This document shows, in pieces, positions 1 through 64,000 of a DNA stretch of 64,000 bases (the first letter of the stretch is position 1; every line of letters starts with the position of its first letter). The DNA comes from Cliona cf. orientalis (Eukaryota; Porifera; Demospongiae; Clionaida; Clionaidae), in contig OZ005693.1 of NCBI GenBank assembly GCA_963930775.1, positions 5,828,001-5,892,000 of the forward strand. The letters are read 5' to 3'. The notes beneath the pieces are model-generated. The model was not told the origin of the DNA. It made no database searches and worked only from the letters and a program-made list of their open reading frames with translations. A program made the position numbers and the translations under genes.

Positions 1-99
1 AGGGTAGACGTTGATCATAGAACCTCTTGTGGCCATTTTGGATGTAAATCAACCTCTACCGTAGCTAGATACCAGAGATGTTTGAAGCCAGGGGGTATA

Positions 100-331
100 T
101 CTATCTGCTTTTCCGCCACAGTGTGGTCACCTCAAATATTAACTAAAGCCATAAATAATTATGTACAACTATGGGTTTGACCACTATGATACAGCTAAGA
201 TTAACTAAGAGGATGATCGTTGCTTCAGGTCTATCTGCTTTTCCGCCACAGTGTGGTTATCTCAAAGATTAGCTGAAGCCCCTAATTAAGTATAAACACG
301 TACAATTATATGGGTTTGACCACTATGACAC
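100..331. repeat. Two-copy tandem duplication, period 130 bp
   Basis: Two imperfect copies of a block of about 100 bp start at 100 and 230. Both begin with CTATCTGCTTTTCCGCCACA and end with a segment containing GGGTTTGACCACTATGA. No coding potential is seen. Positions 332-779 contain only low-complexity sequence and a poly(C) run at 722-741; I see no gene there. Confidence 0.8.
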
Positions 332-779
332 AGTCAACACTACTTGCATAAATTTGTCATGAGAAATTTTCACACTAAGATTTCAAGGTCTACATGTAGA
401 CATTATACAGTATTATCGTATACATGTATAGTATACAGGCGTAGGAACCCAGGGTGGGGGAGGGAGGAGGAGGGGGCGGGGCCCCACAATATTCTAGGAA
501 GGGGACCCTTTGTTCTCCAGGCCAGTATTGTTAAAATACTGATTTCTAAACATTTACCAGGCCTGATTATGAGTAAAATGTGCCTCAATAACTGCCAGAT
601 CTATTCCACTCGATTTACAGTTCGTTCTTTCATTGAGAAACTCATGATAGTAGCCTTGATGGTGCAAAAGGGGCGTGGTCATAACATTTTCACGCACACT
701 TCGCACACAATTGTATATTCAGCCCCCCCCCCCCCCCCCCCACCCTTCAATATCTTCCTACACCTATGCAGTATTATAC

Positions 780-1816
780 CTTATGTGATTCCAGAGCATC
801 AAGAGTTAAATTGTAGCCCTTATCAGAAAGAAGGCAAAGTGCACTCAATAGCTCAAACACATTTTGCTTCAGAGCAACACAATCTGTATCCAAAACTATG
901 ATAGAGAAATGAGGGGAAATATGACACATTACAGTGTACAAGGTTCGAAGAATGGTAACAGTCATAAATGGTTTGGTATTGTGGCCAAAGTAATAATCAT
1001 ATTCAATCAAACAATAATTATTATAGTAGTGATTCCAGACGATCGACCTCTGGTAATAAAAGCAGCCATAACTTGGTAATGGATTTAGCTATGAACAGGA
1101 AACACAAACCAAGAGTTAGCTGAGTGAATGGCCTTTTTTCTGAACCTTGAATCAAGCAAATCGGTTAACCACACGCTTTGCGATTTTAATTTTTAGCTCT
1201 ATGGAAATTTGCATGCAAAAATCTGTTTCAGTGCGTAACTCGAACAAGCTTTGTTCTTTCAACAGGAAACACCCAGCGCTGAATAGGCCTCGTCGAGAGG
1301 AAGCTATCGACACCTTAATCATTTGAATTGCTATCGCCGCCACTTAGCGATATCAAGCCGAAAAATCGGACATCTGGAATCGCTAATTATAGTGAAATAA
1401 TTTATTGCTTGTTGGTATGCACACACTTCTTTTAATTGCATCCATGCAGCAATGCAGAGGGTGATACACTACTGTATACCTTGAACCAACTTTCTGATAG
1501 ACTGATCTTCTTCAGGCTGCTCAAAAAGGATTTTCACTCCAAGTTTGTGATTCAATACAAGTTTCACACAAACAACACATTCTTGGAGGCTGTCTGGCCT
1601 GTCAAGGGTACTGAGCAGGTTGGGAAGCCCTCCATTCCTTAGGAACCGCTCCATCCAGGTGTGGTCAGCATCTTGCAATACCCGCTGCAGATCACAGAGG
1701 TCGAATCCTCGGCTCAAGAACTCGCTGCAGAGTTGAGGGTTACTAGCGGCCAGCTCCAGGTTCATTTCCAGATGCTGGTCGCTTATAATTACCACGCCAG
1801 AACCTTCGCCATCCAT
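780..1816 (-). CDS. Formin, N-terminal GBD/FH3 region (INF2/Diaphanous-like), partial
   Basis: Formins nucleate and elongate actin filaments; their N-terminal GTPase-binding/FH3 region is regulatory. Two exons are visible: 1480-1816 (from a candidate Met at 1816) and 780-895, joined phase 1 with good GT-AG sites. The first encodes SRGFDLCDLQRVLQDAD, WMERFLRNGGL and QECVVCVKLVLNHKLGV, the pattern of the formin GBD armadillo repeats. The second encodes ALKQNVFELLSALCLLSDKG and LTLDALESHK, matching the next FH3 helices. The second exon ends in a donor in phase 0 and the gene continues past position 1, so FH1 and FH2 are off the window. The start Met is not certain; earlier in-frame Mets exist up to 2068 but lie in sequence that looks non-coding. 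The 584-bp intron (896-1479) holds unclassified repeat-like sequence at about 1080-1420. Confidence 0.8.
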
Positions 1817-2099
1817 GGCCAGAAACAGTCTGGAAATCAAGTATCCCAGGGTGCTCCCCACCCCCTTATCGGTCACCACCCCCACGCATCCACAGCGCAT
1901 GCGCAAGGGAACATAGGTTAGGTACGCGATTGCGTCATAACCTCGCCCCAATAATCTAGAAATCTTCATTGTCTCGTGTACAAACATACCGTAGATTATA
2001 TTCCCCTCTATGGTACAACAGAGGAAGTAGCTAATAATGTTATGACAAAAATGGCAATGAACCCACAATAAAGTTTAATGAGAAACATGTAAACAACAA

Positions 2100-4800
2100 A
2101 ACAGGACTATGTAAGAAAAAGTTAGCCAGTTTAAACTTGATTTGGTCATAACCAAGTCCAATGGGGCTTCCGAAGTCTGGGACTTCGACTTGGCAGTATG
2201 ACCACAACTGGAGCGGGCACCCCTTATGCACTGGATAGCTGACCGAAGTTAGTAGTGAGAAAGTGAGCTGGCAGCGTAGCCAAGACATTGTCGAGCTGTA
2301 GGGCTGATTCCATTTGGTTGCCAAGCAAGATGCGAGCCTCTTGTAGAATACAGTAGTCTCATTGGCCATTCCACCAGTTGCTGACAAAACAAGAGGAGTG
2401 AATGAGGCATGTTCAATTTCTCTTACTCGCTGTTCATATTGTCGCTTCTTTTCCACCTCATGCTTTCTGTAACATCGAGGATGTCTATTAGAGGGGGCAT
2501 GGGGATTAAAAATTAACTCGCACATCAAGAAAGGTACGTTCAAAACGACCACCCCAAAAACCATTAACAGCAATGTCTAGTCTTGCGCCATCCTGGGTGT
2601 TTGAGGAAGAACTACTTAGCACCTCACCACTAAGGGGCTGAAGATCTGGCTCAATGCACACATCATTACAAACCTCTGTAAGAAGGTTAGCTGTCAGGTC
2701 CCTGATCTCATTATGTCGAATAGAGGGAAAAACACCCCTAGGGCAGGACAGGATAAAGCGTGCTCAATTGAGAACTTTGTGCCACAGGCACAAGTTGAGG
2801 GAACTCGCAGTGGTTGCCAATTGTATCGCAGAGCCAGAGCATTCTGAAAGGCACGTTTGTGCAGTGCAAATCCAAATTCCTGGATGGGAAGGGTGGTGAG
2901 CCAAGTCGAAGCACCTTTCTCCTGGGCCAAGTCCATGGAGCGCTGTAGTGAGACAGAGAGAGATTCCCTCAGGGAGACTGCTGCCTGCATGGATTGTTCA
3001 CGCTTCATTCTTCGAACTTCATCTTTGGCTTCAACTTGCTCATATTAAAACAGTGTCACCCGAATATTCAAAAGATTGTTTGAGGATGGCGTTTTTGAGC
3101 GGATTTGAGACCCTGCATGAGGCAGAGAATTCTCTACATCTGCAACGGAAATGAGATTAATTAGAGCCATCCCACCCAATCTGGCAGGTAAGGCCAGTAA
3201 ATCACGCATTTCATCACTAGGGGGTGGTTGACCAGTGAGTGCCGGGATAAGTTTTGATCTGATAGTTGTTTCCAAAGGTTGTAGTAGTGAGCCAATGTTA
3301 CGAATGGTCCGAGTTAGATAGCACCACTTGCTAGATAGGCCATGAGTGAAAGCTGCATGGGCGGCGTGTGGTTGCGTTAAGGCAATCATTGCTAGATTAT
3401 TTAATTCTTCTGTCCATTTAGCAACCTTATTCTTCACATGTGAAATTACAAACTCTTCAGAGCCAATGGCAGCCCCTAGGTATGGCCTCCCCTCAGCAGT
3501 AACTTAGACACCTGTGTTACCAAAAGAAGCCGTAGCAGTGGTGAGATATTTACCCCGCGCGCATGCGCAAGGGGTAAAGCAATCGGTTTGTCCGTCTGTC
3601 GTTGTCGTCGTTGTTGTCGTCGTCGGCACGAAAATCGCCAGATTTCGAGTTCTAGGCGTCTGTGCGTGCTATAAGCACATCCAATCGATAGATATCGATG
3701 AAAAACTGGTTTGTACAGGCTTCGAATTGCTCAAAAAGGCTTACTAGTGCTACAAATCATGCATTTTCTGTTCAACATGCCTGTGGTTTATCGACCACAC
3801 CCACTCTTTTAGCATGCTGATGCGACTGCGCATGCTCAAGCTCGGTGTTGGAAAGGGTCGTCAGGACATGAAACAGCTCTGCTGTAGCTCAGAGTGTTGC
3901 CGCAGTACTACGCTACAGTGGCTACAGAGCGCGCGGGGTATGTGCTCTACAGAGCTCTAGTTTTCTTTAGTGATTAGCCAAGTTTTGGTGGCATTAGGAA
4001 AATATCCAAATTTAGGGCCATGTGAACCCAACTGGCTCCACCAATCACGTAATCTGTCAATACTTCCTGCTGCAGAAGCATCGTCTGCATACCATACCTG
4101 ATTAACATCATCTATATGACAGCGTAGATGCTAATGCATACATGGGCATCGCAAGAGGGTCACCCCTGAGTGGTACCCTCCCTTGAATAGAGTACATCAC
4201 CATCAATAAACAGCTCAGTTGGTGCCCTATAGCAGTTAATAAGGGCTGTGGCTAGCGAAGGACATAATCGACGGATATTGTGTAGAGCACAGAGACAATT
4301 TAGAGAGTTAAACGCATTACTTGCATCTACCAAAAGAATGGCTTCGGTCTCCTCTTGTTGGAACAATGAATCAACGGCATGTACAGCAGCCTCAATACCA
4401 GAGATCTGGCCGGCACAGAGCTGCAGTGAACCAGCTGCTTCCTGTATGTCCACTTTAGTAGCAGCCAGGATAGCTTTGGCAATTATCCGTCTGGCAGTGT
4501 CACCAATCCCAATCGGGCACACACCTGGATTCTTATCCAGAGCAATAACTTAAAGGCGGCAAGCCAAGAATGGAGCAATAGCTGAGGGATCGACAAAGGT
4601 TGTGCAAAGACGCTTAGCAGAAATGGCCAGAGAAGGACACAAATCAACAGAGGCGGATTTGAATGAGGTACATAGTCTTCTCCAGATAGGTGCATCAAGG
4701 CAGGATGGTCCAGCTGCACCAGTTGTCTTCAGAGCAGCTGATCTAATCATAGAAGCATCAATTAGGATCACGGTACGTAACGATTTCCGTTTACATACAT
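2100..4800 (-). mobile_element. Degenerate non-LTR-like reverse-transcriptase element
   Basis: The minus strand carries pieces of one long ORF broken by stops and frameshifts. From 4771 downwards: SASVDLCPSLAISAKRL, then [17 protein letters not shown], the palm motif [31 protein letters not shown] and the catalytic YADD (4080-4091). After the interruption at about 3515-3960 it resumes with GRPYLGAAIGSEEFV and continues to about 2580 through ARLGGMALINL and a Cys/His-containing stretch, CACGTKFSIEHALSCPALG. A last piece at 2150-2585 encodes GFWGGRFERTFLDV and ATGGMANETTVFYKRLAS. This order (RT palm, thumb, C-terminal CxC-H-C) fits a family common in marine invertebrates. It is inactive: several stops, at least two frameshifts and one insertion. 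I could not find its 5' start; 4800-4900 gives no recognisable coding sequence. Confidence 0.8.
3515..3960 (-). mobile_element. Short non-autonomous TIR element inserted in the RT element
   Basis: About 445 bp interrupts the RT reading frame between LITKEN and NTGV. One end carries TACCCCGCGCGCATGCGC and the other GCGCGGGGTATGTGCTCTAC, giving short imperfect inverted termini built on TACCCCG. A GTC-rich microsatellite lies at 3599-3625. A related copy in reverse orientation lies at 18073-18705, and decayed pieces near 31900-32025, 38990-39345 and 41790-42190. No protein is encoded. Because it splits the RT ORF it is younger than that element. Confidence 0.7.
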
Positions 4801-6660
4801 CCAGTTACTTTTTGGTACTATTATTAGGTTTCTCATTCAAGGATTCCTTGCTGCTGATATTAATTATATCAGTGATCCCTTAATAGAATTATTTTCTGAC
4901 ATATTAAATATTATTATTTATTTGTGTATCGAATTGCCTACAGATATGTGTATCAACTGTTTTCATATTAATTTTAAGCTATGCCACTTTAAAGCATTTG
5001 ACGATTACATAAAATTGCATATTCATAGCTAACTGAATATTAGAGTGACTCTTTACCACATAATACAATGGAGCTGTTAGGTATGTGGTAGCTATAATCA
5101 CGATTTTCATAACATCTGAAGTTAGCAAAATTAATGTCAGACTCAAGTGATTTCTTTATGATCCTAGGAGATGAGCTCAAGCATATTCATACCACCAGAG
5201 TCTCTATCGAAGGGATCAATTCCGAGAGTTAATTGCTCTGGCTATGCAACTGAATTAAGGGTGTACCCATAAAATTAAAATACCCATCACTGATTCAATT
5301 CAATCGTATTGTATGCTGCACACCGGAAGAATTCTTGAGCTGAAACATTAAAAAAAAGCAGAAGGTGGTCCATTGTGTATTTTTTCCAACTCTGTTGCAG
5401 ATATCACTGACACCACAAAGCTCGATCCTTGATGTGGTCAATGACTCCATGCCCTAGAATCAAGAATGGAGTGACTGCATGCCGAGCCTGCAACCTGAGT
5501 GGCTACACCCTCATGCTGCCATGGTGATGCCATAGTGACGCAATAGCTAATAATATAACATCAACTGATCCAAAGTGGGTGGCTGATCTATGCAGTATGA
5601 AGAGTTAGACAACAAGATAGATAGCATCTGCATGGCTTTCTGTGAGTGACCACATGAGCACGCACACACACGTAATGTCATACATACTCAAAATCAAGCA
5701 GGAAATAGCTAGAGATCACAGATGCATGGATAGCTAGTATAATATTATATTCTTTAAACCTTGTACTTGGAGCCGCTTCAATTGAAATCCATATCAGCCA
5801 ACGCCTACATAATATATAATCGTAACATGCCACCTGCCTGGAGCATTGCGCTATCAGTAACCACAAGAGCATGCAGCACACACAGTGTCATGCACGCACA
5901 ACCGACACTGGCAGTCACACATGTTTATCAAAAAGGAAGTAGCTAGATTACATTAAATTTGGATTCTCTTCAAAATCATAAGGCATAGCTGCTATGAGTT
6001 TATAAATTGTAACCACCAATGTCAATCATAGCTATTGATGGAGGATTTAATTTTTTAGCAGGTAATTATATTATACGTAACTTGAAGCACACCATTCTCA
6101 AAGATCAAGCCCCCCCCCCCATGCCACTCCCCACCCCACTGAGCCTCTGATACCAGACCTGTCTGTTCACTAGAACAGAGAGCAGATATTTTAATTAAGG
6201 AGTCAGACTGAGTATAGTGCCAACTATAATATACTGGGTATAATAGCTAATAACCATATGCACAGTATAATATGAGCATAGTAGAAAGCTTAATATGACA
6301 AAACGATGGATTTAACATTAATTTTTATCATCTTAGCTCCAGGAATAAGGATGTAACTTGTTAAAGTTTGGGAGGGGGGGGGTGCACTGCTCTCACATTT
6401 TGCGATACTAGTTGTGAGCATGCGCAAAAGTTAGCGTGTGGTCGGTGAGCGACAGCGTACTGTACATGCCACGAGATTAGCCCGTGAGAGCCTAAGATTT
6501 GGCCCTGAAACATAATAATTAGGCCTATTATTATTGCAATAATTGCATCTACAGATCAGCGAAGAAATATTATTATGGTGAGTCGCAAAAGTGCTACGCA
6601 GTAACGTGCCAGTGGCAACGCACTGGCATATCAGTACGGGTGGGGGCGTGGCCAATTAAA
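4801..6660. other. Intergenic, no gene seen
   Basis: AT-rich sequence with stops in all frames, a poly(C) run at 6111-6120 and a poly(G) run near 6373-6381. I see no exon with recognisable protein similarity here. Confidence 0.5.
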
Positions 6661-6667
6661 GGATCTA

Positions 6668-7006
6668 GTGGCCGAATTCTTAGTCAAGTCACGGTGTCTC
6701 CAGCTCGAATTTCGGCCTTTAATTGATCACTACTGGTGGAATCTGGGGAGGAGACTACATAACTATATAGACTGGATGAGGATAAAGTATCCGAGCGGTC
6801 TTGCTGCGCCGCGCGAAATCACATCCGCTGTGCTCGGGGAGAACGTTCGAACTATGATACGCGATAGCACCCCTGAAAATGGGTACATAACGATTTTGCC
6901 TGAGGATTATCCGCTGGCTATACGTACTTCCGGTTCTACAGGCAAGCTATATAATGCACGCATCTGGGTCATCGAGGCAAACCAGGCGTTGAAATCGTCC
7001 AAATAA
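6668..7006 (+). other. Unassigned 112-codon open frame upstream of the monooxygenase
   Basis: An uninterrupted frame ends 16 bp before the monooxygenase start codon. Its product begins MAEFLVKSRCLQLEFRP and resembles no family I know. It could be 5' UTR of the following gene or decayed transposon sequence. The region is higher in GC and CpG than its surroundings, which fits a promoter/UTR. No function is proposed. Confidence 0.2.
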
Positions 7007-7022
7007 CACTCAAAGTTCAACT

Positions 7023-10000
7023 ATGCGACGAATTACAGCAAACGTGCTCGTTTTATTTGCTGCAGCTTCGCAGCTCGCCACGTGCTCCCACAACCTGGAT
7101 GAGGAATATCGTTTCTCTGCCATTCTGGACGATGGCTACACGCTGCACTGGAACTTTGACCTGGAAGAGCAGACAATTAGCTTTGCAGTGAATGTCAGCA
7201 CCACAGGCTGGGTTGGTTTTGGTCTGTCTCCAAATGGACAGATGCCTCAATCTGATGTTATCATAGGATGGGTGGACAATGATGGAAACACTCAATTTCA
7301 TGTAAGGCTATTATGCATGCATGCAAACAGCTACCATGATTCTGTAACAAACTTAGCTCGGTTATAATTATGTTGGCTGCCATAGTACATGTATATGTAC
7401 TGCACTGTAGGATCGCTTCGCTATTGATCGCTTCCTTCCCCCTGTTGATGAAAGTCAAGACTGGTTCTTGGTCAGCGGTGAAGAGGAGAATGGTTACACT
7501 GTCTTGGAGTTCACCAGGAACCTCACCACTTGTGATGACAATGATCTGGATATTAAGGTTTGCAATAATATTGTAACTATATTATGATACATCATTGTAT
7601 ATTCATAGCATAATAATTATTATATAGTGTGTTTTTTTATTATTAATAGGCTGACACTGCAAGACTAATCTGGGCTTATCATTCTCAAGACCCTGTGCTG
7701 AATCTGGTTGACCTCAGCAGCTTGCAGCACGAGAATCTCGGCTCCATAAGCCTCAACCTACTTGGTGAAAGTATTGCAGATATCGAAACTGAAGAGGATG
7801 GATACTTTATTATTCGCAATGAGCATGTAAGCTAAATACATGTATGGCCTGGAGATGCAACCACCAGTGATTATAATAGCTTTCATTGTGATTATCATCA
7901 GGTGCTCATTCCAAACAAAGACACTACGTACTGGTGCTCAGTTCATTCTCTACCCGATGAAGTACTTCTGCAAAAGAAGTACATTTTCAAGGTATTTTAG
8001 AGTATACCTATTTATTGTTAATAACATAATTACCGTATTCATACGCATGATCTAATTAGCGCAAGAAAATTAACGTTCTAGGATTTTATCTTAATAGAAC
8101 GCGTGACGACCTTTACCAGAAAACCGCGCTAAATTTAAAATCGTTTTTTAGCAATAGCATAAACATGGTATCATGCATTATTAATATATTATTATGCAGT
8201 TCAGCCCCGTGTTTTCTGAGCCATCAGCACAGTATGTTCATCACAGTGCTGTCTACCTTTGCTCTGATTTGAATGCCACTCATGTTGGAGCCAGTAGTGA
8301 ATGTGCTGATTCTCACATTGATATTGCTCTATGCCGTGGAAATCTGGCTCTCCTTGGTGTATGGGCAGTAGGAGGTGATGTAAGTATTCCAATAGCAAGC
8401 AACAAAATTAAAATACGATAATTACTTATACGTACATACTGCTTGTGATTGTTTATATTATCAAATATGCAGGGATTCACATATCCTCAAGACGTGGCCT
8501 ATCCTATTGGAGGAGAGGGAACTCCACGATATGTTGTTCTAGAAGTCCATTACAATAATCCAGCTGAGGTTTCTGGTGAGCTGTAATATACTGTCTTGCA
8601 TAGAGGTAGTCCATGATTGCCAGCTATACACATTTAGTGATTCAAAAGTGCTGAAAAAGTGCTTAATTTAGCTAATACAGGATTTCGCACACTCACGCAT
8701 GCATTAATTCACGTGGATGAATATTATGTGATTCGAAAGTATTGGGTTCAGTATAAAAGAACTACCTATTCGCTAACAAGCACAGGATTTCACACATCCA
8801 TCATTGTGTGATCCTTGCAGGTATCAATGATAGCTTTGGCCTCCTGTTCACCTACACCAACGAACCCCCGAGGCACAATGCTGCCACACTTTTAGTTGGA
8901 CAAGTCCACAACAACCACTTTATCATACCACCACACAGAGAGGACTACACTATTACTGGAATCTGTCCTGCAAGTTGCACCAACACTGTAAGCATTTCAG
9001 AATAGGAGTTACCGGTAGTGCATGCACTCCTGGAGGTACAAGAATCCATGTATGCACACTTGCAGTTTCTCCCACCTGAAGGTATCAAAGTATTTGGAAG
9101 TATGCTCCATACTCACATACTAGGTGAATCAAAAATTAATGTAAGGATACATAGCTACAATGTCATGATCATGATTGTATGTAGGCCATGGACTTGTAGT
9201 TCAACACTTAAGAGAGAACAAGCAATGTGGAGTGCTGGAGGAATTGGAACCCATCGACGAAAACAGGAGATACGATTTTAACTATCAACAATTCAACTAC
9301 TTAAACAAAGAAGTCCAAGTTTTGCCCGTAAGCATAAGATTCTTTGGTCAAGTGATGGCAGTTATTTACACTACTGCATACTTAAGGGTGATACTATCCA
9401 ACTAAAATGCTTCTATCAGTCAACTGGAAGTAGCAATGTGACCCTGGTAAGTTACATTATCGTGGCAAACTAGTACACACCTACAATTGTACCATGCAGG
9501 GAGGTGAAGGCACTCGAGAGGAAATGTGCTATGCATTTCTACTGTACTATCCTGAAGTCGATCTCAGTTTCTGCTACAGTCAACCACCATCTAATGCTTT
9601 CAGTGATTTCACTGAGCAACATATTCAGTAAGAATAGTAATAGTATACTGTATAATAATATTGTACACACTAGACTACTCGTGTACATACTATAAATTAA
9701 TATCAGAGCACCACATCGTGAAGACTTCTACCAGAGCTTACTCTCTTATGATTCCCAAACTGCTCAGTCTATCCTGGACCAGGTGGAGTGGACAGATGAT
9801 GCCAGCTCTATGGTGGGGACACTCCTAAACACACAGTTTGTGGCAAGTTGCACCCACAGAAGTGTAAGTTTTTCAAGTTTACTTGATGTCGAGTTCACAC
9901 ATTAACTTGTCAATTTTTGCTGTACCCAACATTATGTGTTTGTTACCTTGTGTTTCTCTTTATTGTGCTGACAGGATCATGCCAACACAGTGAATGTTGA

Positions 10001-10193
10001 TATCCGTGCCCCACCAGTGGCTTGTCCTTATGAAGCTCTTGATACATGTGCTGCAGATAGCACTACTCCACCACCAACTTGTTGTGACCGTCTCCCAGTT
10101 GTATCTGGTGTGATAGTTCTGCTTGAGCATGGATTGCCTCTGTGGGTGCTCTACATGATAATTTTTATAGCTTGGGTATTGCACGTCCTCTAA
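7023..10193 (+). CDS. Copper type II ascorbate-dependent monooxygenase, DBH/MOXD1-like
   Basis: Family role: hydroxylation of an aliphatic carbon using two copper centres, ascorbate and O2 (as in dopamine beta-hydroxylase), in the secretory pathway. Exons: 7023-7301, 7411-7557, 7650-7826, 7902-7991, 8200-8379, 8473-8575, 8821-8987, 9066-9123, 9185-9327, 9387-9446, 9500-9627, 9707-9863, 9975-10193; all phases agree and give 635 aa, the usual size. A signal peptide (about residues 1-23) is followed by a DOMON domain (WVGFGLSPNGQM). The catalytic core has the HH copper motif (QYVHHSAVY), HYNNP, HTH (MLHTHIL) and the CuM methionine motif GGEGTREEMC. The last exon is Cys-rich and ends in a hydrophobic helix (VLYMIIFIAWVLHVL), a C-terminal membrane anchor as in MOXD1. 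The substrate cannot be told from the sequence. Intron 4 carries a Tigger-like fragment. Confidence 0.93.
8048..8125 (-). mobile_element. Tigger-related MITE fragment
   Basis: ATCTAATTAGCGCAAGAAAA at 8050 matches the left terminus of the Tigger-like relic at 49645. GACGACCTTTACCAGAAAA at about 8104 is the exact reverse complement of a 19-bp word near its right end (50448) and near 40738. It is probably a short internally deleted derivative, lying inside intron 4 of the monooxygenase gene. Confidence 0.55.
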
Positions 10194-11253
10194 TTTGAAA
10201 TCATGAAACTTGCATTACATTTTTTTGTAGCTATGCACTTACAAGACTGTACACAGGCTGTATAATAATACACTTATAAACTTGAATTAATAACTTTCTT
10301 TTTGTCATAATAAACTTGGTGCTCATCCACATGCTGCATGCATGCATGCTTGCTCTGAATCAAAGGGCTAGAAGCTCGAGCTCAACAAAATATTATGATG
10401 AACTGGCATATAGAGTGGCCTGGTATTGGCCCAGATGTTATTGAAGATGTGTTATAGGTTTTGAGGGTTGGGATATCGATGTACATAGCTACCTAAGAAG
10501 TGGGTGTGAAGATAAACATGGTTTTATAGTAGTCTGGCCTCAGTTTGTACAATCATCAAGCTAGGCTGATAAGCATGATCAACACCTCTGGATACGTTTT
10601 TAATACTCATCAATCATCACTATTCTCTAGCTACATGCATAATAATGAAATTATGACATTGTATAGTGAACGTTATAATTATTAGGCGGTCATCCTAGAG
10701 AAATCTGTGTCAAGGACTTGTATACACTGAACAGTATCTGCTGATGCATTGGATACTGCAACTACAGACATGCAAAGGGCAGTAAGACTCTGACCTAAAT
10801 TTAATACGTTTTGTGAACAGTTGATCACTATCCAGCCAGCATGATTCTTTGAAGCACCAATAATAACATTAATGCTAATTTCTATGTTTATTCATTGATT
10901 ACATTTTTATAGGTCTCGTTCTTCTTGATAATGGCATCAATAATAACATTATTATACCTCTCCTAATTAGCACAATAGACACAATCTTCATAGTTAAATG
11001 CAGCATTTGCACAGAACACAAACTTCAAGTAGTGTTGGCCCATGCAGGCAGGTGCTTATAATATTATGAAGTTGCTTCAGTGAACGGCTAGCTTTAGGGG
11101 TCAGGGATGTACATACGAAGTGGGCGTGAAAATAAACGTAGCATCGAAGGCCCTCAATATTATTATGGAAAGTACCATTATTATTATCAGCTAGCGTGGT
11201 CTACTCAAGTATATGACATTGTGCAGTATAAATTCAGTTATACCGGGTATATA
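10194..11253. other. Intergenic, no gene seen
   Basis: AT-rich with stops in every frame. A segment around 10684-10735 resembles 11650-11690 (AGAGAAAyCTGT then TTGTATACA), suggesting an old dispersed repeat on either side of the TIR element at 11254. Confidence 0.5.
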
Positions 11254-11633
11254 GGCCTGGGCCAAATATTCCTTTAAATTTGCCCATTATTCAAATAATT
11301 ATTCTTCACTTATATACCCCATTATTCAAGAGAAATTACCTATTATTCTGACAAAATGCAAATGAAACATGAATATGACCAGAATGTACATGTACATTTT
11401 GGCCAAAAAATGCTGGTCCAGGACTACATGAAAATTTTCTCTTTATTGTATGTTCTGAGGCTAAAGGAACTTTCAGCACTCCCAAAAATGATCGACGATT
11501 AGTTTTCTGAGTTGTTTGCTCACGTGCTTCCTCCATTTGATCACATACTCATGTCACATAAAGCCCATTATTCAACTTCTTCAAAAAGCTGCCTATTATT
11601 CAAAAAATTATTCACGAATATTTGGCCCAGGCC
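11254..11633. mobile_element. 380-bp MITE with perfect 18-bp TIRs and TA target duplication
   Basis: GGCCTGGGCCAAATATTC (11254-11271) is the exact reverse complement of 11616-11633. TA flanks both sides (11252-11253, 11634-11635), as in Tc1/mariner-derived MITEs. The interior has repeated CCATTATTCAA-type motifs and encodes nothing. Confidence 0.88.
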
Positions 11634-11853
11634 TAATACCGGGCCCTAGGATGCGGTGATCAAAGAGAAACCTGTCCCAAGGGTTTGTATACATTCAATC
11701 ATAGAATATCTATGATTCAATATGCAGAGAGAAACAGCCCTGACATACATGTACATGTTGAATGGTTGCTTATTAATACTTATTCAGTATCTTAATTGAA
11801 TGATTAACAACAATAGCACTAGATTATGTGGACTGTTTTATATGGTCACAATA

Positions 11854-14800
11854 TCACGGTTCAAGAAGGTAAGCCATTCTTTCCACTGCTGAACTCAGCA
11901 CTTCATACACCTGCAGTGAAGACTAATCTGATCACTGAAAACTTGTTACTCATAATACTAACCGATGCATAGAAGTTCTCCTTGTACTTTCTCTCGGACA
12001 CAGGATCATCCTCCCCAGACCCAGGAGTAGGGGTCACAGTAGAAATCTGCATGGTCATGCACAATAATAATAGGCTGCTCAGTGCTAATAACTTCATCCT
12101 AGATTACCTCTCTTAATTTCTGGAGATCATTTGGACTGACTGAATGGGAAGAATCATCACAAAATTAATGTTTTAGTTGAGACTAATTCCACACATTAAA
12201 TGATTTCTACTGGCTAGCTACTAGCCATTCAAATGATTATCAATAATAATATTGTATGGTACATCATAATGTGACAGTAAGCAAATTTATCATTCATGTT
12301 TTTCACAGCCCTTACTTATTATTATGTTACCTTGTGATTTAGATTTCACTGCCTTGATCTTGCTTGAACTGCCCTATTAGATTATTATGCAGTATTAGTA
12401 TTATGTCAACACTGCATACTTGATATACTATCTCAAGAATCAATTTGCGCATTTTTCCAATTATATCGTATATGTAGAAAGTTTTGCCAGGAGAATGCTA
12501 CCACCTGTTCTCATTGGTAAATATTTTATCGCACTATGAGGATATGGCGACCTTTACTGCATTGGTGAACATTTTTCCTACCAAATTTTTTTTTGCAATG
12601 CTGTAAATCACGAATATTTCATCGTTAAAATATTTTCAGACAGCCTGGCTTATGCAAAAAGTAAATGCGCAAAAATAATAATATTTCGGTACAGGATCGT
12701 CTATCTGAAAATTAGAAATATTATCGCATGAAATATTTTGGAGATGAAATATTCACAATTTACAGTACAAAGATACAATGTATAGCTGGCTGGGCTTGGT
12801 GAAAATTTATCCGGTGAATGTAACTCTATAACTATACCAGCTATAGACAAATCCTGCTACAGTAGCAAAACATTTCAAGCTTCATATCTGGTATAAATGG
12901 TGTGAGTGCATGCATCGATTGCGTTTGAAAGTCACCATTGCCTTACTTTGGCAGCTCATTTCTCAGGACAGGAGGCTTAGTGTAGCTTCTAACATTGGAT
13001 CTGTAAAGTAAAAGGTCTAAACTGCTTACAAACCAAATAAAAAATGTAGGGCCCTAGAACGGTATCAGCTTCAAAAACCATAAACAAACTTGTGTTTTGT
13101 ACAAAATCCTTTTGTCTTATCCTGTATTACCACAAATGTTTACACACCTTGTCTTTGTCCTTCCCAGAACCTTTCTTCATATCAGTCTTTTTCAAATCCT
13201 TAGTAGAAGCTTTCTTAGATCCCTTACCAGGAGCTATATATAGAGTACACGTCATTAAGCTAACCATGCATCACATCTATATTCATATTACACACCTGGT
13301 GAAGCAGATGAACTACTCCGTGAATGAGTTTCTTCTAGATTGTTAGTTTTATTGGTTGATCCTCCTCCCTCTACATAGTCTCTCTGAGGTAGACTCAGCA
13401 CTTGACAGAGATGTATCGAGATATCAGTCATCTTGTCTATAGCTTCACTCAGTATCTCGTAACTACAAAACACATGGTGCATATACAAAGATGAGAACTA
13501 CAGCAGTGCAGTGTGCATGTACATATAATAACGACCTTTAGGTCAGATCAGTGGTGTGCATGAATAAAAAGTACACGGCTTGCAGTGGGCATGGTCAATA
13601 GGTGTGGCTACCAAAAACTGAATATCTGTGATGCTTATGGGCTGTATCAAAGCATGCTAAACACCAGTTTTATACCAAATTTGAGACTTGTTATGTCTAG
13701 ATCTTTAGATCTAGTGATCACAACAGCAATGGGACTGGTCCCTTCAACCCCCTTGCACGTGGCCTTGGGATTTCCCACCCCCGACCTTAATTATCTCTCC
13801 CAGCTGCAGGCAGTGTCCCATGCTGGCAAACCTCTAGACCAAGCTTCAATAATATGATACACTGACTGTAGATATTGTTGCCATATTACATACATGGTAC
13901 ATACATGTAATTACGTACCAAATATTGAAGTTGCTTGGCTTTCCACTGGGAGGGGGAGGGAAAGATAGGGCTCCAACAAGTGAGTTCAGTTGTTTTAGTT
14001 TCTCTTCCCGTAAATCATCAACTTCTATACTCATGATCACCTGATGGGTTAATGTACATAAATAAGAATTGGACTTGCCTCGCTCACCGATTGCACACAA
14101 TTTTATAATTAACTGGCCAAGACAGTACTTGCCATCTCTCTTTGTATAGTATAGAAACAGAATCTACTACATGTACTGCCATGACAAGGACACTGATAAT
14201 ATTTTCATGAATTAAGCTGCTGAGCTAATTCAAGAGCGCAAGATAAAGATCGCGCGTACCTCGTACCCTCTCTTCCCTCATGTGCAGCACAGGAGGTCAT
14301 TTATTATAATTATACTCTTGGCTATACTATAACTGCAGGCCACTATAATACGTAAGTATCAACTGACTATTGCCTAATCTTTGTGCAGTCCGTCAAGGAA
14401 GCTGTGCTAGAGCATCAAGCTATTGTCCCGACTGGCATTCACAGATCACCTAGTCCTAGCTTCTAACGCTCAGTGGCCAGAGATACAGCGTCATGTATCT
14501 CGAGGTCAAATAGGTTTCACTATTATTATACCCCACGTTACTGACAGAGACATGGACATTTTAGTCTAGTGAAAAATTAATGATGCATGCATGAGTAATG
14601 CAAACATACCGCCTGTAAGCTAGCAATGGAGAGGTCCCACTCTGGTGGCTTTATCAGTGACTGTGCTCCATCAGCTACTGAGAATAAAGATTATTCTTTC
14701 AAGCTAATCCATGCAATAGAAGTATACTTACCTTGCAGCTTTGCTTCAGGCTGCTCTTCCTTAGCCTTCTGTACCACAGGCTTCTTTTCTTTATCTTTGC

Positions 14801-17800
14801 CACTCTTCTCCTTGTCCTTAGCCTTTCCAGCTGATTTTTCCTCTCCTTTCTTTCCAGATTTTGCAGCTGGTTCATGGCTGGGCTCTGGCTCAGGTACTAG
14901 CTCAGGACATACCACACTAAGGTGAAGAGTCTTCAGCTTTTGGACTACATTGTAACGATAGTAGACCTGCACATGCACAAGTTAATTGTTAACTGTAGCT
15001 CAGTAAGCTTATGATTTACTTACTCCTGGATTTTTGGCTCGGAACACATCTTCCTCCTAATGGAGAGGCAAAAGTAGATGTAAACACACATACAAGTACT
15101 AATGGCATTGAACCTAACTATCAACATACACATACATCTATTTGGTGTGAGTAGGGCAGTGTCCCCATGAACAATTATCATAACTTGTGAAAAAAGTGCA
15201 TGGAAGTTGCCATATGACCCAGTACATGTACTGTAGTGTCCCGGGCAAGTGCCCACTCCCATTTTAAGGGGCCACTGTAGCAGGTTCTATACAAACGTAT
15301 GGGATTTTGATCCTGAGTAAGTGCCCATGCGGGCCAAAATCGCGAATTACATTTAAGCGCCCATGGGCACTTATTCAGGACACTACAGTACATGTACATG
15401 TAGATGCTTACTTAGGAGTGGATACATGTACTTGCCTGGGATATTCATTGCAGATGGACACAGCAATAGGGCATTATATATAGTTTTTGATACATATACA
15501 TGTACATACATGTACACAGGGGCAATAAGTATTGTGTACATGTACATGTACATGTATGTAATGTGAGTGACTAACCAGCTGAGTGGTGGTGATAGGTTCT
15601 GGAGAGCAGGGTGGGGTCTTTATGCTGTTTACCAGTCTATTCACAATCCTCAGAGCTGCAGCCTCCGCCATACGGTGAGTCAACAACTCCTGTGTGTGTG
15701 TTATCAGATGTACATACATGTACATGTGCACTGCATACCTTCAGAACGATAATGTCCCACGTACCTCTAGCTGTTCCCTCTTGTGCAGAGTGAGGTCCTC
15801 CTGGAAGGCCACTCCCTTGAGAGTGACAGTGATGGGCCTGCCTCGGTTCAGCACAGGACCTGTTTGCAGCGACCAAGTCTCTGTGAAGATACCAGCATTG
15901 GGAGACTTGAAAGTAAAGGGAAATTCAATGCTCTGTCCAGGAAGGAGTACACCTGCACATTCAAGATGAACTCATATAGGTACACGAGGTGAAAGATAAG
16001 GTGATTAAGGTGGAGAAGAGAGGAAGGGGGAGGAGAAGGAAGGGGAGAAGAGAGGAAGGGGGAGGAGAAGAGAAAGAAATTGTCTCATAACTCACCTCCT
16101 CTAGTATCAAAATAAAACCTCTGTGTAGTTCCTGCCTGGATAGTTTCAAGGGGGTTAGACTTGGGCAATAGCTGAAACGGAAAAGATAGAGTACATTGTC
16201 TACATGTATATCTTCAAGCAATGTGTACAGTAGCTATATACCTGCCACGAGTAGTATACTGCTGCTGTGCCACAATTTTCCATCTCCAAAAATGAAGATG
16301 TCATCTCATTTGGTTTGCCTTGGAAGTTGACCCTCAGTTCAAGAGGATGCTGGTGCACATATTTGTACTGAAACTGTAGCTGTAGCTGTGATGCCACTGG
16401 TGAAGGCAGGTCCATCAGTGAAGCTGTTGATGTCAGTTGTGCCTTGGAGGTGACGTTCAGAGCACTTTCACTCTGAGTAGCTCTTCCCAGCAGTGCCAGT
16501 TTGGAAGAGGGCTGGAGAGGTGCACTGCCAGAGGGAGGAGGGCCCTTCCATGTTAGCAGGTGTCCACCAATCCTCAAGGCTGGACCAATGATGGGCTGAT
16601 GCCCTACATCAGGCTGCAAGTCCAACAGACTCCTACACACATGATCATAAAATGACAGCTGAGTAATACAATGATTATATATTCCAGGTCTACACAATGT
16701 AATGTATGGTGCTATAGTGCGCAAATGGTAAGGCTCCCATCCACAACAGGCGAAGGCTTGAATCATCATGTATACTCTCTAGCTGTAATAACTAATCGCA
16801 ATGTTCTCCCCAGCCAGGCATGCTGTACTGTGTGGACTCCCACTTCTCCAATAATATACTGTAAAACATGTAGTTATTGGTTTGTATAGAACATGAAGCA
16901 GCAAAACTCCAAGCATGCAAGACTTGTAAGTACTGGATCACTCACCCACTACTGATTAAACTAGCCCTATAGACACTCAAGCAAATGCTAGTTTCTTCTT
17001 ACCCTTGTTCCAGATGGTCTTGATCATCGGAGAGCGAGTCTGAGTCACCCAGAGAGTCCAAGGAGTCAGTTCTTAAGCGCATTCTACTAACTGCTACCCC
17101 CTGCTCCATACCAACTCCAGGCTGATGCCCTACCACAGACAGCTCACTCATCTCCTATCAATCAATGTAAAATTATGCATCCACTATCTAAGCAGGCTCG
17201 TCCATAGTCATTACTGTAGCATCTCCACTCATTTTACCCAAATGGAAATAGATGCATCGAGTGATCTATTTTCAAGGAAGGTGATCTTAAATGCTTGACA
17301 ACCAGAGATATTACACCCTTTAATCTAGACTAGCTTCTTACAGGTCTAAATGGCTCAGTGGTCTGTAATATGTGTGATAGTTCCTGCCTCCTGGTGGCAA
17401 GGTATGTGGACTGCTCCCAGGTGTAGTGAAGTGGAGCATTCCTCTCCTTATCCGCCATTGGCATGCCTGCATAATCATTTTACATCAAAATGGTTAGTGG
17501 TCACACGTATTATGTAAACAACCATCAGCAATCACAGGAATACATGCACATGTACTGTAAGGTGATCATTCTTCCATGCATTGGTATGTAAACATAAAGA
17601 TTTGTGCTTATCATAAATAATGAAGTCATACAAGGTAAGGTACATACTCATGAAGTGTACTCATACAACGTCATTATTATGAAGTTTACCTTTCTCTTTT
17701 CTAATCATCGATGGAACACCTACAAATTCAAACTCTGGAGGAAGGCCTTTTTCTGATTTTGTTAAAGTAGCACTGGAATCACAATACTGATCATAATAAT

Positions 17801-20800
17801 TATGACCTACAGATTCAAGCAAGTGACTCACTTGATTCCAGTAACATCATTACCAATCCTGACCTGCTGATTCCAAAACTCACTACCAACGCGATCTAAA
17901 CAAATGAAATCAGGACACCAGAACATGTAGCAATAATTCTTGTTAACTGAAAGTTTACATACATCCTTTTCCATAGTTGACAGCTGGCATAGCTCTATCT
18001 ATCAACATCCTATCACATAATTATACAATCAGGATAAATAGCATCTAACAATACATTTCTGCATTCCAATAACTAGAGCTCTGTAGAGCACATACCCCGT
18101 GCGCACATTGCAGTATGCATGGCTATGAACTTCAGAAAATTAGTGAAAGTGCTGCTTAATTGTACGTAGCTACTGGAGGTCCCGGTGACAAAAAGCACTC
18201 TCTCTGCACCAGATCTAGACTGATACTTCCAATATTATTTTTGTTGAAAATTAATAGTATAGCCGTCTTACATTATGTTTTGGTTCCATAGGGCTGCAGA
18301 TTTCAGCTCCATCAGCGGATGTGGATAGACTATTGTATTTTATGAGCGTTATTAATATCGACGATCTTTACCAGTCATATTCTTGGCTATTTAGTTGTGC
18401 GCATGAGCACAAAACACAATGGACATGCATTATGCATTGAGTAGGCACTGTCGACAGGTGTGGCTACGTTAACCAACAAAAAGGCACTATTTGTGACGCC
18501 CCTGGACCGTGTCCATCGATTTGACACACACTGAAGCTAGTTTTTCGCCAAATTCGATTGATTCGTTGTGCTTACAAATCGCTTAGATGCCTACATCTCG
18601 AGATATGGCGATTTTTGTGCTCATGACGACAACGACGACGACAACAACGACAACGACACAACCGATTGATTACTTTACCCCTTGCGCATGCGTGCGGGGT
18701 AATAACTAATACTGCAAGCATGTACAGTACATTGACATGACATACCTCTCTTCCTGTATGGCTCTGAACTGGTCTGGTTGGTTCATGGCCAGTGCTTCAG
18801 GAGCTGACCCCAGCTTACCTGCACAACAAAGAATTTAAGAAATCACTTACTACAAATACATGTATTCAGGCTTTCTTAGCCTACTATGCATAAAAAAGTA
18901 ACAAAAAAATAGCATACTCGACACCACAACATACATATGAGTCAGTGTTCTCACAATGTTGCTACGCATGCTTCTTGACTCACTGGCAAGGTACTGTTGC
19001 TGTGACTTTCTCATTTCCATGCTTTTGTTCCAGTAATCCAAGGCGTGTTCCTCTCGAGGCTACACAAGACCAGTAACAGGAGCATGTGACTGTACAGCGA
19101 TATATAACTATTACTTACAATTATTGTTTTCTCGTAAGTCATGGCTGTGCGTTGAGGTGATACAGCCTCGTCTGCATGGAGCACTGGAGGGTGGGACATG
19201 AACCCACTGATGGAAGGCACCTGAACAAGAAATACTATTAGAGGATATACCACGACAAATTAGTCTAAGAGTACTGTCTTACTCGGCCAGTGTTTTTGAG
19301 TTGAGTGGCATAGTCATGAGTGGGTCCCAGTACACTGTGAGCTAGGAATGTCCCCTGCTTGTCAAATCTAGGACCAACCTCTGTGCTACCTGCATTCATT
19401 ATAGTAACACTACATAAATAAAATAATGTCAGAATGTTTACAGAATGCTAGGCACCACTGTGGCTCATATATCGTTCAAAAATGAGATCGCTAGACCCAC
19501 TAAGAATAGAATTAATGATAATGAAAGTCCTTTGAGCTTTCATGTGTATACACCAAGGGAGTTGTTGCTGTGTATCCTTAGAATTTTATTGCCACTTTCC
19601 TGTAATTTGATTGATCAATAGGAGGTAACTAAGTAGCTTAGTTACTTGTAGGTTTTACCATACTCTTAGTTACTTGTAAACTTTACTTAGTTACTAGCAG
19701 AATTTGGCCAATAGGATCCATGGTATTATGAGAGCTCCAAGGCAAATAGCTTTACTACTATAGCAACAGTTGTAAAACTGTAAATAACTTAGCTCACCTC
19801 AGCCAATGGGATCCACAGTATTTAGCATCCCTCTGTCCCCTTAGTAACACCCTTGCTACATTCGGGTGTCACAACTCGTGGCCATCAGGATGCTAAATAC
19901 TGTAGATCCCTTGTCCTCAGTGTCTAACTATTATTTATAATTTTGGCTTTTCCTACTGTTATAATAGATGAACAATAACAATTACATATTAGAATATGTA
20001 TACTGTACAGCATCAACAGTCCAGTAGTAAGAAACTTTCATCATGGTGATTCAGCTGTTTAAATTTATTTTCTAATAGATAATATAGGAAATGATTTTAG
20101 TCTAGTAGATAATGTCATCTGCTTTACAGCTAACTACAACCTAAGTGTCCAGCAGCTTTACATCTATACTTGGGGGGGGGGGGGGGGGGAACATGCTCCC
20201 AAAGCCCCCACCACCCCCCTCAGTGTTGTAAATATGTGAAAATTATACACATTATAAACGACCCCATGGGGATTTATCTGAAATATTTTTGAACACAAGT
20301 TACGTACATGGTTGTACAATGTACATGTAGCTGCTTATAGTAATCCTGTATAGGGTGGGAGTCATTATTTAACGGCTTGTATAAAGGCAATAGAAACACA
20401 TGCAGTTGAAGGAAATCTAGGAAACTACATATACATAATACAACTCACTATACTACAGCAAAGAGCAAAGCAGGGACATGTCTACAATAGCAGCTCTAGG
20501 CATTGCTCTACTAGTTTCACTGGTAAGTTATCAAATATTATAATTAATTTTTAATCTTCAAACACTTCAAAAACAGGCAAAGGCAAACTATGAATTTACT
20601 ATTCGGTTCTATGAGTTTCGGAATCCTCTAGGCCTTCAATGTGGTGCATGCGAGAGTGGCGGGGCACCTGTCTGCTGTGATGATGTGCAACGCACCATGG
20701 ACTGCATTCAAGAAGCACCCTTCACATGTGATACCAGGTTCAGGTTTCAGCTGAGGCCATATGGGTCAACAGTGGAGACAGCACCCAGCGGAGGATTCCC

Positions 20801-23800
20801 CTACTTCACTCCAAGCAACGGAGGCAACAGTGATACATTCAACCAAGGGCCTGGTGGATTTCTGGCACTACCAAACCCTTTCACTATCACTAGTCAACAA
20901 CAATGGACTGTACGTAGTTTGTCAGAGGCCAAACATTACCAACTATATGCACATATAGAGAGATACTATTCTTCACTAGCCAAGTCTTCTAGCCTCTAGG
21001 ACTATAGAAAAGCTAGGAATAGTGATGAGGCAATAATTTCTATCTGCAGGGAAAAATACAGTTATTCATTGATGCTCTAGATAGGGCAGTGGCACACCGC
21101 AGTGAGATGGAGGCCATTATCAACAGATTCCCAGTCAACCTCCAGCTGGAACTCGGAGCAAGCTTCACTGACAGAAGCACCTACACTGGCATCTACAACA
21201 CATCAGGTCAAGGGTTTGATATGAGCTTCAGGGTTCAATGTACTGAGAACTACTATGGATCCATGTGCACTGAATACTGTGAAACCATACTAGGAGTCTA
21301 TGAAGGAAAAGCCGTCTGTGTCCAAAATTCCACCACACCCTGTGAGACGCCCAGCCAAGCAATAGTACCAGCAACAGCAGTCCGCTATGAAGGTCAATCC
21401 ATGGATATTATAGGCTACATACATAGTCTATAATATCTATGGTCAGTTTAACAAAAATTTAATAATACCGTGATATTTCCATAATTGAAGAATTCTTATC
21501 CACTACATCCCTGGGAGCAATTTACTTTTCTGAAATAAGCAATATTTTCCCAGTAAGAGTAAAACTTGGCACAGAGGTTGAATATGGAAGTTTGTCATCT
21601 GTTTTCATTTTATGCCACTTTACGATTACGCAACATTGCAAGTATGCTACTTATATACATAGTGACCCTTTACCATAACAATGGAGCTGCGTACTAGGGA
21701 TGTGGTAATCATTTCATTATTATTATAATTATTAGGCTCTTTCACCTGGGCAATTGCTCTTGGAATTCTCTTTGCTGTATCAGTGATTATTAATATCATC
21801 CTAGTACTTATGGTTGTAGTTCAACAATACCATTCAAAGCAGAAAAGCATTCAACCAGGTAATTAAGATCTGTTAGATTTGCAAACATACCATAAAACAC
21901 GGGCATAAGAGATAGCGGGGCTGGGGGCATCTCTAGAGAGAAGCCACACCCAAATATGTTCACAATGTCAAAGGTTATAAATGCTTACCCTTACCTAGCT
22001 ACAAAGATATTACATACAGCAATTAAACTAGTTAGCCTTTCTGTAGAGAAATAGTTACATGTAACTTTCTTTATTTTCAATCAGTTTCACAGTAAAGTTA
22101 CGTACAGTAAATGTTTGTCAGGTTGTTTCATACCTTCTTGATTACATTTTTGAATTCAGTTTGTTACTAAAGGTCATAATAATTATTATGTATATTTTGG
22201 CTTAGAATGCACCAGAAGTGATCTCAACCCTCCCTGGAACATGACTAATAATGATATATACAAAATAAAGGAGGCAATATAAATTCTTCATATACTCCAG
22301 CCTCATCAGACTAACTTCCACGAGATACTCAATTATATTGACTCCCACACACAATCAAAGCTACGTAGACTTCACCATGTGTACATGAACGTAGTTACTT
22401 TATTAGCATTGCAAAGTGTGTGCTTTATTATAAAAGAGCTTACAGGTTTTTTTCTCTACAAATAAAATTTTGTAATGTAATTATGAAGAGTGTGCTCTTC
22501 ATTGCTATTGGACATGTACTATGGACCTGGTATTACTTGCACACTGAATGTGACTACTGCTGTGCATATATATACAGCTCACAACTTCGAAGGGAGATAG
22601 GGGAAGAGTCCTATGAGAAATGGCTTAATATAGATTTTAGTACCACTCTAGCCTGGATGCTGGACAATACAACAGACAGCCCACTGATACGGTTGGCTAT
22701 GGCTCCAGCCATGACTAAAGCACACCAAATTTTCTTGAGATTAGTATGCCAGTAATTGATGCACATGATAAGGCATGAGCACGCTTCACTTACTCACTCC
22801 TTGTACAGACTATTATTATGGCTTATTTATATTATAAGAAAAGTGATCATCTGAAAGTATTTTTCGTTATAATAATATAATATAGCATAATTACATAAGG
22901 TCATAGCAGATCATAAATTTTATTTGTCGAGGTTTCACTGCATGCATGCATACACAAAGCGTGATGTGAATGTGAAATTACCCAGTGGTTTAGTGGCAGC
23001 AACTGCAGTCCCTGGAGGAAGAGGGTGGAGTACAGCAACTCTATGTTGGAAAATAAACTCATTGGTTAGTTCTATACAGAAACCTCAAAGACTGCTCTAC
23101 CTCTTATGCTTTGGTCTAGGCTGCTGTTGAGGGTGGGTGGAGTGGATTCTCCTGACCACCACCTTCCTAGTGTGGGGAGGCCTCTCAGCACTGGGAGGAT
23201 GAGGAGCATGAATCTGCATACAGGGTAACATGTATATGGACATTATGGCTTTATCTAGATACACAGTTGACACAAAGGATTGTGAGTGCTGCATAACTAA
23301 ACTAGTTTGCATGCTATAGCATAGCTACATTATCATACATGTAACTACATTATGTGTCTGTAGATCCTATGACTCAACAACCATTACCTACACACAGTAT
23401 ACTGAGCTGCACAGTATTATTGTGAGACTGAATACAGAGGAGTATAGTGTAGACTACTTAAAAGTTAAGAAGATCAGCATACTTTGTAATGAAGACTCTG
23501 GCTTGCGAGTAGAGACACATATACTGGCATTGCTTTGGGCATAATAGGTAATTTTGTTATGCTGGCACAGTGCTGGCATAATAGGATCACACTATAAGGT
23601 AGCCAGGTAATCGATTAAGTATAATAATAGTACTTTCTAACGTTTAGTGAGCAATGTAGTTTAAGTTTTTGAACGGATTAGTACGAAAAATATCAAAAAT
23701 TGAGAGAAATCGAGAGCATAATAGGTATGAAACGATAAGCATAATAGGCTTGGAGTTGGGAATTAGAGCATGGCATAATAGGAACTTTAAAAAGCATGTG

Positions 23801-25953
23801 TTTGTCCCTACTGGCGAGCTAGTATTCACTGTGGGTCTGTCTGGTTTTTGACACCAATTGTAGCTCGTACATGTACTTGCTCAAGAACTAGCAGAGATAT
23901 TATGTAGTAAGATTTGTTTGGTTGATCTCATGTGTACATGTATGAGTATGCCTACTGTACAAGGGGCACCCCTCGCATTAGCCTTTGGCTATTGGGTTCT
24001 CCTGTAGCGATGCTACCATTGTATAAAGACAATACCCCAACACAGCCCCACTCAGGCATTAGTCTCGTGTACCAGACCACTCCCTCCCGATCCCCAGCTC
24101 TGGATGTATTGCATCACCAGCGCGGGGAAGGGAGGGTCTGTATGGGGGGTGGATAGTGTCAAAAGTACAGTCACTGTTTTGGAGGAGGGTGACTTCTCTG
24201 AGGAGGGGGGTGGTTCGACTGGAGGGGGTACTTTTCTGTTGGAGGATACCAGTCTTTGTGGAGGAGTGCGTTTCGATCTCGAGGAGGGGGTCTAGTGCAT
24301 CCGGAGTAGGGGGTCATACTTCGCTGGAGGAGGGGTGCATTTTGATCTCGAGGAGGGGGTCATACTTCGCTGGGGGAGGGGTGGATTTTTATCTCGAGGA
24401 GGGGATCTACATCATCTGGAGTAGGGGGTCACACACTTTTGCTGGAGGATCAAGGAGGGTGTGTTTTGATATCAAGGAGGGCTCTAGTTCATCTGAAGTA
24501 GGGGGTGATACTCTGGTTGGACGAGGATGCATTTGATATCGAGGGGCCGACTACTGAACGGAATATTAATTTTTAGTCGTCGTGCTAGTCTCGTCCCCAG
24601 ACCCTCCAGTGCGCGAGAAGAGAGAGGGAGGGTCTGGAACATAACCCCGGGCGGAAGTGTCCCGAAGGAATGTTGCGCACAAGTAATCATGACGCGTAAT
24701 CTGGCTTTTGTGGTTTCGCGCGCGTACAAAGAATGCAAATTACGTAGCATCTTACTGAAGTGCGCACGCGCACGAGCAGTGCATGCGGCACGTTTGGGCA
24801 CGTTTTCCCGTCCATTCGAGTATAGTGGTTTAACACCCTGTATTGTGGCCAATCAACACCTGTCGCGGAATTTCTGCCTTCGGGACACTTCCGCCCAGGG
24901 TTATGTTCCAGACCCTCCCTCTCTCTTCTCGCGCACTGGAGGGTCTGGGGACGAGACTATCGTCGTGCTATGTGCTGGTACCATGACAGTACGGAACGTG
25001 TGTTGGGAAGCAAGTCGCTTGAAAATGACTTGTTATGGACTAGTGTAAATGTGCTGGTGGTGTCTCCTGTCGTACAAAGGTTAAATAATTGTATGTGCTA
25101 CGAACAAATTATCAAATATCTGTGCTTTATTGAATAAATGTAGCACCATTGTACAAGAGACACCAGTAATGCATCTACAGCAGTCCAGAATCACGCCACT
25201 AGCTTCCCAGCCTATATACCTTAAGGTAACTAATTTTTGTGGGTACTAACGTTTGATATTTCTGCGGTTTTGCACAAAATCGCAAAATTTTGTACACGCA
25301 AACATTAGTTATTGTGCGCGGAATCGGTAAGGGGTCGACAGCGCGGCATCAACCAACTATCGACCCCGTACCGATTCCGCGTGTGCATACGTGTGAATCG
25401 CAAATTTTAGTACGCGCAAAACGCAGTTTAATCTCAATCCGCAGAAAAATGTACCTGGTTACCTTAAGGTAGCTATAGCCACGTCCAAATTCAAAGCACG
25501 CAGGCCATGCCACGTGACGCGAGGATTTTTGATGCGCATGCGCGAAACGTGCCACACCCACATAATTATAATACACACAAACGGCATCTATCGGCAACTG
25601 CTAGCTCCACTCCATTGCTTCGAATATGCCCCTCCTCCAGTGGAGGTAGCAGACCCCTCGAGATCAAAATGTACCCCTTGTCCAGCGAAAGTATGATCCC
25701 CTCCTCGCGTTCAAAATACACCCCTCCTCCAGCGAAGTATGACCCCCTCCTCGAGATCGAAACGCACCCTCCTCCATCGAAGTATGACCCTTACTCCAGA
25801 TGAGCTAGACCCCCTCCTCGAGATCAAAATGCACCCCTCCTCCACAAAAAGTGGTATCCTCCAACTGAAAAGCACCCCCTCCAGTCGAAACCACCCCCCT
25901 CCTCAGTGAAGTCACTCTCCTCCAAAACAGTGACTGTACTTTTGACACTATCC

Positions 25954-25991
<38 letters not shown>

Positions 25992-26718
25992 ATAGTTTCT
26001 GTGACACAGAGGAATGCATGTGGCTGGGAAATGTGCATAACAGCTTGTAGTGTGGTCACCAGTGTTTACAGATAGTGCATTGATCTTACTCCAGACATGT
26101 ACAAGTGATGATAACCACACTTTGATCTTTACTCCAGGTGCATTCATAATCATTACTCTAGCTTGAATCTCATTGGTCATATCTACATTCCAACCTGTGC
26201 CACGGAAACAGTGCATGCAACAGTGGCCAGACCCTCCCTTCCCCGCGCTGGTGATGCAATACATCCAGAGCTGGGGAGGGAGTGGTCTGGTACACGAGAC
26301 TAACTCAGGCATCTGCTCTACAGTGTTGTTAAGTGGCATACCATAGCTGTCAGATCGTTCTCCTTTATCCTGAGTGTGTCAATGTCATCTCCCCTGAGCA
26401 CCTCATCAAGGAAGCCGTCCTGGCAGTCCTTGTCCTGTCCGGCACTGGAGCTGGTATGGGATGAGCCACCGAGACTAGCCTCCGGAGTGCTTCCAAGACC
26501 CTTCTTCTTCATACCTGCCACGGAATTATAGTACTGATGGAAACATAAATGATGGCTACATCACAGTGTGGTAGGATCGATTTCTATGACGGCTAATATC
26601 GCCGCTCTATTTAAAGCACACCGTGGAAACTGTACACCTACTCACCAGACGGTGCCCGTTTGGGATTCTTGGCTTGCAGTTTACTCCCCGAAGCTTGCCG
26701 CTTAATATTTGACGCCAT
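11854..26718 (-). CDS. MYCBPAP: MYCBP-associated protein (ciliary central-apparatus protein)
   Basis: MYCBPAP family proteins bind MYCBP/AMY-1 and are part of the axonemal central apparatus and sperm tail. I assembled 23 exons, each checked for GT-AG and phase: 26646-26718, 26342-26514, 23101-23213, 19283-19385, 19119-19220, 18955-19059, 18746-18813, 17963-18009, 17832-17895, 17690-17772, 17342-17466, 17003-17154, 16242-16632, 16096-16171, 15765-15952, 15576-15689, 15024-15056, 14732-14966, 13919-14024, 13296-13462, 13148-13233, 11963-12046, 11854-11910. The sum is 914 codons plus stop, close to the mammalian protein. Diagnostic pieces: ALDYWNKSMEMRKSQQQYL, EFWNQQVRIGND, LPGQSIEFPFTFKSPNAGIF with ETWSLQTGPVL (ASPM/Hydin-like beta module), a Lys/Glu-rich linker (KSGKDKEKK), and C-terminal KYKENFYASVYEVLSSAVE. 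Exons 3, 19 and 22 are the least secure. Introns 2 and 3 are large and contain a MULE-like element and an antisense DSL gene. An RFX X-box match lies about 83-96 bp upstream of the ATG. Confidence 0.88.
12600..12775. mobile_element. Hairpin MITE around an ATTTCATC core
   Basis: GTAAATCACGAATATTTCATC near 12603 is repeated as an imperfect reverse complement (GATGAAATATTCACAATTTAC) ending near 12768. It lies in the last large intron of MYCBPAP, between exons 21 and 22, and has no coding capacity. Confidence 0.6.
18073..18705 (+). mobile_element. Short TIR element, copy of the 3515-3960 family
   Basis: Begins CTAGAGCTCTGTAGAGCACA then TACCCCGTGCGCA, and ends CTTGCGCATGCGTGCGGGGTA. Both termini match those of the element in the RT gene, in the opposite orientation, and so does an internal GAC/AAC-rich microsatellite (18627-18658). 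It sits in the MYCBPAP intron between exons 7 and 8. A 15-bp word GACGATCTTTACCAG at about 18361 resembles the Tigger-related motif, suggesting a further insertion inside. Confidence 0.65.
19808..19910. repeat. Inverted repeat, 23-bp arms
   Basis: The arm at 19808-19830 (GGGATCCACAGTATTTAGCA onward) pairs with 19888-19910 with one mismatch, giving a hairpin with a loop of about 57 nt. It is probably a small foldback element in intron 3 of MYCBPAP. Confidence 0.75.
20478..22282 (+). CDS. DSL-domain membrane protein, Notch-ligand-like without EGF repeats
   Basis: Exons 20478-20522, 20577-20909, 21050-21392, 21736-21858 and 22206-22282 join in phase to a 306-aa protein. A signal peptide (MSTIAALGIALLVSL) is followed by an MNNL-like N-terminal domain (YEFTIRFYEF, Cys-rich CGACESGGAPVCC, FALP-type core LALPNPFTI), which in Delta/Jagged is the membrane-interacting C2-like module. 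A DSL domain (VQCTENYYGSMCTEYC) comes next. Then a single transmembrane helix (AIALGILFAVSVINIILVLMV) and a short cytoplasmic tail. Delta and Jagged normally have 2-16 EGF repeats after DSL; here the DSL exon ends and the next recognisable exon is the membrane helix, and I see no EGF-like cysteine pattern in the 343-bp intron between them. The gene lies wholly within intron 3 of MYCBPAP on the opposite strand. Family assignment is good; Notch binding is inference. Confidence 0.85.
24586..24959. mobile_element. 374-bp element of the same family nested inside, with 9-bp TSD
   Basis: TIRs starting TAGTCTCGTCCCCAGACCCT (24586 onward) match the reverse complement ending at 24959 for about 75 bp with few mismatches. 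The exact 9-bp duplication TCGTCGTGC flanks it (24577-24585 and 24960-24968). The interior is rich in GC and CpG (about 24715-24795). The TIR tips resemble those of the surrounding element. Confidence 0.88.
25217..25471. mobile_element. 255-bp TIR element, TACCTTAAGGTAAC termini
   Basis: TACCTTAAGGTAAC at 25217-25230 is mirrored at 25458-25471, with further weaker symmetry inside (ATTTCTGCGGTTTTGC and GCGCAAAACGCAG). It is nested in the MULE-like element. A related sequence with GTTACCTAAAGGTAG lies near 56150-56262. Confidence 0.7.
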
Positions 26719-26891
26719 CTTTACTTCGTCCTCGAAGCGGACCCGACTATAACAGCAGCTTGCTCGTGCTCAGTGCAGTGGTGGATCGTGAGTAGACTTT
26801 GTAGCCATAGCAACTCACGACCGGAAATGAAAATTATTCCAATTTAACGCTGAAAAAGAAAATCTGAAAAAGAAACGATAACGAAGGTATC
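26715..26891. promoter_or_regulatory. Divergent promoter with RFX X-box match
   Basis: Only 173 bp separate the MYCBPAP start codon (minus, 26718) from the phospholipase B-like start codon (plus, 26892). GTAGCCATAGCAAC at 26801-26814 fits the RFX X-box consensus GTHNYYATRRNAAC at every position, 83-96 bp from the MYCBPAP ATG. RFX factors control ciliary genes, which fits MYCBPAP. No TATA box is seen for either gene. Confidence 0.7.
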
Positions 26892-28161
26892 ATGATGCAA
26901 GCTTGTTTCTGGCGATGTTTGGGGCTACTGGTATTATCAGTACATTGCTGTAGCGCTGCTTTAACGACTGCTTCGGTCTACTTCAATGGGTGAGCCGATA
27001 AATTAGTTATGGAATATATTTTCTACAAATTATCTAGAGCACAAAATTTTAATGGTCAGACCAGTGATGCTTCGATACCATGATCGTGATGATTTTATGA
27101 CTCAATCAGCCGAGTATTGTAGCCCAAGGCAGCAAGAATTACGGACAGTACTATTATATATAGATGGTACTACTATGCCAGTCATGGCTAGTGAAAGTAA
27201 AAATCAACAGTCATGAGTGTTCCCGTGAGTCCAAGTCACAACAAGCATGCCTACTCTTTGATTGATTGAATACTGTTGAAAATGTGTGGGGCACAGGAAT
27301 GACACGATAATTATATGTAGTAGCACACACCCCCGAGCACATGCATACAGTATGCAATGAACTGTGCTGTAATTGTCTGGTTGCAATCTTTAATAGCAGT
27401 TTGTACCCATCTGACTCTATAATTAAAATTTAATAATAAATGCTCATGTTTCTATTGTAGGACTGGGTTTCAAGTCACAGCAGGAGTTGTTGATAAAGAG
27501 AATGCTATTGCCTATGGCATCTACAAAGATACTGTCGATGAGAATGGGTAAGATGATGTGAATATTTTAGAGATATAGAGCATTTTCATGACATCTTGAA
27601 ATAGGGTCATTCACCACTTTAATATAATGTAGCTGCATAGGTTGCATGTATGCATTGTACATGCATGTACCGTATAGTGGTATAACTTTAGCGAGCATTA
27701 AATTTGGCATGTGGATCTGACTTAGTATCGGTAAAGTTTTAATTTGACAATCATAATGCTTACAGCTCTAGGCACACATGCATTAAATTAAATTGGTGAG
27801 TTTATAATGTAGTGATCTTTACCAAATTCAGCAGATCACCAAATTCATATCCTCACCAAAAATTCCTGCTATACAGTACATATATTATACTGTAGTGTGA
27901 ATAGGGCGAGCCAAAGCAAGATCCACCCTAATCCCTCATACAAGAAATATGCTGTACTTGTATGACATTGTATGTATGACATCTTAAAAAAGCTTGGAGT
28001 CCTAACCATTTGTAGATTTCATAAAATTATGCTCATGTATTCATCCCAAATTAGTAGTGTAAAGTAGCATGCAAATTACTTGTAGATTTAGTTAAGGTTC
28101 AGTGGAATTACTCGATAAGTACAGCCAGGATAATGGAGCAGCCCCCCCTCCTCCCCCCCCA

Positions 28162-28192
<31 letters not shown>

Positions 28193-31100
28193 CATGCACG
28201 GCATTAACTCTCCAGCTGTCAAGGTGATAATCGTCCTTGCATAACCATTTTATTTGTTAGCACCAGTAGTGAATATACAAGTCATATCTACTCTTGCCTA
28301 CATGTTTATTCTGGCTATAACCTTCCATTGAAGGAGATAGATTTCTCTTTGGCAAAATACCGTATAAGAGAAAGCTGGAAGAGAGTGCTATAGGGTCTAT
28401 TACCTAGAGTCGAAGATGTCATTTGCTGGATGTCTGTAATGATTGCTACCGTACTCGCTCTAATTATCCAAACAGCCAAAAATAATTATTAATATCGTCA
28501 TTCGTCGTTAAATAGAAAGTAAATAAATTCGATGAACATGGAAGAGCCATGCCGTACCACGTCACCATGGCCGTTTGGTTGATTAATTAGAACATATGAG
28601 AAAACTTGAAATTCAAGATGTTCAATGAATTAGGAAATAAATAGAATTCTTAAACTTTCCGTTTGGGCTATTAGAATGTTTGAATAATTAGAACGAGTAC
28701 GACACTTGCTATCACTGAGAATAGGTGGTCATGCATCCACGTCACTTTGCCCACGCCCCCACCCAGACAGTTTTTATGTGCATTCTGGTAGCCTGATACT
28801 CATGTTACACTATAGGCATTAATACATGTATTTTCATGGATGGAAATTTCGTGACCGTACTATAGGTGTATGTGTACTCGTATATTTGTTTGATTCAGAT
28901 GGAGAGAGCTTCACATAGCAGCTGGTTACTTGAGCAGTGGAGAGCACTCTGATGAAGCAGTGATGACTGCTGCTGGAGTGCTTGAGGGATACCTCTCCCA
29001 GTCGTAAGTCATACATACATCCGCATCTACATTGTACATCTACACGTATGTCATCCATTATGTACGTACATATCATGTGTAGGTGTACATGTAGCTTATT
29101 GAGACAGTGGAACCTCCCAATTATAGACATCTTGGGACTATAAGTAACTGTCATGAAGTGCCCTAATTAAATAGGTGTCCATATTTCAGAGATGCAGTCT
29201 CTTTTCTGTGTAACTTCCATAATAATATTATTATGTCCCACCACACTGATTCAGAAAAAAAGCACTGCATAATAATATTGTGAGATCTAGAACACACTTC
29301 TTGATCGATCTTTCCACCCTTCGAAAAATTCCTGAGCTATAAAGCCTCTGTCAATCCTTCTAGTTTAATGTACTTATAGTAGTCATAGCATCTACATGTA
29401 AGAACTATTGTTGCCCCTTGCTATAATTATGTACATATGCATGTATGCTAACTTGCGCTGGGGGGGGGGGCATTATTTACATGTAAATGATGAGATATGG
29501 ACCCACAGGATGTGATGATTGGGCCCTCGTGTGTAAATCTCATACATGTACATATTCAGTAGCATTATGATATTTGTAATAATTTGCATGTACAGGGTCA
29601 TCTATTCCATGTATGTGAATATGTATGAGGTTACCTTCACTGGAAAACAGCTGAGCCACCTACAAGAAGTTAAGGACTTCTACACTAACCAAGTGAGTGT
29701 GACCTACATTGTACATGTATGTCCATACATGTACACTGTACGTACTAGTACACGCTAGCTTGGGCTTAGCCTAATACAAGTGGAGGCCTTCACACTCATT
29801 CATATCTGTATTGATAGCAGCCAAACTGTACTCAAGCACCGCAGATCCTTCATCTACATCATTTATATGTGGTACTCTAGTACAGCTTGGTTGTTGTCAA
29901 CTGTCAACATAATATATGTACATGTATTAAGGAGTGAATGTGAAGGTTAATTATGTGCATGTACACCAGTATGTATTTTCATTGTCCCTATAGAGAGAGT
30001 GGGCAGAGGCCATGGTTGAGTCTAAAGCCTCCTCTTCAGACTACTGGTACTACACTGGCCTCATACTGGCACAGTTCAAAGGATTACAGCTGGGCTATGC
30101 TATGGCTGCACCAACTCATCAGGTATATCTATACACTATGTACATGTGCTGGCCAGCCCCTCCCCCTTCTTGGTTAATGTCTGATTGTGCATGCACTAAT
30201 TTCATCTCTATAGCAACTGGAGACGTTTGCTTTTGACTTTCTGTCTGGTAATGGAGACTACTTGGACATCAAGAACATTGTTTCTCCTGAGGACAGGCCT
30301 GATGTGACAGACATGTCCAAAGAAGAGCTCCTCTCATTGGTAGGTATCAGCTTTAATTGCAGTGCCTCCATCCCCTAGAATTCATGCTGCTCTTATCGCA
30401 ATAGTATTATTACATGTAGTACTATAATACATTGTATTAAACTAGAAACTTTGTAGCGGTTTTTAATTTGGTGATTTAGTGAATTCAGTATAGATTTCCA
30501 AAGTAAAAACTCGCCAATTGAACTTAATGCATGAACACCTATGGCAGTGAGGAATTTACATTCAACAATACCAATGTATTTCCGTTTCGCCAAATTTAAT
30601 GCTCACCAAGATTACCAGCTATAACTGTACATGTATATAACACTTTCAGATGCACAGGGGTCACTGTTCAGCGCTGATCAAGGTACTACCAGGCTATGAA
30701 AACATCTATGCTGCCCACTCCAGGTTAGTATACTTCTTCAAGTGTCATGTACATGTATGTAGAGTATGTGTAGAAATGCATTGTATGTACTGATTACCAT
30801 GTCTCCCTGAATTACTGTATACTCTGGTTAACATATGCGCTTGCAACGGTAAACAGAATGGTAGTATGCGCTTAATAAAGGATATGCACTTAAAAGGTGC
30901 ATAACCTCGCCCACAAAAGAAATCGGGACTCCACACAATAATGTGCGCTTAATAACCAGAGTTTACGGTATTGTCGATCCACATACTGGAATTGTTCTGC
31001 ACTGACTACCCTATCTCAAACCAAATTGCTAAGCCCCACCCTCAAATACAATATAGTTCCCACCGCTCATGAGTACAATAGTTACATGTAGATGGGTATA

Positions 31101-34100
31101 ATATGATGTGGATTAATCAGTGACTTCAATCAATGCAGCTGGTACACTTACTCGGCAATGAATCGTATCTACAAGCATTATGCCATCAAAGTGTCTGGTT
31201 CTGGTAGGAGTGTGATCCCAGCCACAAACGTCATGTCATTTTCAAGCTATCCTGCATATTTATCATCATTGGACGACTTCTACATCATGGACAGGTGATA
31301 TCTCTCTCCCTCCCTCCCTCCTCCTCTCCCCTCCCCTTCCCTCCATTCATGAACACTGTAATACTAGAACTTATATTACATATACATGCATTTTCCAGTG
31401 GTTTAGTGATGATTCAGACTACCATTGGTGTATTTAAGAAGAAAATCTATGATCTATCAACACCCAAAGCACTGTTAGCCTGGCACAGAGTGAGACTGGC
31501 TAACTGGTTAGCTAGCAGTGGTGAGGAATGGGCCAACTACGTCAGCCAATACAACTCAGGTATTCATGCACAAATACATAGTGATAACTAGCACTCTCTA
31601 GCAGGGTTTCAATCCAGAAAAAAGTTTGGGGGAGAAATGGGTGTGGCAGTTTCATGCACCATGATCCCTCCCCCCCCCCCCCCCCCCCCATTAACCATTG
31701 ATATGGATTAATGTGTTTCGGCAGTGGCGTCTCTAGGCGATTGTTTAACTGGAAAGTGACTGCACAGGTGGATGCATAAAGCTAGCGAAAGTATAAATGA
31801 CATTGTAGTACTATTAATAGTGTAATAACCTACATGTAGGTACTATTCCATGTAGACAGTCTGTAGTGATATATACATGACATGTTACATCACTGGCTGT
31901 GACAGTGTATTTACCAGTCACTCAGATGCCTAGAACTCAAGATCTGGTGATTTTCATGATGACTACATGTATATATATACAGATAAAACCAATTACCCCC
32001 TGCTGTGCATATGCCTACAGGGTAAATATTATGGTAAACATGCATGGTATGATACATGTCCATGTGCTTAGTGTGACAGTGAACACATCCGTCCTTGCAC
32101 ACATACCACACAGGAACCTACAACAATCAGTACATGGTGTTGGACATGAAGAAGGTTGAACTAAAGAAGGCTATCCAGGATGGTGCCCTCTGGGTGGTAG
32201 AGCAAATTCCAGGGTATGACGTGAATGGATATTGATTTCTGTGTGCATCGCTTCTTGACCAATGACCTTGTACGTATTTGTTGCATATAGGTACGTAAGG
32301 AGTGGAGATCAGACTAACATTCTTCGAGCTGGTTACTGGTCATCTTATAATGTTCCTTTCTATGAGAATGTTTTTGATGCACTAGGCTACTCCACTGCAG
32401 TTGCAGCTTATGGGACGGAGTTCTCCTATCAGCTGTGCCCTAGAGCTAAGATATTCAGAAGGGACCAAGGAAAGGTACTCGGTTAACTATTACATAGACC
32501 TGTCTTACAGAGGGAACCTTTGAGGGTGATTTTATTTAAGCTTATGGACCTGTACCCACATACAAGTACATGTACAATGTCATGCATATATCTAATCACA
32601 AAACTGCCAAAAATATTAATTCTCACTAATTGTTGGTTGCCTGCATGCATATGTGTAATAGGTGGAGGGTATGGAATCTATGAAGTATATCATGCGTTAC
32701 AATAACTACAAGAATGATTCTTATTCATTGGGTAGTCCCATGAATGCAATCTGTAGCCGAGGAGACCTATTGGACCCACCTGAGGCTGGAGGCTGTTACG
32801 ATACAAAGGTAATGAAGGGGTGTTTTTATGGGGTGCTGTATGTCTCAAAAGGAAGTTTTTGTCCTGTATTTACATATACCGTAATTCGCAAAAATTTCAT
32901 TTGTTTTGCGCAATCTTTTTATGCGAAAATAGTTTACCTGTACTAACTTATACAGTGAATATATGGCACGCGCTTGAAGTTGACGAAAATATTGTCACAC
33001 GAATATTTCTAACACAAAAACTTTGCAAATGAAATTAACGCGAATTACGGTATACATGTACATTATCGCTATGTATTTGCTAAATATTTATAAATGGCTG
33101 TATACATGCTGTGTGTTCGGAAAAAAGTAGCTCTCAGCTTTTAATGTATTTGCTGGATACAGGCGTCCAATACTTACCGATTTTCAAGTCTCAGAAATTA
33201 CACCATAAGTTTCATCATACATGACACCATAATTACCTCATAACCACAGAAAAATACATTGCTACTGGGGATGTAATTTATGTAACTACCCTATGTATTT
33301 AATTTTATCACATCTGCATGCATTTAAATATCCTCGATTTTGGCTTTTGTAGGGAGGTACATGTACATGTATCCTTAGCTTAGGGATTAGCTGGTGACCA
33401 CGCCCCTCTTATAATTGTGATGGAGCAAGACTATGGACAGCTAAACTGATTGTAGTTGAGGCGTTTCTATTAAGTGGGTTCCACTATACATGTAATGAAC
33501 ACCCACATTATTACTTCTTGTAGGTGACAGACTACCACATGGCAACTCAGCAGATGTCCTATGCCATAAATGGACCAACGCATCAGGTACGCATATTTAT
33601 TTACCGTAATGTCTCAAATGAGGGGGGGGGGGGGGGGGGGGAGCAACATCACCACTACAAGTACATGTATGTTCACCTTAGAACTGAAAACAACCAGATT
33701 AAAGAAGGGGAGAAGCATGTTGGCACATCCAGAAACCTTATCAAGTGATGATATTTCATATTAAATAACTTATTAGGAGTACGGCAAAACTCAAAAATAG
33801 AAACGCACCTAGGTCCAGCCATTGCCAATCCCTCTTTCCCCCTTAATCTATAGAAGAAGATCACAGCTATCAATATTGTGCACAGACTCAGCGCTCACAG
33901 CAGTGCAAATGGTACACCACTGTGCAGCAGTGTGATTTGCAAAATGTGATTTGTAAAACCAGTTTTCCCACATCCGATCCTTAGACTTGCTTGCTGTTGG
34001 TGGGCTCTCATTCAAATAAATTTTAAACCTTAGAATGAAATTGAGGCAAAACGAGGACTAATTAATTTTTATCAATGATCAAGTTAAGTGAGGATATTAT

Positions 34101-35118
34101 TATTACTATTAATAGGGTCTGCCTCCATTTGACTGGACTGCCAGTGGATTGACTGAGCCACACACAGGACAGGTATGTTTCCTACTAGTCTTGCTACATA
34201 GCCATAGCCTTCATGCTTATAGTTGAACCAGAGTCTGGCCTAATCTCATACTGAATGTGAGAAATGGTCGAGTGGTCGAAATCTCAAAAATGAACTAAAA
34301 GTTTCACTCACCTCTGCCAGGGGAGGTTGGACATGATCATATGCATACAAAAAAGGGGTTTTAATCCATAACACTGTACAGACTGGAAGTCACAGCTTTA
34401 AATATGAAAATAATAATATAGTGAAATCCAAAAGAAGAAAAGATCCATCAGTGCTATAAATTTAATAGTGTTTCAAAACCCTTATCACATTAATGCACAT
34501 ACACTGCATTCGATTTTTTTTATTGATTTTAACTATAAATCCTTGGTAGTTTTTATCGATTATGCACCTCTATTATTTTAAGCTTCAGATTTGGTCGTAG
34601 TTCACATAATACAATGTGTATATGTAAACCAACGTAGCTAAGCTAGCAACTGGGAAGCATTATAATTATCATAGTTATGCTAAAGAGAAGTAACCAGTGA
34701 TCTTGGGTTTATTTCATACATACATACACAAAATTAAGTTCTAGTAATTTTGCTCGCTTTGATTGCCAGTTTGATTTCATTTCATTGTTCCTATATACTT
34801 ATTTCTCATGTTCATTCTATAATGCTCTATAGAGTTTGTAAACTCTGCCCAGATTTATTTGGGGGTGCTGCTATTTTTCACACACTTTGCACGCAATGTA
34901 TATGTATAACATACAGTACCTCCACTTTCACATAGCTTCCTACACCCATGTCTGTATTAAATTTTTAAATATTAGAGGGGCCATAGACACTCCCTCAACA
35001 TTAAATTTTTGTCTGAGCTATTCAACTTCTGTGCAGTTCTCTAGTCCATGTATCTTCTTTTATGCAGCCTAACCTGTTTAACTTCACCTTTGTGACGATG
35101 CAACCAAGTGTGCCATAG
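26892..35118 (+). CDS. Phospholipase B-like protein, copy A
   Basis: Lysosomal N-terminal-nucleophile hydrolase family (PLBD1/PLBD2, laminin-A/PLB-like), acting on phospholipids or related amides. Exons: 26892-26989, 27461-27547, 28899-29003, 29596-29692, 29994-30122, 30214-30339, 30650-30723, 31139-31294, 31399-31559, 32114-32213, 32291-32474, 32662-32808, 33524-33586, 34116-34172, 35068-35118. All phases agree and give 544 aa, the usual length. A signal peptide covers about residues 1-22. Family motifs: [20 protein letters not shown], the predicted nucleophile in [18 protein letters not shown] (the Cys exposed by autocleavage), [66 protein letters not shown] and NAICSRGDL. The introns carry several TIR elements. 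Copy B lies at 43091-46978 with the same exon plan. Which substrate it uses is not shown by the sequence. Confidence 0.95.
28160..28190. repeat. CA microsatellite after a C-rich run
   Basis: About 15 consecutive CA units follow CCCCCCCTCCTCCCCCCCCA in intron 2 of PLBD copy A. Confidence 0.9.
28451..28700. mobile_element. 250-bp TIR element in PLBD-A intron 2
   Basis: GTACTCGCTCTAATTATCCA onward (28451-28473) is mirrored with few mismatches at 28678-28700. No coding sequence. Confidence 0.75.
30813..30970. mobile_element. 158-bp TIR element in PLBD-A intron 7
   Basis: TACTGTATACTCTGGTTAAC at the left pairs with AATAACCAGAGTTTACGGTA at the right with a few mismatches. It has the small AT-rich foldback form common here. 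Confidence 0.65.
31575..32028. mobile_element. Insertion specific to PLBD copy A, intron 9
   Basis: Intron 9 is 554 bp in copy A but 114 bp in copy B, and the sequence on either side of this block is shared between them. The block holds a poly(C) run (about 31671-31689) and ends with GCATATGCCTACAGGGTAAA, resembling a decayed end of the TACCCCG-terminated family. It probably arrived after the two introns became similar. Confidence 0.55.
32877..33052. mobile_element. 172-bp MITE with 11-bp TIRs and TA duplication
   Basis: CCGTAATTCGC (32879-32889) and GCGAATTACGG (33040-33050) are exact inverted termini flanked by TA on both sides. It lies in intron 12 of PLBD copy A. Confidence 0.82.
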
Positions 35119-35497
35119 TAATGAACCTCAACTGTTTAATTTTTATACATTTTTTATGACGACATTGTTTAAGTGTTTGCAATCAGGTGCACATATTTAT
35201 ACTATTTATTATTTGTGTCATTATGGTTTATCAGTAAAATGCATGTACATGTAAGTTTTGTGTGCTACATAGTCACTACATTAAAAAAAAAATTAATGAC
35301 AATGTAATGAGCCGTGGTCAATATCTTAATATTAAACTGTTAATCTTGTCAGGAGCACAATAAAATTATAATGTGGTCATGCAATGCCTGTATCTCGCTA
35401 TCACTGGCACCATGTCAGCCATCTAAATGGACCGACAAAACAGGAACGGCCAGTAGAGTGGGTGGGGCTAGACAATCCAGTAGGTGTGGCTAATTTT

Positions 35498-35509
35498 GGG
35501 GCTTTCCCC
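35498..35509. promoter_or_regulatory. kappaB-like motif upstream of the kinase-UBAN gene
   Basis: GGGGCTTTCCCC lies 44-55 bp before the kinase ATG, and its first ten bases fit GGGRNWYYCC. The consensus is loose enough to occur several times by chance in a window this size, so only the position makes it notable. Confidence 0.3.
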
Positions 35510-35552
35510 TGCTCATGACTGAATCTATGAAAATTATTATAATATAGCAGGA

Positions 35553-38500
35553 ATGGCCAATCATGTAGATGATGCCTTGAAACCCTTCATAATTCAAGAG
35601 GTGGAAGGACTGGATGGCGAGGACTTTCGACCTGAAGGCCAAGGAGCCTACGGCGTCGTCTTTAAAGTGAAAGTGGAAGGTCTACCTTGCATCGCGAAGA
35701 GAATGCACGAGATACTCGTCAGTCGCGTGTCCAGTGAAGAGCAACGAACCCTCTTGGACAAGTTTAAACAAGAATGCATCGTACTTAGCAGGCTGAGGCA
35801 TCCTAACATTGTACATTTCGTGGGGGTTCACTATGGAAAAACAAAGGGCGACTTCTCCTTGATCATGGAAAACCTCAGTTGTGATTTGGGCGAATTTTTG
35901 CACAGACATCCAAATATGCCCCTCCCTTCAAAACTGTCGGTATTACTGGACGTGTCATATGGCTTGCTCTACCTGCACAATCACTCTCCACAAGTAATTC
36001 ACAGAGATCTCTCCGTTCAAAATGTTCTCATGACCACGGAAGGACAAGCCAAGATTGCTGATCTCGGCGTAGCCAAGCTCCTTGATGCAAAAATGCAAGC
36101 CACCATGACACACACACGGAATCCAGGCAACTACCACTATATGCCCCCTGAGGCTCAGCTCGAGTGTGCTCAGTGCACGACCAAGCTCGATATCTTCTCC
36201 TTTGGTCACTTATCACTCTACACTGTTAATCAAGAACCACCTGAAGTGTTTGAAGTGCCCTTAAAGGCTGAGATGATTGAAGAAGGTAGAATTCAGATCA
36301 AGAAGCGAAAGAAGTGTCTTGACAGGATGGGTGCTAGCCACTGTCTCCATCCTTTGGTGATGGAGTGTCTCTGTGATAAGCCGGAGGATAGACCAACCAC
36401 CCTTCAACTCAACTCAAGCCTAAAGAAGCTTTATACTCAACATCCAAAGAGGAGTCATCACATTATGCAGATTTGTGAGGTAATAATAATAATATTATTA
36501 TGTGGATGAGTAGGGCAGCGACTGGCCGATGCTTGTACACACTCTACATTACATTTCTTGATCACCCAATTGACACTACAGTCAGTGTATTATACGACCA
36601 TAATAATATCAGCTTCTTCTAGGAATTCCCCAGAATAGGCTCTGAGGGTTTATTAAGCACCCTGTTAAGTAGCCCCAAGTCAAACAGGGTGGCCCATCCT
36701 AATGCAGAGCTGCATGCGTATTAAATTTTGCATACTGACATACAGAAGGCCTGGTACTCACTGCATACGCATGCACTATATTTTCCATACTAATGTACCA
36801 TAAAAGTGTCCATACATAAATCCCTAATGTGCTGACAAGTGAAACGGTCCATATATAATACGGGATGATCTCCTTATCTTTGCACTAGTACTTGCGCTAA
36901 ACGTGTGCTCATGCTGTTTGGAGGCCTTCATCTATCAATTGCAACATGGCAACATCTCTTGAATTACCTTGAAATCTCGCTCGAAACTCTAACTGTCCAA
37001 TTACCATTTCTTGGTACGTTGAGCATGAGGAATTAAGGTCAAGCGGCAATTGAGTATACTACAGTAGCTAGGCAGTATCCGTACATAATTGCAAAATCTG
37101 CATAATCACGGTGCATGCGCATGCAGTGGATACCAGGCCTTCTCTCCCCCTCCCCCCAATCAGAAGGTCCGCGAATGAGGCTAGTACATGTATGTACAAT
37201 GTCGTATAACACTCAAATTCTTACTTGGGATGTCAAATGGGATGGATGGCCCAAATTTGCAAGGCTAATAGCAACCCAGGAAAGTGCACATACACATGCA
37301 CATGTATGGACACAGTGCCCTGCATGCGGCAAGATTATTGCAAACTGCCATACAACCCCTGCGTGTGTAGAGTGTAGTGTGAATCAGCCCACAACTTTCA
37401 ACATGCCCTGCTAAAAGTAAACACAGGATGTGGTGTACCAATCCGGTACCGACATGTACAATTCATACAATGTCATGCATGTGACATCATATGTAGTCAA
37501 AGACCCATCTGCAATAAAACTAGACATTGTCTCATTAGCTGGTGTGTTTTTTTTTGCCATCTCACAGCTAGTTCCTTTTGCCTTCGTTCGCATTTGCTAA
37601 GCCAATTAAAGGATTGATCATCAATATTGATAGCAATTGTAATTGAATTTCCTCATGTACGCGAATGTGCTCAGCAAATGCATGTCACATGTAGTTTCTG
37701 TATTTGGAATGTGAAGACAAGGTGCTACTAGTAGTATACAATATCTATTGTGTAAACACACCCACTGAATTTTAGGCAATAGAGCCCGGTAGTGTGAAAG
37801 GATGTCATGTTGATTTGAGCTCCCAGCTGGAAGAAGCTAACCAGACCACTGCCAATCAGAAGCAAAGACTCGAGGAACGAGCTTGTTCTATTGAAACACA
37901 GGTAGCATTACGAGTTGGAATTAAGATAAAATGGGTACTACGTGCTTACATGTACTTACTGCTTGTTTTTGCTATTATTAATGTTATAGGAAACTTCTTT
38001 ATATGAAATTCAGCAGGCTAATGACAACTTGCAACAGGAGCTTAACAATGCACAAGCACAAATAGAAATACTTCAAGCTCAGGTAAGTACAATGTGTTGT
38101 ATGTAAATGTTTCATTGAGTTCTGTGTGTGAACTGTGATTGAGAGGTAGCCTCACACCCTGGTCCTGGGTATGATGCTACAGTGAGAGTGTACATGTATG
38201 TGTACGTATCTGCATGTGTTATAGCTACAGTGTAGTCCACCTAATTCGAATCCGCATACCACAAATTTTCTTCTAATTCGAAGTCTTTCCAATTCCCCAC
38301 ATAGAGCTAATACATAAATTCGAAATGCCACTTTCGCTTAATTAGAACACACACACGGTCTAGTATACGGACATGCACATATAGTATACGGAACATAGAT
38401 CACGTGAGCACCACATGGCTGCAGCTGAGTGCAGCTGCACTAGGCAGCAGTAGCTATATCTAGCAGTATCAGGCTCTAAACTGTTAAAAGAAAGCTAGAA

Positions 38501-41500
38501 ATACCGTATAGCGGGAAATTTTCGAGGGAGAAAACTTTCGCGGATTGGTAGGAAAGAAGCATTTCGCGGAGAAAACTTTCGTGGAATGTTAAACTGGTCG
38601 CATAATGGGTGTGGCATGCCTAGAATTTCGTGGAGAAAACTTTCGCGGATGGCTGAAAAATCGTGAAATTTGTGAAAGTTTTCTCCCTCGAAAGTTTCCC
38701 GCTATACGGTAGTAGATAGAGTGGACAGTCTGCCTCCAGAGAAGAAGAGAAAGGTTGTTGCATCCGAATATGTAAAGATTATTATTATGTGTGGTAGCTG
38801 TTATCCCTTTAATTCAAAATTATCATTCATATGGGCAAAATTCGAATTAAGTGGATGTTGCTGTAATTCAAATTTTCCTAAATTATTTGGGTAGATTTGT
38901 AAATTCGAATTAAGTGGACTACACTGTATAATATTATGTGTTTAAACAAGTGTGTGTGGGTGTGTTTTACTGAATTAAAGGTATATACTTTTGTTTTGCT
39001 GTGATATCAGAGCTTTCTAGAGCATAAACCCAACTTGCCCATAATCTTGATCTCCGTATACCAGGCCAATCAGGGGCATGTGCATGAACCACATGGATTG
39101 CAGTAGGCATGCATGGTCAATAGACATGGCTACAATGGCCAAAATGCAGACATTTGGGACATTTGTGGGTCATGTCAAACGATTTGAAGCTTACTGAATC
39201 CAGTTTTGGCCAAATCTGACAGATTTGTTGTGCTATTGACTCACTCAGGTGACTGGATCTTGAGATCTGGCGATGTTGTGCTCACGGTGACAGCAATGAC
39301 AATAGAACCAATCATTTTACTCTTTGTGTGCATGCACACAAGATAATGAATGTTTTATCCTTCAGGTGTCTATCTACAAGGATGACTTTGAAGAGGAGAG
39401 GAGAGATCGTGAAAAGGTGCAGAGCAAACTAATTGACTTGGAGATGAAAGAATCTGAGCTAAAAGAACGCATCGGCAAGCAACATGATGAGGTATGGCAT
39501 GTACTACCATAAGATCAATTGTGAGGGGATGGGCAGCCCTAAAAATCAAGTCCATGCAGCATGAAAAGGAGCCTCCTGATAAGACGTACAAGCTTATTGT
39601 AGTAGATTGTTTTTCAAGAATGCCCAGAAGAATTGCAGCTTATCATTGACGAAGTAGATTGTTGGTAGCATAAGAGGTCTGGCCAAGACAGTATCCACCA
39701 ACACTGACTCACCCTCACAGGTAGTGATGATACTCTGCAATATTAGGCACGATGAAATATTAGGGAGACCTATAACTAGAGCACATACGTAGAATGAGTA
39801 AGGACTTACTCACCTCTCTCCTACATTATTTATTTTAATTTGAGTATGCACTGGATTAAAGCTTGATTATAGATCAACATGCCTTGGGTATGATAAAATA
39901 CATATAATTAAATTTTGTGTAGATGAAGAAAATGAAAAAGAAAGGAAGAGTAAAGTGGATGAAGAAAAAGTCAGACAAGATGGAGAATATTCCAGATACA
40001 ATGGAGAGAATCACAGAACTTGAGATGTCCCTCAAAGATTATGAACATGACAAAGAGGTATATAATATTATGCTAGCATGGCAAGCCCTGATGGTGCATA
40101 AGACTAGTTCTGTGGCTGGTTGGCACATTTCTTTTCAATCTTATCTCAAAGTGTAGTCCTCATAAACCATCCATTTGAGTTACTGTCAACAGCACAGTGA
40201 CTGTGAAGTATCGGCATGATAAAAGCAGGCTGTTCTTTCCCTTGATTAGCGACCGTACTTGAGCAAGGCCGATCAAAATCAATAGTAGCTGCTGCTAATG
40301 AAGATCACATAGGTACTTTACCTGGGCACTCTTTCGTGTCTAATAATGCTTCGAATATTGGCCCATTCCTCAGTCTAGGTTCTATGTATGGTGCACTGCC
40401 CATGGACCCCTTTTCACAAATGTACGGTAATACATGTAACTCCTCGCATAACATGGTTGAAAATCAACTTACATGTAGGATTCAAAGTGTTTGTTCTACA
40501 TGTACAAGCCACATTAAAGTTTGTCATTAAATTTTGACCAATTCTTGTCAGTCTCAGTGATAGCGAGCACCACATGCAGTCGACTCACTCTGGCTCTATC
40601 ACTCTTTAGCAAATGCTTAGTTGGTAGGAATAGGATGTTGCCAGCTGGCGTATTTTCATGCATGTCAAGTTACTACCGTACTTAATCTAATACTACGTAT
40701 GGAAAAAAATAATTTCAATTTTGAAAAACGCATGGTTTTCTGGTAAAGGTCGTCAATCGCTCCATAATATATTATATATACGTTATGAGAATTCGTAAAT
40801 GCTAATTTCTTACGTTAGATTGGATCATACGTTGTATTCGATTAACTATGGTATCACCATAATTCATGGGGATTATAAGTGCCTCAGGGAGGTCAATAGT
40901 ATTATTTATGCTATCACAGTGCATGCATAGCTAATGCATCATGCACCAAGCTTGTCATGCAGAAACATCATGACATTATTAACTCTCTTGAACATGCTAT
41001 AGGACTCTGCTGTTAAATTTTAGCCAACGAGCACTTTGTTGAACAAATCACTTACCTGCAGAAATTGGCTAGGAAGAACAGAGATCTGATGAATGAAGTT
41101 GACATGTTGCAAGATCTAGTGAAGAAACTAGGACTTGATGCACAAAGGGCTCATCAGCAACAACTTGAAGATCTTAGTCCTCAAGAACTGGCTATGCAGG
41201 AAGGCATGGATGACCCCTTTCAACCTTTTGACCCCTACATTTCCCTTGATACTATTTTGGAAGTTCAACCTGGAAATGATCGCTCTCCTCCAGTCAGAGC
41301 TGATGGTGCAGTTGGAGGGAGAGATCAAGAACAGGTGGAGCCAGGGTGTATCCTACCGTCTAGTCTGAATGTGAGTAGGCCATACTGATTGCCTTTTACT
41401 GTCAATATTATGCACCCTGAATATCTGAAGGAATTTGACATAGGGAGTCTGAAAAGAAGTGACAGTGGAAGTATACAATTCAAAAAGGAATACTATGTAA

Positions 41501-42518
41501 GCCGTTTTAGGATAATATGGTTTAGCAACTGATTAAAACGAGAGCTCTCTCGAGTACCATGCATATGACGTTAGTACTAGTTGAACAAGCAGGCAACGAC
41601 AATACAATGTTATAGCTAGCATAGCAGTATTGTTCGGCTAACAGCAACAACCATGCGGGTGGCTGTTTTATGAAACTTTGCACTGCAGTGCTGACATCAA
41701 GTGAGTACGACTATGGTGCAAAATGCTCAGTGCAAGTGCACTGAGCCTAAGTACTATTGTTGTTCACATGAATATGTTGACTGTGGCATGCACAGCAAGG
41801 GGTAAAGGCAATCAGGTTCTTCGTGAAATTGGCAATGATCGACAATGAAACATGCTCATTGTGTAGTACCTCTGCGTTGAACAGGCATGGTAGACAACCG
41901 AGCAAGTAGAGGCATAGAACTATATAATCTACAGTAGAGGACGACACTTCACCGCCAGAAAGGCTTTTGCAAACTGCAAGCTCAAGACACGAGGCTTACC
42001 ATCAGCAAATGATGCCAAAACAGGCGAACAAAATGTTTTCAGCGGAATCCACGCAATACATGCATTTGGAATGCCATAAGGAATCGTATAACACCGCAGT
42101 TTGGACTTGCAAACAAGGTATGTAGCAGCTAGCTTGGTAACCGACAGACACACAGAACGACTACCGTAACCCTCGCACATGCGCCGAAGGTTAATTATCA
42201 AAAAAACTGGCTTCAGTATTCAATATGTGCAGGGTATAATAATATGCAGTCTAGTTTGTCGGTTTGGCAGTCTGCTGCAAAGAATTAATATCAATAACTT
42301 TGGTGATACACAAACGTGCTGGCAGCTTGTAATTACCGAAACTACCAAGCTCCGAATTAATGCTAACATTTCTGCATTATGATATTATACTCAATCCCAT
42401 GATCTCGTTAACTTTATTGGTGGGTGCACTGCAGGATTTGAGATATGAAAATGAACAACTAAAGGCAAGATTGAAGAAGTATGAAGAAACAACCAACACT
42501 TCTGAGAGCCAGACATAA
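35553..42518 (+). CDS. TKL/RIPK-like protein kinase joined to a UBAN (NEMO/ABIN-type) coiled coil
   Basis: Seven exons, 35553-36479, 37776-37901, 37990-38082, 39366-39491, 39923-40057, 41032-41370 and 42435-42518, all joined in phase 0, give 609 aa. Residues 25-295 are a kinase: glycine loop GQGAYGVV (30-37), Lys49 in CIAKRM, HRD at 150-152 followed by LSVQN, DLG instead of DFG at 170-172, and MPPEA at 197-201. All catalytic residues are present. Residues 310-440 are coiled coil. Exon 4 encodes VSIYKDDFEEERRDREKVQ, which matches the UBAN ubiquitin-binding signature (DFxxER) of NEMO, ABIN/TNIP and optineurin. Exon 5 is Lys-rich; exon 6 has a leucine-zipper stretch, then an acidic Pro-rich linker; exon 7 adds a coiled coil ending in a stop. 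No zinc finger or death domain is seen. The exon 6 acceptor (after 41031) is the weakest splice site. A gene break between the kinase and coiled coil is not ruled out, but phase and spacing support one gene. Confidence 0.75.
38226..38929. mobile_element. 700-bp TIR element in the kinase-UBAN intron 3
   Basis: TACAGTGTAGTCCACCTAAT onward (38226) is mirrored by TTCGAATTAAGTGGACTACA ending at 38929. Repeats of the TTCGAATT type occur through the element. It encodes no protein. Confidence 0.8.
38502..38711. mobile_element. 206-bp MITE nested in the preceding element
   Basis: CCGTATAGCGGGAAATTTTC onward (38504) and its imperfect reverse complement ending at 38709 form TIRs of about 40 bp, flanked by TA on both sides. 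The interior repeats TTTCGCGGA-type words. Confidence 0.85.
38990..39345 (+). mobile_element. Decayed copy of the TACCCCG-terminated family
   Basis: The block shares an ordered series of words with 18073-18705 read in reverse: GTCAATAGACATGGCTACA, ATCTTGAGATCTGGCGATGT and TGCTCACGGTGACAGCAATG, ending near GTGTGCATGCACAC. The terminal inverted repeats are eroded. Confidence 0.5.
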
Positions 42519-43090
42519 ATTTAGTCCCCTTGGCTTGAAGGATAGCAACAATCTTTCAGATCGTGCATGTATAATAATATGATATTTTAATGTGTATCAG
42601 CAAGCGTTCATTAGCAGTAACACAACCTTAGAAAGTATTGACATACACCAGTGACAATAATGATAATTTTACTGTAATACCTGCATAGGAATGTACAGTG
42701 TATATTCACTAGCATGCTGTTGCTGACAAACCACAGCTACCATTATACTCTACAGCTACAGGAGGGACAGGCAACACTAGCAGTAATATTTTGATGGTTG
42801 TTATAGTGACACCCATGCACATGGAATACTAGTAGCTAGCTATAGGGTACGTGCTACCCCGATGACAGTTGCATACTCTTAACATTGTGTTAGTACCTAT
42901 ACACATTGTTCTCAATGTTACTGTTAATATTTAAAAATACATTCATTGTCATAAAGCTCGTGCAATACCTGCATTCCATTGCTGGTCACATGCTATAATT
43001 ATTTCAGCCACTCCCACCAAGACCCATACCACTGACTACATAAGCAGCATGCACACCAGGCACTGCACCATATCGGGTATTACTGCATGC

Positions 43091-46000
43091 ATGCCTGACA
43101 TGTCTTTAGGTTTGAGTTTTCTTGTGTGCTGCTGCTGGATAGTGGCATTGCCATGGAGGGGCTGCAATGCTGCTAATCTTACTTCTGCTTCAGTCTACTG
43201 GAATGGGTAAGTGAAACACGTACACCCTGCATAATCACACTACCTATCAACAGAAGCTGGCCTGAACAATACTATTTGCACGCATAGATGCAAACTCATC
43301 ATCATCTTTTCAGAAGTGCATTTCAAGTTAAATCTCAAGTTGACAAGATGAATGCCATAGCTTATGGGATGTACAAGACTTCTCTCAATGACACTGGGTA
43401 CGCAATGATATCAATCATGTATGATTATAGGGCTCTTAGTGTACACTATTAAATTAATTTTATGGATATCATGATGCTATATATCGCATCAGAAGATAAG
43501 CACAAGGAGCGCACAAATCAAGGCTATTGGAAAGAGTTGCTTACTTGAATGGCAATAATCATCAACAAACACAACCAAGAATATTCCATATTCTGATCAT
43601 CAATTTGAGCCAAGCAGCTAGCCTCCGATGTATCCCACAATATTACTATGACAATCATAGCCAACGTATACCTCTTCAGGTGGAATGAACTTCACATAGC
43701 AGCTGGGTACTCTGCTCATCAATTTAGTGATGAAGATGTGATGACTGCTGCTGGGATTCTGGAGGGATTTCTAACTCAACAGTGAGTTATATGGAACCAA
43801 CACACATGTAGCTATCACAGGTACTAGCTACATGCATGCTTACTAGCATGCCTGTGCTGTAAGAATAATGGATAATTATTATCCATTAGCCATGTTCCCA
43901 TCCGGGAGTGAACCTGTTGACGAGGCTAACTGTTCTTACAGCACAGGCATGGTCTCCATAATGCTGGCATCTAATAACTAACAATATACATTATCCATTA
44001 GTCTTGTGCATGTAATAACTAACAATATTACTCAACATACATTAGCCTTGTTCCCATCCGGAGTGAACCTGTTGATGAGGCTAACTGTTCTTACAGCACA
44101 GGCATGGTCTCCATAATGCTGGGATCTAATAACTAACAATATTACTCAACACACAGCGGTTCATGTTAATATTATTAGCTATTAAACTACATTATTATGC
44201 GTACATCAAGATATCAAAGAGAAGACCTAGCAAATTAAAACAGCACTTTCACAACTTCAAATTATCTTACAGGGATATTCACACATTATTCTCCAACATG
44301 TACACTGCTACCTTCACTGGAAAGACGGCTAGCACCATGTCAGGAATAAAAGATTTCTACAGCCAGCAAGTAACTTCGTTTTAATGCTAGCAGTAATAAA
44401 TAATTTAGTGCCATATTATTCCTCAGAGGGAGTGGGCAGAGGGTATGGTCAAATCAAAAGCATCAACATCGGACTACTGGTATTACACTGGCCTCCTACT
44501 GGCCCAGTTTAAAGGACTGCAAATTGGTTATGCTATGGCTGCACCTCCTGGCCAGGTATGTGCATACTGCTATAGTCATAGTTATTCAATAATTAGTTAT
44601 TAATGGTATTGTTTGCTAACCATGATCAGGAACTAGAAGCATTTGCATTCGACTTCTTGTCTGGCAATGGGGATTGTTTGGATATAATGAATTTTGTGTC
44701 ACCTGAAGACAGGCCTGACGTCACAAAACTTACCAAAGAAGAGCTCTTGACATTGGTATTTCAGAATCATTATAGCTACGTATACTGGAATAAGGTTATG
44801 ACATGAAATTTTCAGCTTCATAGAGGTCGGTGCTCAGGATTTATCAAAGTGCTACCAGGTTATGAAAACATCTTTGCCGGACACTCAACGTACGAGTATA
44901 ATAGTAGTTACACCACTCCACAAATACATGCCATAGCTTACAAGTACTTTTAAAGTCAAGTGAATACTGTATGAAATTACGCTCATTTTTGTAGCTGGTA
45001 CATGTATTCAGCAATGAATCGTGTATACAAGCACTATGCCATCAAGGTGGCTGCCTCTGGACGAAAAGTGGTGCCTGCCACCAAAGTGATGTCATTCTCT
45101 AGCTACCCTGGCTACCTCTCCTCTCTGGATGATTTCCTCATCATGGATAGGTACGTACATTATGCATGGTACACACTTAATATTATTTCAAACTTCCCAA
45201 AGTAATTCTTGGGCTGCATAATTATTACGAATACACTAGACAATTGTTTACGTTGAAATGTAGCAACTGGATAGTGAAGAAAGTGATATCAATAACTGAG
45301 CAGTGTGTTGATTATTTGCACCTACACATACTCCACTTTGTTTATAAATGCTATAGTGGTGAAGTACATGTCGCTCTCAGTCTAAAATCAGTGTTGCCCT
45401 ATTCCCGTCCATAGAACATGTTGTATACTAATGGATACTCAACGCAGTGGAAATGTATAGCAACTAAATAGTGAAGATAATACTAGCAACAAAGACAAGC
45501 CTTCTAATCTCAAACATCATGTCATTTCCATACACACACAGTGGGTTAGTGATGATACAAACTACCAATGGAATCTTCAATAAGACGCTCTATGATCTAT
45601 CAACACCCAAAGCACTGCTAGCCTGGCACAGAGTGAGACTGGCTAACTGGTTAGCTAGCAGTGGTGAGGAATGGGCCAACTACGTCAGCCAATACAACTC
45701 AGGTACATGTATCCATGCACAAAAATTATCATTATGGTAAACATGCATGGTATGATACATGTCCATGTGCTTAGCGTGACAGTGAACACATCCATCCTTG
45801 CACACATACCACACAGGAACCTACAACAACCAGTACATGGTGTTGGACATGAAGAAGGTTGAACTGAAGAAGGCTATCCAGGATGGTGCCCTCTGGGTGG
45901 TGGAGCAAATTCCAGGGTACTATACCCTCAGTGTATATTGGTCATGTGACATGTTACCATATCTGTCGATACAGTATTCACTATAATATCACACTTGTTG

Positions 46001-46978
46001 CTATAGATACATGAAGAGTGGAGATCAGACTGACATTCTTCGAGCTGGTTACTGGTCATCCTACAATATTCCTTTCTATGAGGATATCTACAATATGTCT
46101 GGATATTTCACTGCATTTGAAGCTCATGGTACAGACTTCTCCTATGGTCTATGCCCTAGAGCCAAGATTTTTAGACGAGATCAAGGCAAGGTAAAAAACA
46201 GCCACTAATTTGATGAAAGTGAATATTCCCTATGTATCTACATCAAACTACAATACATGTGCTCAAGGATTAATTTAACAATTACACACACATAGGTAGT
46301 TGATATGGAGTCCATGAAGTACATAATGCGATACAATGATTACAAGAATGATCCTTACTCCCTGGGCAATCCCATGAATGCAATCTGCAGCCGAGCAGAC
46401 CTACAGAGCCCTCCTAGAGCTGGAGGCTGTTTTGATACAAAGGTTAGTATGGCATAGTGGAGCTTATCATATTGCACGTATGATTACTATCAGATAATGT
46501 GTGTTCACAAACGTCATGCCATGCACTCTGATACTAGATACGCGACATCGTACTTTTCATGGCCACTGCCAAAAATTATGACTCTATAAATGCCAGATAT
46601 TATCCTTAGCAAAACCTAGCGGCATGAACAGTAGGCAGGCAGTAGTTGCAGTAGGATTCTTATATATTTAGGTGACTGACTACGATTACGCTAGACAGCA
46701 GCAAGCACTTGCCATGAACGGACCAACTTATCAGGTATGGAAGTATTTCCATTAATTACTGTGTGCAGTCACTGTTCTTGTATTATACTATTAGGGTCTG
46801 CCACCATTTGACTGGAAGACTACTGCACTTACTGTACCACATATAGGACAGGTATATTATGCCTAATATTATTTATAACATACTGTACTGGCATGCATGT
46901 CAACTGAGCCTCTCACCTTGCATGCAGCCAGAGGTCTTCAACTTCAACTTTACGTTGATGCTGCCTGCTGTACCCTGA
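43091..46978 (+). CDS. Phospholipase B-like protein, copy B
   Basis: Same family and exon plan as the gene at 26892-35118. Exons: 43091(or 43100)-43206, 43314-43397, 43680-43781, 44273-44369, 44427-44555, 44630-44755, 44816-44889, 44995-45150, 45542-45702, 45817-45916, 46007-46190, 46296-46442, 46672-46734, 46795-46851, 46928-46978, giving 548 aa (545 from the second in-frame Met). From exon 4 onward every exon has the same length as in copy A. The signal peptide is [17 protein letters not shown]. The predicted nucleophile Cys is kept ([18 protein letters not shown]), as are [32 protein letters not shown] and [10 protein letters not shown], so it looks functional. Exons 9 and 10 and the intron between them are almost identical to copy A, unlike the rest. 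The kinase-UBAN gene lies between the two copies. Confidence 0.95.
43846..44145. repeat. Tandem and inverted repeats in PLBD-B intron 3
   Basis: A block of about 103 bp starting ATTAGCCATGTTCCCATCCG (43886) recurs at 44041. Each copy contains TTCTTACAGCACAGGCATGG; its reverse complement is also present at 43846-43865, so a hairpin with either copy is possible. Non-coding. Confidence 0.8.
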
Positions 46979-49296
46979 CTTCAGTACCCAAGCTGACTGA
47001 ACAATAATGCTTATAAAATTGTTAACATTAATTAATTTTAATGAATGCCTGATAGATTTACTGCCTCTAGTCTCAGTAATATTATTGAGCCAATATGTGC
47101 AATTGATTGAATACCATTAACCCTCTAAAGTAAGTTAACTGGAAATGCATGCATCGTCGCCTAATACCAATATCTGATATAACTGCAAGACAAAAGGGCC
47201 AGGGCCCATATATTGCCAAGATTATTATTTGAATGCATTGAGTTGAATAAGGAGGCGCAAAAGGTCACCGATATACACAATGACACATGTTAATATTAAA
47301 GCAGCATGTATTCACCACGTTCAAATAAGCATTGAAACTAACCTGCACAATGCAGATCACATGATACTAGCACTAACTATTAATCATCTACACACACAAA
47401 AGAATACTGTCAGCTGAAAAATTAATGCAAATACGGAGTGAACACATCATCATCTGGACTTCATATAATAGAGTCCCTACCCCTTACAGAAGGATCTAGG
47501 AGCACAGCCACAAAGTATCGTCAAGCCAGGGAAATCGCTGGTCTGACCCTAATGGAAGTATATGGAATTTAGCTATAATACAATGCACCTCCAGTGGAGA
47601 TTTGTTGCTCACTCAAGGTGATGATTGTGTAGAGGCTTGTAAACAGCTACTTAGCTCTTATCAATAATTATTATTGCAAATTACATGATGATGAATGTCC
47701 AGCGCACATGATCATATCTGCATAGTCAGTGTACAAACGATTTTAGTTCCAAAATTAATGTGCTCAAGAAAACCGCTGAGGTGGCTACCAAAACCTCTTC
47801 AGTACCCAGGCTATTGAGGATAAATACGCAAGCTCATTGATGATTGTTAGTGGTTGAGTGAGGTGGAAAGGCTGTCCAACTTTTAACAGCTGCCCACGCT
47901 AAGGTCATGAATATTTAATAAGATGATATCGGCCCTAAAGTACCTGTACTTATCCACCCATAGTTTTCAAATGAGATTCTTTTCAGTGGGGCTTTTAGTG
48001 CTATTCTAGTATGGGTCAAGGCTAGGTTGTGTGGGGGAGGGGAACAATTTTGATATCTCTGTCTAAAACATGTTCAGGAGTGTGTGGTACACTTGTGTGG
48101 GATGAAGTATGAACAAGAAGGCAAGGAAAGTTGAAACTACTTTCTTTCCTCTATACGTCAACCTTGATTTGATACTCACGGGTGAGCACTCATTAATATA
48201 CATACATACATGAAAAACAATGTCAGATTCTATACAACTCGGCACAACTTTAACTGGAGGGGGGAGTTTTGAGTTCAGCTGTTTAATTACTTTGCTGGCC
48301 GGAGTGATCTATCTATGCCTACAAGAATCAACCATGAAGAATCTAAGAAAAGTGGACTGACCCTAAGAACTGAAGATTACTGAGGACAGGCCTTCAGGAT
48401 CACCATCTTTTTCACATAACTCTGTCCTGTACTAGGAGATCACTTTGAGCCATGGGTAAGATTAGGAGCATACGAGTGCTGCGAAGGACAAGGTGCATGT
48501 ATGGGCACACTCATTTGTGTACAAACTCTCACTAATTAATAACTGAGGGTCAATTGTACAATACACTACATGGAGACATAAACCTTCTATGCTAGATCAC
48601 CAGTGCCACACAGGATATAGCACATACCAATGTTGCCATACACATCTACTAAAACCACACACATGGAGGCTTGGGGGTGATCCTATCCACCCACATGCTA
48701 ATCTTAGAGGATATCATAAAACATGTGACCCCCTTAAATACACAGTTGTGCAATTTCTTGGTCACTGGGGATGATGCAAGAACCATGCCAACTGTTTGCA
48801 ATAATTGTTTACTGGGCACAAACTAACGTCACAAAGCCTCTACGGCTGGCCATACTGTCACGAGTTCTTTGCGTCTCACTAGATGCTACGATAATTTTCC
48901 TGTGGGCTACACCCAATGGTCCACGAGATAGAGTCCACCTACACAGCATGTATACTCATGACACAAATAATAATTATTAGTCTCAATAAAATTCAAACAA
49001 GATACATGTATACAGTGACCACTGAAGCTACCCACAACTATGGAGAACATACGATTGTCAATCAGCCAGCCACAGTCACAGGCTGCATGGTAATATTGAC
49101 TATCATAATATGCTTATATCCAAGGTGCCAACAGCACTACGTATGTTAACCCATTAATTTTGCTTGATACCAATGACCATATTGACACTAAATTACTGAA
49201 TCAACCTCTTAAAATGACATCAATGATTGTATATCAGCTGAGACTTATAGTCAGCACCATCACAAATCACATAATATCGCAGTAAATGAACTTAAC
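46979..49296. other. Intergenic, no gene seen
   Basis: 2.3 kb without a supportable exon between the PLBD-B stop and the last TOPAZ1-like exon. Short open frames here carry no family signal. Confidence 0.5.
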
Positions 49297-52200
49297 TTAC
49301 AGTTTTAAATTTTTTGAGTACAAGTATGAGTTCATTTCAAGCCGTACAGCACTGGTGATATATTCTCGCACAGCCTTTACTTTGTTAGACCGCCTCTTCA
49401 CTTTCCTCCAATATTTCTTCATAAGAAAATACAGGAAGTGTGCAAACTCATCCTATAGAAGAATATAACAGTAAACATACAATAGATAATTATCATAAAC
49501 CATGCAAATACATGAATCAAGTACGTGGTGATCAATTAAGTTTAGAAAGTATTGCGCATTGGATGTAAGAACTTATGGAGGCATTTACTATTTTTAAGGA
49601 TACCAGAACAGGTATTACCACGTTTACGCTAATAAAGCGCAATATCTAATTAGCGCAAGAAAATTTGCATTTTAGGACTTCTTACAATGACATTGTATCA
49701 TAATGTGCAGCGATGACCTACATATGGCATCATTACTTCACCGGAAGTAAGGAGTTCAGAGTGATAAAGAAGACAATGCAGAGTAGGGAGAGCATTTGCC
49801 TGATTTCTTACGCCATCATGGAAAGTGCACTAGATGAAGTTTCCTCAAAGACCATGATCATCAAACGTACTGCTGAAGAATAGAGCGTCCCAAGAAGCAC
49901 TTTGGGGAACTGTGCTTCTGGAGGTGTAGTTTCTGGCACTAAGAGTGGTGCACCGACGTTCCTGTCTCCAGAGGAGGAAGAAGAATTGGTTCAGTTTTTT
50001 GATACAAAGTGTTGAAATTGGGTATCCCAAATCTGTGCGAGAAGTATGGGCTCTAGTTGGTGCAATTCGCTCAAGAAATGCTGATTCTGATGTTGGGTGT
50101 ATCAGTATGGGATGGTGGGAGCTTCACTACTGCCCAAATGTCTCTCTGGTAACAAAGGAAATCATTGCTGACTTCAGTAAATTTGACTTGGTTCTTTGTT
50201 TGGTATTGAGACCAATGCAAATATTATTTTCAATTGCAACGAGATTGGGGTTACAATTGTATTCAAACCAACAAAGTGGTTGCAGAATTAGGTATGCTCT
50301 GCCAGTTGCTGAGAAGGGTTCCAGAAACCCACGCTGCTTTGTCATGTGTCTCAGCAACAGGTTTTATGCTTCCCCCAATGAGGTACCATGTTTATTCTAA
50401 TAGAATACAAGCTAAAAAATAATTACAATTTCAAATTCCACATAATTTTCTGGTAAAGGTCGTCATATTATGCACACTAAGTTACACTATGAAACCTCTT
50501 AGAGAACATGAATTTTCTTGTGCTAATTATATCATGTATTTTATTAGCATAAACACGGACGTGTGTATCTGACAAACTGAAAGAGGAGCATTCCACAATA
50601 CCTTGTTTGTGAGCATGCAGTGAGAGTGGTTGGATTAATGCTAAACTGTTAAATATTTCCAAAGTGCATTCCACCGGCTCAATCTGTACAGTTAATTCAA
50701 GATGGCCATAGCTCCCCCATAATATCAGTTCAGATGACCAACGAATACCTATTATATTCGCCCTTATATCCAGCCTTTGGACGTTGGAGTATTCAACTCA
50801 TACCATCGCTCGCCAGTATAGTTTGCAATGCGCATGCGTTCAAATTGTACATGATCAGTAGCTGGGGGATGTTAGTAGTCACTTAGCTTACAACTGTCAT
50901 AGCTCTGTGCTGTGGTTTGTGGTAACTGCACCTCTGCAGCTGCATTGTGTAAACTATGATGTTGCTTAGTGATTAGTAATAGCATGTGCATACATCACCA
51001 TTGTTGCTGCCTTCTCTAGCAAAGATACAGATCTGGTGCAGCTGGCAAGGATACTGCCATACTACATACATATATAGTACACGTATATAATGTCCGACCA
51101 ACAGTTGATGGTGATGTTTGATCAAACTGGGATATGTCAGACCATCAACAAAAATCTATCATCCAAACTGAACTTGAAGAACTATATCATTACATATGAT
51201 ATTGTACATGCATGAATATACTATGTTCAACACTTACGTACAATGCCTTGTCATTGATATTTAGACAATAATATGTATCCTGTACTGGCCATGGGTGTCC
51301 CCTTTCTATCCATTTCTGTACCCTTAATCTTTTTTTCAGAAGAAGCAAGAGTGAATTCTGAGGTTAGACAGTTATTTCGTAGTCACAGTGGCAGTCATCA
51401 CAGGTTCCCACAAACGCTGATTCCACTCCTGCTAGTGAGAGCTTGCTCTCAAGGGCAGAGTTTATGCTGGAAGTTGAGATTGGGTAAAGGTTTTAATAGA
51501 CGGAAGGGATATTACAAGCCAACAGGAAAGGAACTACAAAAAAGGCTAGTACCAATTGATTTCCAAGGAGAAGAGGCATCAGAAGTCACTCGCCTGAGGG
51601 AATACAAAAAACTGTACGATGGGTACATGCGATGTAAGTCTGACATGAAGGAGTTGGAGATTATAGGGTAGAGATCTGTAGGCTAGTAAGCATGAAAGGG
51701 AGTACAACTTACTCATTGGACTCATTATCACCCTCAGATTTTGATTTTGTGAGATATGCCAACAGAAGGGTGAGGGCTATTGATGGGGACACAGATTTGG
51801 GGATCTCTCAAGTGTACAAAAATGGAGCTATAATATTATATGTTAGCTTAAACACACCATCACTGGAGCGCTAAGCCTGTGGTAATTATATGAAATAGAA
51901 TCTTATCACGGATGATTTACTGGCCTCAGTGGTGGGTCAAGCATCTACGATAGTTTTTATAGTGAAAGCAAAGTTATAAGAAGGGTAAGAGGTAATATAT
52001 TATGGTAGAAGAAGGAAGTCCTGATAAGTAGTCTACTGCTTATAATTGTTTTATGACTGAGTCTGACCAAACAAAAGAATTGCAACATCCTTTACCAAAC
52101 ACAGTATGCCACGGGACGGAAAGTCCATAATATTGTTTGAAGTGCAATGATACGACACACTGTCCTCGTCACAACTTCAACTATCACCACCATTCGAAAA

Positions 52201-55200
52201 GACTACCACTAATTGATTTCCAAGTAGAAGAGGCATCAGAAGTCACTCGCCTGAGGGAATACAAAAAATTGTACGATGGGTACATGCGATTTAGGTCTGA
52301 CATGAAGGAGTTGGAGATTAGGGTAGAGATCTGCAGGCTGGTAAGCATGAAAGGGAGTACAACTCACTCATTGGGCTCATTATCACCCTCAGATTTTGAT
52401 TTTGTAAGATGTGCCAACAATTTTCACCACCATTTTTTCTAGATATCCACATCTCTGGAACTGCTCATGTTATGCACCACCCCCCCCCCCCCCCCCCCCC
52501 CCCCCAAAAACAAAAACCAATTTACTCAGGAATCTACCCTCAAGGCAGCTAATGGAACTGCAACCACATGTTATAAAAATAATAACGGATATTATGGAGC
52601 ATTTAATAATCTGTTACAAAATAAACGGCCATTTTTGGATAATCACTACTTGGTTGTATGAACTAACCGGCCATTTTTAGAAAAGTGTGGGCAATAGTCC
52701 TAAAGAACCTCGAGGTGGATGAAATATATAGTATGCAGCACACTTCTAAGAGATTATAATGCAACAGTGAGTAATAAACTCACCATATCCTGTGTGCATA
52801 CATGGGATATGCATCGTGGAATTTTGTTATAAAAGAGAATTTGCTAACTCCAAGTGTCAATTTTCATCTCTGACAGCAAAGAGGAGAGAATAAATACTAA
52901 CTTACAATCGATCATCAATTGAAAGCAACAAAAGACAAAAGGATGAATAAAACTCCTGTAGCACTATCGCTAGCGGTAGCTCTGTGCACCGATTAAACTA
53001 ATGTGGCTATAGAAAGAAATGAATACCCTGTGGTGTAGGCTACGGATATGTGTTGTATAAACCAGGAAGACCGAAGACCAGCATGTGACAAACGATATGC
53101 CAGTTGACTTGATGCCGAACAAGGCACTCAATGTTATCAATCATTATACAATGAGCATGTCTATACACTAGGAAAGGGCTTTTAGTCTTAGGAATTTCGA
53201 AATAATTTAGGCAGAATATAGTGCAGATAAAAGTTGGCCATATGCATATCCTGGGGATTGGCACCTGATAAAGAATTATCAGCATTGCCATTATGAAATA
53301 CTTCTTTGAAGCAAGACTAAGCATACACATTGGACTAACCACAGGTAGTCCCTCAAATGGAGGTAATAGTCCCCATGTACAAGTACTGCATCTGCTATGA
53401 TTATAGTTTGTCGACATCATATCATTCTCCTGTTTGGAATCTGTATCATTTTCATCGATATTGATGAGCCAATCTGAGATGATTGCCAAGGAGAGGAACC
53501 AGAAGTCACGTTGACATATACCAAAAAAAAAAAAAAAAAATACGGTGAAAGAGCAAGAATTGGTGCAGAGCTAGCCAACAATATATTAGTCAACCGATCC
53601 TTTCTGACAGGTCACTTTGAAGATAACTTGTACCTAAAAACCGTCCTGAATATACACAAACATCCTATAGATGAGAAGCGATCTGCACTTGGCATTAGGA
53701 AAGAGATCACTTCATTTATGCCCATTGAAGGATATCTACCAAATTAATACTGTACATTTCGGTGAGTATTTGAATATTGACACAACCAAAGTCAAGATGG
53801 TGCACATACAAGAGTTTTATGCTTTGTATAACAGTTGGAGCAACGAAAGATGACAGCAATGAGGCTAACATTGTCAGTAGAGATGCTTATGGGAGAAAGA
53901 GGAAGAGCGTGCTGCTTCCTTCAAAAATCAAAAGAAGAACAGCAAGTCAAAGGTGATTGCTGGAATGATATAAGACGTTATTTTTTTATGGACCGGAGAC
54001 AAGGGTAATTGATGGAGTCTCATCACGTATCGAGTTAGTGAGTAAAGATACCTGTTTATAGTGGCGTAAAGGCACTGCTGTTCATGCACCCCTGTACGAC
54101 TAGCTGCGTACTCCCTTAACCCAGCAGCTTTTGAAGCAATCAAACACCTTGGCATCCTACAGCTTCCATCTTCCTCATCTCTTCAAGCATTTATGTTATC
54201 CCATCAATGAGATCCAGGTGCAAATGCGGAACATATGGAGCTGCAAAATACCGTGTACAATCAACATGTGGAAAGCAAAGTCAGCAAGGGATATAGGAAG
54301 CCAAAGAGGGATGGGATTCACATATTTGTTGAAGTAATAGTGCAAGCTGGAGTTGCCTGGAACTCAAAAAACAATCAAAATTTAATAACATGTCGTCTGG
54401 CTCAGAGAAGCATGATGTTCCAGCGTCCTTTACAGATCCATTCACTGGTCTAAGATTTTGGTGCATCATATTATGTTCACCCCATGAGGTACATCATCCA
54501 CATGTACGCATGTACAAATGTACATTCATGTACACATGTACGCTTTATTTCAATAGCTTAAGAGTGTGGTGGCAGCACTGTATGGCTCCTGTAATGGAGG
54601 GTCAAAAAACTTCTTCAAGGGTGGCTCTTTCCTGGGATGGAAGACCCTGGAACATCTTTGGAGTCGTGAATTGGATAGAGATCTAGAAAGGGAGAGATGA
54701 TGTGCATTCCGAGGATGAAAGGAAGCTATATTAAGAGGGACTCTTGGACTGGACTCAGTGTGACTCCAAAAAGAAGCAAAATAAGGCATAGAGCAAGCAG
54801 TTAGACATACAAGATATCTTCTTATAGTGTGCATTGTGCATACACATTGCATGTGTTGGTTTCCAACACATCTTTGTTAAATTTATACTGCTTAGTAACG
54901 CCTCCATGCAACCGCAGTCTAAATTTTAAGCATACTGTTTCTTGCTAATGAACACCGGTCCCGTTTAAGGCCGGTCTCGTTTTGAAGCCGGATCTCAAGA
55001 GCCAGGAAAAAAAAGAAGCCCAGGCTTGTATAGAATATACGGTATTTCCTTGAATAAAGGCTGCCCTCGAATAGTAGCCGCACTTGGAGCTCTGCGAAAG
55101 AAATAGTAGCCGCACGCATGCGCAAATACAATTAAGTGGGTGTGGCCACGATAGCAAGCCATGAACGATCGTTAGTTCAAGGCAAGAACATGCCAGAAAA

Positions 55201-58200
55201 CGTCCTTGACTTGGTTCTGCTGCTTATTTATCGATCAACTATCTAGTCTATTGTGTCAATGTCACCAAGCGGTGTTGCTTCAAATTAATAAAAGCCGCCC
55301 TCGATAAGTAGCCGCACTCCAGCAAAGCTGAAATTAATAGTAGCCACGGCATCTGATCGAGGAAATACGGTAGTCGTAACAAATACAGCAATCTGATTGG
55401 TCAGTTGGAGGTCCATTATTTCACTTAGACCTCTCAATTCATTTATAGACCTCTTAGAGAAGCAGGTCTATTATTGGGTTACCAAAGGCAAAGAAAGATG
55501 CATAGTGCAACAGTAGCCTAGTCCCCAGGCTAAATGTCATGGTTGCAGTATCAATACTCATTCATAGTTTTGCTCGGTTATGGGCATGACCAACAACAAC
55601 TGCCCACTGAGTAAAGACATCTTGCTATTTGGTTCCAGGGGTGTGACTCGTCGTTATTCAACGCTTTTTTTAGCTCACAAGTGGCATAATAGTAAAACCC
55701 ACATGGACTAAGATTACTGTAAACTTGCTTCGAGTTTGTTACGTACATCAGACTTGAATAATCTGGCTTTGTAGTAGGGTTTCAGAATAATGACCAGTTC
55801 TTGTGTTATCCTTCCCTTAAATTTCTTGATTGGCTGCAATACCTAAAGAATAAAAATAGGCTGGATGATACTCTATTGTCATGTTACCATCAATCAATCA
55901 CATTATACGTATTTGACTTGCAACAAGCTCAGACTTGATCATGTATCACATAGGTACAATCTTCTACTAGACTAAGTTAATAATATGATACTCTTCAAAT
56001 GAATACGTACCAGATACAAATATCCAACTATCCATTTTACGTTAGGGTGACAAGTATTTGCTGGTATAATTTTCTGCAATTAACTCATTTTGCAAATACT
56101 AAATCTAGCAATTTGTACGTGATAATGGTACAGGGTTGACACATTCTTATGTTCTATAGTGCATATAACTAATGTTAGTGGGTACAAAATTCTGCGTTTT
56201 TAACCAATCCACAAAAATATCAAACATGAGTACCCGCAAAACATAGTTACCTAAAGGTAGTAAATTCCAAAAACTAATATCTGTACAGACACTATCATAA
56301 ATGATTGGTATCAAGATATACATCATTAACACTCGCCACAAAGCATAGGCAGAGGGCTACTGCAATCATTTAGCGATTTTTGTCTGTCCGTCTGTTCATC
56401 TATCCGTCCACTGCAACCCTCTTTGCTAAATGGTAAGGTGTACGCGCGGCATAAAGGAAGAGTGGTCATGTTAAGTCCTGCCCAGTGGAGTAGTAGTATG
56501 CAGCTGTTGCAACTTGCCAGTCTGTGTTTACATGGCACCTACCTCAACTACATGATTGATTACCATTCTGTGCTTTGCTGGTCAGTTGTCAATGCAGTGA
56601 CAGTGTAAACAGGCAGTGGCTCTCAAGTGCATAATTCAGTTGAAGTGTGCCACAGAGGCTTTCAATTTATAAAGTGACATAGCCAGGTGCCCATTCTTAG
56701 ATCACTAACCCTGAAGAGAACAGTACCAAAACCCTGTTTAGGTGCATAGTCAATAGAGTACCAGTACCCTGCTCATGTCAGGTGCAGGGTATGTAGTTCA
56801 ATACTCCTGATATTGAACATGCACTGTATTATTCACAGTGAGCCATACAATTAGTAATAAACTATGGTTGCCCAGGATATACCGTTCATATACCACCCTG
56901 AGTTCGAGGGTATAGCCCGAGAGCGAAGGTGGTATATGAATGGTGTATCCTGGGCAAACAAAGTTTATCTATTTAATATCTTGACCGTGATTCGTCAGTG
57001 TATTCAGCAGACGTTTACTTTTTCATATTTGAAACTTGACTGAGAGTTGGAGTTAGTAGGTAGCTAGATTCTATCATAATGACAATCTGTACAATAGTTA
57101 GTGTATCAAGCTGGAACCCTCCTAGTGATTGTATTATGTGTGAGAGCCACTGGCTATAGCTAGTGAAAACCTAGTAGCTACAACACAAACTTGGCATGCC
57201 AGTGCAACTGTGTTAAGTTATTGGCCTATTGTGAGGGGTAGGGAGTTATAATGCCTGAGGGCTGGGGTATATGGGAGTTATATCATGGCTGTTACCTAGG
57301 ATACAAGGCTAAGTCATGATATTAGCGTGCATGTAGCGGTGAGGGTTCTGCACTTCTGTGGAATCATTTCTATTGAACTCACCTGCTGTGCTCTTTGGGC
57401 TATCAACCATGACTTGATGGAATTTGGTGACAAGACTATGCAAAGAGGTCCAGAGGTAGCATCAGGATAAAGCGAAGGGTTCATACAGTTCAAAGCATGT
57501 GCAACATCTCCTGCAGATTCTGCATGTGATATTGAGCTTAATAAAACAAACTACGTATGATACTCTTCAAATGAATACGTACCAGACACAAAAAGTATCT
57601 TAACAGCACAGGTAACTTCCTGTATTTTAAGTGTTAAGAAATACATCCTCAGTAAGCATTCGATTTCAAAGTGTGTTAATCCTGGTGATAGACGTAATGT
57701 AAATTTATCTTCATTTACTGTTAAAGTTTCATATACATCATTATCATATGCCGCACTACACAGATCCCTGGCAGTTTCAATTTCATGATGATCAATAAGA
57801 CTACGCACCATTGACGACAGGGTACATTGGGAACACAAACTGGTTTTGATCAGCTTGAAGCATAACTTTAAGGCTTTACTCCTCTGAGATAGTTGAAGAA
57901 GAGAGCAGATGACATCATTCCCAAGTGACATAACTGAACAGCGGTGCTGTTCATTAACAAAAAAGGATACTGCCTCGATGCACTCAACGGCCTCATCAAG
58001 TAAGCTGCATCTAATACAGTGTATACCGACATTTATGGCACAGAGAAGCCTATCTTCCAAGTCATCCTGCTCTCCAACTGATAACCACAGACATGATCTC
58101 ATAACCTTGACTGCCATCAATGTGTTGTTGCTCTTTGTACACACCTCAGTAATTAGCAATATTGTGGACATGTGTGTCTCAGAATGATATTCACTGCCCA

Positions 58201-58666
58201 TTGCATAAGAAATCCCAAATGTAAGCAAGCAACTGTAAATACTAAAAGCAGCCTCCCACATTTGATTATGGCTCATCCTTTCCATTAATTGTAGTGCAAT
58301 CTGTGGCATCAATTTGCTATTATAATGAGTATGCCCGATGGAGACTGTGCTGAAGTATGATACTGAGAGCTCCCTGAATGCAGTGACCGCTCTTTCACCA
58401 GTTGCTAAAATGAGTTCAGTGATCATTCTTGAAACATCGGAATGGGAAGAATCGGGTATACTATGAAGCAGATTACCAATAGCCCCAAACTGGCCAAGTC
58501 TACCATTGTACTGCATGTGGAGCATACACAATACACCATACATAAGACATTGTCTTACTGCTGAGGAAGATGACAATAATTATCTCACCTCAATTAAATT
58601 GACAAGATTATGCTTTACAGCAATGGAGTCTACCTCCCAAAGCTCCATACACTGCTCCAAACTCAT
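49297..58666 (-). CDS. TOPAZ1-like protein, C-terminal conserved region
   Basis: TOPAZ1 is a germline protein of vertebrates; its conserved C-terminal half is helical-repeat-like. Exons: 58589-58666, 57583-58510, 57383-57519, 55747-55842 and 49297-49452, all phase-compatible, giving 464 aa. The large exon has alpha-helical repeats with HHEIETARDLCSAAY and TLRLSPGLTHFEIECLLRMY, close in pattern to the TOPAZ1 segment with ARGLF and the LSEIE motif. The next exon (ESAGDVAHALNCM, then VLSPNSIKSWLIAQ) matches the last conserved TOPAZ1 helices. Exon 4 (VLQPIKKFKGRITQELVII) and exon 5 (a basic tail, KKYWRKVKRRSNKVKAVREY) do not resemble TOPAZ1; exon 5, 6.3 kb downstream across transposon debris, is the least certain. 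Without it the frame stops shortly after 55747. Further 5' exons may exist: vertebrate TOPAZ1 is far longer, and the start Met is provisional. Confidence 0.65.
49620..50560 (+). mobile_element. pogo/Tigger-like DNA transposon relic
   Basis: Terminal inverted repeats of about 45 bp: GTTTACGCTAATAAAGCGCA then CTAATTAGCGCAAGAAAATT at the left, and the imperfect reverse complement ending near 50560 at the right. Inside, broken frames give a CENP-B-type DNA-binding piece: a pre-helix LSPEEEEELVQFFDT and a line ending SMGWWE. A downstream piece contains TNKVVAELGMLCQLLRRVPE and ATGFMLPPM, as in pogo-type DDE transposases. Stops and frameshifts make it inactive. It lies in the last intron of the TOPAZ1-like gene. 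Confidence 0.7.
51540..52420 (+). repeat. Pair of direct repeats, about 220 bp each, with a shared reading frame
   Basis: Blocks 51540-51765 and 52195-52420 are highly similar. Both encode EASEVTRLREYKKLYDGYMR, then SDMKELEI and SPSDFDFVR. The frame is broken between them, so this looks like a duplicated exon of an unknown transposon or host ORF. I do not recognise the protein. A poly(C) run follows at 52479-52505. Confidence 0.6.
53500..54470 (+). mobile_element. Degenerate transposase-like coding remnant
   Basis: Short frames in series give YGERARIGAELANNILVN, LGILQLPSSSSLQAFM, YRKPKRDGIHIFVEVIVQ and GVAWNSKNN. The later pieces resemble the P-element/THAP9-type transposase pattern (LPSxSTL, then DGxxIFDEVKV and WNSxNN). 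A poly(A) run at 53522-53540 and stops between the pieces show it is dead. Confidence 0.4.
55038..55372. mobile_element. TIR element with TAGTAGCCGCA repeats
   Basis: TACGGTATTTCCTTG at the left and CGAGGAAATACGGTA at the right form imperfect inverted ends. The motif TAGTAGCCGCAC occurs at least twice inside. Confidence 0.6.
56860..56966. repeat. Long near-perfect hairpin
   Basis: TGCCCAGGATATACCGTTCA onward (56869) pairs with its complement ending at 56956 with very few mismatches over about 29 bp, and weaker pairing continues outward to 56860/56966. It lies in an intron of the TOPAZ1-like gene, between exons 3 and 4. Confidence 0.8.
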
Positions 58667-59260
58667 TCTGCTGCTAACGTCGTGCTAAATTGTGTAAATA
58701 ATAAAAACAATGTGACACATTTAATAACGGATCATATAAAACGTTAATTGTTATAACGTGTACACACACAAAAACTTCCCTCCATAAAAGTAATTAATGT
58801 TTAACATGAGCAAGATTTCACCTAAGCGTCATCATGCATGCATACGTCATAGAATAACCACGTGACCCAATTGAAGCAAGGAGCTAAGATCTAGGCAGAA
58901 CAATGGCCTGAGAGGGATATACATGGCACGGAACATGTAAATAATTATTGTTTAAAATGCCTTTAACTCTAAGACTACATCATTCATTGACTCCAAACTT
59001 GAAATAACACACAGCATGTAAATACCTCCCCGCGTGTTTTAATAATTGTTGCTACCCCATTAGGCCACTCCAAATTAATTTACTGTTTCCCGTCCCCAGC
59101 CTGCATGTATTTCCACCAGCACCAGCACAATACAAAAGTATACTGCTTCAATTTTTATGGCTGCCAAACTTATGATTCTGACTACCAAACCTGTGATTTA
59201 ACCAGCTGCCCGCCCGCATCAGTTTGGGGACAGGAAACACTATTAGAGTACATAGTTACA
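58667..59260. other. Upstream of the TOPAZ1-like start, nothing recognised
   Basis: AT-rich with no supportable exon. It may hold the promoter or further 5' exons of the TOPAZ1-like gene, but I cannot identify either. Confidence 0.4.
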
Positions 59261-59507
59261 GCAGGCGAGAGAGAAGTGAACTTAGTGGAGAGAGAAAAAA
59301 ATCTCAGGATCCAGCTGGGATTTGATAGTTCAAATCCAGCAACTTCACTTTTCAATTGGAGATGGTGGGACTCGACTGTGAACAGCCTAGGTTCACAGGG
59401 TAGTACACTCCACTACCATCAGGACCCAGTAGCTCAGAAGATCCTGGGTTCAAATCCTGGCTTAATGAAATTTTTCTCTTTTCACTAACCACTTCTCTCT
59501 CGCCTGC
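59261..59507 (+). mobile_element. 247-bp TIR element with tRNA-like interior (SINE/MITE hybrid)
   Basis: Perfect 18-bp inverted ends GCAGGCGAGAGAGAAGTG (59261-59278, 59490-59507). At 59427-59462 the interior reads AGTAGCTCAG followed by CTGGGTTCAAATCCTGGC, resembling the A-box end and the B box/T-arm of a tRNA gene. A second B-box-like word (GTTCAAATCC) lies in the left half at about 59329. The spacing is too short for an intact tRNA, so no functional tRNA gene is called. Confidence 0.65.
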
Positions 59508-60026
59508 TAACAACATCAGCCTTTACCAGGCTTACGGTAATTATTAATTATCATGACTGGAGTAGTAAAATAGAAGACCATAACATCACAACTATGACTT
59601 GCAAATGCAACATCCAACCAACATCATTGTACTATGGGAATTCTCCAACAAAAACTGTGACCAATGGGTGCACTCATCACACTCTCTTTCTACGATAACT
59701 GTAGCGGTAATAAAAACATGGTATAGTACCAGACTCCTAAGGTGTAATTATAAGCCCTTGATAGTAAGTATATATCACATACAAGTCAGACTCATTTATA
59801 GGACCGGTGTCACAGTAATTCTGACATCCTCCCTTTCTGGCATCCCTGTGCAAGATATCCTAGGATAATTTGCTCCCCCGTGCCACATATCCTTAGGATT
59901 TACGGTATCCCCGACAGTACCCCTTAGGAAATATTGCACCCCCTCCTCACGCGCAGCGCAGATTGATAACGTTCGAGCTCGAGGTTAATTGGACAAAGAT
60001 CTGTGTCTGACACCTCAGACAAGGGG

Positions 60027-60035
60027 TATATAAAG
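60027..60035 (+). promoter_or_regulatory. TATA box
   Basis: TATATAAAG preceded by GGGG, about 250 bp before the ORF at 60279 and about 31 bp before 60058, a likely transcription start region. It is the clearest TATA box I noticed in the window. Confidence 0.5.
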
Positions 60036-60057
60036 GCACCTAGAATAGCTGAAAGTC

Positions 60058-60278
60058 ATGCAGTATCAAGAGAGTATCCTGAGAAAAGATAGCCACCATC
60101 ATCATCGCCGAGGACAGCCATCAATGCTAAGACATACTGTCGCCAAAGGAGAACAGCCATCAACGCCGACATTGCCGAGGAGGACACCCATCATTGCCGA
60201 CAGAAAAGATCGTGATCATCGCCGAGCAGACCAGCCATCAATTGCAACGCCGACACTGAGAAGACATAGCTAATCAAC
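60058..60278 (+). repeat. Repetitive leader with CAGCCATCAAyGCCGA units
   Basis: Degenerate repeats of CAGCCATCAATGC, ACCCATCATTGCCGA and related words fill this leader between the TATA box and the ORF at 60279. Translated, it gives His/Arg-rich low-complexity sequence, so I do not call it coding. Confidence 0.5.
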
Positions 60279-60533
60279 ATGAACAACTCTGAGGAGACGA
60301 CCACCTGCAACACGAATGAGAATGAGAACCCTGCCGATGAAGAACATCCATTGGTTACTGTGCAGAAAGGGGAAGAGACCATCTATGAAGAGGTCCATGC
60401 TTATCTATCCCGAGGCTGTTATCCGCTGAAAGCCACCAAGCAGGAAAAAGGCATCATCAGAAAGAGGTCCAAGAATTATCAGTTGCTAGAGGGCGTTCTC
60501 CACTCCAGAGATTCTTTGCGACAGGTACACTGA
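60279..60533 (+). CDS. Small ORF with integrase-H2C2-like tail, possibly retroelement-derived
   Basis: 84 codons: an acidic N-terminus (MNNSEETTTCN) followed by AYLSRGCYPLKATKQEKGI and IRKRSKNYQLLEGVLHSRD. The second half resembles the segment before the zinc finger of Ty3/gypsy integrases (IRRRAKxFxLxxGxLYY). A donor-like GTACAC follows CGACAG at 60525; if used, it joins in phase 0 to the exon at 60698. It may be a first exon captured from a retroelement or a leftover fragment. Confidence 0.4.
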   Translation: MNNSEETTTCNTNENENPADEEHPLVTVQKGEETIYEEVHAYLSRGCYPLKATKQEKGIIRKRSKNYQLLEGVLHSRDSLRQVH

Positions 60534-61909
60534 CAAGTTTATGCATGCAGTAGCTGGACCCTAACGGTACAGTTGTTTCGAATAATTGCCAGCAGATAGT
60601 TGATATGATGAACCTATTTCAAATTACTCTACTGCAGCTATAGCTGATACAGTGTATAATCGCATGCACTAAATCTGCAAATACTTCATCATCGCAGGTT
60701 CAGCGTTTTCAATTCGCCAGCACCATTTACAATACTGATACACCACTTCAAAATTATACCAAGTGTCCAATGTGGTACAACTATAGCTTGGATACACATG
60801 CGTGTGAATGCTTTTCCCTCTGGATACTGAAATGTGATGGCACTAATACGAGCATCATTCGAGGCCAAATGTTGACGTATGATTTACACAATAAATTAGT
60901 CTCTGCAACTTCGATACGCTACAGACACCTAGACGGGTACAATATGACAATGGAAGGACATATATTGCTGCCCAATGACATTTCAGAACTTAATCAGTAC
61001 ATATGTGGACCGCTAAACAGAAAAGCTCACTTATGCAGTGAATGCAAGAATGGATACAGACCTGCAATGGTTCTGACAATGTGTACAAATGTATGCTACA
61101 TTTGTGCAGACAGTTGGCAGTGTGCAGACAATTGGGACAGTGTGATACTCTATCTCCTTCCAAAGCTGGTTCCAATAACAGTACTTGACGTTCTCATTCT
61201 TGTTCTTCAAATAAAGCTTACCTCGGCCCCCATGACATGTTTCATCTTTACAGTCAACTGATAGTGATGGCATTTGAAGCAGAATGTGCAGACAAGTATC
61301 AACCAATCTATTTAGTCATGTAAAGTTTATGAAGAACGGAGATCTTCAAATGGAAAGTAAATTTATTCTAACTCCATACGGAATATTTAATCTAGATTCT
61401 TTCATAAAATTACTCCACTTTGCCTCAGCAGCAAGCTAAAATCTGTTCATTCCCTTATACTTGGTTACACTTCAGCTTTTTATCCTTTTGCACTAATAAT
61501 AACATCGCTCATATGACATACACAGTTGCAATTTAGAATAATAGTATTTTTATGGAGGCCATTTCATAGATGCTTTGTTGGATTGAGAAGAAGCTGGAAC
61601 ATTAAAAGCGACCTCATTGATGTGTTTGCTTCCTTCTTTCTACTTTCTTACAGCAAGATAATGAATCTGTGCTTGCAAGTTGTCTTACAGAAGTAACGAA
61701 TTATTCTTTGGTGGATGGTCAGATATCTAAACAGTTTATTCTTGGAGTAGATGCTAGAATTATATTACATCAAGCAACTGACTTTGGTACATATACTATG
61801 TAGCTACAAAAATTTTAAGCTGTATATAGCTCTTCGACATGATCATGTCATCACATGCTGTAGTATACATGCCTAACTACAATTAAATTTTGTATACACT
61901 TTAATGCAG

Positions 61910-62830
61910 TTGTGTGGACGTTACCTAGTGTGGAAGAGTATGGTGAAATGAGTGTGGTCGTACACTCTCCTCAAGGTCAGCTTGTCAAGTGGAAGGGCTT
62001 GAAGCTTCATATCCGTGCAGGCAGCTTACCAGAAAGCTTACAGCAATGTTACAGTACCATTTTCATCAAAGCTTCTCTTGCTGGGGACTATGAGATCCCT
62101 GAGAACACTAGTCTAATGGCGTCTTTTGGCTGTGCTGCGAGCCACAGTGTGCCTTCACTAAGCCTATTATGATTGAGATCCAGCATTGCAGTACTAAACG
62201 GGATCTCTCAAAGCTTAAAATAGTACGAGCATTTTGTAATCAGAAGTCCCTCCCCTACAAGTTCAAGCCACTAGGAGGTAGCTTCAATGCTGATACATTT
62301 TATGGACCCATAGGTTTCTCTGGAGTAGGTGTCATTGACGAGGACCCAGATTCAGAGAGAATGTACTACAATCAGCTATTCTACTGCAGTCATCTCAGTG
62401 ATCAACAGAGGCACGAGATTCACATAATCTTCATTTGGAACACTGAGTTGCACTTAAATGCAATGCAATCATTCTATGTGCATACAGTTGAGCTTATTTT
62501 ATCAGTGGTCATTATGTATTTGCAGCATATAAGCCGGCAGTATCCTGAGGATAGTTTCCTTGCTGGCTGCCACAGGGTCATCGAGATAGAAGGGAAAGTG
62601 ATTGAAGTAGTGCTCGATGCAGTCAAGTGGACCAAAGTGATGGATGGTCAGTGGGAACTTCAGCCGGCTCAACCCAAGGTCTGTGCAATTATAATCATCG
62701 ATAGGTGACCAAAGCCGAGTTTGATTTTAAACCGGGTAGAGGGTTGCCCAGCTGTGCACGCCCTCTCTGTGAAGATTTCCCTCAACTCCTACACCAGGTC
62801 ATCTTCAATGGGGTCAAGCCACCACATCAT
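61910..62830 (+). pseudogene. ZU5-like domain fragment inserted in the receptor locus
   Basis: After an acceptor (TTAATGCAG) the frame gives GEMSVVVHSPQGQLVKWKGL and LHIRAGSLPESLQQCYSTIF, fitting a ZU5-like beta fold. A single-base frame change near 62145-62160 is needed to continue with CAFTKPIMIEIQHCST and SLPYKFKPLGGSF. It then runs through HRVIEIEGKVIEVVLDAVKW and LQPAQPK. After 26 bp (62679-62704) the frame resumes with VTKAEFDFKPGRGLPSCARP and ends at LSYMPS-stop (about 62860). Such ZU5-like modules occur in sponge proteins, often with death-type domains. No death domain is seen here. Confidence 0.55.
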
Positions 62831-62859
62831 GAAGTCATTCTATCGTACATGCCATCATG

Positions 62860-63118
62860 AATGAATATAGGTAAAATCAGTCTATCATAATGATAATATT
62901 CGAGATCATTGCACCGAGTAAAAAGTAGAACCCAGAGAAGCTTATCTTGCACTGTGCATCATCAAGCCCATCTTTGTAGCAAGACTAAAATTTTTCGACA
63001 AATATGTTGATAGTAATCCTAACCCGGTTTGTTGTAAATTTTGATAACATTTTCTGGAATGTTTTTGTAGGTATAAAAGAAGCAGCAATGTGGGGATAAC
63101 GACAAAAATTAAGGATAG
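62860..63118 (-). pseudogene. Inverted piece of the same receptor
   Basis: The minus strand from 63118 reads FVVIPTLLLLLY, then after one frame change TKTFQKMLSKFTTNRVRIT, SCYKDGLDDAQCK and SGFYFLLGAMIS. This is the membrane segment, FQxCYKDG motif and following FSGFYF segment expected between the GVDA region (about 61790) and the plus-strand segments from 63124. Its orientation is opposite to both neighbours, so about 250 bp have been inverted. Confidence 0.6.
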
Positions 63119-63611
63119 TAGCACAGTACTAGTGATTATGAAGAAATACTCCAGACTATTACTACTAGTTCAAGCTGTTAACAGAAGCACCTATAAATTC
63201 GAAGTGTGGTTTGCTCGAGGATTTGTATTCACTTCTAGTGCCTTGCTGGTGGCTTTAAGTAGGTCCTACAAGAAGATTTATGTGACTGTTGTTGATAGCA
63301 CGCTGCTATCTCATCTGGCAATAATGTGTTACTTAGCATCAACCAACCACAAAAGCCGGTTCTATTTGAAGTACATACACGCTGTAATTCTTTTACCATT
63401 CACAATCTTTAGTTTGATAATTGTGTATAGAATTGCTCAAGGTATATACAAGGCACATTTACAGTGGTTGCCACTGAAACAATGGAAAAAGGTCCAAACA
63501 ACACCTTACAACAGTGTGAAATCTACTGGTCGACAGCAAAGGAGTCGCTCAAAAACCAACTGTGGTACCTTGAATTTGTGTTTCCTTAATATTTGTATGA
63601 ATGTCTTATAA

Positions 63612-64000
63612 CAAATATGTAATTAAATTTTAATAGTCCCGTGTTTTATCTGTACCTGCATGGACAATCTATATACACGCACTATACTGATAAGGTGCAG
63701 TGTACATGCATACCTATCAACAGGTGCATACGATAGAGCAGATTATAATATATTGAAAGATGCCCTGACACTATGTCAGACCAACACCAGTGTTGGCCGG
63801 ACATGATCTGACATCAAGTTAGATGGTCCCATTTTAATAACAGCCGTTAAGCCAGCGGTCCAATTGTTGCAGATCCAAGAAGTGCATCCGGTGGCACATT
63901 CCAGTGCATGTAATTTTTGCCGTTTTTTATCTATTTTTCTTACCTGTTCTATCTAGGCCATCTTTCACTTCTAGGACACCAAACAAAGACCAGAAGACAG
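63612..64000. other. Right end, nothing recognised
   Basis: No exon is supported. Around 63770-63825 the word TGTCAGACCAACACC and nearby complements give weak self-complementarity, with a faint resemblance to 51085-51150. Confidence 0.4.

Follow-up and report, generated by a model that had tools for sequence, protein, structure and literature searches.

A candidate fusion of a TKL-like kinase and a UBAN ubiquitin reader, with two linked paralogues, in the sponge Cliona cf. orientalis

Does a single gene of the sponge Cliona cf. orientalis encode both a protein kinase and a reader of ubiquitin chains? The question is raised by a locus in a 64-kb stretch of contig OZ005693.1 (64,000 nucleotides; hereafter, the window), where an exon for a protein kinase is followed, on the same strand, by a series of exons for a coiled coil of the UBAN type. 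Coils of this type dimerize and bind Met1- or Lys63-linked ubiquitin chains, and in all the UBAN systems that we know of the kinase is one protein and the ubiquitin reader another. The explanation that best covers the whole of our observations, and to which we assign a probability of about 0.64, is that a single gene at this locus encodes a TKL-type kinase-UBAN fusion of 609 amino acids, that it belongs to a family of at least three genes, and that ubiquitin chains would serve to gather its kinases.

The sequence-only reading had proposed a kinase exon followed by six phase-0 exons and a product of 609 residues, and the rebuilt seven-exon model (Table 1) reproduces this structure: the product has the same length, every internal junction is in phase 0, and all introns are of the GT..AG type. 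The least certain border is the start of exon 6. The modelled acceptor is the AG at 41030–41031, and a better-looking AG is located 8 nt upstream, at 41022–41023; its use would shift the frame and lead to a stop after 21 codons, hence the junction between exons 5 and 6 is doubtful. As it lies 3' of the UBAN core, the kinase-UBAN claim is unaffected. The heptad power of the first 40 residues of exon 6 was matched by 5 of 2000 shuffled sequences.

Table 1. Exons of the predicted kinase-UBAN gene (window positions).
Feature	Positions	Strand	Predicted content	Basis or remark
Exon 1	35553..36479	+	complete protein kinase domain within a single exon	start ATG; donor GTAATA
Exon 2	37776..37901	+	helical linker, 42 codons, no ATG	splice sites, phase
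Exon 3	37990..38082	+	coiled coil running into UBAN, 31 codons, no ATG	inside the CC2-LZ match
Exon 4	39366..39491	+	UBAN core IYKDDFEEERRDREK	CC2-LZ match, PDB matches, C6 paralogue
Exon 5	39923..40057	+	lysine-rich helix 3' of UBAN	aligns with the following C6 exon
Exon 6	41032..41370	+	coiled coil passing into an acidic, proline-bearing tail	acceptor uncertain
Exon 7	42435..42518	+	short C-terminal helix and stop	splice acceptor, stop

The kinase domain (residues 29–289) scores far above the Pfam cut-offs (PF07714, E = 1.3e-34; PF00069, E = 1.5e-31). Gly29, Gly31, Gly34, Lys49, Glu74, HRD 150–152, Asn157, DLG 170–172 (with Asp170 and Gly172) and PPE 198–200 are invariant in the three paralogues described below; among them are the positions that we take to be the Gly-rich loop, the VAIK-type lysine, the alpha-C glutamate, the HRD motif, the DFG/DLG aspartate, and the APE/PPE motif. 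Exon 1 thus carries all the catalytic residues on which the earlier claim of an intact kinase domain in one exon had been based, and it apparently encodes an intact, putatively catalytic domain. Among the best 60 of 2163 PDB matches, the top kinase structure is TNNI3K (E = 2.3e-25, residues 29–230), followed by CDK2, a plant LysM receptor kinase, CTR1, and roco4. TNNI3K is a TKL kinase, and by this likeness the window kinase looks TKL-like. RIPK and IKK chains were absent from the same 60 matches. The ranking thus gives no support to a RIPK or IKK identity, but the list is so crowded with near-identical CDK2 chains that it is an incomplete test of such kinship. In TNNI3K the kinase is paired with ankyrin repeats, whereas the window kinase is accompanied by a ubiquitin reader instead. 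A fold of the kinase exon predicted from the single sequence had a mean pLDDT of 36.5 and a pTM of 0.25, values that say nothing on the fold.

For the coiled-coil part, the best Pfam family over residues 331–416 is CC2-LZ of NEMO (PF16516), with a match that is significant (E = 2.6e-7) but, at 31.5 bits, lies approximately 4 bits below the gathering score of 35.3. The Pfam search of the 609-residue model bears out the kinase assignment above the cut-off and is borderline for the UBAN assignment, which has the E-value in its favor but not the gathering score. Exon 4, in which a DFxxER pattern of the UBAN type had been pointed out earlier, matches the profile on its own, again below the gathering score (26.3 bits, E = 0.00145 in a genome-wide profile search). 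The motif [DE]F..ER..R[ED] occurs only once across the six frames of the window, as DFEEERRDRE at position 39384. When the 300-residue C-terminal part was compared with PDB by phmmer, all matches at E <= 0.1 (19/19) were to NEMO, TNIP1, TNIP2, and optineurin, and other coiled-coil families were absent from them (0/19).

Searches of the genome with the window coil and with CC2-LZ yielded 21 distinct loci. Four of them (L019, L030, L037, L038) lacked a UBAN core and were dropped; the remaining 17 were kept by the core motif, the position of the splice acceptor having no part in the choice. In all of these 17 UBAN exons the acceptor AG precedes the UBAN tyrosine by exactly three codons. An HMM built from the 14 UBAN exons that have no linked kinase (two of them identical) assigns 36.9 bits to exon 4 of the window, compared to 11.9 bits for the best of 900 shuffles and at most 4.1 bits for five further coil exons of the window gene. 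A trivial explanation would be that the UBAN likeness is a chance resemblance of a charged coiled coil; indeed, E, K, and R abound in the sequence, which also has weak Pfam matches to other coiled-coil families (GAS, Fez1). We consider it very improbable, as chance does not account for the exclusively UBAN matches in PDB, the common acceptor position, or the margin of the HMM score over shuffled and neighboring sequences.

The residues that matter for ubiquitin binding are retained. Optineurin engages linear diubiquitin or its linkage through D474, E478, R479, and R482 (PMC4999505), and mutations of NEMO D311, E315, and R319 impair ubiquitin binding (PMC11854354). By spacing and by alignment with NEMO, DFEEERRDRE carries D, E, R, and R at the places so described. 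Judged by sequence, exon 4 is a UBAN core with its ubiquitin-contact residues kept, as the earlier assignment implied, and chain binding is predicted for it.

Comparison with known UBAN systems shows both the likeness and the difference of the sponge protein. TNIP2/ABIN2 (PDB 5h07) is the best match among solved structures (E = 2.8e-5 over 57 residues), and both sequences read YKDDF..ER.DRE..QS....LE.K. The TNIP2 polypeptide is not known to carry a kinase domain, whereas the window protein has one. NEMO (IKK-gamma) with IKK-alpha/beta resembles the window protein in that a UBAN coil is tied to a kinase, with the three NEMO residues named above matched; in NEMO, however, the kinase is a separate partner held via the N-terminal region, the place at which the window protein has its TKL-like kinase. 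Optineurin with TBK1 is likewise a coupled pair of reader and kinase, with the four optineurin contacts matched in the window, but these are separate proteins and the window model is one polypeptide. Over the whole genome, searched exon by exon, neither the N-terminal IKK-binding region of NEMO (PF11577) nor TBK1_ULD (PF18396) gave anything over the cut-off.

The paralogues are the strongest support for the pairing of kinase and UBAN. From a genome search with the kinase exon, the best 128 of 1067 first-look candidates were scored, 127 of them being non-self. Among these 127 matches listed, the first rank belongs to C6:5113326-5114255 (65% identity) and the second to C16:2506010-2506933 (47% identity). 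Of the 61 listed kinases on UBAN-bearing contigs, only the window, C6, and C16 kinases are followed on their own strand, within the next 10 kb, by a UBAN locus; the distance from the end of the kinase exon to the start of the UBAN exon is 2887, 2686, and 2438 bases, respectively. The chance that two randomly placed linked kinases take ranks 1 and 2 of the 127 listed is about 1/8,000, a figure to be read as a guide rather than a test. A scan around 30 kinase loci, out to 1.5 kb from each, found no UBAN motif, but it has no force, because the UBAN exon sits 2.4–2.9 kb away in all three linked loci. The predicted fusion in the window does not stand alone, as there are three kinase-linked loci among the 17 checked UBAN loci and two more.

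The C6 copy follows the window gene closely. The window coil (E = 1.4e-6) and CC2-LZ (E = 6.9e-4) each recover its UBAN exon, which is 126 nt long with phase-0 borders, as is exon 4 of the window. In the spliced alignment, a 35-codon C6 exon stands opposite exon 3, exon 5 is aligned with the next C6 exon, IKKLKGKRKWKR...YALEKE, and exon 6 has a weak counterpart, ILVTKNEQLTMEI. The C16 copy is the weakest link. Its UBAN exon was first picked up by the window coil alone, at E = 0.40; it is missing from the 19 CC2-LZ matches in the genome at E <= 1, and hmmscan of the C16 coil gave no match to this family either. Still, 12 of 13 residues are identical between the C16 core YKADFEEERRDRE and the window core YKDDFEEERRDRE, and the genome's own UBAN HMM scores the C16 exon at 44.5 bits and the C6 exon at 45.3 bits. 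Aligned with either C6 or C16, the window coil is best conserved at its UBAN core.

Are the kinase and the coil then parts of one gene? The locus might instead comprise two genes side by side, one for a kinase in a single exon and one for the UBAN protein, that were copied as one block and never share a transcript. The kinase is whole within one exon and its frame remains readable past the donor for 9 codons to a stop; together with an AATAAA in intron 1, at 37513, this makes a kinase-only transcript possible. Besides, a listed kinase lies within 10 kb upstream of only three of the 17 checked and two further UBAN loci. Several observations argue against two genes. Firstly, a phase-0 donor a few codons past the kinase domain ends the kinase exon in all three paralogues, the spliced alignment having chosen another donor in C16. 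Secondly, exons 2–4 of the window are free of ATG up to the UBAN core, and the phase fits throughout. Exons 2 and 3 directly follow an in-frame stop, and exon 4 is preceded by 60 nt of open frame, again without ATG, hence translation of the coil from a start of its own would need an unseen first exon. Thirdly, beyond the donor the window reads VIIIILLCG and C6 reads VCSFSHRHC, which bear no likeness, and the two introns share only a TAA/ATT simple repeat of at most 22 nt, differently placed, whereas the alignment of the kinase exons extends over hundreds of bases; no kinase-only C terminus common to the two loci is seen. On this balance we regard two separate genes as unlikely. The window locus is probably one gene in which exon 1 is predicted to be spliced to exon 2, and the earlier proposal of a kinase and a UBAN on one predicted polypeptide gains from the Pfam and PDB matches and from two paralogues with the same order, strand, and spacing.

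The UBAN repertoire of this genome is large. To the 17 loci checked, two C6 loci identified by search match alone may be added, giving up to 19; 12 loci, including these two, are located at C6:5.11-5.44 Mb, within about 0.32 Mb. Zinc fingers accompany some of them. C16 has, downstream of its UBAN exon and in the same orientation, a proline-rich frame that closes with a C-x2-C-x14-H-x3-C zinc finger, followed by three residues and the stop; this finger presumably belongs to the same transcript as the UBAN. Six finger loci on C6 share the spacing and lie 3 to 16 residues before a stop: four are 1.6–3.5 kb downstream of a UBAN exon, one is 6.3 kb downstream, and the sixth has no nearby UBAN among the matches listed. 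Of the 10 finger loci in the search, two (L078, L080) fall outside the finger pattern and one (L081) looks unrelated. The finger bears a weak resemblance to that of TAX1BP1 (E = 0.018 for the whole sequence, not significant per domain).

The window protein, as given by the seven-exon model, lacks a C-terminal zinc finger, unlike NEMO and optineurin. The pattern C..C.{12}H.{3,5}[CH] has no occurrence in any frame of the window, though it misses the finger spacing of the paralogues, with 14 residues before the histidine. One may ask, then, whether the fusion is real but its UBAN part is blind to ubiquitin and acts only as a dimerizing coiled coil for the kinase. The CC2-LZ score below the Pfam cut-off would agree with this, as would the absence of the finger from the window model when C16 and several C6 loci have one downstream of the UBAN. 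A coil that serves dimerization only is nevertheless improbable in our estimate, since the window coil retains the residues described as contacting ubiquitin and the core is the part of the coil best preserved in both paralogues.

In a tree of 28 kinase domains from the genome, the window and C6 kinases are united with support 99/98, and the C16 kinase has no firm place, inside or outside a clade of the three. The latter is nearer to C2 kinases (54–56% identity) and to one C15 kinase (51%) than to that of the window, and genome searches with the window coil and CC2-LZ found no UBAN near these C2 and C15 kinases. The fusion may have had one origin, with losses in sister kinases, or, given these closer, unlinked relatives and the zinc finger of its own at C16, it may have arisen twice. 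Most likely, the window, C6:5.113 Mb, and C16:2.506 Mb loci belong to a small kinase-UBAN fusion family, in a genome whose UBAN repertoire has expanded.

The following mode of action can be proposed as the most likely one for the fusion. The coiled coil of the window protein would form a parallel dimer, and the UBAN dimer would grip Met1- or Lys63-linked ubiquitin chains. Chain binding would thereby gather the attached kinases at ubiquitin-marked sites, where they could phosphorylate each other and nearby ubiquitinated cargo. A single chain would thus do the job that IKK with NEMO, or TBK1 with optineurin, perform as partners. Dimer-driven kinase activation in cis is plausible, and the pathway that it would serve may be NF-kappaB-like, autophagy-like, or of another kind.

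The sequence-only reading knew of no described protein with this architecture, and no report of a kinase-UBAN fusion was among the matches listed in our searches of open-access literature, where absence does not mean absence from print. A 2026 review of NF-kappaB in holozoans mentions IKK phosphorylation sites in sponge NF-kappaB, and the word "fusion" was not found in it (PMC13042239). The parts are known; their combination in the predicted protein appears to be new as far as these searches show.

A broader reading is that this lineage built a set of ubiquitin-gated single-chain kinases, which realize the logic of IKK-NEMO and TBK1-optineurin in cis, from a single or a double origin and amid a burst of UBAN readers, as many as 19. 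It would then represent a parallel solution to ubiquitin-driven immune signaling in an early-branching animal. We put it forward as a tentative possibility, with the odds somewhat against it.

With up to 19 loci, the UBAN family is of interest in itself. As the kinase and the reader are separate in the known systems, the effect of chain binding itself on the kinase is hard to tell there, and a natural fusion would provide a minimal system in which this effect could be followed within one protein. The predicted gene suggests that coupling between kinase and reader has been reached in cis as well as in trans, and in this way it would bear on how early animals put together their kinase modules of the NF-kappaB and autophagy types.

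Repeated open frames of 591–1101 aa, each with two tandem kinase domains, are clustered on C2, another contig of the same genome. The first kinase domains of these frames are 54–56% identical to the kinase on contig C16 (2.506 Mb) that has a UBAN exon downstream, and among the matches listed they rank among its nearest relatives.

The third intron of the predicted fusion gene contains a 210-bp element whose terminal inverted repeats, 45 nt each, are 91% complementary. Among 1778 first-look candidates, 40 places were scored, including the window's own, and all 40 carry full-length or nearly full-length copies; those other than the window's show 96–97% identity. The element is a member of a young MITE-like family.

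Elsewhere in the window, the MNNL match (Notch-ligand N-terminal domain) suggests a possible Delta-like gene; the frame next after it (21029–21430) had no Pfam match at E ≤ 0.001. Two minus-strand open frames presumably resemble retrotransposon reverse transcriptase, and the first one tabulated had no Pfam match at the same threshold.

Coordinates of features in the window and on contigs C2 and C6
Feature	Position	Strand	Detail
DOMON domain	window 6993-7364	+	Pfam E 8.6e-17
MNNL, weak match	window 20547-20996	+	Pfam E 3e-4, slightly below cut-off
Open frames	window 4160-4549 and 3045-3503	-	possibly reverse-transcriptase-like
Element with terminal inverted repeats	window 38502-38711		intron 3
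Tandem-kinase open frames	C2:10.94-10.985 Mb		search loci L043, L044, L047-L050, L052, L053, L055, L057
UBAN loci	C6:5.11-5.44 Mb		search loci L015-L017, L020, L022, L031-L036, L071

The C6 cluster comprises 12 UBAN loci (core checked in 10), several of them followed by a C-terminal zinc finger, and is predicted to represent an expanded ubiquitin-reader family.
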